This document shows, piece after piece, positions 1-64,000 of a stretch of 64,000 bases of DNA. Position 1 is the stretch's first letter. Each line of letters opens with the position of its first letter. Position numbers and translations under genes: made by a program. The stretch spans positions 89,591 through 153,590 of the forward strand of contig NZ_LQPT01000082.1 of assembly GCF_002102355.1 (NCBI RefSeq). The letters run 5' to 3'. This DNA comes from Mycobacterium sherrisii. Its GTDB lineage: Bacteria; Actinomycetota; Actinomycetes; Mycobacteriales; Mycobacteriaceae. The notes under the pieces were generated by a model that made no database searches, was not told the DNA's origin, and saw only the letters and a list, made by a program, of their open reading frames with translations.

Positions 1-1
1 A

Positions 2-289
2 CTCTCCCCGGATCCGGGGCGACCGGCAGAGCACGCGTCGACCGACGCCCTACTGCGGCTGGCTCGGCGCTCGGCGTCCTCGGGCTCGGCGCTGGCCGCC
101 GGCGTCGCCGAACTGGCCGACCAGTCGCGGCACGACGCCGCGCACGCCGCCGCGGCGGCGGCCGAGCGTGCCGGGGTGCTGATCGCCGGGCCGCTGGGCC
201 TGTGCTTTCTGCCCGCATTCGTCTGCCTGGGCATTGTGCCAGTGGTGGCGGGATTGGCCCGAGATGTCCTGCAGTCCGGCGTGCTGTGA
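2..289 (+). CDS. Type II secretion/Tad F-family protein, C-terminal fragment (TadC-like)
   Basis: The reading frame is open from the window edge and ends at TGA 287-289, so only the last 95 residues are present. They show an Ala-rich helical region followed by a strongly hydrophobic segment (residues ~58-80 of the fragment, starting VLIAGPLGLCFLP) and a short tail, as in the membrane end of TadB/TadC inner-membrane proteins of Flp/Tad pilus systems. The next genes are an Flp pilin and two pseudopilin-like proteins, which fits the Rv3657c-Rv3654c order of M. tuberculosis. Family assignment rests on context plus the C-terminal membrane segment; the diagnostic N-terminal part lies outside the window. 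Confidence 0.75.
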   Translation, partial: LSPDPGRPAEHASTDALLRLARRSASSGSALAAGVAELADQSRHDAAHAAAAAAERAGVLIAGPLGLCFLPAFVCLGIVPVVAGLARDVLQSGVL

Positions 290-325
290 ACGACAGGCAC
301 TATCCACAACAGAGGAGAAGCATTG

Positions 326-526
326 GTGATCAACATGATACGTGGGGTCGTGACACGGCTCGCGGTCCTGGCGACCGACGAGTCGGGGATGTCCACGGTC
401 GAATACGCGATCGGCACAATCGCCGCCGCGGCATTCGGCGCGATCCTTTATACCGTCGTCACCGGCGACTCGATCGTGTCCGCGTTGACGAAAATCATCG
501 GGCGCGCACTCAACACCAAGGTCTAG
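326..526 (+). CDS. Flp/Fap-type pilin (Rv3656c-like)
   Basis: Small pilin precursor of 66 residues. It has a short leader, then DESGMSTVEYAIGTIAAAAF, the Flp-pilin pattern in which a Gly is followed after a few residues by Glu-Tyr within a hydrophobic helix. Prepilin peptidase is expected to cut after the Gly. It would be the major subunit of a Tad pilus on the cell surface. A purine-rich Shine-Dalgarno (GAGGAG, 312-317) favours GTG 326; TTG 323 and ATG 335 are alternatives. It follows the TadC-like gene by 36 bases and precedes two pseudopilin-like genes in the same direction. Confidence 0.85.
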   Translation: MINMIRGVVTRLAVLATDESGMSTVEYAIGTIAAAAFGAILYTVVTGDSIVSALTKIIGRALNTKV

Positions 527-549
527 TCGGGTGTTGCGGGGCCAGCACC

Positions 550-849
550 GTGGAAGCGGCCTTGGCGATCGCCGCGCTGGTCGTGGTCCTGGTGCTATGC
601 CTGGCCGGCATCACGGCGGTGTCGATGCAGGTCCGTTGTATCGACGCGGCGCGGGAGGCGGCCCGGCTGGCGGCCCGCGGCGATGAACGCCGGGCGGTCG
701 AGGTCGCCGGCGGTATTGCCCCCAGCGGGGCGCGCGTCAACGTGCGCCACGACGGCGACTTGCTGGTGGCGACCGTCATCGCACATTCGGATCTGTTGCC
801 CGCCTTGGATATCAGCGCGCGGGCCGTCGCCGCCGCCGAGCCACCGTGA
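550..849 (+). CDS. TadE-like pseudopilin (Rv3655c-like)
   Basis: The frame encodes GASTVEAALAIAALVVV, a TadE-type N-terminal hydrophobic helix with the conserved Glu, followed by a soluble ~75-residue domain rich in Arg, Ala and Val. Such proteins are minor pilins of Tad systems. The start is unclear: the Gly and Ser of the likely prepilin cleavage site lie upstream of the only nearby in-frame start codon, GTG 550, and no ATG or GTG occurs between the pilin stop and 550. Either the leader uses a rare start or the protein is made without a processed leader. The last codons abut the next gene. Confidence 0.7.
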   Translation: MEAALAIAALVVVLVLCLAGITAVSMQVRCIDAAREAARLAARGDERRAVEVAGGIAPSGARVNVRHDGDLLVATVIAHSDLLPALDISARAVAAAEPP

Positions 850-868
850 TGACCGGGGTGCGGCGACG

Positions 869-1183
869 GTGCTGGGGGCCGCGATGGTGTTGGTGTTGCT
901 GTGTGTCGTGGGCGCGTGCCTCTACGTCGGGGCAGTGGTGGTGGCTCGCCATCGTGCGCAGTCGGCCGCCGATCTGGCCGCGCTGGCCGCCGCGGCCGGA
1001 TTGCCCGCCGGAGCGGAGGCGGCCTGCGCTCGGGCGAGCGCGGTGGCCCACTCGATGCGGGTCGACGATATCGGCTGCCGGGTAGACGATCTCGACGTCA
1101 TCATCGCCGTCGGCGTGGCGGTACGCTACGCCGGGGTAGCCCGGGCCGTCGCCCGGGCGGGGCCGGTCGACGTGACCGGTTAG
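869..1183 (+). CDS. TadG-like helicase/secretion-neighbourhood pseudopilin (Rv3654c-like)
   Basis: About 104 residues from GTG 869, beginning in a hydrophobic helix (MVLVLLCVVGACLYVGAVVV) followed by ARHRAQSAADLAALAAA. That ARxxAQxAADLAALA pattern is typical of TadE/TadG-like Flp-pilus proteins (the helicase/secretion neighbourhood TadE-like family). The coding frame extends upstream through the stop of the previous gene (DDRGAATVLG), so the true start may lie before 869. It is the last gene of the tad cluster and ends tail to tail, with 4 bases of overlap, with the gene on the opposite strand. Confidence 0.65.
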   Translation: MLGAAMVLVLLCVVGACLYVGAVVVARHRAQSAADLAALAAAAGLPAGAEAACARASAVAHSMRVDDIGCRVDDLDVIIAVGVAVRYAGVARAVARAGPVDVTG

Positions 1184-2217
1184 TCACCGGCGGCGAAGTC
1201 CTCCGTCAAACCGGCGGCGGCCAGCTCTTCCTCGCTGGGCAACCGCAACGAGACCAGCCCGACGAATGTGTCCGGTTCCAACTCCACTTGGTTGGCGGTG
1301 ACGTGTACCGGAACCCAATCGCCGTCGAAGCCACGCATTCGCAACACCCGGCTGGTGGTTCCCTTGCTGAATTCCTGTGTCATCGCAGACATTTGGGATA
1401 CATCATCAGGGTGGACCTTCGGCCGGTCCTTGCCGGCGCCGCGCCAGTCGTAGAACGTGCAGGGCTCGTCGAGCCATTTCAACAACGTCCAGTTGTTCAG
1501 GTCGACGAGCGCCCGGTGCACGCCGGCCTGCCGCAAACCGTTGAGGATTCGCAATGCCAGATCATCGGTGGACACCACCGGGCCCTTGAGCTCGGCCCGC
1601 CAGTTCATCGCCCGCGCGACCAGATGGTCCCGGCCGTCGGGCCCGGGCTCCAACGTACTGCGGCCCACGAAGCCGATCCGGATGGGCTGCCCCTGCCAGT
1701 CGGTGAGATCCCAAGTGCTGCAGAGGGTTAGTCCCGGTTCGGCTTTGACGGCCATGGCCAGCACCTTGGTTTCGTTCGGGTTCAGTTCCCGAGTCGGCAG
1801 GTCTTCGGCGAACGCTCGGCCGAACGTGACTTCGACTTCCGGGTTCTTCCCGCTAATCGCCAACGACTCCCGAGTGTCGGTGGCCACACCCATTGTCAGG
1901 TCCCACTTTAGCGGCCCGACGGCGGGCCGCTCGGGTGGTTCGATGTCGGCCGGGCCGGTCCACACCTGCACACCGTGGATGCAGTTGTCGGACATGACCA
2001 CCGGTTCGGTGCGAATCACTCGGTCGCGTTTGGGCGTGATGCTGGTCAACCCCTGGCCCGTGCGCATCGACTCCGCGATCGCGGTGCGGACAGCGGCCAG
2101 GTGGGGACTGCGGCGAAGGAAGGTTGTGATTGGGACAAGGTTCTTGAGCTGCCGCCCCTGCGCAACGACGGCGGGCTCGTCCCCCAGTGTCTCCACGAGC
2201 AACCAGTCGTGGGCCAT
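1180..2217 (-). CDS. Conserved mycobacterial PAS/GAF-like sensor protein (Rv3651-like)
   Basis: Cytosolic 345-residue protein with no membrane segment or signal peptide. It corresponds by context and length to Rv3651, for which tandem PAS/GAF-type sensor folds are known to me from structural work; I cannot see a cofactor-binding motif by eye. The N-terminal ~100 residues, a middle part (~150-250) and a C-terminal part with a PAS-like ending (VPVHVTANQVEL...FVGLVSLRL) are consistent with three sensor modules and no output domain. ATG 2217 is the only strong start. A role as a stand-alone signal sensor is inference; function is unknown. Confidence 0.75.
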   Translation of the reverse strand: MAHDWLLVETLGDEPAVVAQGRQLKNLVPITTFLRRSPHLAAVRTAIAESMRTGQGLTSITPKRDRVIRTEPVVMSDNCIHGVQVWTGPADIEPPERPAVGPLKWDLTMGVATDTRESLAISGKNPEVEVTFGRAFAEDLPTRELNPNETKVLAMAVKAEPGLTLCSTWDLTDWQGQPIRIGFVGRSTLEPGPDGRDHLVARAMNWRAELKGPVVSTDDLALRILNGLRQAGVHRALVDLNNWTLLKWLDEPCTFYDWRGAGKDRPKVHPDDVSQMSAMTQEFSKGTTSRVLRMRGFDGDWVPVHVTANQVELEPDTFVGLVSLRLPSEEELAAAGLTEDFAAGD

Positions 2218-2528
2218 GGCGTCAATTTTAGTGGCCGCAGTGGACTACAGGTTTGGCCGGGCGGGCATTACGTGAACCAGCAAACCCGCCAGCAAACACC
2301 GGTCGGATACCGGCGAATCGCCTTCGCCGCCGTCAGGTTACTGATACGTTTGCAGACGAGATCAGGGCCTTGGTAGGTTTTCTGCTCCGGCCGTTGATCG
2401 CGCTTTGAGATAGTACGCTGGCGTTTCTTCAATGCAGAGGGACCGCACTCGGCGGCTGTTGTATGCAGATCCACGGAGGTCGGCCGTCGAGGGGTCGGTC
2501 GCCGTCCGTGGGTAGCTCAGCGCGATCG
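2218..2528. other. Intergenic region between the sensor gene and the helicase gene
   Basis: No convincing gene in about 310 bases; the open frames here do not have mycobacterial codon bias. Both flanking genes run on the minus strand, so the region should hold the helicase 3' end and the promoter of the sensor gene. A 7-bp inverted repeat (CCACGGA 2471-2477 / TCCGTGG 2505-2511) lies just beyond the helicase stop and could act as its terminator. M. tuberculosis has a PE gene near this point; none is present here. Confidence 0.5.
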
Positions 2529-4856
2529 CTACGGCAACTCCGCAAGCACAAGTCGCAGCACCAGCACCGCTCCCGACTTGTCCAACGGGTCGTTGCCGTT
2601 GCCGCACTTCGGAGATTGCACGCACGACGGGCACCCCATCGGGCATTCGCACGCCTCGATGGCCGCCGCGGTCGCGCTCAGCCAGGTGCGAGCCTTCCGG
2701 AAGCCTCGTTCTGCGAATCCCGCCCCACCCGGATACCCGTCGTAGACGAAAACGCTCGGCAGGCCGAGGGGGCCGAGAGCGGTGGACAGACCGCCGATGT
2801 CGCCGCGGTCGCAGCTGGCCACCAATGGCAGCAGCCCGATCGCAGCATGTTCGGCGGCATGCAACGAGCCCGGAATGCGGGTTGCATCGATTCCCCTGTG
2901 CGCCAATGCCTCCGGTGTGATGGTGTACATGACGGCGGTAGTGTCGAGCACTTGTTCGGGCAGGTCCAGCTCGATGAAATCGATCACCTCGCCGGAAAGA
3001 TAGCGGCGCAGGTAACCGATCACTTGGTGGGTGACCCTGACCGGTACCACGCCCAGCGTCACCGGCCCGTATGTCCGTCGCTCGCCGCTGCCGGTGACCT
3101 GGATGTCGACGATCTCGCGCGCGAAGGTGGCGTACCCGGGGTCTTCGGCGTGCACGAACGCGATTTGACCGTCCAGGTCCAGCGAATCGACGACATAGCT
3201 GTCGCCTTGATGCAGGTACACCGCGCCGGGATGGATCGACGCCGGGGCCTGACCCACTCCGGTGCTGCCCAGCAGGCGCCCGGTGTCGGCCTCGACGATC
3301 ACGATGTGGCCACCCGCCGAGCCCCGGATGTCAACGGCGCCATGCGGTTCCACACCGGGCGCCGGGAAGTATTTTGCGCCGCGCCGGCGCAGCAACCCGT
3401 CATCGACGAGTTCCTGTGCTACCTCGGCGGCGCCGAAATTCCGTACTTCGGCGTCGTCGAGCGGCAATTCTGTTGCGGCACAGAGTAATTGGGGGCCGAG
3501 CAGGTAGGGGTTGGTGGGGTCGATCACTACCCGCTCCACCGGCTTGTCCAGCAGTGCAGCCGGATTGTGCACCAGATAGGTGTCCAACGGGTCATCGCGG
3601 GCGATCAGCACCACCAGGGCGCCCTGGCCGCGACGTCCCGAGCGGCCCGCCTGCTGCCAAAACGACGCCACCGTCCCGGGAAAACCGGCCAGCACCACCG
3701 CGTCCAGCCCGGCGATGTCGACGCCGAGTTCGAGGGCATTGGTGGTGGCCAGGCCGCGCAATTTCCCCTCGGCCAGGGCACGTTCCAGTGCGTTGCGGTC
3801 CTCGGCGAGATAGCCGGCCCGGTAGGACGCCACCGTGTGCGACAGTTCCGGTGCGATGTCGTCGAGCCGAGCTTGGGCACCCAGCGCGGTCAGCTCCGCA
3901 GCGCGCCGGGAACGCACGAAGGTCAGCGTTTGCGCGCCCTCGGCGACCAGATCGGCCATCACCCGGGCCGCCTCCCCGCCGGCGGACCGGCGCACCGGGG
4001 CGCCGTGCTCTCCGGTGACGTCCGTGCGCAGCGCGGGTTCCCACAGCGCGACCGTGCGCGCGCCCTGCGGCGACCCATCGTCGACGACCTCCTCGACGGG
4101 CAGTCCGATGAGCTCGGAGGCCGTCGTGCCCGGCGAATCGGTCGTCGCGCTGGCGAAGATCACGGTCGGCGTTCGTCCCGGCTCGGCGGCGTAACGCGCA
4201 CACAATCGCAACAGGCGACGCAGCACCATCGCCACGTTCGAGCCAAAAACCCCGCGATAGTAATGGCATTCGTCGACGATCACGAACCGCAGCCCGCGCA
4301 GCAAGACCGCCCAGCGCGGATGATTTCGCAAAATGGACAAATGGATCATGTCGGGGTTGGAGAACAACCAGCGCGAGCGTTCACGCGCGAAACGACGGAC
4401 CTCGGCCGGGCTGTCACCGTCGTAAGCGGTGGCAGCAACCGCGAAACCGGGTTGATTCAGCCGTGGCACCGCCGACGTCAGCGCATGCGCGGCGCGCAAC
4501 TGGTCATGACCCAAGGCTTTCGTCGGGGACAGATACAGCACCCGGGCCAACGGATCGGTGGCCAGCGCGTTGAGAACCGGGAGTTGATAGGCCAGCGACT
4601 TGCCCGACGCGGTCCCCGTGCTGATCACGACATGACGGCCCGCATAGGCCAATTCGGCGGCCTCGGCCTGGTGGGACCACGGCTCCCGGATGCCGCGGCC
4701 GGTGAATGCGGCCACGACCTCAGGATCGGCCCACTGCGGCCACGGGTGGGGCCGCCCGCTGCGCGCCGGCAACTCCGCCACATGGCGCACCGGGTTTTCG
4801 TCCGGCGCGGCGCCGGACAGAGCGACGGCGAGCAGATCGCTGCCGAAACTCGGCAC
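2529..4856 (-). CDS. sftH: SftH/Hrq1-type superfamily 2 DNA helicase (Rv3649-like)
   Basis: 775-residue DNA-dependent ATPase/helicase. Seen in order: Q-motif-like WSHQAEAAELA (~60), Walker A STGTASGKS (~79-87), motif Ia SPTKAL, Walker B/motif II as VDECHYY (a DECH variant), motif III SATT, motif V ATNALELGVDIAG, and motif VI QQAGRSGRRGQG. The C terminus has a DUF1998-type module with a clustered tetracysteine (CECPMGCPSC...C) expected to bind a metal. This architecture matches mycobacterial SftH, described as a 3'-5' translocase/helicase and related to the yeast Hrq1 clade; a DNA repair role is inference. It is divergent from cspA across a ~250-base gap. Confidence 0.9.
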   Translation of the reverse strand: MPSFGSDLLAVALSGAAPDENPVRHVAELPARSGRPHPWPQWADPEVVAAFTGRGIREPWSHQAEAAELAYAGRHVVISTGTASGKSLAYQLPVLNALATDPLARVLYLSPTKALGHDQLRAAHALTSAVPRLNQPGFAVAATAYDGDSPAEVRRFARERSRWLFSNPDMIHLSILRNHPRWAVLLRGLRFVIVDECHYYRGVFGSNVAMVLRRLLRLCARYAAEPGRTPTVIFASATTDSPGTTASELIGLPVEEVVDDGSPQGARTVALWEPALRTDVTGEHGAPVRRSAGGEAARVMADLVAEGAQTLTFVRSRRAAELTALGAQARLDDIAPELSHTVASYRAGYLAEDRNALERALAEGKLRGLATTNALELGVDIAGLDAVVLAGFPGTVASFWQQAGRSGRRGQGALVVLIARDDPLDTYLVHNPAALLDKPVERVVIDPTNPYLLGPQLLCAATELPLDDAEVRNFGAAEVAQELVDDGLLRRRGAKYFPAPGVEPHGAVDIRGSAGGHIVIVEADTGRLLGSTGVGQAPASIHPGAVYLHQGDSYVVDSLDLDGQIAFVHAEDPGYATFAREIVDIQVTGSGERRTYGPVTLGVVPVRVTHQVIGYLRRYLSGEVIDFIELDLPEQVLDTTAVMYTITPEALAHRGIDATRIPGSLHAAEHAAIGLLPLVASCDRGDIGGLSTALGPLGLPSVFVYDGYPGGAGFAERGFRKARTWLSATAAAIEACECPMGCPSCVQSPKCGNGNDPLDKSGAVLVLRLVLAELP

Positions 4857-4958
4857 CTCGTACCCTCCAAAAATCCGTCAGTAGCGCAACTCTGTCGCCA
4901 AGACGTTGAACATGGTTGACTGTTTGCGGTCGTAGCTTCTGTGTTCGTGTCAAAACTT

Positions 4959-4992
4959 CGCAGGATCGACGTTGCGACCCGCGGTTCCTGCG
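4959..4992. promoter_or_regulatory. Inverted repeat in the divergent sftH/cspA control region
   Basis: CGCAGGA (4959-4965) and TCCTGCG (4986-4992) form a 7-bp dyad 20 bases apart, in a 248-base gap between two divergent genes. It lies about 110 bases before the cspA start, so it may be a promoter element or structure in the long leader typical of cold-shock mRNAs. Not assigned to any known regulator. Confidence 0.3.
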
Positions 4993-5104
4993 AGGTTAAC
5001 GTTCGGGTGACGTTCCGACGACTCCGCGAGGTATGGCGGTGACAACGGGCCCGGGGCACCGAAAGGCGGTGCTCCGAACCTTGAAGAAAAGGAAAGATCG
5101 AGAA

Positions 5105-5308
5105 ATGCCACAGGGAACTGTGAAGTGGTTCAACGCGGAGAAGGGGTTCGGTTTCATCGCCCCCGAAGATGGTTCCGCGGATGTTTTTGTCCACTACACG
5201 GAGATCCAGGGTTCGGGCTTCCGCACCCTCGAAGAAAACCAGAAGGTCGAGTTTGAGATCGGCCACAGCCCTAAGGGCCCCCAGGCCACCGGAGTCCGCT
5301 CCGTCTAA
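5105..5308 (+). CDS. cspA: Cold shock protein CspA
   Basis: 67-residue single cold-shock domain, the usual length. Both RNA-binding motifs are intact: RNP1-like [11 protein letters not shown] and RNP2-like VFVHYTEI. It is expected to bind single-stranded RNA and DNA and melt RNA structure in the cytosol. ATG 5105 follows an AGGAAAG ribosome site (5090s). The leader before it is long (up to 248 bases to the divergent gene) and an in-frame open stretch upstream (from 5033) is probably leader, not protein. It is followed by a strong hairpin terminator, so it is monocistronic. Confidence 0.95.
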
Positions 5309-5326
5309 ATCGAGCAGACTCTGACG

Positions 5327-5376
5327 AAAACCCCCCGTGCATTCCGCTCAGCGGATTTCGCCGGGGGGTTTTCACT
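5327..5376 (+). terminator. Intrinsic terminator of cspA
   Basis: An 11-bp outer stem (AAAACCCCCCG 5327-5337 with CGGGGGGTTTT 5362-5372) encloses a small inner hairpin (TCCGC TCA GCGGA, 5343-5355), ending in a T run. It starts 19 bases after the cspA stop. Confidence 0.9.
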
Positions 5377-5403
5377 ATCTATTCGGGTTTTCACTATCTA
5401 TTC
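5366..5403 (+). repeat. Perfect 19-bp tandem duplication at the cspA terminator
   Basis: The 19-mer beginning GGGTTTTCACTATC at 5366-5384 is repeated exactly and without gap at 5385-5403. The first copy includes the T run and part of the right arm of the terminator stem, so the duplication added a second terminator tail. Confidence 0.9.
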
Positions 5404-5493
5404 ACGAATCGGCCATCCGTCCCGGCGCGGCGACTTGCCGCCGCGCCGAAAACTTGGCGGCGCGGATCGACCTCCTGGCTTACTGTCGGTGAA

Positions 5494-6084
5494 GTGAGCC
5501 AGCTTTCCTTTTTCACGGCGGAGGCGGTGCCCCCCGCGGTCGCCGACCTGTGCGGAGTGCTGGCGGCCTCGGGCCAGATCGTGACGGTGGGAGCGGCGGA
5601 GTCTCGCGGGGCCCGGCTTTCGGTGGTGGTGGATCAGCTGTGGCGCGCCTCGGCACTGGCGGAGATGATCGAACAGGCCGGGCTGGTGCCCGAGATCAGC
5701 CGCACCGACGAGGACACGCCGCTGGTGCGGACGGCGATCGACCCGGCGCTGACCGCGATCGCCGCCGAATGGATCCGCGGCGCGGTCAAGACGGTTCCGC
5801 CACGCTGGTTGCCCGGCCCGCGCGAGCTGCGCGCCTGGACCATCGCCGCGGGCACCCCGGAAGGCGATCACTATCAGCTCGGACTGGACCCGCACGCCCC
5901 GGACACCCATTCGCCCCTGGCGTCGGCCCTGATGCGGGTCGGCATCGCCCCGACCCTGATCGGCACCCGCGGCGGCCGTCCGGCCCTGCGAATCAGTGGT
6001 AGGCGCCGGCTATCGAGGCTGGTAGAAAACGTCGGGGAACCGCCCGACGGCGCCGAAGCGTTGGCGCAGTGGCCCCGGGTTTAG
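5494..6084 (+). CDS. Conserved hypothetical protein (Rv3647c-like)
   Basis: 196 residues, cytosolic, no membrane segment. It begins MSQLSFFTAEAVPPAVADL and ends with a basic stretch (SGRRRLSRLVENVG). By position between cspA and topA it corresponds to Rv3647c, a protein of unknown function. GTG 5494 is the first start in frame. The composition (Ala, Leu, Arg) and lack of motifs do not allow a functional call. It ends about 180 bases before topA, so co-transcription with topA is uncertain. Confidence 0.8.
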   Translation: MSQLSFFTAEAVPPAVADLCGVLAASGQIVTVGAAESRGARLSVVVDQLWRASALAEMIEQAGLVPEISRTDEDTPLVRTAIDPALTAIAAEWIRGAVKTVPPRWLPGPRELRAWTIAAGTPEGDHYQLGLDPHAPDTHSPLASALMRVGIAPTLIGTRGGRPALRISGRRRLSRLVENVGEPPDGAEALAQWPRV

Positions 6085-6220
6085 CCAGCCTGCCCGGGGA
6101 GTCGGTTTGCGTCCGCCCGCCTCAGGGTGCGAAATTGTCAGGTGCCCGCACGGGAAGGAACGTCGGCGTATCCGAATTTCAGCGGAATTTCAGACGTGTG
6201 CCTGTCATTCTTCCTGCAGG

Positions 6221-6239
6221 CGGTCTCGAACGGAGACCG
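6221..6239 (+). promoter_or_regulatory. Hairpin in the topA leader
   Basis: Perfect 7-bp inverted repeat CGGTCTC (6221-6227) / GAGACCG (6233-6239) with a 5-base loop, ending 25 bases before the topA start. It could be an operator or an RNA structure near the ribosome site. Confidence 0.4.
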
Positions 6240-6264
6240 GGAAAGATATGGAGCGTAACCGTAG

Positions 6265-9066
<2,802 letters not shown>

Positions 9067-9074
9067 CGCGCCGG

Positions 9075-10691
9075 TCACATGATTTCGCTGGACACTTCCT
9101 CGGAAGCATAGTGCCGTTTCGAAACCGTCTCGGGTGCAGCTAGATTCAGCGGCCGGGCCAGCTGGGTGGGCGCGGTGCGACCGCGCAGTTCCACGACTTC
9201 GCCGACGTCCCAGCACAGGGCCTCGGCATCCAGGGCACCGCTGACGGCGATCGCCGACGCCAACACGTGCCCGGCCTCGAGCTTGGCCAGCTCGGTCAAC
9301 CGCGCCGCCTCGTTGACCGGGTCGCCGATCACGGTGTACTCGAAGCGCGCTTGGGCGCCGATGTGCCCCGCGATGGCCCGTCCCGACGACACTCCAATGC
9401 CGAACTCGGCGGCGCCGATCACCGGCAGCAGTTCGTCGTGCAGCTCCCGGGCGGCCGCCAGCGCGCCCCCGGAGGCGTCCGGGTGCTCGATGGGCGCGCC
9501 GAAGATCGCCAGCGCGGCGTCACCCTGGAACTTGTTGACGAAGCCGCCGTGGCGGCCGACGGTGTCGACGACCACCCGGAAGAACTCGTTGAGCAGGTGG
9601 ACCACCTCGGCGGGCGGGCGGGTCGCGGCCAGCTGGGTGGAGCCGACCAGGTCGACGAAGAGCACCGCGACGTCGCGTTCCTGGCCGCCCAGCTCGGTGC
9701 CACGCTCCAGCGCGCGGCGGGCCACGTCTTCACCGACGTAGCGGCCGAACAGATCGCGCAGCCGTTGCCGCTCGGACAGGTCGCGGACCATGTCGTTGAA
9801 TCCGGCCTGCAGCAGGCCCAGTTCGCTGGCGTCGTAGATCTGCATGTGCGCGTTGTAGTTGCCGCGCTGGACCTCTGAGAGCGCCCAGCGCAGCTGACGC
9901 AGCGGGTCGGCGATCGACATGGCCACCAGCAGGGTGCTGATCAGCCCGACGCCCAGCGCGGTCAGCGCCAGCAACAGGATCGGGTTGAACAGGCTCTCCG
10001 GCGCCGCGTGCAGCAGCGACGCCTTGTCGGCCACGACCGCGAGCACAATCGCCAGCAGCGGCACCGCGGTGGACAGCATCCAGGTCAGGATCTGGCGCAG
10101 GATGACGCCGGGTGCCTTGACGTTCTCCGGCACCCCACTGCGCAGGGCCGCCACCGCCACCGGCCGCAACACCCGTTCGGACTGCAGGTAGCCGATGATC
10201 GCGGTGGCCGCCGCTCCCAGCGCGGTGGCCACCGTCACCACGGGGGCAGCGAACTTGGCCACCGACCAACTGGCGACGACGAATACCACCCCGCCGATGC
10301 ACCAGTACACGACGGTGCTCAGGGTCCGGTAGTACGGCATGCGCAGCGCCCGGCTGCGCGCGAGTTCGGTGGCGGCGGGATCGGTTTCGGCGAGCATGTT
10401 GTCGCGCCGCTGCCAGCGGAATACCGGCATCAGCAGCTTGAGGTTGACCACGACGCCGACCAGGAACAGCACGACCAGAGAGCACGCGAAGATCGCCAAG
10501 TTGAGGGTTGGCAGATCCTGCAGTTGAATACGGTCCTCGGGGGGCAGGCCGTAACGCAGAAAGCCGAGCACGAACAGCGCGCCGATGATGTCGGCCTGCA
10601 GCATGCTCAGCGAAAACAGCGGCCACGGAGTGCGCACCACCCACCGGACGAATGCGCTGATTCGCCCGGGAAGTGCACCTGACGTTGCCAC
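9075..10691 (-). CDS. Membrane-anchored class III adenylate cyclase (Rv3645-like)
   Basis: About 538 residues making cAMP from ATP. The N-terminal half has six hydrophobic helices (for example LFSLSMLQADIIGALFVLGF and LAIFACSLVVLFLVGVVV). A HAMP linker follows (SIADPLRQLRWALSEVQRGN...), then a catalytic cyclase domain with VLFVDLVGST, NKFQGDAALAIFGAP and the late YTVIGDPVNEAARL motif. This layout equals Rv3645, a major mycobacterial adenylate cyclase. The open frame runs to 10832, but GTG 10691 (preceded by TTG 10694) gives a length closer to the family and leaves a promoter gap to the divergent polymerase gene. Confidence 0.9.
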   Translation of the reverse strand: MATSGALPGRISAFVRWVVRTPWPLFSLSMLQADIIGALFVLGFLRYGLPPEDRIQLQDLPTLNLAIFACSLVVLFLVGVVVNLKLLMPVFRWQRRDNMLAETDPAATELARSRALRMPYYRTLSTVVYWCIGGVVFVVASWSVAKFAAPVVTVATALGAAATAIIGYLQSERVLRPVAVAALRSGVPENVKAPGVILRQILTWMLSTAVPLLAIVLAVVADKASLLHAAPESLFNPILLLALTALGVGLISTLLVAMSIADPLRQLRWALSEVQRGNYNAHMQIYDASELGLLQAGFNDMVRDLSERQRLRDLFGRYVGEDVARRALERGTELGGQERDVAVLFVDLVGSTQLAATRPPAEVVHLLNEFFRVVVDTVGRHGGFVNKFQGDAALAIFGAPIEHPDASGGALAAARELHDELLPVIGAAEFGIGVSSGRAIAGHIGAQARFEYTVIGDPVNEAARLTELAKLEAGHVLASAIAVSGALDAEALCWDVGEVVELRGRTAPTQLARPLNLAAPETVSKRHYASEEVSSEIM

Positions 10692-10843
10692 CAACCCACC
10701 GTATCGGTCAGTGGGGACTACTCGGTAACCCCAAATTGATTCGGCAAGTCGCCGGATGCTGGCAAAACAGCACCAAAGATCACGGAAATGTCGCGATCCG
10801 GTATCCGCGCGATAGCCGTCGGTCCGTCTCACTAGTGTTGCCG

Positions 10844-12064
10844 ATGATGTCCGGTGTGTTTACGCGGCTGGTAGGCCAGGAAGCCGTCGAAGCGGAACTG
10901 CTCGGGGCCGCCCGCGCCGCCCGCCGTGATCCCGCTCACAATGACGCCGATCACGGGACTATGACACATGCCTGGCTCGTCACCGGCCCTCCCGGGTCGG
11001 GTCGCTCAATCGCCGCGTTGTGCTTCGCCGCGGCGCTGCAGTGCACCGCGCCCGCCGAGGACGGCGGTCCCGGGTGCGGGCGGTGTCGGGCCTGCTCGAC
11101 GACGATGGCGGGCACCCACGCCGACGTCCGGCGGGTGATTCCCGAAGGCTTGTCGATCGGCGTCGACGAGATGCGCGGCATCGTGCAGATCGCGTCGCGC
11201 CGCCCGACCACCGGGCACTGGCAGATCGTGGTGATCGAAGACGCCGACCGGTTGACCGAGGGCGCCGCCAACGCGTTGCTGAAGGTCGTCGAGGAACCGC
11301 CGCCGTCGACGGTGTTTTTGTTGTGCGCGCCGTCGGTTGATCCCGAGGACATCGCGGTCACGCTGCGTTCCCGGTGCCGGCACGTCGCGCTGGTGACGCC
11401 GTCCACCGACGCGATTGCCCGGGTGTTGATCGACAGCGACGGCCTGCCTGCCGACACGGCCGCCTGGGCGGCGTCGGTCAGCGGTGGTCACGTCGGGCGG
11501 GCGCGCCGGCTGGCGACCGACCCGGAGGCTCGTGAGCGCCGCGAGCGGGCACTGGGGTTGGTGCGCGACGCCGCCACACCGTCGCGGGCCTACGCCGCCG
11601 CCGAAGAGCTGGTGGCCGCGGCCGAAACCGAGGCCGTCGTGCTGACCGCCGATCGGGCCGAGGCCGAGACCGAGGAACTGCGGACGGCGTTGGGGGCCGG
11701 GGGCACCGGCAAGGGCACCGCGGGGACGATGCGCGGCGCCACCGGCGCGATCAAGGACCTCGAGCGACGGCAGAAGTCGCGCCAGACCCGGGCCTCGCGT
11801 GATGCGCTGGACCGGGCGCTGATTGATTTGGCCACGTACTTCCGGGACGCGCTGGTGGTCTCGGCGCACGCCGACGGGGTGCGGGCCAACCACCCGGACA
11901 TGGCCGAAAGGGTGGCCGCGCTGGCCGCGCACGCCGCGCCGGAACGGCTGCTGCGCTGCATCGAAGCGGTGCTGCAGTGCCGCGAGGCGCTGGCGGTCAA
12001 CGTCAAGCCCAAATTCGCCGTCGACGCGATGGTGGCCACCATCGGGCAGGAACTGCGCGATTGA
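10844..12064 (+). CDS. holB: DNA polymerase III subunit delta'
   Basis: 406-residue clamp-loader subunit (Rv3644c-like). The AAA+ module begins FTRLVGQEAVEAEL and contains GPPGSGRS (Walker A-like, with Arg in place of the catalytic Lys, normal for delta'). A four-cysteine zinc module (CTAPAEDGGPGCGRCRAC) comes next, then IEDADRLTEGAANALLKVVEEPP. In clamp loaders delta' stabilises the complex that loads the beta clamp. ATG 10844 (or 10847) fits the family; the frame is open further upstream but would enter the divergent promoter region. Confidence 0.93.
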   Translation: MMSGVFTRLVGQEAVEAELLGAARAARRDPAHNDADHGTMTHAWLVTGPPGSGRSIAALCFAAALQCTAPAEDGGPGCGRCRACSTTMAGTHADVRRVIPEGLSIGVDEMRGIVQIASRRPTTGHWQIVVIEDADRLTEGAANALLKVVEEPPPSTVFLLCAPSVDPEDIAVTLRSRCRHVALVTPSTDAIARVLIDSDGLPADTAAWAASVSGGHVGRARRLATDPEARERRERALGLVRDAATPSRAYAAAEELVAAAETEAVVLTADRAEAETEELRTALGAGGTGKGTAGTMRGATGAIKDLERRQKSRQTRASRDALDRALIDLATYFRDALVVSAHADGVRANHPDMAERVAALAAHAAPERLLRCIEAVLQCREALAVNVKPKFAVDAMVATIGQELRD

Positions 12065-12163
12065 AAGCCGAAGACGATGCCACGGTGCCTAACGGCGGCG
12101 CGATCCGAAGTTGGGGGCGCGCCCCCGCCTGCCGTAGACTCGTGCCGCCCGGCGCGAGGGTAT

Positions 12164-12239
12164 GCCGCCTTAGCTCAGTCGGTAGAGCGATTCACTCGTA
12201 ATGAATAGGTCGGGGGTTCGATTCCCCCAGGCGGCTCCA
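12164..12239 (+). tRNA. tRNA-Thr (anticodon CGT)
   Basis: Complete cloverleaf. The acceptor stem GCCGCCT (12164-12170) pairs with AGGCGGC (12229-12235), then T discriminator and an encoded CCA. The D arm contains AGCTCAGTCGGTAGAGC. Anticodon stem ATTCA/TGAAT holds loop CTCGTAA, giving anticodon CGT for Thr ACG codons. T arm is GGGGGTTCGATTCCCCC. It lies 99 bases after the delta' gene, as in M. tuberculosis. Confidence 0.97.
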
Positions 12240-12360
12240 AAATTTCGTGCGCCTCGCGGTGAGTTCGGTCACCGTTCACGCGTTTCGGGCAGTCGTTCCG
12301 GTTCGGCAGCGTTGCAGCCTGCGTCACCGACTGGGTGACTCGACTGCGAGCGAGGCTGAC

Positions 12361-12582
12361 ATGGACAAGCAAACCCGCTTCCCGATCGGGGAGGCAATCT
12401 GGATCACCGTCGGCATCGTGCTGATGTTCGCTTTCGGTGATGCCTTCGTGCTGTCGGCTCTCGCGATGGCGGCCGCGACCATGGTCGCGGCATGGTGGGC
12501 GTACCGCAAGGTCGAGCACGAGCCCAAACCCGCTGGTAGTTCCGCGGCGCCGGCGACACTGCGCGGACCCGGCGCCGCGTAG
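12361..12582 (+). CDS. Small two-helix membrane protein
   Basis: 73 residues: a short charged N terminus (MDKQTRFPIGEA), two hydrophobic segments (IWITVGIVLMFAFGDAFVL and ALAMAAATMVAAWWAY), and a polar Ala/Pro tail. ATG 12361 follows GAGGC. The position after tRNA-Thr suggests it matches one of the small hypothetical genes (Rv3643 region) of M. tuberculosis. Function unknown. Confidence 0.65.
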   Translation: MDKQTRFPIGEAIWITVGIVLMFAFGDAFVLSALAMAAATMVAAWWAYRKVEHEPKPAGSSAAPATLRGPGAA

Positions 12583-12634
12583 GACCAGCCGCGGATGCGG
12601 TTTCCGGCATCGCTTGGCCGGGTAGGTCACAGCG

Positions 12635-12754
12635 GTGACCACCGCCGAACAGCCGCCGCCCGAGGGTGACGAACAGCCCCCACAAGCCGCCCAAAGCAAG
12701 GACGCACCGACCCACGAGACCGCCGACGGCGACGAGGACGGCCCCACCGCCTAG
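12635..12754 (+). CDS. Possible small acidic disordered protein, 39 residues
   Basis: GTG 12635 opens a 39-residue frame of highly biased composition (MTTAEQPPPEGDEQPPQAAQ... then DGDEDGPTA), rich in Glu, Asp, Gln and Pro. It lacks hydrophobic residues, so it would be disordered. It sits 52 bases after the two-helix protein in the same direction and ends 21 bases from the convergent membrane protein gene. M. tuberculosis has a short hypothetical gene at this place, but I cannot confirm homology. Confidence 0.4.
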   Translation: MTTAEQPPPEGDEQPPQAAQSKDAPTHETADGDEDGPTA

Positions 12755-12775
12755 TTGCGAACCGGCGGCAACCAT

Positions 12776-15882
<3,107 letters not shown>

Positions 15883-15906
15883 CGTCGAGTCCTTCTCATC
15901 TCGGGC

Positions 15907-16608
15907 TCATCTCGGGATCCGGCTGCGCAGGAACCCGTCGAAAATAATGTTGACGCCGTTGAGCAGCGGCTGGCCCTTGGATCGCGAGTATTCGGTGTAC
16001 AACACCTCGACCGGTTGTTCGGCCACCCGCCAATGGTTTTCGGCGACGAGCATGATGATTTCGTTGGCGTGGCTCATGCCGCTCATGGTGATGTCGAGCC
16101 CGTCGGCCACCGTCTTGTTGAACACCCGCAGCCCGTTGTTGGTGTCGGTCAGGCCAAGCCGGCGGCCGCGCCGGCTCAACCGCGCGGCGGTCTGCAGCAC
16201 GAGCCGCTTGAGCAACGGCGGGCGGGTGGTCTCCTGCCCGCCGAATCGCGTGCCGATGATGATGTCGACGTCTTCGGTGGTGAGCCGGTCGATCATCGTG
16301 GCCACGTCCTTGACACGGTGCTGCCCGTCGGCGTCGAAGGTCGCGAACAGCTGCGCGCCGGGCTGCTTGCGGGCGTACTCGACGCCGGTCTGGATGGCCG
16401 CTCCCTGGCCGAGGTTGACCGGGTGGCGCACCAGATGGGCGCCGGCCCGGCGGGCCAGTTCGCCGGTGTCGTCGGTGCTGCCGTCGTCGACGCACACGAC
16501 GTTGTCGAAGACCGAGCGCACATCGGCGATCACCTCGCCGATGACGGTGGCTTCGTTGAAGGCGGGAATGACGATCCAGGCGCCGGGGTAGTGCGTTTCG
16601 ATGCTCAC
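15907..16608 (-). CDS. ppgS: GT2 polyprenyl-phosphate sugar synthase (PpgS type)
   Basis: 233-residue family 2 glycosyltransferase. It contains WIVIPAFNEATVIGEVI, the nucleotide-binding CVDDGSTDDTGEL, TFDADGQH (DxD-like) and the acceptor-side motif GTRFGG. It resembles dolichol-phosphate-mannose synthases without C-terminal membrane helices. In M. tuberculosis Rv3631 makes polyprenyl-phospho-N-acetylgalactosamine for the galactosamine decoration of arabinogalactan. The frame is open to 16923, but that overlaps the upstream gene; GTG 16608, 14 bases after its stop, is the sensible start. Confidence 0.9.
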   Translation of the reverse strand: MSIETHYPGAWIVIPAFNEATVIGEVIADVRSVFDNVVCVDDGSTDDTGELARRAGAHLVRHPVNLGQGAAIQTGVEYARKQPGAQLFATFDADGQHRVKDVATMIDRLTTEDVDIIIGTRFGGQETTRPPLLKRLVLQTAARLSRRGRRLGLTDTNNGLRVFNKTVADGLDITMSGMSHANEIIMLVAENHWRVAEQPVEVLYTEYSRSKGQPLLNGVNIIFDGFLRSRIPR

Positions 16609-16622
16609 CAGGTTAGTCAGGG

Positions 16623-17921
16623 TTAGCCGGTTAGGTGCTCGGCACGCGCCAGGGCCAAGAGGTGTACTGCGATTCCCACCAGCGGACCACAGCACAGGGC
16701 GACCACGGTCCGGGTCTCCAGCGGCAACGGCAGCAGCAGCAAGACCGCGGACGCCACCGTTGCGCCGACCCAACCGAGTGCGTACGCGCGGTGCAGCGCG
16801 GCGGCGACCGTCGCCGCGCCGGTGAGGGTCAGCATTGCGATCGACACCGCCGCGCCGGTCAGCCATGCCAGCAGGGCGCTGCTGGCGTCGTATTGCGATC
16901 CGAACGCCACCCGTAACAGCCACGGTCCGAGCAGCCCGGCGGCGATCACCCCGACCGCGCCGATGCCGCCGATGAGCGCGGCCGGCGCGAGCAGCGCGCG
17001 CAGCCGGTTGCGGCGTTCGTCGACGAAGTGCGCGATCAGGTTGCCCTGCATCGCGGTCAGCGGCACCAGCAGCGGCGCCCGGGTCAGCGTCACCGCCAAA
17101 ATGATCACACCGCCTTGTGCGCCAAGCTCATTCGACGTCAACTTGAGCAGCACCGGGAATCCCATCACCAGGATCGCGCTCGCCCCGGCGGCGGTGATCG
17201 AATGCGCGGTGCCCCGCAGGAACGTCATGGTGTCGCCCGGCGTGAGCAGGCGGGCCGCCGCGCGGGCGCCGGGCGCGGCCAGCAGGATGATCAGCCAGGC
17301 GACCGCACCGGCCACGGTCGCCCACAGGTACCCGGTCAGGCCCCAGCCGAGCACAAACGTCGTGGTCGCGACCGCCACCCGCATGACCGCGTCGGTCACC
17401 ATCAATGCGCCGTACTGGCTCCACCGGTCGGTCCCGGCCAACATGCCCAGCAGCGTGGCGTGTACACAGAAACCGGCCAGCCCGATGGCCAGCAGGGCCA
17501 CCGACAGCCAGCGCTCCTGGACGAACACCCGCCCGCTCCACAGTGGTGAGCTGCCAGCGATGACGACGGCCGCCGCGACGCCGACCAGCGCCGCCACCCG
17601 CAGCGGATGGTTGCGCGGTCCGCCCAGGAATGCTGCCGCCGCGGGGGACCGGGTGGCGCGGACCTCCCGCGTCGTCTCCTGCAGTAGGCCGAAGGCGGCC
17701 CCGGTGGCCAGGCCGAACGCGCCCCAGAACACGCCGAACACCGAGAAACCGCCCGGGGCCAGGTCGCGGGCGGCCAGATAGATGACGGCGTAGCCGCATA
17801 CCGCGGTCAGCACGGTCGCGATAGCCACCCGAGCCACGCTGCCGCGCGCGATCGGTCCCTGGGACGGTCCCGCGGCCGGGGCAGCACCCAGGGGCGCCGC
17901 CGCGCCGCCGACTTCGGTCAC
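16623..17921 (-). CDS. Polytopic membrane protein, flippase-like (Rv3630-like)
   Basis: 432 residues with about 12-14 hydrophobic helices and little soluble sequence, the layout of the polysaccharide flippase/MATE-like superfamily. It is first in a minus-strand operon with ppgS (14-base gap) and the DUF2304 gene. A role in moving the polyprenyl-phosphate sugar, or another lipid-linked sugar, across the membrane is plausible by context but untested. GTG 17921 starts the frame after a 136-base divergent gap. Confidence 0.82.
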   Translation of the reverse strand: MTEVGGAAAPLGAAPAAGPSQGPIARGSVARVAIATVLTAVCGYAVIYLAARDLAPGGFSVFGVFWGAFGLATGAAFGLLQETTREVRATRSPAAAAFLGGPRNHPLRVAALVGVAAAVVIAGSSPLWSGRVFVQERWLSVALLAIGLAGFCVHATLLGMLAGTDRWSQYGALMVTDAVMRVAVATTTFVLGWGLTGYLWATVAGAVAWLIILLAAPGARAAARLLTPGDTMTFLRGTAHSITAAGASAILVMGFPVLLKLTSNELGAQGGVIILAVTLTRAPLLVPLTAMQGNLIAHFVDERRNRLRALLAPAALIGGIGAVGVIAAGLLGPWLLRVAFGSQYDASSALLAWLTGAAVSIAMLTLTGAATVAAALHRAYALGWVGATVASAVLLLLPLPLETRTVVALCCGPLVGIAVHLLALARAEHLTG

Positions 17922-18057
17922 CGAGACGGCGCCTTCGGCAGATCCCCGCTTCGCGCCGCCGCTATCGCCACAATCTGAAAATACTAAGTGCGCGCCGGCA
18001 GGGGCTGGCGGTGACGACCAGCTACGCCCTAATGTGGGCGCCTGTCAGGAAGGATCC

Positions 18058-19143
18058 ATGGCAGCCGCTCGCATCTTCGGGATTTCGCTGATAGTCACCT
18101 TGGCGGCCCTGATCCTCGGGTTCCTCCACGGCGGGTTCGACGCCCTGTACCTGCTGGTCGTCCTCGGTGTTCTCGAGGTGTCGCTGTCCTTCGACAACGC
18201 GGTGATCAACGCGACCGTGCTGAAGCGGATGAGCCCGTTCTGGCGGCAGATGTTTTTGACCATCGGGATCCTGATCGCCGTCTTCGGTATGCGGCTGCTG
18301 TTCCCCTTGCTCATCGTGTGGGCCACCGCCGGCGTCGACCCGGTGCGCGCGCTGGAGTTGGCGGCCGAGCCGCCCCCGCACGGCGCGCTGGAATTCCCGG
18401 ACGGGTCGCCCAGCTACGAGAAGCTCGTCACCTCAGCGCACCCGCAGATCGCCGCGTTCGGCGGCCTGTTCTTGCTGATGCTGTTTCTGGATTTCCTCTT
18501 CAACGACCGAGATATCAAGTGGCTCAAGTGGATTGAGGTACCGTTCGCCCGGGTCGGGCGTCTTGCCGAAGTGTCGGTGGTGGTCGCGGCCGCCGCGCTC
18601 GTCGTGGTCGGCACGCAGCTGACCCACTCCAGCGACGAGCGCGCGACGGTGTTGACGGCCGGGCTGCTGGGCCTGGTGAGCTACCTGATCGTCAACAGCC
18701 TGAGCCAGGCGTTCCGGCCCGCGGGCATCGACGACGACAACGATCCGACGGAGGCGCCCGTGCTGGCCACGGGCCGGGCCGGGCTGACCCTGTTCGTCTA
18801 CCTGGAGGTGCTCGACGCGGCCTTCTCGTTCGACGGGGTCACCGGCGCCTTCGCGATCACCTCGGACCCGATCGTCATCGCCCTGGGGCTCGGGCTGATC
18901 GGCTCGATGTTCGTCCGGTCGATCACGATCTATCTGGTCCAGCAGCAGACCTTGGACCGCTTCGTGTACCTCGAACACGGCGCACACTGGGCGATCGGCG
19001 CGTTGTCGGTGATCATGCTGCTGTCGATCGAGGAGCGGTACCGGATCCACGAAGTCGTGACCGCCTCGGTAGGCGTGGTCGTCATCGGCGCGGCGCTCGG
19101 GTGGAGCGTGCTGTGCAACCGCCGCGCCGCCGCGGCCGACTGA
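18058..19143 (+). CDS. DUF475/TerC-superfamily membrane protein (Rv3629c-like)
   Basis: About 361 residues with 8-9 membrane helices. Two internally related halves each carry an acidic signature in a helix: LEVSLSFDNAVINATVL and LEVLDAAFSFDGVTGAFA. This is the E-x(6-8)-FD pattern of TerC-like proteins, thought to bind metal ions. ATG 18058 directly follows AGGAAGGA and is preferred over GTG 18034. The family has been linked to tellurite resistance and metal homeostasis, but the substrate here is unknown. Confidence 0.88.
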   Translation: MAAARIFGISLIVTLAALILGFLHGGFDALYLLVVLGVLEVSLSFDNAVINATVLKRMSPFWRQMFLTIGILIAVFGMRLLFPLLIVWATAGVDPVRALELAAEPPPHGALEFPDGSPSYEKLVTSAHPQIAAFGGLFLLMLFLDFLFNDRDIKWLKWIEVPFARVGRLAEVSVVVAAAALVVVGTQLTHSSDERATVLTAGLLGLVSYLIVNSLSQAFRPAGIDDDNDPTEAPVLATGRAGLTLFVYLEVLDAAFSFDGVTGAFAITSDPIVIALGLGLIGSMFVRSITIYLVQQQTLDRFVYLEHGAHWAIGALSVIMLLSIEERYRIHEVVTASVGVVVIGAALGWSVLCNRRAAAAD

Positions 19144-19155
19144 CCCGTGGGGCGG

Positions 19156-19644
19156 TTAGTGCCCGGCTTCCTTGAAGCGCGCGAAGGAGCGCTCCACCTC
19201 GGCCTCGGCCTCGGCGCGGCCGACCCAGTCCGCCGCCTTGACGTACTTGCCGGGCTCGAGCGCCTTGTATTGCGAGAAGAAGTGTTTGATGACGTCCAAC
19301 TCGTAGGCCGGAACATCGCCGATGTCCTGGATGTGGTCCCACCGGTAATCTCCGGCCGGCACGCACAACACCTTGTCGTCCCCGCCGGCCTCATCGACCA
19401 TCTTGAACATGCCCACGGGGCGCGCCTCGACCAGCACACCGGGGAACACCGACTCGGGCAGCAGCAACAACACGTCCAGCGGGTCGCCGTCTTCACCGAG
19501 GCTGTTCTCGATGAAGCCGTAGTCGGTGGGGTAGGCCATCGACGTGTAGAGGTAACGGTCGAGCTTCACCCGACCGGTCTCGTGATCGACTTCGTACTTG
19601 TTCCGTTGGCCTTTCGGAATCTCGATGACCACGTCGAATTGCAC
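19156..19644 (-). CDS. ppa: Inorganic pyrophosphatase
   Basis: 162-residue soluble family I pyrophosphatase, identical in length to Rv3628. The signature [11 protein letters not shown] (active-site Asp residues) is present. So are the substrate-binding Lys and Tyr residues ([29 protein letters not shown]). It hydrolyses PPi to drive biosynthesis. GTG 19644 follows a strong AAAGGAGC ribosome site; the longer open frame to 19713 would have an unrelated N terminus. Confidence 0.96.
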
Positions 19645-19772
19645 TGTCGGAAGCTCCTTTGAAGAAAAGTCCATCGGGGTGGCCCCGGGGGGCCCAGGTT
19701 CGTCGCGGATCAACCCTAGTCGAGCGCGATTTCCCAGATTCGGCAGAATGGGACCAAACAGTCAGGAGAGTG

Positions 19773-21158
19773 ATGGGTCCTACTCGCTGGCGGAAATCCA
19801 CTCAGGTGTTGATCGGATTGGCCGTGCTGGCGTTCGTCGCCGCCGTGGTGGCCGCCGCAACGTTCTTCACCATGGGTGGGCACGGCAGTGGCGCCACTCA
19901 CGCTCCCGTACCGCCGCCCCGTCCGCCGATCCTGAAGCCGGGTGTCGTGCCCGTTGCCGACAACGCCGAGACGCCGTCGCCCGCCGCGCTGGCGGCCGTG
20001 CTGGCGCCCGTGGTGGCCGATCCGAATCTGGGCCGGTTCGGCGGCCGGATCACCGATGCGCTCACCGGCAACCAGCTGTGGCAGGTGGCCGACGACCTGC
20101 CGCTGGTCCCGGCGTCGACGAACAAGGTGCTGACCGCGGCCGCGGCACTGCTGACGCTGGATCGGCAGGCCCGTATCAGCACCCGGGTGGTGGCCGGCAG
20201 CCCGAACGCGCAGGGGCCGGTCGTGCTGGTCGGCTCGGGCGATCCGACGCTGTCCGCGGCGCCGCCCGACGTTCCCACCTGGTACCGCGGCGCGGCCCGG
20301 ATCGGTGATTTGGTGGAGCAGATCCATCGCAGCGGCATGACGCCGACGGCTGTGCAGGTGGACATCTCGGCGTTTTCCGGTCCGACGATGGCGCAGGGCT
20401 GGGACCCGGCCGACATCGACAACGGGGACATCGCGCCGATCGAGCCGGTGATGATTGACTGCGGGCGTATCCAGCCCACCACCGTCAACTCGCGGCGCTC
20501 CAAGACACCGGCGCTGGACGCCGGACGCGAGCTGGCGAAGGCGCTGGGGCTGGACCCGGCCGCGGTGACCATCGGGACGGCGCCGTCCGGGGCGCGGCAG
20601 CTGGCGGTGGTGCAATCCGCGCCGCTGGTACAGCGGCTCGGCGAGATGATGGACCACTCCGACAATGTGCTGGCCGAATCCATCGGGCGTGAGGTGGCGG
20701 CGGCAATCAACCGGCCGCGCAGCTTCGCCGGCGCGGTCGACGCGGTGACCAACAGGTTGAACACCGCGCACGTCGACACCGGCGGCGCCACACTGCTGGA
20801 CTCCAGCGGACTTTCCGTCGACGACCGCCTGACCGCCCGCACGCTCGACGGGACGGTGCAGGCGGCCGCCGGGCCGGACCAGCCGTCGCTGCGCGCGCTG
20901 CTGGATCTGCTGCCGATCGCCGGCGGCAGCGGGACACTGGCCGACCGCTTCCTCGACCAGGCCACCAATCAGGGCCCGGCCGGCTGGTTGCGTGCCAAAA
21001 CCGGATCGTTGACCGCCATCAACTCGCTGGTCGGGGTGCTCACCGACCGCAGTGGGCGAGTGCTCACGTTCGCGTTCATCTCCAACGCCGCGGGCCCCAA
21101 CGGGCGCAACGCGATGGACGCGGTGGCCGCCCGGCTGTGGACGTGCGGGTGCACATGA
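19773..21158 (+). CDS. dacB: D-alanyl-D-alanine carboxypeptidase/endopeptidase (PBP4 type)
   Basis: 461 residues, same length as Rv3627c. A signal-anchor helix (TQVLIGLAVLAFVAAVVAA) precedes a peptidase S13 domain with the three penicillin-binding motifs: STNK (SxxK, after VPA), SDN (in MMDHSDNVLAES) and KTG (LRAKTGSLT). It acts outside the membrane on peptidoglycan stem peptides. ATG 19773 follows AGGAG by 4 bases. It is divergent from ppa, and its stop overlaps the next gene start (ATGA). Confidence 0.95.
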   Translation: MGPTRWRKSTQVLIGLAVLAFVAAVVAAATFFTMGGHGSGATHAPVPPPRPPILKPGVVPVADNAETPSPAALAAVLAPVVADPNLGRFGGRITDALTGNQLWQVADDLPLVPASTNKVLTAAAALLTLDRQARISTRVVAGSPNAQGPVVLVGSGDPTLSAAPPDVPTWYRGAARIGDLVEQIHRSGMTPTAVQVDISAFSGPTMAQGWDPADIDNGDIAPIEPVMIDCGRIQPTTVNSRRSKTPALDAGRELAKALGLDPAAVTIGTAPSGARQLAVVQSAPLVQRLGEMMDHSDNVLAESIGREVAAAINRPRSFAGAVDAVTNRLNTAHVDTGGATLLDSSGLSVDDRLTARTLDGTVQAAAGPDQPSLRALLDLLPIAGGSGTLADRFLDQATNQGPAGWLRAKTGSLTAINSLVGVLTDRSGRVLTFAFISNAAGPNGRNAMDAVAARLWTCGCT

Positions 21159-22207
21159 CGCAGTCGTCCGAGCTGACCCTGGGTACCGCCGTCGATTGGG
21201 GCTTCGCCGCCACCGTCGGCGTCCGGTTGGCCCGGCCCGGTCCACCGGCCAGCGATTACACCCGCCGCCAGGTCATCGAGGAGCTGGCAAGTTCGGCGAC
21301 GAAGGCCGATCCGCTGGTGCGTGACGTCACCGGGTTGGCCACCGGCGGCGAAGTACCGGCGGCGCGCGTCGTGGACCGCCGGGAGTGGGTTCGCGCGGCG
21401 GCGCACTCGATGCGGTTGATGACCAACGGCACCGAAACGCCGCGCGGCTTGGTGACCGGCCGGGTCACGGGTGCGCAGACCGGAGCGGTGCTGGCGTTCG
21501 TGGCGTCCGGCATCCTCGGCCAGTACGACCCGTTCGCCGCCGACAAAGAGGGTTGCTTGCTGCTGGTCTACCCCAACGTCATCGCGGTCGAGCGGCAGCT
21601 GCGGGTGCCGCCGGCCGATTTCCGGCTGTGGGTGTGCCTGCACGAGGTGACGCATCGCGTGCAATTCACCGCCAATCCGTGGCTGCCCGATTACATGTCG
21701 GACGCGCTGGCGGTGCTGACCCGCGACGCGGGTGACAACATCGGCGAGGTGACGAGCCGGCTGGCCGACTACGTGCGCAATCGCGCTCTGGGCGGGCCCG
21801 AATCCGACGGCGGCCCGACCGGGATCGTCGGGCTGGTACGCGCCGTCCAGTCCGAGCCGCAGCGCCAGGCGCTGGATCAGCTGCTGATGCTGGGCACTTT
21901 GCTGGAAGGACATGCCGAGCACGTGATGGACGCCGTCGGGCCCAAGGCCGTGCCGTCGGTGGCCACCATCCGCGGCCGATTCGACGACCGGCGGCAACGC
22001 AAGCAACCGCCGCTGCACCGGCTGCTGCGCGCCCTGCTCGGCCTCGACGCCAAGCTCAGCCAGTACACCCGCGGCAAGGCCTTCGTCGACGAGGTCGTGG
22101 CCCGGGTCGGCATGGCGCGGTTCAACGCGATCTGGTCGGGCCCCGAGACATTGCCGCTGACCGCCGAAATCGAAGAGCCCCAGCGATGGATCGACAGGGT
22201 CCTGTAG
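21155..22207 (+). CDS. Zinc-dependent metalloprotease-fold protein (Rv3626c-like)
   Basis: 350 residues, like Rv3626c. The zincin signature HEVTH appears in LHEVTHRVQFTANPW, and a downstream acidic residue in LEGHAEHVMD could be the third ligand. It belongs to the actinobacterial family annotated as zinc-dependent metalloprotease or coenzyme F420 biosynthesis-associated protein. No membrane segment is seen. It overlaps dacB by 4 bases (ATGA) and tilS by 22 bases, so the three are probably translationally coupled. Natural substrate unknown. Confidence 0.88.
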   Translation: MTQSSELTLGTAVDWGFAATVGVRLARPGPPASDYTRRQVIEELASSATKADPLVRDVTGLATGGEVPAARVVDRREWVRAAAHSMRLMTNGTETPRGLVTGRVTGAQTGAVLAFVASGILGQYDPFAADKEGCLLLVYPNVIAVERQLRVPPADFRLWVCLHEVTHRVQFTANPWLPDYMSDALAVLTRDAGDNIGEVTSRLADYVRNRALGGPESDGGPTGIVGLVRAVQSEPQRQALDQLLMLGTLLEGHAEHVMDAVGPKAVPSVATIRGRFDDRRQRKQPPLHRLLRALLGLDAKLSQYTRGKAFVDEVVARVGMARFNAIWSGPETLPLTAEIEEPQRWIDRVL

Positions 22208-23154
22208 GACAGCTGCGCGCGGCTGTCGAGGCGTTCACCAACACCCATCGGCTCGACGGGGACCACTGGTCGGTGGCGCTGTCCGGTGGAGCCGACTCCC
22301 TTGCCCTCACCGCTGTGGCGGCCCCGCTGCGGGCGACCACCGCGCTGATCGTGGATCACGGCCTGCAGGCCGAGTCAGCCGCCGTCGCCGAAACCGCACG
22401 TGCCCAAGCGATCGCGTTGGGATGCGTTGCCGCACAAGTGATTCCCGTTGACGTCGGTCCCGCCAGACCGGCCGGGGGTCCCGAGGCCGCGGCGCGCACC
22501 GCCCGCTACGGCGCCTTGCGTGCGGCCCGGTGCGGCCCGGTGCTGTTAGCCCACACCCTCGACGACCAAGCCGAGACGGTACTGCTCGGGTTGGGCCGCG
22601 GTTCCGGGCCCCGCTCCATCGCCGGGATGCGCCCGCACGATCCGCCGTGGTGCCGGCCGCTGCTCGGGATCCGGCGCGCCACCACCCACGCCGCCTGCCG
22701 GGAGCTGGGCTTGACCGCCTGGCAGGACCCGCACAACACCGACCGCCGCTTCACCCGAACCCGGCTGCGGCTCGAGGTGCTGCCGCTGCTCGAGGAGGTG
22801 CTGGGCGGCGGCGTGGCCGAGGCGCTGGCCCGCACCGCGACCGCACTGCGCGAGGACACGGATTTCATCGACGAGCTGGCGGCCGCGGCACTGCCCGGCG
22901 TCACGGCGGGTTCCGGGCTGCACGCGGCCCCGCTGGCCGACCTGGCCGAGCCGGTGCGGCGGCGGGTCATCCGGGCCTGGCTGCTGGCCGGCGGCGCCGC
23001 CGGGCTCACCGACAAGCAGATCCGCGGCGTCGACCGGCTGATTACGGCGTGGCGCGGCCAGGGCGGCGTGGCGGTCGGTTCCGACGTGCCGCGCGAGCGG
23101 CTGATCGCGGGGCGGCGCGACGGTGTGCTCGTCCTGCGCCGTGAACCTGTGTGA
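22186..23154 (+). CDS. tilS: tRNA(Ile) lysidine synthetase
   Basis: 322-residue N-type ATP pyrophosphatase that converts C34 of the CAU-anticodon tRNA-Ile to lysidine. The P-loop SGGADS is at residues 33-38. The family motifs HTLDDQAETVLLGLGRGSG and the later R-rich TRTRLRLEVLPLLE are present. Length is similar to Rv3625c. The gene starts inside the end of the zinc-protease gene and is followed after 60 bases by hpt, the standard actinobacterial tilS-hpt pairing. Confidence 0.95.
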   Translation: MDRQGPVGQLRAAVEAFTNTHRLDGDHWSVALSGGADSLALTAVAAPLRATTALIVDHGLQAESAAVAETARAQAIALGCVAAQVIPVDVGPARPAGGPEAAARTARYGALRAARCGPVLLAHTLDDQAETVLLGLGRGSGPRSIAGMRPHDPPWCRPLLGIRRATTHAACRELGLTAWQDPHNTDRRFTRTRLRLEVLPLLEEVLGGGVAEALARTATALREDTDFIDELAAAALPGVTAGSGLHAAPLADLAEPVRRRVIRAWLLAGGAAGLTDKQIRGVDRLITAWRGQGGVAVGSDVPRERLIAGRRDGVLVLRREPV

Positions 23155-23214
23155 ATTGCCCTAAATTGTCGGCGCCGTTGGTTGTTCGGCGGCCGACGTG
23201 GCACGCTGTGGGGC

Positions 23215-23814
23215 GTGGCCCAGATCTCCTCGGCGGTAACGCCTGAGCAGCCCGTGGACCTGTATCCGGGGGATATCAAGTCCGTGCTGCTCACCACGGA
23301 GCAGATCCAGGCGCGCATCGGCGAACTCGGCGAGCAGATCGGCAACGACTACGCCGCGGCGCAGAGCGACCAGGATCTGCTGTTGATTACCGTGCTCAAG
23401 GGCGCGGTCATCTTTGTCACCGACCTGGCTCGCGCGATCCCGCTGCCGACGCAGTTCGAGTTCATGGCCGTCAGTTCCTACGGCTCCTCGACGTCGTCGT
23501 CGGGTGTGGTGCGCATTCTCAAAGACCTGGACCGCGACATCAACGATCGCGATGTGCTGATCGTCGAGGACATCGTGGACTCCGGCCTGACGTTGTCCTG
23601 GCTGCTGCGAAACCTCAAGACTCGACGTCCCCGCTCGCTGCGGGTGTGCACGCTGCTGCGCAAGCCCGACGCGCTGCGCGCCAACACCGACATCGCCTAT
23701 GTCGGCTTCGACATCCCTAACGAGTTCGTGGTCGGTTATGGCTTGGACTACGACGAGCGCTACCGCGACCTGTCCTACATCGGCACGCTGGACCCGCGGA
23801 TCTACGAGCAATAG
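23215..23814 (+). CDS. hpt: Hypoxanthine phosphoribosyltransferase
   Basis: 199 residues. The PRPP-binding motif [14 protein letters not shown] and the flexible-loop and substrate regions ([38 protein letters not shown]) define a type I purine phosphoribosyltransferase. It salvages hypoxanthine and guanine. GTG 23215 is preferred; an upstream TTG at 23182 would add 11 poorly conserved residues. In M. tuberculosis hpt is next to lpqG; here an accessory island separates them. Confidence 0.96.
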
Positions 23815-23822
23815 AGCCGAGT

Positions 23823-24476
23823 TCACGCGTCGGGGTAGGCGGTGATCGCCAAGAACCGGATCGGCAGGCGCACCAATTGATGCGGGCCATGCAGCGTCTC
23901 GCCGTCGAGCAACAACGTGTCGCCCGGGCGCAGCGTGTATTCGGCGTCGCCGTGGCCGTAGACCATCACGCCTTCGAGCATGTAGAGGACCTCGGTGCCG
24001 GGATGTTGAAACTGCGGAAAGACTTCGCTGGCTTCGGTCAGGGTCACCAGCACCGGTTCGAGCCGCTTGTGCGGGCCCCGCAGTGCTCCTAGCAGTTCGT
24101 AGTGGTGTCCCACCCGGGTGCCGCGGCCGATGATCGTCGAGCCGCGCCCGTTCTCGGTGTAGACCGCGTCGTGTCCGGTGTCGGCGCCGCGGAACAGCAC
24201 GGTCACCGGGACGTCCAGGCCCGCCGCCAGCCTGGCCAGCGTGGAAAGACTGCACGACGTTTGCGCGTTCTCGATCTTGGACAGCATGGCCTTGGAGATT
24301 CCGACCCGGCCGGCCATGTCGGCGATCGACAGCCCGGCCGCCCGCCGCAGGCCGCGGACCTGGCGGGCGATGGCCTTCTCCAGGTCGTTTCCGGTCAGCG
24401 CCTCAGCTACCACTTCGCGCTGGACCGGCGCCGGATCGCCGCTGTCGCGGACGACCGTGGGTTCGCGCTCCTCCAC
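23823..24476 (-). CDS. XRE-cupin transcriptional regulator (PuuR-like layout)
   Basis: About 217 residues from GTG 24476: an acidic N terminus, a helix-turn-helix (IARQVRGLRRAAGLSIADMA then GISKAMLSKIENAQ), and a C-terminal cupin (EVLYMLEGVMVYGHGD... RPGDTLLLDGETLHGPHQLV). This domain order is that of PuuR-type regulators of amine and amino-acid metabolism. It faces the glnT-like gene and is its likely regulator. The frame is open to ATG 24569, but that would put the dyad at 24499-24515 inside coding sequence. The 31 extra residues look like translated control DNA, so I favour 24476 while noting no clear ribosome site. Confidence 0.85.
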   Translation of the reverse strand: MEEREPTVVRDSGDPAPVQREVVAEALTGNDLEKAIARQVRGLRRAAGLSIADMAGRVGISKAMLSKIENAQTSCSLSTLARLAAGLDVPVTVLFRGADTGHDAVYTENGRGSTIIGRGTRVGHHYELLGALRGPHKRLEPVLVTLTEASEVFPQFQHPGTEVLYMLEGVMVYGHGDAEYTLRPGDTLLLDGETLHGPHQLVRLPIRFLAITAYPDA

Positions 24477-24498
24477 GGCGCGCGAGTCTAACAGAAAC

Positions 24499-24515
24499 GT
24501 TTCCTGTGAGGAAAC
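24499..24515. promoter_or_regulatory. Operator-like dyad A (GTTTC-N7-GAAAC)
   Basis: Perfect palindrome GTTTCC-TGTGA-GGAAAC directly upstream of the preferred regulator start (24476) and facing the glnT-like gene. Two related sites follow at 24584-24600 and 24632-24646. Probably the binding site of the adjacent XRE-cupin regulator (inference). Confidence 0.55.
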
Positions 24516-24583
24516 ACTTGTGGAGGAGTCTCGCCGGATTGTGGGGCCTGGCGGGATCATAGCGTTCACTATGACGAATCTTC

Positions 24584-24600
24584 ATTTCACCTAATGAAAC
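24584..24600. promoter_or_regulatory. Operator-like dyad B (ATTTC-N7-GAAAC)
   Basis: ATTTCACCTAATGAAAC matches dyad A in arm sequence and spacing (core TTTCA-N5-TGAAA), with one arm base changed. It lies near the middle of the 208-base gap between the regulator and glnT-like starts. Confidence 0.5.
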
Positions 24601-24631
24601 ACCCAATTGATGTGTTGGCAACATTCGACCG

Positions 24632-24646
24632 GTTTCCTCGTAGAAC
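24632..24646. promoter_or_regulatory. Degenerate operator-like site C
   Basis: GTTTC at 24632-24636 is followed after 6 bases by GAAC, a shortened version of dyads A and B. It lies about 40 bases before the glnT-like start, where it would overlap a promoter. Weak on its own; supported by the two better sites nearby. Confidence 0.35.
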
Positions 24647-24684
24647 GAGATAGTCGCGATAAGTCACGCTGAGGGAGAACCGGG

Positions 24685-26025
24685 ATGCCCGCCACCGTTG
24701 ACCTGGTCACGCTCTGTCAGGAGACCGACACCACATTCGTGCTGGCATTGTTCGTCGACCTCAACGGCAAGCCGTGCGCCAAGCTGGTACCCGTCGCCGC
24801 CGTCGACGCACTCAGCACCGACGGCGTGGGGTTCGCCGGATACGCCGTAGGAGCGATCGGCCAAACGCCGAAAGATCCCGACCTGATCGCCATTCCCGAC
24901 CCGGCGTCGTTCACGCCGATCCCGTTCGTCAAACCGGGCCTCGCGCTCGTGCACTGCGACCCCTACGTGCTGGGCAGGCCCTGGCCGTTTGCGCCGCGCA
25001 ACATTCTCAAGGCGGTGCTGCGCCAGGTCAGCGACGCCGGGTTCGACGCCTGGGTGGGGGCCGAGGTCGAGTACTTCTTGCTCAAGAAGAACCCCGACGG
25101 CAGCCTGACCACCGCCGACGGCGCCGACACCGCCCCACGGCCCTGTTACGACGCGCGCGCCGTCACCCGCATGTATGACCACTTGACCTCGATCAGCGAC
25201 GCGATGAACGCGCTGGGCTGGGGCAACTACGCCAACGACCACGAGGACGGCAACGGGCAATTCGAGCAGAACTTCAAGTTCGCCGAGGCCCTGACCACCG
25301 CCGACCGGGTGGTCACCCTGCGCTATCTGGTGTCGGTGCTGGCCGCCGAGCGCGGCATGATCGCCACGTTCATGCCCAAACCATTCGCCGACCGCACCGG
25401 CAGCGGCCTGCATCTGCACCTGTCGTTGACCAGTGCCGGCGCGGCGGTGTTTCCCGGTGTCGAGGACGAGCGCGGGCTCGGGCTTTCGGAGACCGCGTAC
25501 GGCTTCGTGGGCGGCATCCTCGATCATGCTGCCGCGCTGCAGGCCCTGATCGCACCAACCGTCAACTCCTACAAGCGAACTAGAGCGCTGTCCACCGCCT
25601 CGGGAGCGTCCTGGGCGCCGCGCACGCCCACCTACGGCGGAAACGACCGGACCCACTATGTCCGGGTGCCCGACAACCAGCGCATCGAGCTGCGCGGCGG
25701 CGACGGCTCGGCCAACCCCTACCTGGCCGTAGCGGCGGCCCTGGGTGCCGGCCTGGACGGCATCAAACGCAGCACCGACCCCGGTGCCATCGGCACGCTC
25801 GCCGCCACCCGGCCGGCGCTCCCGCTGACCTTGTTGCACGCCGTGGAGCAGCTGGAATCCGATGCGGTGCTCGCCGGTGTCCTCGATGCGGCACTGCCAC
25901 CGGGCGAGCGGGGCGAAAACCCAACAGTGTCAGACTATTACGCGGCGCTCAAGCGCGAGGAGTTCTTCGCCTGGCACTCCGCGATCAGCCCCTGGGAAAT
26001 CGATACCTACCTGGCCGCCTTCTAG
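24685..26025 (+). CDS. glnT: Glutamine-synthetase-family ligase, GlnT/gamma-glutamylmethylamide synthetase type
   Basis: 446 residues of the glutamine synthetase fold. Seen: an N-terminal beta-grasp, the metal-binding EVEYFLL (~residue 128), the NDHEDGNGQFEQNF block carrying further Glu ligands, the ATP/metal motif MPKPFADRTGSGLHLHLSL, and NSYKR with RIELRGGDGSANPYLA near the end. It lacks the adenylylation loop of GlnA1-type enzymes. The type III-like sequence next to glxBCD matches GmaS/GlnT enzymes that join an amine to the gamma-carboxyl of glutamate using ATP. The true amine (methylamine, ethylamine, polyamine, ammonia) is unknown. ATG 24685 follows GAGGGAGAA. Confidence 0.88.
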   Translation: MPATVDLVTLCQETDTTFVLALFVDLNGKPCAKLVPVAAVDALSTDGVGFAGYAVGAIGQTPKDPDLIAIPDPASFTPIPFVKPGLALVHCDPYVLGRPWPFAPRNILKAVLRQVSDAGFDAWVGAEVEYFLLKKNPDGSLTTADGADTAPRPCYDARAVTRMYDHLTSISDAMNALGWGNYANDHEDGNGQFEQNFKFAEALTTADRVVTLRYLVSVLAAERGMIATFMPKPFADRTGSGLHLHLSLTSAGAAVFPGVEDERGLGLSETAYGFVGGILDHAAALQALIAPTVNSYKRTRALSTASGASWAPRTPTYGGNDRTHYVRVPDNQRIELRGGDGSANPYLAVAAALGAGLDGIKRSTDPGAIGTLAATRPALPLTLLHAVEQLESDAVLAGVLDAALPPGERGENPTVSDYYAALKREEFFAWHSAISPWEIDTYLAAF

Positions 26026-26034
26026 CGGCCGCCG

Positions 26035-26071
26035 TCACCAGACGAGGACTCACCAGACGAAGGACTCACCA
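26035..26071 (+). repeat. Short tandem repeat before glxB
   Basis: The unit TCACCAGACGAGGAC (26035-26049) recurs as TCACCAGACGAAGGAC (26050-26065), followed by a partial third copy TCACCA. The second copy supplies the GAAGGA ribosome site of glxB, so the repeat number sets the spacing between glnT and glxB. Confidence 0.7.
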
Positions 26072-26073
26072 TA

Positions 26074-26970
26074 ATGTGCGGCATCATCGGGTTGCACCTG
26101 CGCAACCCCGATCTGTATGCACGGCTGGGCGCGCTGCTCGCCGTGATGCTCGGCGAGATGGAAGACCGTGGTGCCGATTCGGCCGGCGTCGCGGTCTACG
26201 GCGACCCGGCGTGGTCACCGAGCGGGCAGGGTTGCGTCAGCCTCATCGGCGTCACCAGGGACGCCTCAAGTGCTGCGGCCGAAGTCGGCGCCGAACTTGG
26301 CCGGCCCGTCGACGCGGTCTTTGTCGCCGACACCCTGTTACTGCGCGGGGCGGCGCCGCCGTCGGCGGTGCTCGAGGCGGCCCGTGCCGTGTTCGCGGAC
26401 GCGGTGATCGCCGGCTTCGGCCAGGATTTCGCGGTGCTCAAAGGAGTTGGGCGGCCGCGGGATCTGGTGCAGCGCTGGGGCTTGACCGCCGCGCAGGGCT
26501 GGCAGGGTGTCGGCCACACCCGGATGGCCACCGAGTCGGCGGTGAACCCGTCGGGTTGTCACCCGTACGCGGTGGGGCCAAATCAATGCCTGGTGCACAA
26601 CGGGTCGTTCGCCAACCACGCCAGCATCCGCCGGGACTTGCAAAGGGGCGGAGTGCACTTCGATTCCGAAAACGACAGCGAGGTGGGCGCGCGCTTCGTT
26701 GCCCAACAGCTCGCCGACGGGCGGGACATCGAGACCGCGCTCAAGGCGCTGTGCGCCAGCTTCGACGGCTTCTACACGCTGCTGGTGTCCGACCGCAATT
26801 CGTTCGCGGTCGTCCGGGACGCCATCGCGTGCAAGCCCGCGGTGATCGCCGAAACCGACGATTGGGTCGCGATGGCCAGTGAATACCGTGCGCTTGCCCA
26901 ATTGCCCGGCGTCGAGCGCGCCCGTGTCTGGGAACCTCAGCCCGAGGTGGTCTACGCATGGACCAGGTGA
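26074..26970 (+). CDS. glxB: Class II glutamine amidotransferase, GlxB/MgsA type
   Basis: 298 residues. Cys2 follows the initiator Met (MCGIIGLHL), so Met removal would expose the N-terminal nucleophile cysteine. Typical motifs follow: EDRGADSAGVA, HTRMATESAVNPSGCHP and CLVHNGSFANHASIRR. It equals the glutaminase domain of glutamate synthase as a free subunit and should release ammonia for, or transfer a glutamyl group with, GlxD. The ribosome site GAAGGA lies within a tandem repeat. The end overlaps glxC by 13 bases. Confidence 0.9.
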   Translation: MCGIIGLHLRNPDLYARLGALLAVMLGEMEDRGADSAGVAVYGDPAWSPSGQGCVSLIGVTRDASSAAAEVGAELGRPVDAVFVADTLLLRGAAPPSAVLEAARAVFADAVIAGFGQDFAVLKGVGRPRDLVQRWGLTAAQGWQGVGHTRMATESAVNPSGCHPYAVGPNQCLVHNGSFANHASIRRDLQRGGVHFDSENDSEVGARFVAQQLADGRDIETALKALCASFDGFYTLLVSDRNSFAVVRDAIACKPAVIAETDDWVAMASEYRALAQLPGVERARVWEPQPEVVYAWTR

Positions 26971-27647
26971 GTACCGAGTTCGATCTGGGCCGGACGCCGC
27001 TGCGCGAGGTGAACGCCGCGCTGCATGCACCAGAGGTGTTCGGCCACTTCGTGATCCGAAATCCCGCGGGCGCGCACAACATCGCCGTCGGCCTCAACGC
27101 GCCGGTGCAGGTGACCATCGACGGACATGTCGGTTATTACGCCGCGGGGATGAACCAGCAGGCCGAGGTGGTCATCGCCGGCAACGCGGGCACCGGTGTC
27201 GCCGAGAACATGATGAGCGGCACGGTCTGGGTCAACGGTGACGCCTCCCAGTCGGCGGGTGCCACCGCCCACGGCGGGTTGCTGGTCATCGAGGGCAATG
27301 CCGCTGCGCGGTGCGGTATTTCGATGAAGGGCGCCGACATCGTGGTGGGCGGGGACGTCGGTCACATGAGCGCGTTCATGGCCCAAGCCGGCAGGTTGGT
27401 GGTGCGCGGCGACGCCGGGGAGGCGCTCGGTGACTCGATCTACGAGGCTCGGATTTATGTGCGCGGCAACGTCGCCTCGTTGGGTGCCGACTGTGTGCCC
27501 AAGCAGATGACCGACGAGCACCACGCCGAGCTGGCCGCCCTACTCAAGGCCGCGGGATTCCAGGACGACCAAACCAGCGAGTACACCCGCTACGGTTCGG
27601 CACGCTCCCTGTACCACTTCCATGTCGACAATGCGGGTGCCTACTGA
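26958..27647 (+). CDS. glxC: Glutamate synthase GXGXG (beta-helix) subunit, GlxC/MgsB type
   Basis: 229 residues with the recurring glycine-rich turns of the GltB C-terminal beta-helix: GYYAAGMNQQAEVVIAGNAG, VNGDASQSAGATAHGG, VVGGDVGHMSAF, RGDAGEALGDSIYEARIYVRG. In intact glutamate synthase this domain is structural. As a free subunit it is found in GlxBCD/N-methylglutamate synthase complexes. It overlaps glxB by 13 bases and glxD by one base (TGATG), implying coupled translation and 1:1:1 assembly. Confidence 0.9.
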   Translation: MDQVSTEFDLGRTPLREVNAALHAPEVFGHFVIRNPAGAHNIAVGLNAPVQVTIDGHVGYYAAGMNQQAEVVIAGNAGTGVAENMMSGTVWVNGDASQSAGATAHGGLLVIEGNAAARCGISMKGADIVVGGDVGHMSAFMAQAGRLVVRGDAGEALGDSIYEARIYVRGNVASLGADCVPKQMTDEHHAELAALLKAAGFQDDQTSEYTRYGSARSLYHFHVDNAGAY

Positions 27648-29008
27648 TGACTTCGATCCGGCCGGGCTACGAAACCAGCAGCGATTCGCGCGCGCAACGG
27701 GGACTGCGGGAATCCGCGACCTTCGACCGCACCACCATCGCGGCGATACAGCGAGCGGCGGAGACGGGGATTTACGACATTCGCGGTTGGGGCGCCAAGC
27801 GGGCGCTTCCACACTTCGACGATCTGCTGTTTTTAGGGGCGTCGATGTCACGCTATCCGCTGGAGGGCTACCGCGAGCGGTGCGGAACCGACGTGGTGCT
27901 GGGCGACCGCCATGCCAAACAGGCGCTGCACCTGGCCATTCCGATCACCATCGCCGGAATGAGCTTCGGCGCCCTGTCCGCACAGGCGAAAGAAGCACTC
28001 GGCCGGGGCGCCAGCGAGGTCGGTACCTCGACCACCACCGGCGACGGCGGTATGACGCCGGAGGAGCGCGGCCACAGCAAACAGCTGGTCTATCAATACC
28101 TGCCGTCGCGGTACGGGATGAACCCCGACGACATGCGCAGGGCCGACGCCATCGAGGTGGTGCTGGGGCAAGGCGCCAAACCCGGTGGCGGCGGAATGCT
28201 GTTGGGACAGAAGATCTCTGACCGCGTCGCGGCGATGCGCACGCTGCCGGTCGGCATCGACCAACGCAGCGCCTGCCGGCATCCGGACTGGACCGGTCCC
28301 GACGACCTCACCATCAAGATCAACGAGCTGCGCGAGATCACCGACTGGGAAAAGCCCATCTACGTCAAACTCGGCGCGACCCGCACCTATTACGACGTCA
28401 AACTGGCCGTCCACGCCGGCGCCGACGTGGTGGTGGTCGACGGCATGCAGGGCGGCACCGCCGCCACCCAGGAGGTGTTCATCGAGCATGTGGGGATCCC
28501 CACGCTGGCCGCCATCCCGCAGGCCGTGCAGGCCCTGCAGGAACTCGGGGTGCACCGGAAGGTCCAGCTCGTGGTCTCCGGCGGCATTCGCAGCGGCGCC
28601 GACGTGGCCAAGGCGCTCGCGTTGGGCGCCGATGCCGTCGCCATCGGCACGGCCGCGCTGATTGCGCTGGGCGACAACCATCCCCGCTACGCCGCCGAGT
28701 ACGAGGAGCTCGGCAGCGCGGCGGGTTTCTACGACGACTTCCAAGACGGCCGCGATCCGGCGGGCATCAGCACCCAGGACCCCGAGCTGGCGGCCCGGTT
28801 CGATCCGGTTGCGGGGGGCCGGCGGTTGGCCAACTACCTGCGGGTGCTGACCATGGAGGCCCAGACCATCGCCCGGGCCTGCGGGAAGGCGCACGTGTGT
28901 CATCTCGAGCCCGAGGATCTGGTGGCTGTCACCATCGAGGCGGCCGCCATGGCCCGAGTGCCGCTGGCCGGCACCGGGTGGATCCCCGGGATCGCGGGTG
29001 GGCGATGA
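27647..29008 (+). CDS. glxD: FMN-binding glutamate synthase catalytic subunit, GlxD/MgsC type
   Basis: 453 residues. It equals the FMN barrel of glutamate synthase large subunits: ITIAGMSFGALSAQAKEALGRGAS, TTTGDGGMTPEERGHS, LGQGAKPGGGGMLLGQKI, then HAGADVVVVDGMQGGTAA and VSGGIRSGADVAKALALGADAVAIGTAAL, the phosphate-binding end of the barrel. With GlxB and GlxC it would form a split enzyme that in methylotrophs makes N-methylglutamate from glutamate and amine; a true glutamate synthase role is the alternative. It overlaps the next gene by 4 bases (ATGA). Confidence 0.9.
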   Translation: MTSIRPGYETSSDSRAQRGLRESATFDRTTIAAIQRAAETGIYDIRGWGAKRALPHFDDLLFLGASMSRYPLEGYRERCGTDVVLGDRHAKQALHLAIPITIAGMSFGALSAQAKEALGRGASEVGTSTTTGDGGMTPEERGHSKQLVYQYLPSRYGMNPDDMRRADAIEVVLGQGAKPGGGGMLLGQKISDRVAAMRTLPVGIDQRSACRHPDWTGPDDLTIKINELREITDWEKPIYVKLGATRTYYDVKLAVHAGADVVVVDGMQGGTAATQEVFIEHVGIPTLAAIPQAVQALQELGVHRKVQLVVSGGIRSGADVAKALALGADAVAIGTAALIALGDNHPRYAAEYEELGSAAGFYDDFQDGRDPAGISTQDPELAARFDPVAGGRRLANYLRVLTMEAQTIARACGKAHVCHLEPEDLVAVTIEAAAMARVPLAGTGWIPGIAGGR

Positions 29009-30195
29009 GCGCTGAAACCGCCGATGTCCTCATTGTGGGCGGCGGTCTCGAGGGCGCCGCGGCGGCCTGGGCGCTGAGCCAGCGAGGCGTCACCGATGTC
29101 GTTGTCGCCGAACGCGATACCGTCGGCTCGGGCATGACCGGGAAGTCCAGCGGTATCGTGCGCTGTCACTACGGGGTGAGCTCGCTGGCAGCCATGGCCG
29201 CGGTCGGTGTTGAGGTGTTCGAGAAGGCCGAGGAACTCTTCGGCTCCGACATCGGTTTCCGCCAGACCGGCTACGTGGTCGGGGTGAGCGACGCTAACGC
29301 GGACAACATGCGTAAAAGCCTTGCCGCCCAGCGCGAGATCGGGGTGCAGACCGAAGAGATCGGCAGGTCCGAGGTTGCTCGGCTGTGGCCGTACGCCGAC
29401 CTGGAGCCGTTCGGCGCGTTCGGCTTCGAGGCGCGCGGCGGCTACGGCGATGCCTATCGGACCGCCCAGGCGATGATGCTGACCGCTCGTGCCACCGGGA
29501 CACGGCTGCGGCAGGGCGCCCGGGTGCTGCGGCTGCTGGTAGCCGGCGACCGTATCTCGGGGGCGGTGTTGGCAGATGGCGCCGAGATCCATGCCGGCAC
29601 CGTGGTCGTGGCCACCGGTGCGTGGACGCCGGCGTTGCTGGCTCCCCATGGCATCGCCGTCCCCATCACCGTGCACCGCGAGCAGATCGTGATGGTGTCG
29701 CCCGGCGTCGATCTGGGACCGGTACCGGTGTTCTCCGATTTGGTGTCGCTGCAATACGTTCGGCCGGAGATCGGCGGAGACATCCTGTTCGGCAACTCCG
29801 ATCTGGCCGCACTAGACGTCGCCGACCCGGACCGATACCTCAACCGCGCCGATGCGGCTTTTCTGGAGCTGGCCGCCGAGAAAATCAGCACCCGGTTCCC
29901 CGGCCTGGGCGACGCCTCGATCAGCGGCAGCTACGCCGGGTGTTACGACGTCACCCCGGACTGGAACCCGGTGATCTCGCGCTGCGCTGTGGCGGGCTTG
30001 ATCGTCGCCGCCGGGTTCAGTGGGCACGGTTTCAAGATTTCTCCGGCGGTCGGGCGGCTGGTCGCCGACCTCGTCGTCGACGGGCACTCCAGCGACCCAC
30101 GCATTCCCGAATCCGACTTCCGGTTATCGCGGTTTGCCGAAGGGGAGCTGCTCACCAGCCGATTCCCGTACCTGGGCGCGGGCGAGATGCGCTGA
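29005..30195 (+). CDS. DAO-type FAD-dependent oxidoreductase of the glx operon
   Basis: 396 residues. The N-terminal dinucleotide fold is VLIVGGGLEGAAAAWALSQRG with a following acidic residue (VVAERD). A mid-region ATGAWTPALL and a C-terminal CYDVTPDWNPVI...AAGFSGHGFKISPAVGRLVADL are typical of sarcosine oxidase beta/glycine oxidase-like flavoproteins. It is translationally coupled to glxD. It probably oxidises the C-N bond of the N-alkyl-glutamate or gamma-glutamyl product of the upstream enzymes, releasing an aldehyde. The companion subunits of known N-methylglutamate dehydrogenases (SoxA, SoxD, SoxG types) are absent, so it may act alone. Confidence 0.85.
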   Translation: MSAETADVLIVGGGLEGAAAAWALSQRGVTDVVVAERDTVGSGMTGKSSGIVRCHYGVSSLAAMAAVGVEVFEKAEELFGSDIGFRQTGYVVGVSDANADNMRKSLAAQREIGVQTEEIGRSEVARLWPYADLEPFGAFGFEARGGYGDAYRTAQAMMLTARATGTRLRQGARVLRLLVAGDRISGAVLADGAEIHAGTVVVATGAWTPALLAPHGIAVPITVHREQIVMVSPGVDLGPVPVFSDLVSLQYVRPEIGGDILFGNSDLAALDVADPDRYLNRADAAFLELAAEKISTRFPGLGDASISGSYAGCYDVTPDWNPVISRCAVAGLIVAAGFSGHGFKISPAVGRLVADLVVDGHSSDPRIPESDFRLSRFAEGELLTSRFPYLGAGEMR

Positions 30196-30211
30196 GCGCT
30201 GGCCGGTTCGG

Positions 30212-30946
30212 CTAGTCCAGTTGCCATGCGGCGGTCACCGAGAAGCTCACCGTCTGCTGGCCGGGCTCCAGCGGCACCGGGGTCGCCATGGCCTTCGGTG
30301 CCGGCGGGCCCCCGGGCGCGGGTGGGCCGATGGCCTCCGAAATGGACAAGACCGTGCCCAGCCGCAGGCCGGACAGCTGAGCGTACTGGTCGGCACGGTT
30401 CTTGGCGTCGTTGAATGCCCGCGCGCGGGCATCCTTGACCAGTTGCGAATCGTCGGCGATCGAGTAGCTGACCGAACTGATCCGGGTGGCATCGCCGCCG
30501 GTGTTGACGATCAGTGCGAGCAGGCGCGATGCCGCGTCCGTCGGGTGGATCTTGACCCGAATGGAGTTGGTGGCACGGTAGCCGGTGATGACGGGTTCGG
30601 GACTGCCGTACTGGGGTTGCAGGGTCACCTGGGTGGTGCTGATGTCCCTACGGTCGACGCCGGCACCGATGAGCGCGTTGATGACGGCCTGCTGGCGGTC
30701 ATTGGTCTGATTCATCGCCACGGTCACGTCCGGTGCGTCGAATTCGATGCCGACGTCGGCGGTCAACGTGTCCGGCACTCCTTGCACCTGTCCCGAACCG
30801 GTGACGGTCACCTGGCGCGGATGCTCGCCCGGCGGCGCCGCCGCAGGGTGGGAATCGCACGCCGTTGCCGTGGTCACGGTCAAACCGGCCACGGCAACGG
30901 CAATCGAGCAGCGTAGGAGAAGTCCAGCGCGTTGTTCGATGGCCAT
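30212..30946 (-). CDS. lpqG: SIMPL-domain lipoprotein LpqG
   Basis: 244 residues. It has a signal peptide with hydrophobic core CSIAVAVAGLTVTTA and lipobox TATAC (Cys at about 29), then a SIMPL (DUF541) domain starting RQVTVTGSGQVQGVPDTLTADVGI. It is an envelope lipoprotein of unknown function, equal to Rv3623. ATG 30946 places the lipobox correctly; the longer open frame does not. It lies 10 bases after the small membrane protein gene and converges on the FAD oxidoreductase gene. Confidence 0.92.
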   Translation of the reverse strand: MAIEQRAGLLLRCSIAVAVAGLTVTTATACDSHPAAAPPGEHPRQVTVTGSGQVQGVPDTLTADVGIEFDAPDVTVAMNQTNDRQQAVINALIGAGVDRRDISTTQVTLQPQYGSPEPVITGYRATNSIRVKIHPTDAASRLLALIVNTGGDATRISSVSYSIADDSQLVKDARARAFNDAKNRADQYAQLSGLRLGTVLSISEAIGPPAPGGPPAPKAMATPVPLEPGQQTVSFSVTAAWQLD

Positions 30947-30956
30947 GCCAGGCACC

Positions 30957-31226
30957 CTAGCCGCTGGCCGGCTCGCTACTCCAGGATTTGTCCGACATTG
31001 CCTGGCCGACGCCGTCTTCACCGGGCGGATAATTGCGAATCAGACTGTGCGCGAGTGTGTTTGAGATCGCCGCCAGTGTCAACAGCTGAAAAATGACGAC
31101 GGCAAGGGGCAGGTCTACGGCAATCGTCGCCCAGATGAGCGTGGGAGCAAAGACCGGCGCGATCATCACCCCGACGACCATGCCGACCACGCGCAGCGCC
31201 CCGTGCCGGTTCGCGTGCGCGGTCAT
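30957..31226 (-). CDS. Small membrane protein between the P450 and lpqG
   Basis: 89 residues with two hydrophobic segments (RVVGMVVGVMIAPVFAPTLIW and LPLAVVIFQLLTLAAI) and a polar C-terminal tail. Its ATG overlaps the P450 stop codon (ATGA) and it ends 10 bases before lpqG, so it is probably translated from a P450-membrane protein-lpqG transcript. No family recognised. Confidence 0.7.
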   Translation of the reverse strand: MTAHANRHGALRVVGMVVGVMIAPVFAPTLIWATIAVDLPLAVVIFQLLTLAAISNTLAHSLIRNYPPGEDGVGQAMSDKSWSSEPASG

Positions 31227-32464
31227 CGCCGTCGCCAGAGCCGCACGGGCAGCGCGGTCAGTCCGTGCATCAGGGTGCTGTTGCGGTATCGCAGGATAAC
31301 GTTGCCGTCCAACGTGATTCGCTCGAATCGATCGAGCAGCCGTCCGATCGCGATCTCCCCCTCCAGGCGGGCCAGCGGCGCTCCCAGACAGTGATGGATG
31401 CCGTGCCCGAACGCGAGATGCGGGTTGGGAGTCCTGGCCACGTCGAGGACATCCGGATTTTCGAACTGTCGTTCGTCGTGGTTGGCACCGAGCAGCGCGA
31501 TCAGCACCAGTTGCCCCGCGGGAATCTCTATTTCACCCAGGCGAATCGGTGCGGTGCTATACCGCATGGTTGCCGTGTTGAGCGGGCTTTCGAACCGGAG
31601 GAACTCTTCTACCGCAACGGGCAGTAGGCGCGGGTCGGCGCGCAGTGTCGCAAGCTGAGATGGGTTGTGCAGCAAGGCGAATATCCCGTTGCCGATCAGG
31701 TTCACCGTGGTCTCGTAGCCCGCCAGAATCAGCAGATACGCGGTCGCCAGCAACTCTTCCCGGGAAAGTCGGTCCACGGGAGCGTTGACCAATGCGCTGA
31801 GCAGATCATCGGTGGGCAGCGTGCGCTTGCCCTCGATCAACCCGGTCAGCAATTCGATCAACGCGTTCTCGGCGTTGGTCAGTTCAGCGGGGTCGGTGCT
31901 GGTGAGCAAGGGTTCGCAGAGCAGGCGAAAGCGGTCGCGAGCAGCGGGCGGCACCCCCAGTAACGTGCCGATGACCCCCAGCGGCAGCCGGATGGCGTAC
32001 GCCTGCATCAAGTCCACCACCGCGCCGCCGTCGGCGGCTCGGGCAACAGCATCGAGCAACTCGTCGGCGATACCGACGATGTCGGGGCGCATCCGGCGCA
32101 CACTGCCGGCGGTGAACTCCTTCGTCAGCAGTTTGCGCAGCCGGGTGTGATCGGGCGGGTCCTGTTGCAGCATATGGCTATTCAGTGCTGGCGTGTACGG
32201 AGCGTGGTCACCGGGCGGGAGGAACTCGGCCAGCCCCCACCAGTCCTTGCTCAATCGTGGGTCGGCCAGCATGGCCCGCGCCTCGGTGTAGCGGGTGATC
32301 AGCCACGCCTGCGTCGCACCCCAAATCGCGACGCGGTGGGCCGGGGCCTCGGCATTGAGCCGACGGTAGTAGGCACGCGGGTCCTGAATGAATGCCCGGC
32401 CCAACCGCACTGGACTATCCGGCGTCGCGGGATGCGCACCGATCCAAGCTGGATCTAGGGTCAT
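31223..32464 (-). CDS. Cytochrome P450
   Basis: About 413 residues, soluble bacterial class. The I-helix oxygen-binding segment is LLILAGYETTVN (A-G-x-E-T), the K-helix ExxR is EEFLR, and the haem loop FGHGIHHCLG has the axial cysteine. It should use ferredoxin and reductase from elsewhere, as none is adjacent. Substrate unknown. The frame is open to a GTG at 32488, but ATG 32464 gives the usual start MTLDPAWIG. It lies 29 bases after the MmyB-type regulator and overlaps the small membrane protein gene. Confidence 0.93.
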   Translation of the reverse strand: MTLDPAWIGAHPATPDSPVRLGRAFIQDPRAYYRRLNAEAPAHRVAIWGATQAWLITRYTEARAMLADPRLSKDWWGLAEFLPPGDHAPYTPALNSHMLQQDPPDHTRLRKLLTKEFTAGSVRRMRPDIVGIADELLDAVARAADGGAVVDLMQAYAIRLPLGVIGTLLGVPPAARDRFRLLCEPLLTSTDPAELTNAENALIELLTGLIEGKRTLPTDDLLSALVNAPVDRLSREELLATAYLLILAGYETTVNLIGNGIFALLHNPSQLATLRADPRLLPVAVEEFLRFESPLNTATMRYSTAPIRLGEIEIPAGQLVLIALLGANHDERQFENPDVLDVARTPNPHLAFGHGIHHCLGAPLARLEGEIAIGRLLDRFERITLDGNVILRYRNSTLMHGLTALPVRLWRRR

Positions 32465-32493
32465 ATCTCGAATCGTGTGGGCGCACACCGCAG

Positions 32494-33324
32494 TTATCCA
32501 GGACGCATGATTCCTGGTTGTCCGACTCCCAGGCTCAGCCGGCGCATGCCATCCTCCGATTCAGAGCGGGGTTCGGCCCAATACGAAACCAGCACATGAC
32601 CGGTCGCGGGCAAAATCATCTGCTGATAGTTGAGGGTGAGCTTGCCCACCCGCGGATGGTTGACCAGCATCACCCCGGCGGGCTCGTATCTGACATCGTG
32701 CCGTTCCCAGAGCTGACGGAACCGTGGGCTTTGTTCGATCAAATCGTCGACCAGTCTGATCAGCGCGGGGTCGGGCCGCTGACCGTACAGGACGCGGATC
32801 AGGGACACCGCCCACTCGGTGAGTGGTTTCCAATTGCGGTAGAAGTTGCGTGCGGCCGGGTCACCGAACAATTCCCGCATGGTGTTAAACCCCACCCCAA
32901 AGTACGGCGACAGTGCGGCGGCCAGGTTGTTGGCGACGACCGTGTTGATGCCGGGGTCCACCACGTGCGCCGCGGTCAGTGGCCAGCCGTCGATCAGCCC
33001 CTGCAGTCCGGGATGCAAGTCCCGTAACGGCTCAACGGCGGCGACGGACCGGTGTCGGGTCAGGTTTCGCATGTAGGCCACCGCATCGTCGTCCAGTTTC
33101 AGGGCCCGGCTCAGCGCGGTGAGAACCTGATCCGACGGATGCTCTTCGCGGCCCTGCTCGAGGCGCAGGTAATAGTCCGTGCTGATGTTGGCCAGGATCG
33201 CCACCTCCTCCCGGCGTAAACCGGCCACCCGTCGGCGCCCGCCGGCCGGCAGACCGACGTCCGCCGGCTGCACCAGGCTTCGGCGGGCGCGCAGAAACTG
33301 TGCCAGGGCGGATCTTTCGGTCAC
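32494..33324 (-). CDS. MmyB-type XRE transcriptional regulator
   Basis: About 276 residues. An N-terminal helix-turn-helix (ALAQFLRARRSLVQPADVGL, then GLRREEVAILANISTDYYLR with RLEQGR) is joined to the MmyB-like C-terminal ligand-binding domain, with NTVVANNLAAALSPYF and ERHDVRYEPAG. These regulators are common beside redox enzymes in actinobacteria and are proposed to bind small hydrophobic ligands. It precedes the P450 by 29 bases on the same strand and probably controls that operon, perhaps also the divergent PE/PPE side. GTG 33324 or TTG 33333 can start it. Confidence 0.9.
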   Translation of the reverse strand: MTERSALAQFLRARRSLVQPADVGLPAGGRRRVAGLRREEVAILANISTDYYLRLEQGREEHPSDQVLTALSRALKLDDDAVAYMRNLTRHRSVAAVEPLRDLHPGLQGLIDGWPLTAAHVVDPGINTVVANNLAAALSPYFGVGFNTMRELFGDPAARNFYRNWKPLTEWAVSLIRVLYGQRPDPALIRLVDDLIEQSPRFRQLWERHDVRYEPAGVMLVNHPRVGKLTLNYQQMILPATGHVLVSYWAEPRSESEDGMRRLSLGVGQPGIMRPG

Positions 33325-33399
33325 GGGGGCCAATCGTTGCGGGGGAGTCGGGGTGGGGATCGGCTCCGTCTGGTCGAGCCATGAGGGCGGATCAGCTGC

Positions 33400-33525
33400 T
33401 CAGGCCAGCATAACGGCGCTGCCGGCCAGCACTCGAAGGACGCTGGCGGACCGCAGCGGCCCAGGGCTATCAGCACCATGGGGCCGCAGGATAACGGCAA
33501 TTCGGTCGGTGTCGGAGTTATTCAT
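33400..33525 (-). CDS. Possible small protein, 41 residues
   Basis: ATG 33525 is preceded by a well-placed GGAG (6-base spacing) and opens a 41-residue frame (MNNSDTDRIAVILRPHGADS...) ending in a mildly hydrophobic tail. It sits in the control region between the MmyB-type regulator and the PE gene. No family recognised; it may be a real small peptide or chance. The frame extends further upstream to 33654 without a better start. Confidence 0.3.
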   Translation of the reverse strand: MNNSDTDRIAVILRPHGADSPGPLRSASVLRVLAGSAVMLA

Positions 33526-33746
33526 GGCAAACTCCAAACATATTGGTTCATATGATCTTTCATACCAAAGGCAAATGTGCCAGCGTGCTCGATCAACACG
33601 GTGAACACTTATCGAATCCGTCGTGAATTGGCCCGTGCGGGCTGTTATCTCCACAGCGGCCGGGTCTAACGTGGCGAGTCGTCTGTTTCAGAAGCCGGCG
33701 TGGGCTACTGAAAGTTGGTGAGTTATAGGGTTTTTGAGGAGGGGAC
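33526..33746. promoter_or_regulatory. Control region between the regulator/P450 side and the PE/PPE side
   Basis: AT-richer than its surroundings. It contains an inverted repeat TTGGT-N16-ACCAA around 33542-33568 with a TCATATGA palindrome inside, a plausible regulator site. No tRNA or coding sequence seen. The PE gene ribosome site (GGAGGGG) is at its right end. The region 33325-33399 shows nothing I can name. Confidence 0.35.
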
Positions 33747-34046
33747 ATGTCCTTTTTGCGAGCGCAGCCAGAAGTGCTGAACGCGGTGGCAGCAGGACTG
33801 TTCGGCGTCAACGAAGCGGTGCGAGAAGGTGGCGCCGCGGCGGCCACATCGACGACCGGAGTTGTCCCGGCGGCCGCGGACGTGGTCTCGATATTGACTG
33901 CGGCACAATTTTCTTCGCACGCGCAGCTTTTTCAAGTGATAAGCGCCGAGGCTGCGGTTGTTCGGGAACAATTGGCCACCACGCTGAAGATCAGCGCCGG
34001 TTCGTACGCCGCCACGGAAATGGCGAATCTGAGCACGGTCGGTTAG
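33747..34046 (+). CDS. PE family protein (PE32-like)
   Basis: 99 residues, only the PE domain: MSFLRAQPEVLNAVAAGLFG and the helical hairpin ending with the YxxxD/E-like region SYAATEMANL. No PGRS extension. PE proteins pair with PPE proteins and are exported by type VII secretion. It precedes the PPE gene by 12 bases and follows GGAGGGG. Synteny (beside lpqG in M. tuberculosis) equates it with PE32, Rv3622c. Confidence 0.93.
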   Translation: MSFLRAQPEVLNAVAAGLFGVNEAVREGGAAAATSTTGVVPAAADVVSILTAAQFSSHAQLFQVISAEAAVVREQLATTLKISAGSYAATEMANLSTVG

Positions 34047-34058
34047 GCGAGGAATACG

Positions 34059-35303
34059 ATGCTGGATTTCGCACAGCTACCGCCGGAGATCAATTCGGCG
34101 CTGATGTATGCCGGGCCCGGTTCGGGGCCGCTGCTGGCGGCCGCCGCGGCGTGGGAGGCGCTGGCCGCCGAGCTGCACGCGGCGTCCGCCACCTACGGCG
34201 CGTTGATAGCCAGCCTCACCGACGGTCCCTGGGAGGGACCGTCGGCCTCCGCCATGCTGGCCGCGGCGGTGCCTCAAGTGGTCTGGCTACGTGAGACCGC
34301 GGGGCAGGCCGAGGAGGCCGGTGCTCAGGCCGCGGCCGCGGCGGCCGCGTTCGAGGCGGCGTTCGCCGGAACGGTACCCCCGCCGGTGGTTGCGGCGAAC
34401 CGGGCGTTGCTGCTGGAGCTCTTGGCCACGAACTTCCTCGGCCAGAACACGGCAGCGATCGCGGCCGTCGAGACCGAATACGCCGAAATGTGGGCCCAAG
34501 ACGCGGGGGCGATGTACGGGTACGCGGGCGCGTCGGCCACCGCCGCCAAACTGCCGCAGCCGCAGTCGGCGGCCCCCGCCACCGACCCCGCCGGGACGGC
34601 CGGGCAGGCCGCCGCGGTGGCGCAGGCCGCGGGGAGCACCGCCGGCACCAACGCCCGAGGTCTGACCACGGTGCCACAAACGTTGTCCGCGCTGGCCGGA
34701 ACTGGAACCAACACGTCCCAGTCGCCCGGGCTGTCGTTCGGGGGCATCGGGATGAACGACGAGGGTGACGGGTTTGCGCTGAGCGGCCCGCTGGGCGACT
34801 TCTTCGAAGGCCTCACCGGCTCACAGGAATTGGACGCCAGCTCGCCGTTCGACATGTTCATCCGGTTGGTGTCGCCCACCCGGCTGTTCACCACCGCCTT
34901 CAAGGACGTTCAAAGCATTGCGCAGGGTTTTGCGCCCCAGGCCGCAAAGGCCGCCACGGAAGGCGCGGCGAAGGCGGCCGAGGGCGCCGCGAAGGCCATC
35001 GAGGCGGTGCCACACGCGTTGAATGGCGCCCTGGGCAATGCCGTCGGCGCGGCGGGCCGGGCGGCGTCCGTCGGCGGTCTATCCGTCCCGGCGTCGTGGG
35101 GAGCGGTCACCCCGACGGCCGGCCCGGCCATCGTGACGCTCAACGGCACCACCGCGGCCGCGACCCAGCCGGCGACCCACGCGGTCGGTGGCATGCCGCT
35201 GCTGGGTAGTGGCGCCGCCCGCAGCGTCGGGGCCGCTCACTTTGCGCCGCCCCGTTACGGATTCAAGCCCACGATCATCACTCACCCGCCGGCGGGCGGG
35301 TAG
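34059..35303 (+). CDS. PPE family protein, PPE-SVP subgroup (PPE65-like)
   Basis: 414 residues, close to PPE65 (Rv3621c). The N-terminal PPE domain (~1-175) starts [19 protein letters not shown] and contains the WxG-like GPWEGPSA. The C-terminal region holds GGLSVPASW, the SVP signature, followed by an Ala/Gly/Pro-rich end. It is presumably exported as a dimer with the PE protein. The esx pair that follows PPE65 in M. tuberculosis is absent; the next gene is convergent and only 12 bases away. Confidence 0.94.
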
Positions 35304-35315
35304 CAGGACGACCGA

Positions 35316-36329
35316 TCACGGCGTGACCAGGATCTTGCCGTGCCGTTCGGGGTCGGCCAGGTCGTCGAACGCGGCGCCGACCCCGTCCAGGCCCACCTCG
35401 CCAGTGATCAGCGCAGTGACGTCCGTTTCGCCCTCGGCCAGTCCGCGCAGCGACTCGGCGAACTCTTCGGGGGTGTAGGCCAAGCAGAACTGCACGTTGA
35501 TCTCTTTGGCGATCGCGAAGAACGGGTGAAAGGTGTCGGCCTCCATGCAGACCCCCGCGACGACCAGGCGGGTGCCCGGACGGGCCCGCAGCAGCACGTC
35601 GCCGATGATGCCGGGCACGCCGATCGCCTCGAACACCACCGCCGGTTGGACCGTGTCGAAGGGTGAACCGTCGGCGGCATCGAGTGTCTGGTGAGCGCCC
35701 ACGGTGGTGGCCAGCTCGCGCCTCTTGGTCGAAAAGCCGGATGCCACAATGTTTTCCACACCACGCGCCCGCAGGGCGGCGATGATCGCGACACCGATCG
35801 GGCCGCAGCCCAGCACCAGGGCCGTCTCGCCGGCAGCGATGTTGGACTTATTGACGGCGTGCAGCCCCACCGCCATCGGCTCGGTCAGGGCGGCGTGCTT
35901 GAGATCCAGCCCGTTGGGGATGGGCAGCAGTAGCGGTGCGGACAGCAGCATCCGTTCGGCATAGCCGCCGACGGTGTGATTGCTGTACACGATCGGCTCG
36001 ACACCCGTGGCGGACAGCAGCACCGGGATCGACGTGACCATGGTCCCGGCCGGATGGGTGTCGGTATCGGGTCCCGCCTCGAGCACCTCGGCGCTGAATT
36101 CGTGGCCCATGAAGATGTCGCGCGTCAGATCCACCGCCGTGCCACCCGAGCCCCGCATGACCCGCTCGGTCATGTCCAGCATTTGCCTGCCGTGCGCGGC
36201 GAAATGCAGGTCGGAGCCGCAGATTCCGCAGGCCCGGATGGCCACCAGTACCTGGCCGGGCCCGGGTATCGGGCCGGGGACGTCGTCGCGCGGGACCATA
36301 CGGCCGTCGCGCAACACCGCGGCACGCAT
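35316..36329 (-). CDS. Zinc-dependent alcohol dehydrogenase-family oxidoreductase
   Basis: 337 residues, medium-chain dehydrogenase. Catalytic-zinc motif CGICGSDLH (~35-43) and GHEF (~75) supply the ligands, and the nucleotide-binding turn is LGCGPIGVAI (~173). The usual four-cysteine structural zinc loop is not seen, the region instead reading FAAHGRQMLDMTERVMRG. Substrate unknown. ATG 36329 follows AGGAAG; GTG 36332 directly precedes it. It is the third gene of a tightly overlapping ephA-LLM-ADH operon. Confidence 0.88.
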   Translation of the reverse strand: MRAAVLRDGRMVPRDDVPGPIPGPGQVLVAIRACGICGSDLHFAAHGRQMLDMTERVMRGSGGTAVDLTRDIFMGHEFSAEVLEAGPDTDTHPAGTMVTSIPVLLSATGVEPIVYSNHTVGGYAERMLLSAPLLLPIPNGLDLKHAALTEPMAVGLHAVNKSNIAAGETALVLGCGPIGVAIIAALRARGVENIVASGFSTKRRELATTVGAHQTLDAADGSPFDTVQPAVVFEAIGVPGIIGDVLLRARPGTRLVVAGVCMEADTFHPFFAIAKEINVQFCLAYTPEEFAESLRGLAEGETDVTALITGEVGLDGVGAAFDDLADPERHGKILVTP

Positions 36330-37516
36330 CACCGCACCGCGTCTTCCTGCTCGCCGACGTGCTCGGTGATGGCCTGCACGACGGCCTCGCCGGCGCGGCC
36401 GATCAGTTGGTCGCGGCGGTCTTTGGCCCAGTCGTGCGATGCCCGTGCCGCCGCGAGTTGGCCCTTGAAATGCGGGATCACCTTGCGGGCGACCAGATCG
36501 TAAGAATGGTAGGTCGCTTCGGGGGAGGCCCAGTCATGGCCGAGCATCAGCAACGTCCCGAATCCGCCCGACCGTTCCAGCAGGTCTTCGATGTGGGCGA
36601 TGGCGTCATCGGGTGTGCCTATGCAGCAATTCCCTTTCGCCGCATAGTCTTCGACGAACTCATACGGTGATTGCGTGCCCTCGACGGTGTTGGCCAGCGG
36701 CACGAAGCCCGCCGCGCCGAAGTAGTTGGCGAAATCCTGCAGACCGTACGTGCAATCCTGGATCGCCTGTTCGCGGGTGTCGGCGATGTGCATGATGGAC
36801 AGCACTCGCCAATCGGCGCGGTCCGGTTCGCCGCGGCCCGCCTTGGCGGCCTGTTCGCGCACGATCTCCCAGGTGGTTTCCAGCGCCGCGTAGCCACCGG
36901 GCACCGACATCGACAGCGACAGCAACGACGTCCCCATCGCACCGGCCAGGCGCGGACCGGACGGCGAAATCATTGCCGCCGTTGAGATTTCCGGGTATGG
37001 CCAGGTGTAAGGACGGATGTGCAGTTGCGCATCGCGCAAGGTGAACCAGTCGGTGTGCCGGTCGATGCGTTCGGTCGGGCCCGCGCGGAACAGCGCCAGG
37101 ATCGCCTCCAGCGACTCCTGCATCATGTGCCGTTGATCGACCGGGTCGATGCCCATCATGTAAGCGTCCGACGGCAACGCCCCGGGTCCGGTGCCGAACA
37201 TCACCCGGCCGCGGGTCAAATGGTCCAGCAGCACCCAGCGGTCGGCCACCATCAGCGGGTGATGGTAGGGCAGCGAGACCACGCCGGTGCCCAGCCGGAT
37301 GTGCTTGGTTCGTTCCGCCGCAGCGGCGATGAACACCTCCGGGCAGGCGATCAATTCGTAACCGCCGGAATGATGTTCACCGAACCAGGCTTCGTCGTAG
37401 CCCAGGCGGTCCAGTGCGACGACGCGTTCCATGTCGTATTCCAGTGCCACCGTAGGCGATTGGCCGATCGGATGAAACGGCGTGATAAACACACCGAAAC
37501 GAAGCGGGGCAGTCAC
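36329..37516 (-). CDS. LLM-class (luciferase-like) flavin monooxygenase (Rv3618-like)
   Basis: 395 residues, equal to Rv3618. The fold is shown by LRFGVFITPFHP at the N terminus, GYDEAWFGEHHSGGYELIACPEVFIAA, RIRLGTGVVSLPYHHP-type strand-helix sequence, and LTRGRVMFGTGPGALPSDA. The enzyme would use FMNH2 or F420H2; which cofactor cannot be told by eye. GTG 37516 overlaps the ephA stop (GTGA) and its own stop touches the ADH start, so the three genes are translationally coupled. Confidence 0.9.
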   Translation of the reverse strand: MTAPLRFGVFITPFHPIGQSPTVALEYDMERVVALDRLGYDEAWFGEHHSGGYELIACPEVFIAAAAERTKHIRLGTGVVSLPYHHPLMVADRWVLLDHLTRGRVMFGTGPGALPSDAYMMGIDPVDQRHMMQESLEAILALFRAGPTERIDRHTDWFTLRDAQLHIRPYTWPYPEISTAAMISPSGPRLAGAMGTSLLSLSMSVPGGYAALETTWEIVREQAAKAGRGEPDRADWRVLSIMHIADTREQAIQDCTYGLQDFANYFGAAGFVPLANTVEGTQSPYEFVEDYAAKGNCCIGTPDDAIAHIEDLLERSGGFGTLLMLGHDWASPEATYHSYDLVARKVIPHFKGQLAAARASHDWAKDRRDQLIGRAGEAVVQAITEHVGEQEDAVR

Positions 37517-38481
37517 CGCAACTCCAATCCGTCGAGAAATTCCAGCAGTATCGAGTTGACCTCGTCGGGTCGTTCTTGTTGCAGCCAGTGTCCCGCGCCT
37601 TCGATCATCACCTGCCGATACGGGCCCGAGATGAGCTCGCCCGCCCGATCGGCCGGGGTGAAGGCCAGCACGGGATCGGTTGTGCCGCCGATGAATAGGC
37701 AGGGGACCGGGATTTTCGCGCCGGCCAGCTCGGCGGTGATCTCCCAGTTGCGGTCGAAATTGCGATACCAGTTCAGGCCGCCGGTGAACCCGGTGCGGGA
37801 GAATTCCGCGATGTAGTGGTCGAGTTCGTCCTGGCTGATCCAGTCCGGCAACACCTGAGCGTCGGGCAGCCGTTCGATGAGGCCCTCGGGGCCCGGCGCC
37901 AGCATCCGCACCGCGGCCTCCTGGTCGCCGGGCGCGGCCGAACCACCCATGATGCGGCGGATGAAGCGCGCGGGCTCGGCGTTGAGCTCGGCATCGGCGA
38001 CGCCGGGCTCTTGGAAGTAGAGGATGTAGAAGAAGTTCTCGCCGAACCTGCTGCGCCACACCTGGGTCGGCGGCGCCTTGGAGCGCGGCGTGGGCGGGAC
38101 GCTCAACCCCGCCACCGCGGCGACCCGGTCCGGGTGCAGCAGCGGCGCGGTCCAGGCGACCGGGGCGCCCCAGTCGTGGCCGACCCAAACCGCCCGCTCG
38201 GCACCGACATCGTCGAGCAACCCGACGATGTCGGTGGTCAGCTCCCGGATGTTGTAGGCGTCGATCGCCGCCGGGCGCGACGATCCGCCGTACCCCCGCT
38301 GATCGGGGGCGAGCACGTGGTAGCCGACCTGTGCGAGCGCCGGAATCTGGTGACGCCAGGAGTAGGACAACTCGGGAAACCCGTGCGCCAAGACGACCAC
38401 CGGCGCTCCGCGCTCACCGGCCTCGACGACTCGGAGCCGCACCCCATTGGTCTCCACTAACCGTTCGGTAGATGTGGGCAC
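37513..38481 (-). CDS. ephA: Epoxide hydrolase EphA
   Basis: 322 residues, exactly the length of Rv3617. Alpha/beta hydrolase with oxyanion motif HGFP (~33), nucleophile Asp in GHDWGAP (~106-112), and catalytic His in GAGHWLQQERPDEV near the end. Cap-domain Tyr residues (YFQEP, WYRNF) match epoxide hydrolases, which open epoxides to diols via an ester intermediate. GTG 38481 gives MPTSTERLVET; the open frame to 38631 adds an unrelated N terminus. In M. tuberculosis ephA is next to espA; here the neighbour is a glyoxalase-fold gene. Confidence 0.94.
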   Translation of the reverse strand: MPTSTERLVETNGVRLRVVEAGERGAPVVVLAHGFPELSYSWRHQIPALAQVGYHVLAPDQRGYGGSSRPAAIDAYNIRELTTDIVGLLDDVGAERAVWVGHDWGAPVAWTAPLLHPDRVAAVAGLSVPPTPRSKAPPTQVWRSRFGENFFYILYFQEPGVADAELNAEPARFIRRIMGGSAAPGDQEAAVRMLAPGPEGLIERLPDAQVLPDWISQDELDHYIAEFSRTGFTGGLNWYRNFDRNWEITAELAGAKIPVPCLFIGGTTDPVLAFTPADRAGELISGPYRQVMIEGAGHWLQQERPDEVNSILLEFLDGLELR

Positions 38482-38611
38482 CAACACACCAAAGCACAAC
38501 CCCAATCGGCTGAGAAGTACTCGGCGAGCTTGAAAGGGGGTTGAAAATGGGCGTCGCAGGCTTGCCTCCGCGATGGGGGCGCCACGGCAACAGCGGAACG
38601 GAGGCGAGCGG

Positions 38612-39028
38612 GTGAGGAGGCTGGACCACATCGTGTTGTGGACGAAGGATCCGCACTCATCGATGGACTTTTACACGAAGGTTGTGGGCCTCGCGCCCGT
38701 GCGCTTCACCGAATTCGAGGCCGGTGAGGCGCCGTTCCCGAGTGTGCGGGTGTGCGAGGACTCGATCATCGACCTGGTGCCGCTGGCCAGCGTCGACGGC
38801 GTGGAAACGCTGACCAACAGCCGCGGCAGTGCCGGCCATCCGGTCAATCACGTGTGCCTGGCGCTGTCGAAGGCCGAGTACGACGTCCTGGACCGACGGC
38901 TGCGGGACGCGGGTGTGGACACCAGCGCCCGGCTGACCCGCAGCTACGGTGCCCGGGGATGGGCGCCGCACGGGTTCTACTTTTCCGACCCCGACGGCAA
39001 CGTGATCGAAGCCCGCCATTACGACTAG
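38612..39028 (+). CDS. VOC/glyoxalase-fold protein
   Basis: 138 residues, two beta-alpha-beta-beta-beta modules. The first begins LDHIVLWTKDPHSSMDFYTKVVGL, the second HVCLALSKAEYDVLDRRL, and it ends with FYFSDPDGNVIEARHY. Metal ligands fit the family: His near the start, His of HVCLAL, and Glu of IEARHY. Likely a glyoxalase/dioxygenase-superfamily enzyme, substrate unknown. GTG 38612 follows GGAGG. It is divergent from ephA and followed by ftsH after ~180 bases. Confidence 0.88.
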   Translation: MRRLDHIVLWTKDPHSSMDFYTKVVGLAPVRFTEFEAGEAPFPSVRVCEDSIIDLVPLASVDGVETLTNSRGSAGHPVNHVCLALSKAEYDVLDRRLRDAGVDTSARLTRSYGARGWAPHGFYFSDPDGNVIEARHYD

Positions 39029-39212
39029 CGGGGCATGCCCGAACCGATTTGCGGTGCTGTGAATCGCTGCGCAGGAAACATCGGGAACCCGCCGCTCGTT
39101 GTCCGGGCAGCACGGTGAAGACCGCTGCGCTCCGGCATTGCCGGAGCTAGCGGTAGCCTGAACTTTCCAGCTGCGTGTATCGGAAGGACCTGGCCGAAAC
39201 GGCCGATGATTG

Positions 39213-41567
<2,355 letters not shown>

Positions 41568-41582
41568 CGAACGGAGAATTCG

Positions 41583-42191
41583 ATGGTGATGCCGGATACC
41601 CGCACCGCGCCACACCGTGTACGGGCGTTCGACCAGCCGCGCGCGGAAGCAGCGGTCCGCGAGTTGTTGTACGCCATCGGCGAAGACCCCGATCGAGATG
41701 GGTTGCGGGACACGCCGGCCCGGGTGGCCCGCGCGTACCGGGAGATGTTCTCCGGCCTCTACACCGAGCCCGACGCGGTGCTCAACACCATGTTCGACGA
41801 GGACCACGACGAGCTGGTCATCGTCAAAGAGATTCCGCTGTACTCGACGTGTGAGCATCACCTGGTGTCGTTTCACGGGGTGGCCCATGTCGGCTACATC
41901 CCCGGCCCGGACGGCCGGGTGACCGGCCTGTCGAAAATCGCTCGGCTGGTTGACCTTTACGCCAAACGGCCGCAGGTGCAAGAGCGGCTCACCAGCCAGA
42001 TCGCCGATGCCCTGGTGAACCGGCTCGCTCCCCGCGGGGTGATCGTGGTGGTCGAGGCGGAGCATCTGTGCATGGCGATGCGCGGTGTCCGCAAGCCCGG
42101 CGCCATCACCACCACCTCGGCGGTGCGCGGGCAGTTCAAGACCGATGCCGCCTCTCGAGCCGAAGCACTCGACCTCATCCTGCGTAAGTGA
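41583..42191 (+). CDS. folE: GTP cyclohydrolase I
   Basis: 202 residues. It contains [13 protein letters not shown], the zinc site [41 protein letters not shown], and the C-terminal [17 protein letters not shown], with cysteine and histidines in place for zinc and GTP binding. It makes dihydroneopterin triphosphate from GTP, the first step of folate synthesis. It overlaps folP by 4 bases (GTGA). Confidence 0.97.
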
Positions 42192-43030
42192 CTCCGCTGC
42201 CCGTGCAGGTGGTCGGGGTGGTGAACGTCACTGACGACTCATTCTCCGACGGCGGGCGCTACCTGGGTGCGGACAGCGCCGTCGCGCACGGCCTGGCACT
42301 GACTGCCGACGGCGCGGACATCATCGACGTCGGCGGGGAGTCGACCCGGCCCGGTGCCACTCGAATCGACCCCAGGATCGAGAGCGCACGCATCGTTCCC
42401 GTCGTCAAAGAACTTGCCGCACAAGGAATTACCGTGAGCATCGACACCATGCACGCCGAGGTCGCGCGGGTGGCGCTGGAAAACGGAGCCCAAATCGTCA
42501 ACGACGTGTCCGGCGGGCGCGCCGATCCCGCAATGGCGCCGCTGGTGGCCGAGGCCGGTGTGCCGTGGGTGCTCATGCACTGGCGATCGGTGGCGGCCGA
42601 CCAGCCGCACCGGGCCCCGCAGTATCGCGACGTGGTGGCCGACGTGCGCGCCGAACTGCTGGCCGGTGTCGACGACGCCGTGGCCGCCGGGGTGGATCCG
42701 GCCAAGTTGATCATCGATCCGGGTCTGGGCTTCGCCAAGACGGGACAACACAATTGGGCGCTGTTGCACGGGCTGCCCGAACTGGTGGCGACTGGCATTC
42801 CGGTGCTGCTGGGCGCGTCGCGCAAACGCTTCCTCGGTACGCTGTTGGCCGGACCGGATGGGTCGCCGCGACCGCCCGACGGCCGCGAGACGGCGACGGC
42901 GGTGATATCCGCGCTGGCCGCCCTGCACGGAGTGTGGGGTGTGCGGGTGCATGATGTGCGGGCCTCGGTCGACGCTCTCAAAGTCGTCGGTGCCTGGACG
43001 CAGACGGAGCGGACTGAAGGCGATGGCTGA
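42188..43030 (+). CDS. folP: Dihydropteroate synthase
   Basis: 280 residues, TIM barrel. Signature [13 protein letters not shown] and [13 protein letters not shown] (pterin/pABA loops), then [34 protein letters not shown] and GASRKRFLG. It joins pABA to dihydropterin pyrophosphate and is the sulfonamide target; it corresponds to the functional FolP1 of M. tuberculosis. GTG 42188 overlaps the folE stop and its end overlaps folB by 8 bases. Confidence 0.97.
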
Positions 43031-43421
43031 CCGAATCGAATTGCGCGGCTTGACAATTCACGGACACCACGGTGTCTTCGAGGCCGAGCGGACCGACGGC
43101 CAGGAATTCGTCGTCGACATCGTGGTCTGGATCGACCTGGCCGACGCCGCCGCCAGCGACGACCTGGCCGACACCCACGACTATGCGGCCCTGGCCCAAC
43201 GTGCCGCCGAGATCGTGGCGGGACCGCCCCGGAACCTGATCGAGACGGTGGGCACCGAGATCGCCGAGCACGTGATGGCCGACGACCGTGTGCACGCCGT
43301 CGAGGTCACGGTGCACAAGCCCCGCGCCCCGATCCCGCAGCAGTTCTCCGATGTGGCGGTGGTGATTCGGCGGTCCCGGCGGGGAGGTCGTGGTTCGGTG
43401 GTCCCCGCGGGCGGGGTGTGA
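43023..43421 (+). CDS. folB: Dihydroneopterin aldolase
   Basis: 132 residues: [25 protein letters not shown], the standard FolB start with the pterin-binding Tyr region ([13 protein letters not shown]), and [13 protein letters not shown] near the end. It converts dihydroneopterin to hydroxymethyl-dihydropterin. ATG 43023 is 8 bases inside the end of folP. folK follows after 53 bases. Confidence 0.97.
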
Positions 43422-43474
43422 ACAACCCGCATCGGCGACGATGCACAGCGAAGCGGTGAGGAGAAGCGGCGCAC

Positions 43475-44026
43475 ATGAGCAGGGTCGTACTGTCCATCGG
43501 CTCCAACCTGGGCGACCGGCTGGCGCGGCTGCAGTCGGTCGTGGACGCGCTCGGTGACACGCTGCTGCAGATCTCCCCGGTGTACGAGACGGAGCCGTGG
43601 GGGCGCGTGGAACAGGGCCCGTTCCTCAACGCGGTGCTCATTGCCGACGATCCCGCGCTCGACGGGCAGGGGTGGCTGCAGCGGGCCCAGGGGTTCGAAC
43701 GGGCCGCGGGCCGCGTCCGCGGTGAGCGTTGGGGGCCGCGCACCCTGGACGTGGACCTGATCGCCTGCTACTCCGCCGCCGGCGAGGTGCTCAGCCGGGA
43801 CAACAACCTGACGCTCCCGCACCCGCTGGCTCACCTGCGTGCCTTCGTGCTGGTGCCCTGGCTGACCGTCGACCCGGATGCGCGACTGACCCTGGCCGGC
43901 GGGCCGCGCCCGGTCGCCGAGCTGCTGACCGAACTCGAGCCCGCCGATCGGCAGGCGGTCCGGTTGACCGAATGGACCCTGCACCGTGACACCGACTCCC
44001 CGGGCGACCCGGAGTCGACGAGCTGA
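43475..44026 (+). CDS. folK: HPPK, pyrophosphokinase of folate synthesis
   Basis: 183 residues. SIGSNLGDRLARLQ at the N terminus, the conserved YETEPWGRVEQGPFLNAV, the active-site RGERWGPRTLDVDLIAC (metal-binding Asp pair), and LPHPLAHLRAFVLVPW are all present. It transfers pyrophosphate from ATP to hydroxymethyl-dihydropterin for FolP. It ends with TGATG overlap into the DUF3180 gene, as in M. tuberculosis (Rv3606c-Rv3605c). Confidence 0.97.
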   Translation: MSRVVLSIGSNLGDRLARLQSVVDALGDTLLQISPVYETEPWGRVEQGPFLNAVLIADDPALDGQGWLQRAQGFERAAGRVRGERWGPRTLDVDLIACYSAAGEVLSRDNNLTLPHPLAHLRAFVLVPWLTVDPDARLTLAGGPRPVAELLTELEPADRQAVRLTEWTLHRDTDSPGDPESTS

Positions 44027-44502
44027 TGGGGCCGACCAGGAAGCGGGACCTGACGGTCGCGGTGGTCGGCGCTGCGGTACTGAGTTATCTGCTGATTCAG
44101 GTGTTGTTCCGCTGGTTCCCACCGGTCACCGTGTGGACCGGTCTGTCCCTGCTCGGCGTCGCGATCGCCGAGGCGCTGTGGGCACGTTATGTGCGGACCA
44201 AGATCAGTGACGGGGAAATCGGGGCCGGGCCCGGCTGGCTGCATCCGCTCGCGGTGGCCCGCACCGTGACGGTCGCCAAGGCCTCGGCCTGGGTGGGCGC
44301 CCTGGTGCTGGGCTGGTGGATCGGGGTGCTGGCGTTCTTCCTGCCGCGCCGGTCCTGGTTACGGGTCGCCGCGGAGGACACCACGGGGACGGCGGTGGCC
44401 GCGATCAGCGCGCTGGCATTGTTGGTCGCCGCGCTGTGGCTGCAGCATTGCTGTAAGTCCCCGCCTGATCCGACCGAGCGCGGCGAAGGAGCGGAAAGCT
44501 AG
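44026..44502 (+). CDS. DUF3180 membrane protein (Rv3605c-like)
   Basis: 158 residues with four hydrophobic segments arranged in two pairs (VAVVGAAVLSYLLIQVLF, VWTGLSLLGVAIAEALW, WVGALVLGWWIGVLAFFL and VAAISALALLVAALWL). The loop motif RTVTVAKASAWVGA is characteristic of the actinobacterial DUF3180 family found after folK. Function unknown; its persistent coupling to folate genes is notable. Confidence 0.9.
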   Translation: MGPTRKRDLTVAVVGAAVLSYLLIQVLFRWFPPVTVWTGLSLLGVAIAEALWARYVRTKISDGEIGAGPGWLHPLAVARTVTVAKASAWVGALVLGWWIGVLAFFLPRRSWLRVAAEDTTGTAVAAISALALLVAALWLQHCCKSPPDPTERGEGAES

Positions 44503-44624
44503 AACGGCGGGCGGTTGCCGGTGCCCGGGTGGGCGAAACGCCGAGCGTTCGGCGGATCTACCCAGGTGAGAATCGCCGGAGTCGCGCGACACGCGGAACG
44601 ACATCGCACAGGTACAGTCAGGCC

Positions 44625-46031
44625 ATGACCGTTCTGTCCCGCGGCGCCCGGGGTCGGCGCGGCGGCCGCAGGCCGGGGTGGGTGCTCTTGACGGCGTTGC
44701 TGGTCCTCGCCATGGGGGCCAGTTCCGCACTGGTTTTCACCAATCGTGTGGAACTCCTCAAGCTCGCTGTGATCCTGGCGCTGTGGGCCGCAGTCGCCGG
44801 CGCCTTCGTGTCGGTGCTGTACCGCCGGCAAAGCGATGCCGACCAGTCGCGGGTGCGTGACCTCAAGCTGGTCTACGACCTACAGCTGGACCGGGAGATC
44901 TCGGCGCGGCGCGAATACGAGCTGACCGTCGAATCCCAGTTACGCCGCGAACTGGCCTCCGAAATACGCGCCCAGGCCGCCGACGACCTTGCGGCCCTGC
45001 GCGCCGAGGTGGCGGCGCTGCGGACCAGCCTGGAGATCTTGTTCGATACCGACCTCGAGCAGCGGCCCGCGCTGGAAAACGTCGATACCGAGACCCCGCC
45101 CGCGCGGGCGTACAGCGACTGGGACCGCAACGGGGAAGCTGCGGGGGTCGACTGGGTCACCAGCGACCGGGTCACCTCGGTCCGCCAGGGCCGTCCGGTG
45201 GATGCCGCGGAGCCACGCACCGACGAGTCCGCGATCATCGATGTCCCGGAGGTGGGGGAATTTCCGGTGAGCGCCGCGAGTGCCGGCCCGCCGCCGCGGT
45301 TCCACGAGCGGGACCGCCCGCCGTACGACGCCTCGCAGGACGCCCGCCACCCGGCCGAGCCGCAGTATTCCGAGGCGCCGCCGTTCGTCCCCCCGCCGAT
45401 GGCCGCGCCCGCCGAAGCCGAGCGGTTCGGGCCCCCGCAGTGGCAACCGCCGCCGCCGCCCGAACCGGTACGCAGGGACTGGCAGCCGGTCAACGCCGAC
45501 GGTCTCTGGTTGCCCCCCGGCACGCCCGGCAGCAACTGGGCCGGCGGCGGCGAGGTCCCGGGCGAAGCGGATGCCACGCGTGGCCGGCGCCGGCGCTCCC
45601 GCCACGCCGAGGAGTCGCTGGCGGGTGTCCCGGGCCCGCCGGCCGACCACGAGCCGCCGATGCCGTCGGCCGAAGCGGGTCGCCGGGCCCGTTCGCGCCA
45701 CTCCGCGGAATACCGCGACTACAGCGTCCGCAACTTTCTCGGCCCGGCGCAGGCGCCGGACCGGGTGCCGGATCAGGCCGACGCGGGACCCTCGGCACCG
45801 GCTCCCGCGACCGCTGCGCCGCCCTATCCCCGGCCGGCGCCCCAGCAGGAGGCGCCACCGCCGCCACCGCGACTCGCGCCGGCGCCCACGCCCCGCCACC
45901 AGGGCGCCGACGACGAGCCGGGCGGCTCCGACACGGGCCCGCGCACGGGCGGCCAATCCGTCGCCGACCTGCTGGCCCGGCTGCAGGTGCAGCCCTCCGG
46001 GGGCGGTCGGCGTCGGCGCCGGGAAGACTGA
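44625..46031 (+). CDS. Membrane-anchored proline-rich protein (Rv3604c-like, DUF6779 type)
   Basis: 468 residues. After a basic N terminus (SRGARGRRGGRRPG) come two membrane helices (WVLLTALLVLAMGASSALVF and LLKLAVILALWAAVAGAFVSVL). A charged helical segment (~70-150) follows, with RDLKLVYDLQLDREISARREYELTVE that looks coiled-coil-like. The remainder is Pro/Ala/Arg-rich and disordered, ending in the conserved SVADLLARLQ motif and an Arg-rich tail. It sits between the folate and pantothenate genes. Role unknown. ATG 44625 is chosen because the longer frame adds non-conserved sequence. Confidence 0.85.
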   Translation: MTVLSRGARGRRGGRRPGWVLLTALLVLAMGASSALVFTNRVELLKLAVILALWAAVAGAFVSVLYRRQSDADQSRVRDLKLVYDLQLDREISARREYELTVESQLRRELASEIRAQAADDLAALRAEVAALRTSLEILFDTDLEQRPALENVDTETPPARAYSDWDRNGEAAGVDWVTSDRVTSVRQGRPVDAAEPRTDESAIIDVPEVGEFPVSAASAGPPPRFHERDRPPYDASQDARHPAEPQYSEAPPFVPPPMAAPAEAERFGPPQWQPPPPPEPVRRDWQPVNADGLWLPPGTPGSNWAGGGEVPGEADATRGRRRRSRHAEESLAGVPGPPADHEPPMPSAEAGRRARSRHSAEYRDYSVRNFLGPAQAPDRVPDQADAGPSAPAPATAAPPYPRPAPQQEAPPPPPRLAPAPTPRHQGADDEPGGSDTGPRTGGQSVADLLARLQVQPSGGGRRRRRED

Positions 46032-46156
46032 GCTGGGAGCTTCCTCACATTGGGGGCCGCGTGCTCGATCGACTACAGTGTTAGTGACCGTCCGGTACCC
46101 GACATCAGTCAAAAGTGGACCGGAACGCACGAACCAACAATGTGAGGTCGTCTGCG

Positions 46157-47068
46157 ATGAGGCAGTTCGACGGCTTGCGCCCGGCCAGGCTCAAGGTGGG
46201 CATCATTTCGGCCGGCCGGGTGGGCACCGCCCTGGGGGTGGTGCTGGAGCGCGCTGAACACGTCGTGGTGGCCTGCAGCGCCATCTCCCACGCCTCGCGA
46301 CAGCGGGCGGCGCGCCGACTGCCCGACACGCCGGTGGCTGCGCCGCCGGATGTGGCTGCCGCCGCCGAAATGCTGTTGCTGGCGGTGCCCGACGGCGAGC
46401 TGGCGGGCCTGGTGACCGGCCTGGCCGCGACGTCGGCGGTCCGGCCCGGCACGATCGTGGTGCACACCTCGGGCGCCAACGGCGTCGGCATTCTCGCCCC
46501 GCTGACCGAGCACGGCTGCATACCGGTGGCCATCCACCCGGCGATGACGTTCACCGGCTCCGACGAGGACGTCAATCGGCTGCCGGACACCTGTTTCGGC
46601 ATCACCGCGACCGACGAGGTCGGCTATGCGATCGGGCAGTCGCTGGTGCTGGAGATGGGCGGCGAGCCGTTCCGGGTCCGCGAGCAGGCCCGCACCCTCT
46701 ACCACGCGGCTTTGGCCCATGCGAGCAATCATCTGGTGACCGTGCTCGCCGACGCGGTCGAGGCGCTGCGCGCGGCGGTCCGCGGCACCGAACTGCTGGG
46801 CCAGCAACTGGTCGACGATCAGCCGGGCGGCGTCGCCGAACGCATCGTCGGGCCGTTGGCCCGCGCCGCGCTGGAGAACACGCTGCAGCGTGGCCAGGCC
46901 GCGCTCACCGGCCCGGTGGCCCGCGGTGACGCGGCCGCGGTCGCCGGCCATCTGCGGGCGCTGACGCAGGTCGACCCCGACCTGGCGAACGCCTACCGGG
47001 TGAACGCGCTGCGGACCGCGCAGCGTGCGCACGCACCGCAAGAGGTCGTCGAGGTGCTGGCCCGATGA
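46157..47068 (+). CDS. Rossmann-fold DUF2520 protein (Rv3603c-like)
   Basis: 303 residues, same length as Rv3603c. The N-terminal dinucleotide fold is [17 protein letters not shown], followed by DGELAGLV and the DUF2520 block [24 protein letters not shown]. The all-alpha C-terminal half resembles 6-phosphogluconate/ketopantoate-reductase-like folds. Its constant place directly before panC (ATGA overlap) suggests it could supply the ketopantoate reductase (PanE) step, but that is inference. ATG 46157 is chosen by family length. Confidence 0.85.
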
Positions 47069-47997
47069 GCGCCATGACGGCCCGCCCACCGGCGTTCCAG
47101 CCGGGGCAACTCAACGTGTATTCGGTGCCGCGCGAGGTGTCCGACGTGAGCCGCGCGCTGCGGCACACCGGCCGCCGGGTGATGCTGGTGCCGACGATGG
47201 GTGCGCTGCACGACGGGCATCTGGCGTTGGTGCGAGCCGCCAAGCGGGTGCCCGGATCGGTTGTCGCGGTGTCGATCTTCGTCAATCCCTTGCAATTCGG
47301 CGCGGGGGAAGACCTCGACGCCTATCCGCGCACGCTGGATCACGATCTGACCCTGCTGCGCGGCGAGGGCGTCGAGATCGTGTTCGCCCCGACCGCCGCG
47401 GCGATGTACCCCGAGGGCCTGCGCACCACCGTGCAGCCCGGCCCGCTGGCCGCCGAGCTCGAAGGCTCCGTTCGGCCGACGCATTTCGCCGGAGTCCTCA
47501 CCGTCGTGTGCAAGCTATTGCAAATCGTCCACCCGGACCGAATCTTCTTCGGCGAGAAGGATTATCAGCAGCTGGTCTTGATCCGGCAGATGACCGCCGA
47601 CCTGAACATCGACGTGCAGGTGGTCGGCGTGCCGACCGTCCGCGAGTCCGACGGGCTGGCGATGTCGTCGCGTAATCGCTACCTGGACGCCGCCCAGCGC
47701 GAGTTGGCGACGACGCTGTCGGCGGCGTTGCTGGCCGGCGCGCACGCGGCGGGGGCCGGCCAACGGGCCGCGCTGGACGCGGCGCGCGCCGTGCTCGACG
47801 CGGTGCCCGCCGTCGCGGTCGACTACCTCGAGCTGCGCGATGCGGACCTGGGGCCGCCGCAGGTCGGCCGGCCCGGCCGACTGCTCGTCGCCGCCCGGCT
47901 GGGCAGCACCAGACTGCTGGACAACATTGCTATCGACATCGAGGCCACGCCGGCACCTTTCGGGCTGGACACCCATGAAACATCTTGGAGGAACTGA
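47065..47997 (+). CDS. panC: Pantothenate synthetase
   Basis: 310 residues. HIGH-like [41 protein letters not shown] and [13 protein letters not shown] (KMSKS-like loop) are all present. It joins pantoate and beta-alanine with ATP. ATG 47065 overlaps the preceding stop; ATG 47074 is also possible. Its stop shares a base with the panD start. Confidence 0.97.
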
Positions 47998-48416
47998 TGT
48001 TACGGACGATGCTCAAGTCGAAGATCCACCGCGCCACAGTCACTCAGGCCGATCTGCACTACGTCGGGTCGGTAACCATCGACGCCGATCTGATGGATGC
48101 GGCCGACCTGCTGGAGGGTGAGCAGGTGACCATCGTCGATATCGACAACGGCGCCCGCCTGGTCACCTACGCGATCACGGGCGAGCGCGGCACCGGCATC
48201 ATCGGAATCAACGGTGCCGCTGCGCATCTCGTACACCCGGGCGACCTGGTGATCCTGATCGCCTACGGCACGATGGAAGACGCCGAGGCGCGCGCCTACC
48301 AGCCGCGCATCGTCTTCGTCGACGCCGACAACAAGCAGATCGACCTGGGCAGCGACCCGGCGTTCGTGCCCGACGGCGTCGACGAACTACTCGACCCACG
48401 CATCGGTGTGCGATAA
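47997..48416 (+). CDS. panD: Aspartate 1-decarboxylase precursor
   Basis: 139 residues, same length as in M. tuberculosis. [20 protein letters not shown] leads to the self-cleavage site Gly24-Ser25, which yields the pyruvoyl cofactor. It makes beta-alanine for PanC. ATG 47997 follows TTGGAGGAA. Frame upstream of it belongs to panC. Confidence 0.97.
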
Positions 48417-48418
48417 CC

Positions 48419-49243
48419 GTGCTGCTGGCGATCGACGTCCGTAACACCCACACCGTCGTGGGGCTGATCTCCGGCGCCAAAGAACACGCGAAGGTCGTGC
48501 AGCAGTGGCGGATTCGCACTGAGTCGGAGGTCACGGCGGACGAGTTGGCGCTGACCATCGACGGTTTGATCGGCGACGACTCCGAGCGACTGACCGGTGC
48601 GGCGGCCTTGTCGACCGTGCCTTCGGTGCTGCACGAGGTGCGGGTGATGCTCGACCAGTACTGGCCGTCGGTGCCGCACGTGCTGATCGAACCCGGCGTG
48701 CGGACCGGCATCCCGCTGCTGGTCGACAACCCCAAAGAAGTCGGGGCCGATCGAATCATCAACTGCCTGGCCGCTTTTCATAAATTCGGGAAGCCCTGCA
48801 TCGTCGTGGACTTCGGTTCCTCCATCTGCGTTGACGTGGTTTCGTCCAAGGGTGAGTTCCTCGGCGGTGCGATAGCGCCCGGTATCCAGGTCTCCTCGGA
48901 TGCTGCCGCCGCGCGCTCGGCCGCGCTGCGCCGGGTCGAGCTGTCCCGGCCCCGCTCGGTCGTCGGCAAGAACACCGTCGAATGCATGCAGGCCGGCGCG
49001 GTGTTCGGCTTCGCCGGCCTGGTCGACGGGCTGGTGGGACGGGTCCGCGCCGACGTGGACGGCTTTTCCGGTGACTTAGGAGATCAAGTCGTGGTGGTGG
49101 CCACCGGCCACACCGCGCCGCTGTTGTTGTCCGAGCTGGAAACCGAGGTCCACTACGACCAGCACCTGACGCTGCACGGGCTGCGGCTGGTCTTCGAGCG
49201 CAACCGGGACGCGCAGCGCGGCCGGCTGAAGACCGCCCGCTGA
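48419..49243 (+). CDS. coaX: Type III pantothenate kinase
   Basis: 274 residues of the ASKHA fold: [15 protein letters not shown] (phosphate loop), [41 protein letters not shown] and [13 protein letters not shown]. It begins coenzyme A synthesis. In M. tuberculosis the CoaA type is the active enzyme and CoaX appears dispensable, so activity here should not be assumed. It starts two bases after panD. Confidence 0.93.
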
Positions 49244-49364
49244 GGTCCGCAAGCCTGCCTATCGGGGGTGCTCCGGGCTGCTCTGGTCGCACGACGTCGA
49301 CGGGCGGCCCGCGGCGAGTGTGCATCCTCGGCTTTGAAGATGCGTCCACGGCGCGCCGCCCCGG

Positions 49365-49441
49365 CGTGTCGACGCCCGGAGCGCACACCGAAAGCCCGGA
49401 GCACACCGAAAGCCCGCAGCGCACACTCGACGCCCGCAGCG
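49365..49441 (+). repeat. Degenerate ~18-20 bp tandem repeats upstream of lysS
   Basis: GCACACCGAAAGCCCG occurs at 49383-49398 and 49401-49416 (18-base period), flanked by weaker copies ending GACGCCCG. The array sits in the ~230-base gap between coaX and lysS, where M. tuberculosis carries a tiny annotated gene (Rv3599c). I see no credible protein here. Confidence 0.6.
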
Positions 49442-49474
49442 ACCGCCGTGCGAGGTCATTTAAGCTGGCACGTC

Positions 49475-50983
49475 GTGAGTGCAGCCGATCAAGACCTTCC
49501 CGAGCAGTTCCGGATTCGCCGGGATAAGCGCGCTCGGCTGTTGGCCGAGGGGACCGACCCTTATCCGGTTGCCATCGAACGCACCCACACGCTGGCGCAG
49601 GTCCGCGCGGCGCATGCCAACCTCGAGGTCGACACCGCGACCGATGACATCGTCGGAGTGGCGGGGCGGGTCATCTTTGCCCGCAATTCCGGCAAATTGT
49701 GCTTCGCGACCTTGCAGGACGGCGACGGGACCACCCTGCAGGCCATGATCAGCCTGGACAAGGTCGGCAAGGAGTCGCTGGACGCCTGGAAGGCCGACGT
49801 CGACCTCGGCGACATCGTCTATGTCCACGGCACGGTGATCAGTTCACGCCGAGGCGAACTGTCCGTGCTTGCCGACTCGTGGCGCATCGCGGCCAAGGCG
49901 CTGCGGCCGCTGCCCGTCGCGCACAAGGAGATGAGCGAAGAATCGCGGGTGCGGCAGCGGTATGTCGACCTCATCGTCCGGCCCCAGGCGCGCTCGGTGG
50001 CACGTCAGCGCATCGCCGTGATCCGCGCGATCCGCAACGCCCTGGAACGGCGCGGGTTTCTGGAAGTCGAAACACCAATGTTGCAGACGCTGGCCGGCGG
50101 CGCGGCCGCTCGCCCGTTCATCACGCATTCCAATGCGCTCGACATCGATCTCTACCTGCGCATCGCACCGGAACTGTTCCTGAAGCGATGCATCGTCGGT
50201 GGATTCGACAGGGTCTTCGAGCTAAATCGGGTGTTCAGAAACGAAGGGTCCGATTCGACACATTCTCCAGAATTCTCGATGTTGGAGACCTACCAGACCT
50301 ACGGAACGTATGACGATTCGGCAGTCGTGACCCGAGAGCTTATTCAAGAGGTGGCCGACGAGGCGATCGGTACTCGGCAACTGCCGTTGCCAGATGGAAG
50401 CATCTACGACATCGACGGAGAATGGGCTTCCGTAGAAATGTATCCGTCGTTGTCCGCGGCGCTGGGCGAAGAGATCACACCCCAAACGACGCTCGAACAG
50501 CTGCGGGCCATCGCCGCTCGGCTCGGCCCCGACTTTCCGGAGATTCCCGACGACCGTGGCTACGGGCACGGAAAGTACGTCGAGGAACTTTGGGAGCACC
50601 TGGTGGGCAAGACGTTGACCGCCCCGACGTTCGTCAAGGATTTCCCTGTCGAGACAACACCTTTGACGCGCCAGCACCGCAGCATCCCCGGGGTCACCGA
50701 AAAGTGGGATCTCTACGTGCGCGGCGTCGAGCTGGCGACGGGCTACTCCGAGCTCAACGATCCGGTGGTCCAGCGCGAGCGTTTCGCCGAGCAGGCGCGG
50801 GCCGCCGCGGCCGGTGACGATGAGGCCATGCAACTCGACGAAGACTTTCTCACAGCCCTCGAGTATGGGATGCCGCCGTGCACCGGAACGGGAATGGGTA
50901 TCGACCGCTTGTTGATGACTTTGACCGGCCTGTCAATTAGAGAGACAGTTTTGTTCCCGATTGTTCGGCCACACACGAGCTGA
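49475..50983 (+). CDS. lysS: Lysyl-tRNA synthetase
   Basis: 502 residues, class II. An OB-fold anticodon-binding domain comes first ([25 protein letters not shown] and on). Motif 2 is [23 protein letters not shown] and motif 3 is [27 protein letters not shown] confirms LysS. GTG 49475 gives [19 protein letters not shown], the family start; the longer open frame is the repeat region. The stretch from about 50100 to 50420 has noticeably lower GC and more A/T at third positions than its neighbours. Confidence 0.97.
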
Positions 50984-51102
50984 AACATCTAACGCGCTGT
51001 TGCGCTCAGATTGAATATGCTGGGGCCTTATGGCAGATTAGTGACCGGGGAGTGGGTCCAATCTGCTCAGCAAGTGCTCAGGAAGAACGCGAGGGTAAGC
51101 TA

Positions 51103-51441
51103 ATGGCGAAGAAAGTCACCGTCACCTTGGTCGATGATTTCGACGGTGCAGGGGCCGCCGACGAAACCGTCGAATTCGGGCTTGACGGGGTGACCTATGA
51201 GATTGACCTTTCCACCAAGAATGCCGCGAAACTTCGTAACGATCTGAAGCAGTGGGTGGCAGCGGGCCGCCGCGTCGGTGGCCGCCGCCGGGGCCGGTCC
51301 GGCTCGGGCCGCGGCCGTGGGGCGATCGACCGCGAGCAGAGCGCCGCGATCCGCGAATGGGCCCGTCGCAACGGACACAACGTGTCGACGCGCGGACGCA
51401 TCCCGGCGGACGTCATCGACGCGTTTCACGCGGCCACCTAA
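51103..51441 (+). CDS. lsr2: Nucleoid-associated xenogeneic silencer Lsr2
   Basis: 112 residues, same length as in M. tuberculosis. N-terminal beta/alpha dimerisation domain ([14 protein letters not shown]...), basic linker [18 protein letters not shown], and a C-terminal DNA-binding domain with the AT-hook-like RGR in [13 protein letters not shown]. It binds and silences AT-rich DNA, an H-NS analogue. ATG 51103 is used; the upstream frame is leader. It has its own terminator. Confidence 0.97.
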
Positions 51442-51452
51442 AAAATCGGTAT

Positions 51453-51490
51453 CCGGCGTCCGGCCACCAGGCGCGGGCGCCGGTTTCTTT
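51453..51490 (+). terminator. Intrinsic terminator of lsr2
   Basis: CCGGCGTCC (51453-51461) pairs with GGGCGCCGG (51475-51483) with one G-U wobble, followed by TTTCTTTT. It starts 12 bases after the lsr2 stop. Confidence 0.7.
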
Positions 51491-51505
51491 TCGCTGGCGG
51501 CGAAA
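51489..51505. promoter_or_regulatory. ClgR-like dyad upstream of clpC1
   Basis: Perfect dyad TTTCGC-TGGCG-GCGAAA. ClgR sites in actinobacteria have the TTCGC-N5-GCGAA form, and clp genes including clpC are known ClgR targets. It lies about 250 bases before the clpC1 start. Confidence 0.5.
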
Positions 51506-51752
51506 TGAATGATGCCTGCCTTCGGTGGGGAAACGATTCGGTGGATTGTCTCGTTGCTTCAGTTACGCCTCTGTAAGCCGGGGGAATCCCGGGCCACAGT
51601 GGCAAGCAGGTCCGAACGGCCCGAACGACAAGGCACCGCAACGTTCGAACCCTGACGGGCCGACCATTACAGTGGACACCAGGTACGCACTGTCGGCCCC
51701 TGAGCCGACAATGACTGGAGTACCGATGGTGAGGGAGAGCAGGTAACCACCG
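51506..51752 (+). promoter_or_regulatory. clpC1 leader/promoter region
   Basis: About 247 bases with no supported gene. A second GC-rich dyad (GTCGGCCCC-TGA-GCCGAC around 51691-51709) lies ~45 bases before the start, and GGTGAGGGAGAGCAGG just before ATG 51753 supplies the ribosome site. Promoter boxes cannot be assigned by eye. Confidence 0.4.
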
Positions 51753-54287
<2,535 letters not shown>

Positions 54288-54293
54288 CGATCA

Positions 54294-54339
54294 CGCAAAA
54301 CGGGCGGTTAGTCTCACGGGACTGACCGCCCGTTTTGCG
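54294..54339 (+). terminator. Terminator of clpC1
   Basis: A 19-bp stem (54294-54312 with 54321-54339; one G-U wobble) with an 8-base loop begins 6 bases after the clpC1 stop. The arms start CGCAAAACGGGCGG. Its right arm contains a TTTT run, and with AAAA on the left it could also stop minus-strand transcripts. Confidence 0.9.
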
Positions 54340-54365
54340 GTGCGTGAAGCTAAGGGGGCTTACCC

Positions 54366-54776
54366 GTGCTGATCGTGACCACCAACGACCTGCCGGGCTG
54401 GGAGATCCGACGCGTCTGCGGGGAAGTCTTCGGGTTGACCGTGCGATCTCGCAACGCGTTCGCGCAAATGGGTGCGGGATTCAAGGCCATGTTCGGCGGC
54501 GAACTGCAAGGAATGACCAAGAACCTCGCCGACAGCCGCAACGAAGCCATGGGGCGGCTGATCGCGGAGGCACGCAGCCGCGGCGGCAACGCCATCGTCG
54601 CGATGCGGTTCGACACCACCGAGATCGGCGACGTGTGGACCGAGATCTGCGCCTACGGAACTGCGGTCGAGGCGGTGCCCGGTGACGGACGCCGCGAAAT
54701 ACACGGCAAGCCAGCTCGGGTACGGCGGGTCGCCCCCACAGCAGTGATCGTTTGCTCACCGGTGCGGTCCGTCTAG
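54366..54776 (+). CDS. YbjQ/UPF0145-family protein
   Basis: 136 residues: MLIVTTNDLPGWEIRRVCGEVFGLTVRS, then MTKNLADSRNEAMGRLIAEARSRGGNAIVAMRFDTTEIG, the classical YbjQ pattern. The family forms pentamers and is annotated as heavy-metal-binding from structure, with no established function. The last ~25 residues are a basic tail not typical of the family. GTG 54366 follows GGGGGC. It ends just before the cobalamin riboswitch of the next unit; whether the metal link is meaningful is speculation. Confidence 0.88.
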   Translation: MLIVTTNDLPGWEIRRVCGEVFGLTVRSRNAFAQMGAGFKAMFGGELQGMTKNLADSRNEAMGRLIAEARSRGGNAIVAMRFDTTEIGDVWTEICAYGTAVEAVPGDGRREIHGKPARVRRVAPTAVIVCSPVRSV

Positions 54777-54799
54777 ACTGACCACTGTTGTCAACACTT

Positions 54800-54900
54800 T
54801 TTCCGACGGGTAACGGAATCTGGTGAAATTCCAGAACGGTCGCGCCACTGCAAAGTCAGACCCGGAACCCGTCACCTACGGCGGGACGCGTCATTCCCAG
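54800..54900 (+). promoter_or_regulatory. Cobalamin riboswitch controlling cbtBA
   Basis: The core GGTGAAATTCCAGAACGG with downstream GCGCCACTG (54809-54850) is the conserved cobalamin-riboswitch centre, with hairpin TCTGG-TGAAATT-CCAGA. A B12-box-like AGTCAGACCC is at 54854-54863. A closing 7-bp stem GACGGGT (54805-54811) / ACCCGTC (54867-54873) encloses it. The segment between CACTG and the B12 box is short, so this is a compact form. The cbtB ribosome site (AAGGAG, 54901) is just downstream, suggesting control of translation. Confidence 0.88.
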
Positions 54901-54912
54901 AAGGAGCCAACA

Positions 54913-55122
54913 GTGTCCACTTCCGAGACGACCGGCACACGCGCGATCGATTTGTCGGCGGCCAGTGCCGCACTCTGGCTGGCGGCGACCGCCGTGCTGG
55001 CCCTGTTGGCGCTCTACTTCGTCGGCATCGATCAGGGCGCGGTGTCGCTGTTCGGCAGCGATTCGCACGTGCATGAATTCGTGCACGACGCGCGCCACCT
55101 ACTCGGCTTCCCCTGCCACTGA
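54913..55122 (+). CDS. cbtB: Cobalt transporter subunit CbtB
   Basis: 69 residues: one membrane helix (ALWLAATAVLALLALYFVG) followed by DSHVHEFVHDARHLLGFPCH, the His-rich C terminus typical of CbtB, expected to gather cobalt. GTG 54913 follows AAGGAGCC. It is read from the cobalamin riboswitch and lies 6 bases before cbtA. Confidence 0.93.
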   Translation: MSTSETTGTRAIDLSAASAALWLAATAVLALLALYFVGIDQGAVSLFGSDSHVHEFVHDARHLLGFPCH

Positions 55123-55128
55123 CCCGGC

Positions 55129-55932
55129 GTGGAGAAGCGTCTGATCGCACGCGGGCTGGTGGCGGGCGCCGTCGGCGCGGTGCTGTCCTTCCTATTCGCC
55201 CGGCTGTGCGCTGAGCCCGTCATCGCCAGGGCCATCGCCTTCGAAGATGGCCGAGCCGACGCCGAGAACGCGCACGGCGTGCATGAACACGGCGCGGAGT
55301 TGTTCACCCGCGGTGTGCAGGCCAACGCGGGTCTCGGCTTCGGTGTGCTGATTTTCGGTCTCGCGATGGGCGCGCTGTTCGCAGTGCTGTTCTGCGTGGT
55401 CTACGCGCGCGGCACCGGAGGTCCGGAAAGCCCGGCACCGCAGCCACTTTCACTGTGGCTGGCCGCCGCCGCGTTCGTGACGGTGTATTTGGTCCCCTTC
55501 GTGAAATATCCGCCCAACCCGCCCGCCGTCGGCCAGGCGGATACGATCGGCGCGCGCACCGGCTGGTATCTGGCGATGGTGCTGGCGTCGGTGCTGCTGG
55601 CGACCGCGGCGGTATGGTTGGCGCGCCAGCTGAGCGGCCAGGTCGGCGCCTGGCACGGTCGGCTGCTCGCGGCCGGGGCTTATTTGGTGGGCGTTGCCGT
55701 GGTGATGCTGGTGCTGCCGTCGGTGGACGAGACGCCGGAACCGTTGCGCGACAACTCGGGTGCAATCGTCTATCCCGGCTTCCCTGCCGACGTGCTCTAC
55801 GAATTCCGGTTGGTGGCATTGGGTGCCCAACTGTTGCTCTGGCTGACCATCGGGTTGGTCTTCGCGACGCTGGCGGGGCGGTTGCTCAGTAACGGCTCCC
55901 GCAGCGGACGGGTGCCGAGCACCGCGGCGTGA
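55129..55932 (+). CDS. cbtA: Cobalt transporter subunit CbtA
   Basis: 267 residues with about six membrane helices. The first loop carries HGVHEHGAELFTRGVQ, the conserved His motif of CbtA, and later YLVPFVKYPPNPPAVGQADTIGARTGWYL. Together with CbtB it forms a predicted B12-regulated cobalt uptake system, supplying cobalamin synthesis when the cofactor is low. GTG 55129; its end overlaps the phosphatase start by 4 bases. Confidence 0.94.
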   Translation: MEKRLIARGLVAGAVGAVLSFLFARLCAEPVIARAIAFEDGRADAENAHGVHEHGAELFTRGVQANAGLGFGVLIFGLAMGALFAVLFCVVYARGTGGPESPAPQPLSLWLAAAAFVTVYLVPFVKYPPNPPAVGQADTIGARTGWYLAMVLASVLLATAAVWLARQLSGQVGAWHGRLLAAGAYLVGVAVVMLVLPSVDETPEPLRDNSGAIVYPGFPADVLYEFRLVALGAQLLLWLTIGLVFATLAGRLLSNGSRSGRVPSTAA

Positions 55933-56486
55933 CAAAGGTCGTCCGGCTGACCCTGGTGTCGCACGCGATGACCGACGCGATGACGGCCGCGCGTTTTCCC
56001 GACGACGAGTCGCTCAACGAAACCGGTCGCCGCCAGGCGGAAGCGACTGGCGCCCTTGCTATCTCCGGCCCGCGCGCCCGACACGTCGCCGCACCCGAGT
56101 TACGCGCGCGGCAGACTGCCCGGCTTTTGGGTCTGCACGCCGCGACCGAGCCGCTGTTGGCAGACCTGGACTGCGGGCATTGGCGCGGCAAGACATTGGC
56201 GGCCGTCGATCCGGCCGACCTCCAGGTCTGGCTGACCCGGCCGGACCGAGCGCCGCATGGCGGGGAATCCGTGGTCGAGCTGATCGAACGGGTCGGTGGC
56301 TGGCTGGCGTCGACGTTGCACGGCCCACCGCGCACCGTGGCGGTCACGCATCCGGCGGTGATCCGGGCGGCGATCCTGCTGGCTCTCGACATTGCGCCGA
56401 AGTCGTTCTGGCGCATTGACGTTGCACCGGCCGGCGTGACGAAGCTGCATCACCGCGACGGAAGCTGGACGCTGCGTCTCGGGTGA
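55929..56486 (+). CDS. Histidine phosphatase-family protein with altered RHG motif
   Basis: 185 residues. The fold is that of the phosphoglycerate-mutase/CobC superfamily: LTLVSHAMTDA at the N terminus, SLNETGRRQAEATG, APELRARQTARLLG, a mid acidic region, and VAVTHPAVIRAAI with the second His. The canonical RHG is SHA here, so the Arg before the catalytic His is replaced by Ser. The third Arg (ELRARQTA) and both His are kept. Coupling to cbtBA under a cobalamin riboswitch suggests a CobC-like phosphatase in cobamide synthesis, or a regulatory/degenerate relative. Confidence 0.85.
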   Translation: MTKVVRLTLVSHAMTDAMTAARFPDDESLNETGRRQAEATGALAISGPRARHVAAPELRARQTARLLGLHAATEPLLADLDCGHWRGKTLAAVDPADLQVWLTRPDRAPHGGESVVELIERVGGWLASTLHGPPRTVAVTHPAVIRAAILLALDIAPKSFWRIDVAPAGVTKLHHRDGSWTLRLG

Positions 56487-57830
56487 CTATCGCGGGGCGA
56501 TCAGCGCGAACGTCTGCTTGGCAACCTGCAGCATCCATCCGGTCACCTTGGGGCCGTGATCGCGCGGCCAGTTCAGCTGGAAGCTGACCACCCACGCTTG
56601 GTGGGTCTTGTCGACGGCGTACCAGCTGAAGGTCAGATCACCAGGCAGGCCGCCGGCTTTCGCACCGATATACGGCCAGACGTTTCGATCCAGCGCAATA
56701 CCGGAAACGGCGGACAGGATCTGCCGGACGGGTGCGGCCGCGCCGACCGCATCGGCTTTCAGGGCTGCGTGGATCCGGCAGATGTCCCCGGCATCGCCAT
56801 ACCACTCCGCACCATAGGTCGACGCCGGCACGTGCGCTCGGGCCGGATCCGGTTGGTAAGGAGTGGAATTCGCCTGCTCCAGCAGCTGGGCGCGGACCTG
56901 CGGCGTGGCGTTCTGCCATTGCGCGCGCAGGTCCGGCTGGCCCCACCCGATGGAGAAGATCTCGTACATGGTGGGAAACGGCGTCATGCTGGCCGGGTCG
57001 TGATGGCCGGCACTCGCCAGGGCCTCCTCGATGGCGTGCGTGCCCAATCTGTCGATCAGCAGGTCGGTGGCCATGTTGTCGCTGTTGGCGATCATCTTGG
57101 CGGCCGCGTCGCGCACCGAAACATGGTCGCCGGGATTGAGCCCGAGGCCCGAGGAGCCCACCGCCTTGCTTTTCTCGGTGACGGTCAGCTGATCGTCCCA
57201 GGACACCGTGTGGCGCTGCACGGCACCCGCCAGGGCATGCAGCACGTACAGCTTGAAAATTGACGCCAGGGGCAAAGATTCGGTGGTGTTGGTGCCCGCG
57301 ACGGGGTCACAGTGGCCTGGGGGAGCCCCGTTGACCTTGGCGACCTGGTAGGAGTACTTCGCGCCCGTCTTGCTCAGCGCGGCATCGATGTCATGCCATG
57401 AGGTGATCGTCGGCGCTTCCGTGTCCACGTCGAAGCGATCGACTCGCCCCATGTCGTCGGTGTGAATGCGGATGTCCTGGCGCGCGCCGTAGGACGAAGT
57501 CAGATGCAGCGTGGCAACGCTGGCGCTGATGTCGACCCCGTCCAGGGTGAAGGGGCGATCCCACCAAAGTTCTTCCATGGTGGTCTCGACGGTGTCCACC
57601 TTGTCGGGGGCGGCCAGCGTGCCGACCCCGACGGGACCGATCGGCCAGTCCGAGTTCAGCATGTCCATGGTCTGCTGGGCGCGCAGCCCGGGCGGCGTGC
57701 GGGTGTCGATGCCGCGGCCGGCATTGGCGGCGTTGGCCTGCGGCGGCGGCGACGGCGCACAACCCGGCGCCAGGGTTACGACCAGTGCTGCCGCCGCCGT
57801 GACGGCCAGCACGCGCTGCGCGGGACCCAA
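56487..57830 (-). CDS. lpqF: Beta-lactamase-fold lipoprotein LpqF
   Basis: About 447 residues from TTG 57830. Signal peptide with hydrophobic core VLAVTAAAALVVTLAPG and lipobox Cys, a Pro/Ala linker, a ~110-residue DUF-like N-terminal domain, and a class A beta-lactamase-type domain with SIFK (SxxK, in PLASIFKLYVL), SDN (in IANSDNMATDLL) and KAGG near the end in place of KTG. It is equal by place to Rv3593. It may act on peptidoglycan or be a non-hydrolytic relative. The start is uncertain: GTG 57812 and TTG 57866 also fit. It is downstream of mhuD in the same direction. Confidence 0.85.
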   Translation of the reverse strand: MGPAQRVLAVTAAAALVVTLAPGCAPSPPPQANAANAGRGIDTRTPPGLRAQQTMDMLNSDWPIGPVGVGTLAAPDKVDTVETTMEELWWDRPFTLDGVDISASVATLHLTSSYGARQDIRIHTDDMGRVDRFDVDTEAPTITSWHDIDAALSKTGAKYSYQVAKVNGAPPGHCDPVAGTNTTESLPLASIFKLYVLHALAGAVQRHTVSWDDQLTVTEKSKAVGSSGLGLNPGDHVSVRDAAAKMIANSDNMATDLLIDRLGTHAIEEALASAGHHDPASMTPFPTMYEIFSIGWGQPDLRAQWQNATPQVRAQLLEQANSTPYQPDPARAHVPASTYGAEWYGDAGDICRIHAALKADAVGAAAPVRQILSAVSGIALDRNVWPYIGAKAGGLPGDLTFSWYAVDKTHQAWVVSFQLNWPRDHGPKVTGWMLQVAKQTFALIAPR

Positions 57831-57840
57831 CCCGTCGGGC

Positions 57841-58161
57841 CTATTCAGCCGACTTGCCCCCGGCAACGTCCATGACAACTTCGAACTCCAGCAACGACGC
57901 GCCGGTCGCCACCGGGTTGGCACGCTGACCGGCATGGGCCTCGACGGCGGGCCCACTTGCCCAGGCCTGGAATGCTTCATCGGACTCCCAGTGTGTCACG
58001 ACGAAGTAGCGGTTCTCACCCTTGACCGGGCGCAGCAGCTGGAAGCCGAGGAAGCCGGGTTGATTGTCCACCGCGTGTGCTCGGTGGGCGAACCGCTTCT
58101 CCAGCTCGGGGCCGGCGTCGGCGGGAACTTCGATTGCGTTGATCTTCACCACTGGCGGCAT
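57841..58161 (-). CDS. mhuD: Haem-degrading monooxygenase MhuD
   Basis: 106 residues, one ABM ferredoxin-like fold, one residue longer than Rv3592 near the N terminus. The functional residues are present with that offset: Asn8, Trp67 and His76 (MPPVVKIN..., AFQAWASG, VEAHAGQ). It opens haem to mycobilin and iron without releasing CO. ATG 58161 is the family start. The divergent hydrolase gene begins 64 bases away, and lpqF follows in the same direction. Confidence 0.95.
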   Translation of the reverse strand: MPPVVKINAIEVPADAGPELEKRFAHRAHAVDNQPGFLGFQLLRPVKGENRYFVVTHWESDEAFQAWASGPAVEAHAGQRANPVATGASLLEFEVVMDVAGGKSAE

Positions 58162-58225
58162 GCCTGCCAGGCTACCCCGCACCCTGCCGTGTCCTGCTCG
58201 TGGGCGGGGAACGCAAGATGGTGCC

Positions 58226-58981
58226 ATGCCCACCGATCTGCTGACTCCGCACGGCGGGCAAGGTCAACCGTTGATCCTGGTGCACGGCCTGATGGGCCGG
58301 GGTACCACCTGGTCGCGCCAGCTGCCCTGGCTGACCCGGCTGGGCGCCGTGTACACCTACGACGCGCCTTGGCACCGCGGCCGTGACGTTGCCGATCCGC
58401 ACCCGATCAGCACCGAGCGTTTTGTGGCCGATCTCGCCGACGCGACCGCCGCGTTGGGGGTGCCGGTCCGGTTGGTGGGGCATTCGATGGGGGCGCTGCA
58501 CTCCTGGTGTCTGGCGTCCGAGCGGCCCGAACTGGTGTCCGCCCTGGTGATCGAGGACATGGCACCGGATTTCCGTGGTCGTACCACCGGTCCGTGGGAG
58601 CCGTGGCTGCATGCGCTTCCGGTCGAATTCGACAGCGCCGAACAAATATTCAACGAATTCGGGCCCGTCGCGGGCAGGTACTTCCTGGACGCGTTCGACC
58701 GCACCGAGACCGGCTGGCGATTGCACGGGCACACCTCGCGCTGGATCGAGATCGCCGCCGAATGGGGCACCCGGGACTACTGGTCGCAATGGTCGGCGGT
58801 GCGGGCCCCGGCGCTGTTACTGGAGGCCGGTAACTCGGTCACTCCGCCGGGTCAGATGCGTGCAATGCACGAAAGTAATTCGTCGACAACGTATTTGTCG
58901 ATACCGGAGGCGGGGCATCTGATCCATGACGAAGCGCCGCAAGCATACCGGGAGGCGGTCGAATCATTCCTCGCCGGCTAG
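58226..58981 (+). CDS. Alpha/beta hydrolase (Rv3591c-like)
   Basis: 251 residues. HGLMGRG (oxyanion loop, ~20), nucleophile GHSMGAL (~93-99), and catalytic His in EAGHLIHDEAP near the end define an alpha/beta hydrolase. Substrate unknown; the lid region DFRGRTTGPWEPWLHALP is Trp-rich. ATG 58226 begins the conserved sequence; the longer frame overlaps the mhuD control region. It is convergent with mutY, overlapping by 18 bases. Confidence 0.92.
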   Translation: MPTDLLTPHGGQGQPLILVHGLMGRGTTWSRQLPWLTRLGAVYTYDAPWHRGRDVADPHPISTERFVADLADATAALGVPVRLVGHSMGALHSWCLASERPELVSALVIEDMAPDFRGRTTGPWEPWLHALPVEFDSAEQIFNEFGPVAGRYFLDAFDRTETGWRLHGHTSRWIEIAAEWGTRDYWSQWSAVRAPALLLEAGNSVTPPGQMRAMHESNSSTTYLSIPEAGHLIHDEAPQAYREAVESFLAG

Positions 58982-59875
58982 CCCGAACCGGCCGTCGCTG
59001 GTTTGGGTCACCAGGCCGTCGGCCAGCAGCGAGTACAACGCCCGATCCCGCTGCGCGGTGTCGGTCAGCCAGGCGACGTCCAACTGGGCCCGGGTGACCG
59101 GGGAATCGCTGGCGCGCAGCACATCCAGTAACCGGCCGCGGACCTGGCGATCGGTGCCCGCGTAACTTTGCCCGCGTTTGGCTGGCCCTGGTGCGGGGGG
59201 ATAGCCGGACCGCCGCCAGGCACACTCGTCGAGCGGGCACAACCCGCAGCGCGGCGCCCGGGCGACGCACACCGTGGCGCCCAGCTCCATGAGGGCGACC
59301 GAAAACAACGGCGCCGTATCGTCTTTCGGCAACAGCGCCGCGACGTCGGCATGGTCGCGGGCAGCGGACGGCGCCGCCGCATCGGCCAGGCCGTGGACCG
59401 CGCGGGCGACCACCCGGCGCACATTGGTGTCGACCACCGGAACGCGTTGGCGATAGGCGAAGCACGCCACGGCGCGGGCCGTGTAGCTGCCGACACCCGG
59501 TAAGCCCAACAGGGTTTCGACGTCATCCGGGACGACGTCGCCGTGATCGCGGGCGATGACCACGGCGCACTCGTGCAACCGTTTGGCCCGTCGCGGGTAT
59601 CCCAGCTTGCCCCACGCCCGCAGCACGTCGGCCGCGCTGGCCGAGGCGGTGGCCGACGGGGTGGGCCAGCGCCGCACCCACTCGGTCCAGACCGGCAGCA
59701 CCCGGGCCACCGGCGTCTGCTGCAGCATGAACTCGCTGACCAAGATCTGCCACGCGTCCACACCCGGCTCCCGCCAAGGCAGATCGCGGCGCGAGCGCGC
59801 GTACCAGTCAAGAAGATTGGTAATTGATATGTGTGGCCTGCCGATCATCGCAGGCTGCGGCATGATGAGTGCCAT
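58964..59875 (-). CDS. mutY: A/G-specific adenine DNA glycosylase
   Basis: 303 residues (Rv3589 is 304). EFMLQQTPVARV (catalytic Glu), helix-hairpin-helix LPGVGSYTARAVACFAY, catalytic Asp in VVDTNVRRVV, and the iron-sulfur ligands C-x6-C-x2-C-x4-C (CVARAPRCGLCPLDEC). It removes A mispaired with 8-oxoG. ATG 59875 follows GGAG by 6 bases and gives family length; ATG 59863 is an alternative. With this start the codon overlaps the divergent canB ATG by two bases. Confidence 0.95.
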   Translation of the reverse strand: MALIMPQPAMIGRPHISITNLLDWYARSRRDLPWREPGVDAWQILVSEFMLQQTPVARVLPVWTEWVRRWPTPSATASASAADVLRAWGKLGYPRRAKRLHECAVVIARDHGDVVPDDVETLLGLPGVGSYTARAVACFAYRQRVPVVDTNVRRVVARAVHGLADAAAPSAARDHADVAALLPKDDTAPLFSVALMELGATVCVARAPRCGLCPLDECAWRRSGYPPAPGPAKRGQSYAGTDRQVRGRLLDVLRASDSPVTRAQLDVAWLTDTAQRDRALYSLLADGLVTQTSDGRFGLAGEE

Positions 59876-60491
59876 GCCCAACTCCAATCCGGTATCCGCC
59901 TGGAAAGCACTCAAAGAGGGTAACGAGCGATTCGTCGCCGGCCAGCCTGCGCACCCGAGCCAGAGTGTCGACCATCGGGCCAGCCTGGCCGCCGGCCAGA
60001 AGCCGACCGCGGTCATCTTCGGCTGTTCGGACAGCCGAGTGGCGGCCGAGCTGATCTTCGATCAGGGCTTGGGTGACGTGTTCGTGGTTCGCACCGCGGG
60101 GCAGGCCATCGATACGGCGGTGCTGGGCTCGATCGAATACGCGGTCGTGGTCCTCGACGTCCCGTTGATCGTCGTCCTCGGCCATAACGACTGTGGTGCC
60201 GTCACGGCCGCGTTGGGCGCCATCGACGACGGTGCAATACCGTCCGGCTTCGTACGGGACCTGGTCGAACGGGTCTCGTCATCGATCCTGCTGGGTAGGC
60301 GTGACGGTCTGTCCCGGGTCGACGAGTTCGAGGACCGCCACGTACAAGAAACGTTGGCACAGCTGGTGTCGCGTTCTTCGGCTATCTCGGAGCGCGTGTC
60401 GGCGGGCACGCTGGGGCTGGCCGGGGTCACCTATCACCTGGCCGACGGTCGGGCGGTGTTGGTCGACCACATCGGAGACATTGGCGAATAG
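59874..60491 (+). CDS. canB: Beta-carbonic anhydrase CanB
   Basis: 205 residues, close to Rv3588c. Zinc ligands in CSDSR (Cys51 region, with the Asp/Arg dyad) and GHNDCGAVTA (His, Cys). It interconverts CO2 and bicarbonate. ATG 59874 begins MPNSNPVSAWKALKEGNERF, the family start, and overlaps the mutY start codon on the other strand; no strong ribosome site is seen. The stop lies in a 10-bp tandem repeat. Confidence 0.95.
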   Translation: MPNSNPVSAWKALKEGNERFVAGQPAHPSQSVDHRASLAAGQKPTAVIFGCSDSRVAAELIFDQGLGDVFVVRTAGQAIDTAVLGSIEYAVVVLDVPLIVVLGHNDCGAVTAALGAIDDGAIPSGFVRDLVERVSSSILLGRRDGLSRVDEFEDRHVQETLAQLVSRSSAISERVSAGTLGLAGVTYHLADGRAVLVDHIGDIGE

Positions 60492-60520
60492 GGGCGAATA
60501 GGGGCGAATAGGGGCGGATA
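60481..60520 (+). repeat. 10-bp tandem repeats over the canB stop codon
   Basis: Four consecutive decamers: TTGGCGAATA, GGGGCGAATA, GGGGCGAATA, GGGGCGGATA. The canB stop TAG spans the first junction. A likely variable-number repeat. Confidence 0.9.
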
Positions 60521-60601
60521 GCACGGATGTCGGCCAGCTAACATCGCGACACGCCGAGCCGGATCGGTCAAATCGATGTGACCTGGACTTACGGTGGAAT
60601 C

Positions 60602-61405
60602 GTGCTGGATCTGGAACCGCGTGGCCCGCTACCCACGGAGATCTATTGGCGGCGCAGGGGGCTGGCCCTGGGGATCGCGGTCGTCGTGATCGGCATCGCG
60701 GTCGCCACCATCATCGCGTTCATGGGCAACAACGCGGGAGCCAAGCCCGCGAGCGTCAGCAAGCCCGGATCGGCGCAGAACACCCCGGTCGCGTCCCCGC
60801 CGCAGGCGCCACCTCCACCCGGGCAGGAAGGCGCCACCCCGGTGCCCGCGCCGCAGGGGCAGAACCCCGAGTCGGTGACGCCGACCGCCGCGGTGCAACC
60901 GCCGCCGGTGCTCAAGGAGGGCGACGACTGCCCCGACTCGACACTGGCCGTCAAGGGCCTGACCAACGCGCCGCAATACTTCATCGGCGACCAGCCGAAG
61001 TTCACCATGGTCGTGACCAACATCGGATTGGTGGCCTGCAAGCGTGACGTCGGCGCCGCCGTCCTGGCCGCCTACGTCTACACCCTGGACAACAAGCGGC
61101 TGTGGTCCAACCTGGACTGCGCGCCGTCCAACGAGACGCTGGTGAAAACCTTCACCCCGGGCGAGCAGGTGACGACGGCGGTGACGTGGACCGGCATGGG
61201 GTCGGCGCCGCACTGCCCGCTGCCCCGCCCCGCGATCGGGCCGGGCACCTACAACCTTGTCGTGCAGCTGGGCAACCTGCGCTCACTCCCGGTTCCGTTC
61301 ATCATGAACCAGCCGCCACCCCCGCCCGGGCCGGTGCCGGGCCAACCCGCGGTGCCGCAACCCGAATCGCCCCCCGGCGCTTCCGGTCCCTCGCCCGCGG
61401 GCTGA
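60602..61405 (+). CDS. Membrane-anchored proline-rich protein (Rv3587c-like)
   Basis: 267 residues. A short cytosolic start (MLDLEPRGPLPTEIYWRRR), one membrane helix (GLALGIAVVVIGIAVATIIAFMG), a Pro/Gln-rich linker (~50-105), and a folded extracytoplasmic domain beginning EGDDCPDSTLAVKGLTNAPQYFIGD. That domain has Cys residues positioned for disulphides (DDC, ACKRD, LDCAPS, HCPLP). The tail is Pro-rich again. Likely a cell-wall-spanning protein of unknown role. GTG 60602 is preferred over 60578. Confidence 0.88.
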   Translation: MLDLEPRGPLPTEIYWRRRGLALGIAVVVIGIAVATIIAFMGNNAGAKPASVSKPGSAQNTPVASPPQAPPPPGQEGATPVPAPQGQNPESVTPTAAVQPPPVLKEGDDCPDSTLAVKGLTNAPQYFIGDQPKFTMVVTNIGLVACKRDVGAAVLAAYVYTLDNKRLWSNLDCAPSNETLVKTFTPGEQVTTAVTWTGMGSAPHCPLPRPAIGPGTYNLVVQLGNLRSLPVPFIMNQPPPPPGPVPGQPAVPQPESPPGASGPSPAG

Positions 61406-61411
61406 ACCCGC

Positions 61412-62491
<1,080 letters not shown>

Positions 62492-62499
62492 TCATTCTG

Positions 62500-63921
62500 C
62501 TACGTGAGGGCGCGCAGTGTGGGAGGGTTCCGCCGTTCGAACGGCGGTGGCGCGCTGCGATGGTCGGCGATGTCGATCATGTGCTCGAGCGCCGCGCCGA
62601 TGGTGGGTGCGGTCAGGGCGTGCATTCCCGAGGGCACGGCGTCGCATCCCGGCGGCATCAGGGCGATGGTGAATCCCTGCCGTGCGGCCTCGGCCAGCCG
62701 GCGATCCATCCCGCCGACCCGGCGCAGATCGCCCGCCAGGCCGACCTCGCCGATGATCACCGCGGTGGTGGGCAACGGCAGGTCGGTCAACGCCGACGCC
62801 AGCGCGATGGCCACGGCGAGATCCGACGAGGGATCGGTCAACCGCATGCCGCCCACCGTGGACAGGTAGATGTCGTTGGCGGCCAGGGGCAGCCGGGCGT
62901 GTTTTTCCAGCACCGCGGTGATCATCGCGGCGCGCGAGTGGTCGATGCCGCTGACGGCGCGGCGCGGCGAGCCGGCGTTGGGCGTGGCCAGCAGCGCCTG
63001 TACCTCACCGATCAGCGGACGCTTGCCGTCCAGCGCGACCGTGATCGCGGTGCCCGGCACCGGGTTGGGCCGCTGATCGAGAAACAGGTTCGACGGGTCT
63101 GCGACACCCTCGATTCCGTTGTCGTGCAACAGGAAACAGCCGACCTCGTCGGCGCCGCCGAACCGGTTCTTGATGCCGCGGACCATGCGGAGCGACCCGT
63201 TGCGGTCGCCCTCGAAATGCAGCACGACGTCGACGAGGTGTTCTAGCGAGCGGGGTCCGGCGATGGCTCCGTCCTTGGTGACGTGGCCGACCAAGATCAA
63301 TGCCACGCCGTTGGTCTTGGCCGCGGCGGTGAGCGCGGCCGTGACCGCGCGCACCTGGGTGACCCCGCCCGCGACACCGTCGGTCTCGCTGGTGGACATC
63401 GTCTGTACCGAATCGATGATCACCAGCGCAGGCTTGACCGTCGCAATGTGCTCGAGCACGGTGTGCACGTCGGATTCGGCCGCCAGGTAGACATCGCCCG
63501 AGCCGCAGCCGATCCGGTCGGCGCGCAGGCGGATCTGGCCCGCGGACTCCTCGCCGGAGATGTAGAGGGCGCGCCGGCCGGACTGCGCCCACAGATGAGC
63601 GACCTTGAGCAGCAATGTCGACTTGCCGACTCCCGGATCCCCCGCCAGCAGCGTCACCGACCCGGGCACCACGCCGCCACCGAGCACCCGGTCGAGTTCC
63701 TCGATCCCGGTCGCCCGGTGCCGGCTGACGCCGACCTCGACGGAGCTGATCGGAACGGCGCGCGACGCCGCGGCCACGGGCCGGCGGCCGCCGCCGACCG
63801 GGCTGAGCACGGGCACCTCTTCGACGGTGCCCCAGGTGCCGCACTCTGGGCAGCGGCCCACCCATTTCGCGGTGAGGTGCCGGCACTGTGAGCAGCGGTA
63901 TTGCAGGCGCGCATTTGCCAC
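62500..63921 (-). CDS. radA: DNA repair protein RadA
   Basis: 473 residues. Four-Cys zinc finger [21 protein letters not shown] at the N terminus, RecA-like core with GDPGVGKST (Walker A) and LVIIDSVQT (Walker B), the RadA signature KNRFGGADE, and a C-terminal Lon-like domain ([23 protein letters not shown]). It aids branch migration in recombination. GTG 63921 follows AGGAGA (63930s). The 79 bases beyond it probably belong to the 3' end of the upstream gene; I cannot fix a frame there. Confidence 0.97.
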
Positions 63922-64000
63922 GTGTTTCTCCTATGTCAAGTCGCTGCCGTTTGGCAAGGCTGTGTTCGGGTGTGGTGGTCGGTGTGGAGGTGGCCGAAGA

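Follow-up and report, generated by a model that had tools for sequence, protein, structure and literature searches.

A likely operon for methylamine use as a nitrogen source, with a single DAO flavoprotein, in Mycobacterium sherrisii

A six-gene island of Mycobacterium sherrisii holds an operon that, judged from sequence comparison, is likely to serve the use of methylamine as a nitrogen source through a short, horizontally acquired form of the N-methylglutamate pathway. The island lies in the window, a stretch of 64,000 nucleotides (contig NZ_LQPT01000082.1, positions 89,591 to 153,590), where it separates two convergent genes, which we take to be hpt and lpqG, at their 3' ends. All six reading frames of the original prediction were found in place with the expected domains; a 432-aa frame opening at 28897, however, is a mechanical open reading frame, and the DAO flavoprotein proper starts at 29005. 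The features are as follows.

23182..23814, + strand: presumed hpt, left neighbour (Pribosyltran domain)
23815..30211, no strand: whole island
23823..24569, − strand: XRE-cupin transcription regulator, divergent from the operon (HTH_31, HTH_3 and Cupin_2 over cut-off)
24570..24684, no strand: divergent promoter region (47% GC)
24581-24598, in the divergent promoter region: inverted repeat TTCATTTCACCTAATGAA, a candidate operator whose function is a guess
24685..26025, + strand: GmaS-like ligase, type III GS family (TIGR03105, 583.8 bits; cut-off 469.6)
26074..26970, + strand: GlxB/MgsA, class II amidotransferase (GATase_6; Met-Cys start, N-terminal Cys)
26958..27647, + strand: GlxC/MgsB, GXGXG domain (PF01493, 40.2 bits; cut-off 32.5)
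27647..29008, + strand: GlxD/MgsC, FMN glutamate-synthase domain (PF01645, 302 bits)
29005..30195, + strand: single-subunit DAO flavoprotein, putative N-methylglutamate oxidase/dehydrogenase (PF01266, co-occurrence with the ligase)
30212..31021, − strand: presumed lpqG (SIMPL domain), right neighbour (PF04402)

The genes overlap as predicted, by 13 bases (GlxB/GlxC), 1 base (GlxC/GlxD) and 4 bases (GlxD/DAO) according to their coordinates. The proposed insertion site is borne out by a relative (genome G017, locus L143) in which the matches to the two flanking genes adjoin, 10 bases apart with both stop codons counted. The GC content of positions 23823-30195 is 67.6%, compared with 69.2 and 66.3% over the 10 kb on either side, and the nearest kin of the island is carried on a plasmid. 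Apparently, the island was acquired horizontally by its mycobacterial host.

Its sequence places the ligase with GmaS, as had been predicted, and apart from ammonia synthetases. Its best PDB matches are 7cql (E 2.8e-109), which is the RhGmaS structure, and 9qur (E 8.6e-94), which is named a glutamate-methylamine ligase. Seven of the eight catalytic and pocket residues of RhGmaS are kept (Lys30, Tyr147, Asp177, Glu179, Glu186, Asn188 and Arg312), and the alignment places in the window's ligase all three of those called catalytic, Asp177, Glu186 and Arg312 (residue roles from PMC7948447). The methylamine pocket departs from that of RhGmaS at Gln175, which is Ala here and in 23 of 23 aligned actinobacterial ligases, the other pocket residues being kept; Gln175 belongs to the pocket and is not among the three residues named as catalytic (PMC7948447). 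Position 177 is His in two synthetases of the same genome (L001 and L002) and in the archaeal 8oow. A further paralogue, L003, also has Asp177 and branches without resolution among type III ligases in one tree, so Asp177 alone is no proof of GmaS. In two trees the window's ligase falls together with RhGmaS, 9qur and the ligases that adjoin SoxBDAG, although how these ligase groups branch from one another is uncertain (SH-aLRT 27 in one tree, long branches flagged in both). The phylogenetic check suggested with the original prediction, read together with the residues, therefore shows no clustering with ammonia-using synthetases, and the idea of an ordinary auxiliary glutamine synthetase was set aside in view of residue 177, the trees and the gene company.

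Three split glutamate-synthase-like parts adjoin the ligase, the arrangement that MgsABC membership requires, and GlxB has an MCGI start in common with three proteobacterial proteins. The equation of GlxB, GlxC and GlxD with MgsABC is thus supported, and from this homology GlxBCD would be an N-methylglutamate synthase. In the proposed route the ligase, as its residues and phylogeny suggest, would use ATP to join methylamine to the gamma-carboxyl of glutamate, giving gamma-glutamylmethylamide. The N-terminal Cys of GlxB would split this amide, and the methylamine would be joined to 2-oxoglutarate at the GlxD FMN site to give N-methylglutamate. Its co-occurrence and family suggest that the DAO protein would then oxidise the N-methyl group, yielding glutamate and formaldehyde, and the formaldehyde may be taken on by mycothiol-dependent formaldehyde dehydrogenase, encoded twice in the genome at scores over cut-off.

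The block recurs in related loci, so the gene set is not a matter of chance. Of 261 related stretches the best 80, selected by the ligase alone, were named, so that near relatives are over-represented; among these 80 loci GlxB is found in 80, GlxC in 78, GlxD in 77 and a DAO in 70. (Four of 20 further loci, L037-L040, seem to duplicate contigs already among the named ones.) A close DAO is missing from eight of these best 80 of 261 although the sequence continues past GlxD. The search in other mycobacteria shows likewise that the genes are not peculiar to this genome, with the ligase present in 57 of 148 genomes of the genus.

Co-occurrence is the ground on which we propose that the DAO protein probably replaces N-methylglutamate dehydrogenase. 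Across the 148 genus genomes it is present in 56 of the 57 with the ligase and in 0 of the 91 others, and at an identity of at least 50% it never occurs without the ligase; this co-occurrence may largely reflect the transfer of one operon. The sole ligase genome that lacks DAO, G041, has SoxG. DAO is present and stand-alone SoxG missing in 44 of the 57 ligase genomes, that of the window included. The replacement is not universal, because SoxG is present in the other 13 (against 1 of the 91 genomes without the ligase, so that it is commoner with it). SoxG was not found in the window's own genome by a search that evidently works, as it matched in 19 of the 148 genomes; SoxD was not found there either, in a search that had no positive control. 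The genome thus yielded one DAO and not the four-subunit MgdABCD (SoxBDAG type), and the predicted substitution of a lone flavoprotein for four Sox-type subunits gains support from the 56 of 57 and from the missing SoxG.

In a tree, the DAO clade stands apart from SoxB/MgdA, to whose rows it is 24-27% identical. The His of the SoxB 'RHD/KHD' motif, presumably the FMN attachment site, is Ala in the window's DAO and His in four SoxB/MgdA rows and in 2gag_B. Arg53, His341 and Lys344 are invariant in 24 aligned sequences, the window's included, and we take them to lie at the positions of the substrate-carboxylate residues of monomeric sarcosine oxidase. A SoxB query matched 68 of the 80 loci (best 80 of 261), but these matches were not counted as MgdA because, among the 40 listed, identity was 23-30% and the match fell on the DAO itself. 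Queries with SoxD, SoxA, SoxG and HutG against the same best 80 of 261 gave none among the matches listed. It is improbable, in our estimate, that the pathway runs in its usual form, an enzyme with its gene outside the operon oxidising N-methylglutamate while the DAO serves another purpose, for instance as a sarcosine or dimethylglycine oxidase. The nearest NCBIfam matches of the DAO, all below cut-offs, do span several substrates (N-methyltryptophan oxidase, the SoxB family and the monomeric sarcosine oxidase family), SoxG accompanies some ligases, and McTaggart et al. put MgdA-D of Mycobacterium sp. 141 outside its Gma-MgsABC cluster (PMC5023230); however, the 44 genomes with DAO in place of stand-alone SoxG, and the absence of DAO, at an identity of 50% or more, from those of the 148 genomes without the ligase, argue against this reading.

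The neighbours of the operon point to methylamine as the likeliest substrate. Genes for dimethylamine monooxygenase (HODM), whose product is methylamine (PMC5520151), occur in 25 of the 80 loci (best 80 of 261) and in 33 of the 57 ligase genomes against 6 of the 91 others; HODM was not found in the window's own genome. An Amt gene is present in 56 of the 80 loci (best 80 of 261), and the window's genome has Amt genes outside the window. The statement that no transporter is present is therefore correct within the window and does not extend to the family or to the genome. Relatives of the regulator are found in 67 of the 80 (best 80 of 261), and from the position of its gene this XRE-cupin protein would control the operon. 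It had been called PuuR-like, and the XRE-cupin architecture stands; at 33.4 bits against a PuuR NCBIfam equivalog cut-off of 211, PuuR membership does not, and the term means XRE-cupin and nothing beyond. PuuR-type putrescine regulation was rejected on that score.

The ligase and split synthase are common to the window and the N-methylglutamate pathway of proteobacterial methylotrophs (GmaS, MgsABC, MgdABCD); the Dmm and Amt neighbours in relatives are a further likeness. The window differs in that a lone FAD protein from a different clade stands in place of MgdABCD. In three plasmid loci (L133, L137 and L138) the ligase, GlxBCD and SoxBDAG stand together. A Gma-MgsABC system for methylamine use by the N-methylglutamate pathway was proposed in 2015 for Mycobacterium sp. 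141 and 155 (PMC5023230), and this proposal, like GlnR control of the M. smegmatis operon, is already known. The strain 141 contig (L085) has a ligase 71% and GlxBCD 70-87% identical to the window's. Its MgdA-D were assigned elsewhere, and the paper's account of the cluster names no DAO protein (PMC5023230). In G063, which we take as strain 141, DAO copies of 66 and 60% identity lie on another contig, about 6 kb or less from HODM.

In M. smegmatis, MSMEG_6259-6264 is a GlnR-dependent run annotated amt1-glnT-amidotransferase-FwdC/FmdC-glutamate synthase-oxidoreductase (PMC4222082). Unlike the window's operon it is headed by amt1; after amt1 the annotations follow in the same order. The run responds to nitrogen limitation (PMC4222082, PMC4617892). 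Its induction together with the ammonium transporter amt1, and the family name 'type III glutamate--ammonia ligase', would suit auxiliary GS/GOGAT scavenging of ammonia in nitrogen starvation, with the DAO as a separate amino acid oxidase. We regard this as very unlikely, given Asp177 where ordinary synthetases have His, the linkage of ligase and DAO, the Dmm genes at 25 of the 80 loci (best 80 of 261), and a genome already supplied with the His177 synthetases L001 and L002.

M. smegmatis SMR5 did not grow on 10 mM methylamine as sole nitrogen source (PMC4222082), an observation that counts against the methylamine reading. The strain also failed on urea, a result for which its authors could not account, and grew on ethanolamine in a GlnR-dependent manner (PMC4222082). 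The original prediction had allowed for an amine other than methylamine, and a different small amine, ethanolamine or ethylamine for instance, taken through these reactions would give an N-alkylglutamate and an aldehyde. The ethanolamine growth is in keeping with this, the Gln175 to Ala change could alter the actinobacterial pocket, and an EutB-cluster gene is present in 3 of the 36 loci clustered all-against-all with the window (with a Pfam identification as EutB for the L103 member only). EutB, however, is itself an ethanolamine route that needs no ligase, it is dimethylamine monooxygenase that recurs beside the operon (25 of the best 80 of 261), and strain 141, which is reported to use methylated amines, carries a ligase and GlxBCD that are 70-87% identical (L085; PMC5023230). 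We consider another amine unlikely and prefer methylamine on the strength of the HODM neighbours, the mostly kept pocket and this cluster. The earlier interpretation is thus supported for GmaS/MgsABC, the single flavoprotein and the role of an amine as nitrogen source, and not supported for a substrate other than methylamine.

Kin of the DAO raise a further possibility, one that we advance tentatively and think more doubtful than not: the ligase-linked DAO family may be a formaldehyde-free variant, in which oxidation of the methyl group while still on the nitrogen would turn N-methylglutamate into N-formylglutamate, and enzymes borrowed from histidine utilisation would cut this into glutamate and formate. 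Loci in Cupriavidus (L129), Aquabacterium (L130) and Paraburkholderia (L140) have an XRE regulator, ligase, GlxBCD and a single DAO that, while only 31-33% identical to the window's, falls in one clade with it (SH-aLRT 98) and adjoins N-formylglutamate deformylase and HutD genes, with ETF genes in two of the three. The betaproteobacterial DAO is near an HutG-type gene in 6 of 6 annotated loci (two of which share one DAO accession, and three of which have no ligase in the stretch) and near HutD in 4 of 6. In class B actinobacteria it is near HutD in 8 of 15 and near an M20 hydrolase in 13 of 15; in two hut operons of mycobacteria the gene between hutU and hutF belongs to this hydrolase family, and their genomes have no HutG. 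Kin DAOs in two phyla stand beside N-formylglutamate-cleaving enzymes, hinting at a formaldehyde-free branch. Such partners were found within 3 kb in 0 of 53 loci of class A, the window's form. A HutG route in the window itself was rejected, with PF05013 matching 2 of the 148 genus genomes but not the window's own; HutD is in 5 of 148, again not the window's own. Under the formaldehyde-free reading, the class A DAO would be a formaldehyde-releasing version or would rely on an unlinked hydrolase.

The methylamine-type ligase is carried by about 40% of the mycobacterial genomes covered (57 of 148). If the methylamine reading is true, the DAO becomes a candidate for the enzyme that completes methylamine use in mycobacteria and Gordonia and could stand in, as a single gene, for MgdABCD; a role is also suggested for the nitrogen-induced operon of M. 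smegmatis. Should the N-formylglutamate reading also be true, the family would provide a C1 route without free formaldehyde.

The island lies between hpt (ending at 23814) and lpqG (ending at 30212) and consists of a divergent XRE-cupin regulator gene and five plus-strand genes that are closely spaced or overlapping. The six-gene anatomy put forward in the original prediction was confirmed by reading frames and by domain searches, which returned Gln-synt_C, GATase_6/7, GXGXG, Glu_synthase and DAO domains. The ligase scores 583.8 bits against the NCBIfam type III glutamate-ammonia ligase model (cut-off 469.6) and occupies one of six GS-family places in its own genome. Elsewhere in that genome (contig C84, 118676–119227), a GS-type catalytic domain that matches only part of the family model sits within a 790-aa frame, possibly a FluG-like fusion. 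Near the island, the window also holds:

31223–33333, minus strand: a cytochrome P450 gene and an MmyB-like regulator gene, 5 bases apart
34059–35303: a PPE-family reading frame that clusters with PPE genes near the ligase cluster in four related loci (L021, L022, L041, L046)

The island was probably gained sideways, because hpt and lpqG adjoin in relatives, the related ligase-cluster loci examined gave no hpt match, and the nearest kin is on a plasmid. lpqG stands beside hpt in nine of 15 relatives' loci (L143, L144, L145, L147, L149, L154, L155, L156, L157), the protein matches lying 10 bases apart in L143 (stop codons 4 apart), 12 in L145 and L147 and 6 in L149, and lpqG about 0.9 kb away in L155; it was not seen within the available flank of hpt in the other six. 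No hpt match was found in 100 related ligase-cluster loci, some of which are the same contig twice. Among the best 80 of 261 related stretches, the cluster most like the window's (ligase 88%, DAO 77%) belongs to a plasmid of Candidatus Mycobacterium methanotrophicum; it has tyrosine recombinase and transposase genes next to it and no match to the regulator. Base composition is alike in island and flanks and is of no help on origin.

The GmaS-like character first assigned to the ligase is borne out by two trees, both with long-branch warnings, in which it groups with type III ligases and apart from ordinary synthetases. The actinobacterial and RhGmaS groups come together with support of 97/89 in one tree and 27 in the other, the order of the three groups being unsettled, and the own-genome paralogue L003 hangs unresolved beside the type III ligases in the first tree. 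The closest solved relatives by sequence are 7cql (RhGmaS, E 2.8e-109) and 9qur ("Glutamate--methylamine ligase", E 8.6e-94), with other entries far behind (E 1.9e-50 and weaker). Asp177, Glu186 and Arg312 are named as catalytic residues of RhGmaS, and Tyr147, Gln175, Asp177, Glu179, Glu186, Asn188 and Lys30' as its methylamine pocket (PMC7948447). In an alignment of 42 sequences, the window ligase keeps every one of these except Gln175; position 175 is Ala in all 23 actinobacterial type III ligases, the window's included, and Gln in all 13 proteobacterial, cyanobacterial and solved GmaS-type ligases. Position 177 is His in the own-genome synthetases L001 and L002 and in 8oow, and Asp in L003 as in the window ligase, so that Asp177 alone is no proof of a GmaS.

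When genes are counted anywhere within the best 80 of the 261 stretches, GlxB is present in all 80, GlxC in 78, GlxD in 77, a DAO in 70 (two of them at 28–31% only), the regulator in 67, Amt in 56 and HODM in 25. Recurrent upstream genes of relatives, assigned by Pfam from one representative each, encode an ammonium transporter, an EutQ-like cupin and dimethylamine monooxygenase parts (HODM and DmmA-like domains, one accompanied by a 2Fe-2S domain). DmmABC has been shown to convert dimethylamine to methylamine (PMC5520151). Given such neighbours, methylamine would be the most natural substrate of the ligase, and we consider it likely that the island is a methylamine route. Three Alphaproteobacteria plasmid records (L133, L137, L138) carry SoxBDAG together with a ligase of this kind and GlxBCD. 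In L034, L103 and L109, a gene of one cluster, identified by Pfam as EutB (ethanolamine ammonia-lyase) for the L103 member only, lies within the same 17–21 kb as the ligase cluster. An ammonium transporter gene in the own genome (contig C20, 59959–61145; L122 and L123) appears as two adjoining matches to two family parts, reflecting either a frameshift, real or from assembly, or a short gap.

The proposal that a lone DAO stands in place of the four-subunit dehydrogenase was examined in 148 genomes of the genus, sampled evenly from a larger group and with the own genome among them. The ligase occurs in 57 of them, and a DAO of at least 50% identity in 56 of these 57 versus none of the 91 others (Fisher p 2e-40, uncorrected for relatedness or single-operon travel). 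Stand-alone SoxG is present in 13 of the 57 versus one of the 91, and 44 ligase genomes, the window's among them, have the DAO but lack SoxG; the sole ligase genome without a DAO (G041) has SoxG. Replacement does not explain why SoxG is commoner in ligase genomes; this excess may mark broader methylated-amine use. The window DAO shares a clade with betaproteobacterial DAOs whose neighbours are type III ligases or ETF genes, distinct from SoxB/MgdA (SH-aLRT 98), and the "RHD/KHD" motif common to SoxB and MgdA has lost its His there. Its Arg53, His341 and Lys344 are invariant among 24 aligned sequences, and we take them to match the substrate-carboxylate residues of monomeric sarcosine oxidase, itself outside the alignment. 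These features are consistent with an oxidase or dehydrogenase of N-methyl amino acids that would work without partners. G063, which is probably Mycobacterium sp. 141, has a convergent pair of DAO copies (contig C27, 17044–22442; 60 and 66% to the window's) on a contig other than that of the ligase, some 2 kb beyond a HODM gene for dimethylamine monooxygenase.

Across the same best 80 of 261 loci, the DAO is of the window type (class A) in 53 and of a type about 50% identical to it (class B) in 15; the 12 without a close DAO include four that stop before its place (L060, L073, L108, L117). Within 3 kb, an M20 hydrolase gene is found in 13 of 15 class B versus none of 53 class A loci, and HutD in eight of 15 (L047, L053, L063, L074, L102, L104, L113, L119; seven also with the M20 gene) versus none of 53. 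L116 and L120 lack a close DAO, yet have M20 and weak HutD matches. The family assignment was confirmed for two M20 proteins and for HutD proteins from both phyla (three actinobacterial, two betaproteobacterial), HutD of L047, L074 and L104 by Pfam. The class B-linked M20 scores above the cut-off of NF006770, an NCBIfam model named allantoate amidohydrolase, and so does the M20 of two mycobacterial hut operons (L163 in G087, L165 in G119), whose gene lies between hutU and hutF, with hutI and hutD also present. Of two other HutD loci, L164 has an M20 by BLAST and L166, whose stretch ends at 10 kb, has no M20 match. HutF produces N-formylglutamate, and HutG was found in only two of the 148 genomes, neither being G087 or G119; the M20 protein of these operons therefore probably hydrolyses N-formylglutamate, and the NCBIfam name is probably a misnomer here.

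All six annotated betaproteobacterial loci (L129, L130, L140, L141, L158, L162) have a gene annotated as N-formylglutamate deformylase or amidohydrolase near the DAO, although L141 and L162 have their DAO accession in common and cannot count as independent; two further loci without annotation stand outside this count. HutD is annotated in four of the six and ETF genes in five. Three (L141, L158, L162) have no ligase within the stretch, and there the DAO–deformylase pair may serve another route. No deformylase-type gene was seen at a haloarchaeal DAO locus. Since related DAOs stand with unrelated deformylases in two phyla, the data suggest N-formylglutamate as an intermediate in betaproteobacteria and class B actinobacteria. 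This reading is weaker for the window, since neither HutD nor HutG was found in the own genome in the search of the 148. We found no open-licence paper containing both "N-formylglutamate" and "N-methylglutamate", and regard this branch as the boldest lead.

In M. smegmatis, MSMEG_6259–6264 are reported as GlnR-dependent, with folds of 11.67 for amt1, 16.11 for glnT, 10.36 for an amidotransferase, 7.40 for FwdC-FmdC, 7.01 for glutamate synthase and 5.06 for an oxidoreductase, and the same source reports no growth on methylamine (PMC4222082). Nitrogen limitation raises MSMEG_6259, 6260, 6261 and 6263 (PMC4617892), and MSMEG_6259 carries a GlnR site (PMC3662644). An N-methylglutamate pathway comprising Gma and MgsA-C, with MgdA-D encoded at a distance, has been proposed for Mycobacterium sp. 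141 and 155 (PMC5023230), and MgdABCD is described in PMC9800807 and PMC8292978. Among the titles and abstract openings listed from the open-licence literature, none describes replacement of the four-subunit enzyme by a single subunit. The lone DAO, as the proposed last enzyme, would be the new part, and the whole a known pathway in a new form.
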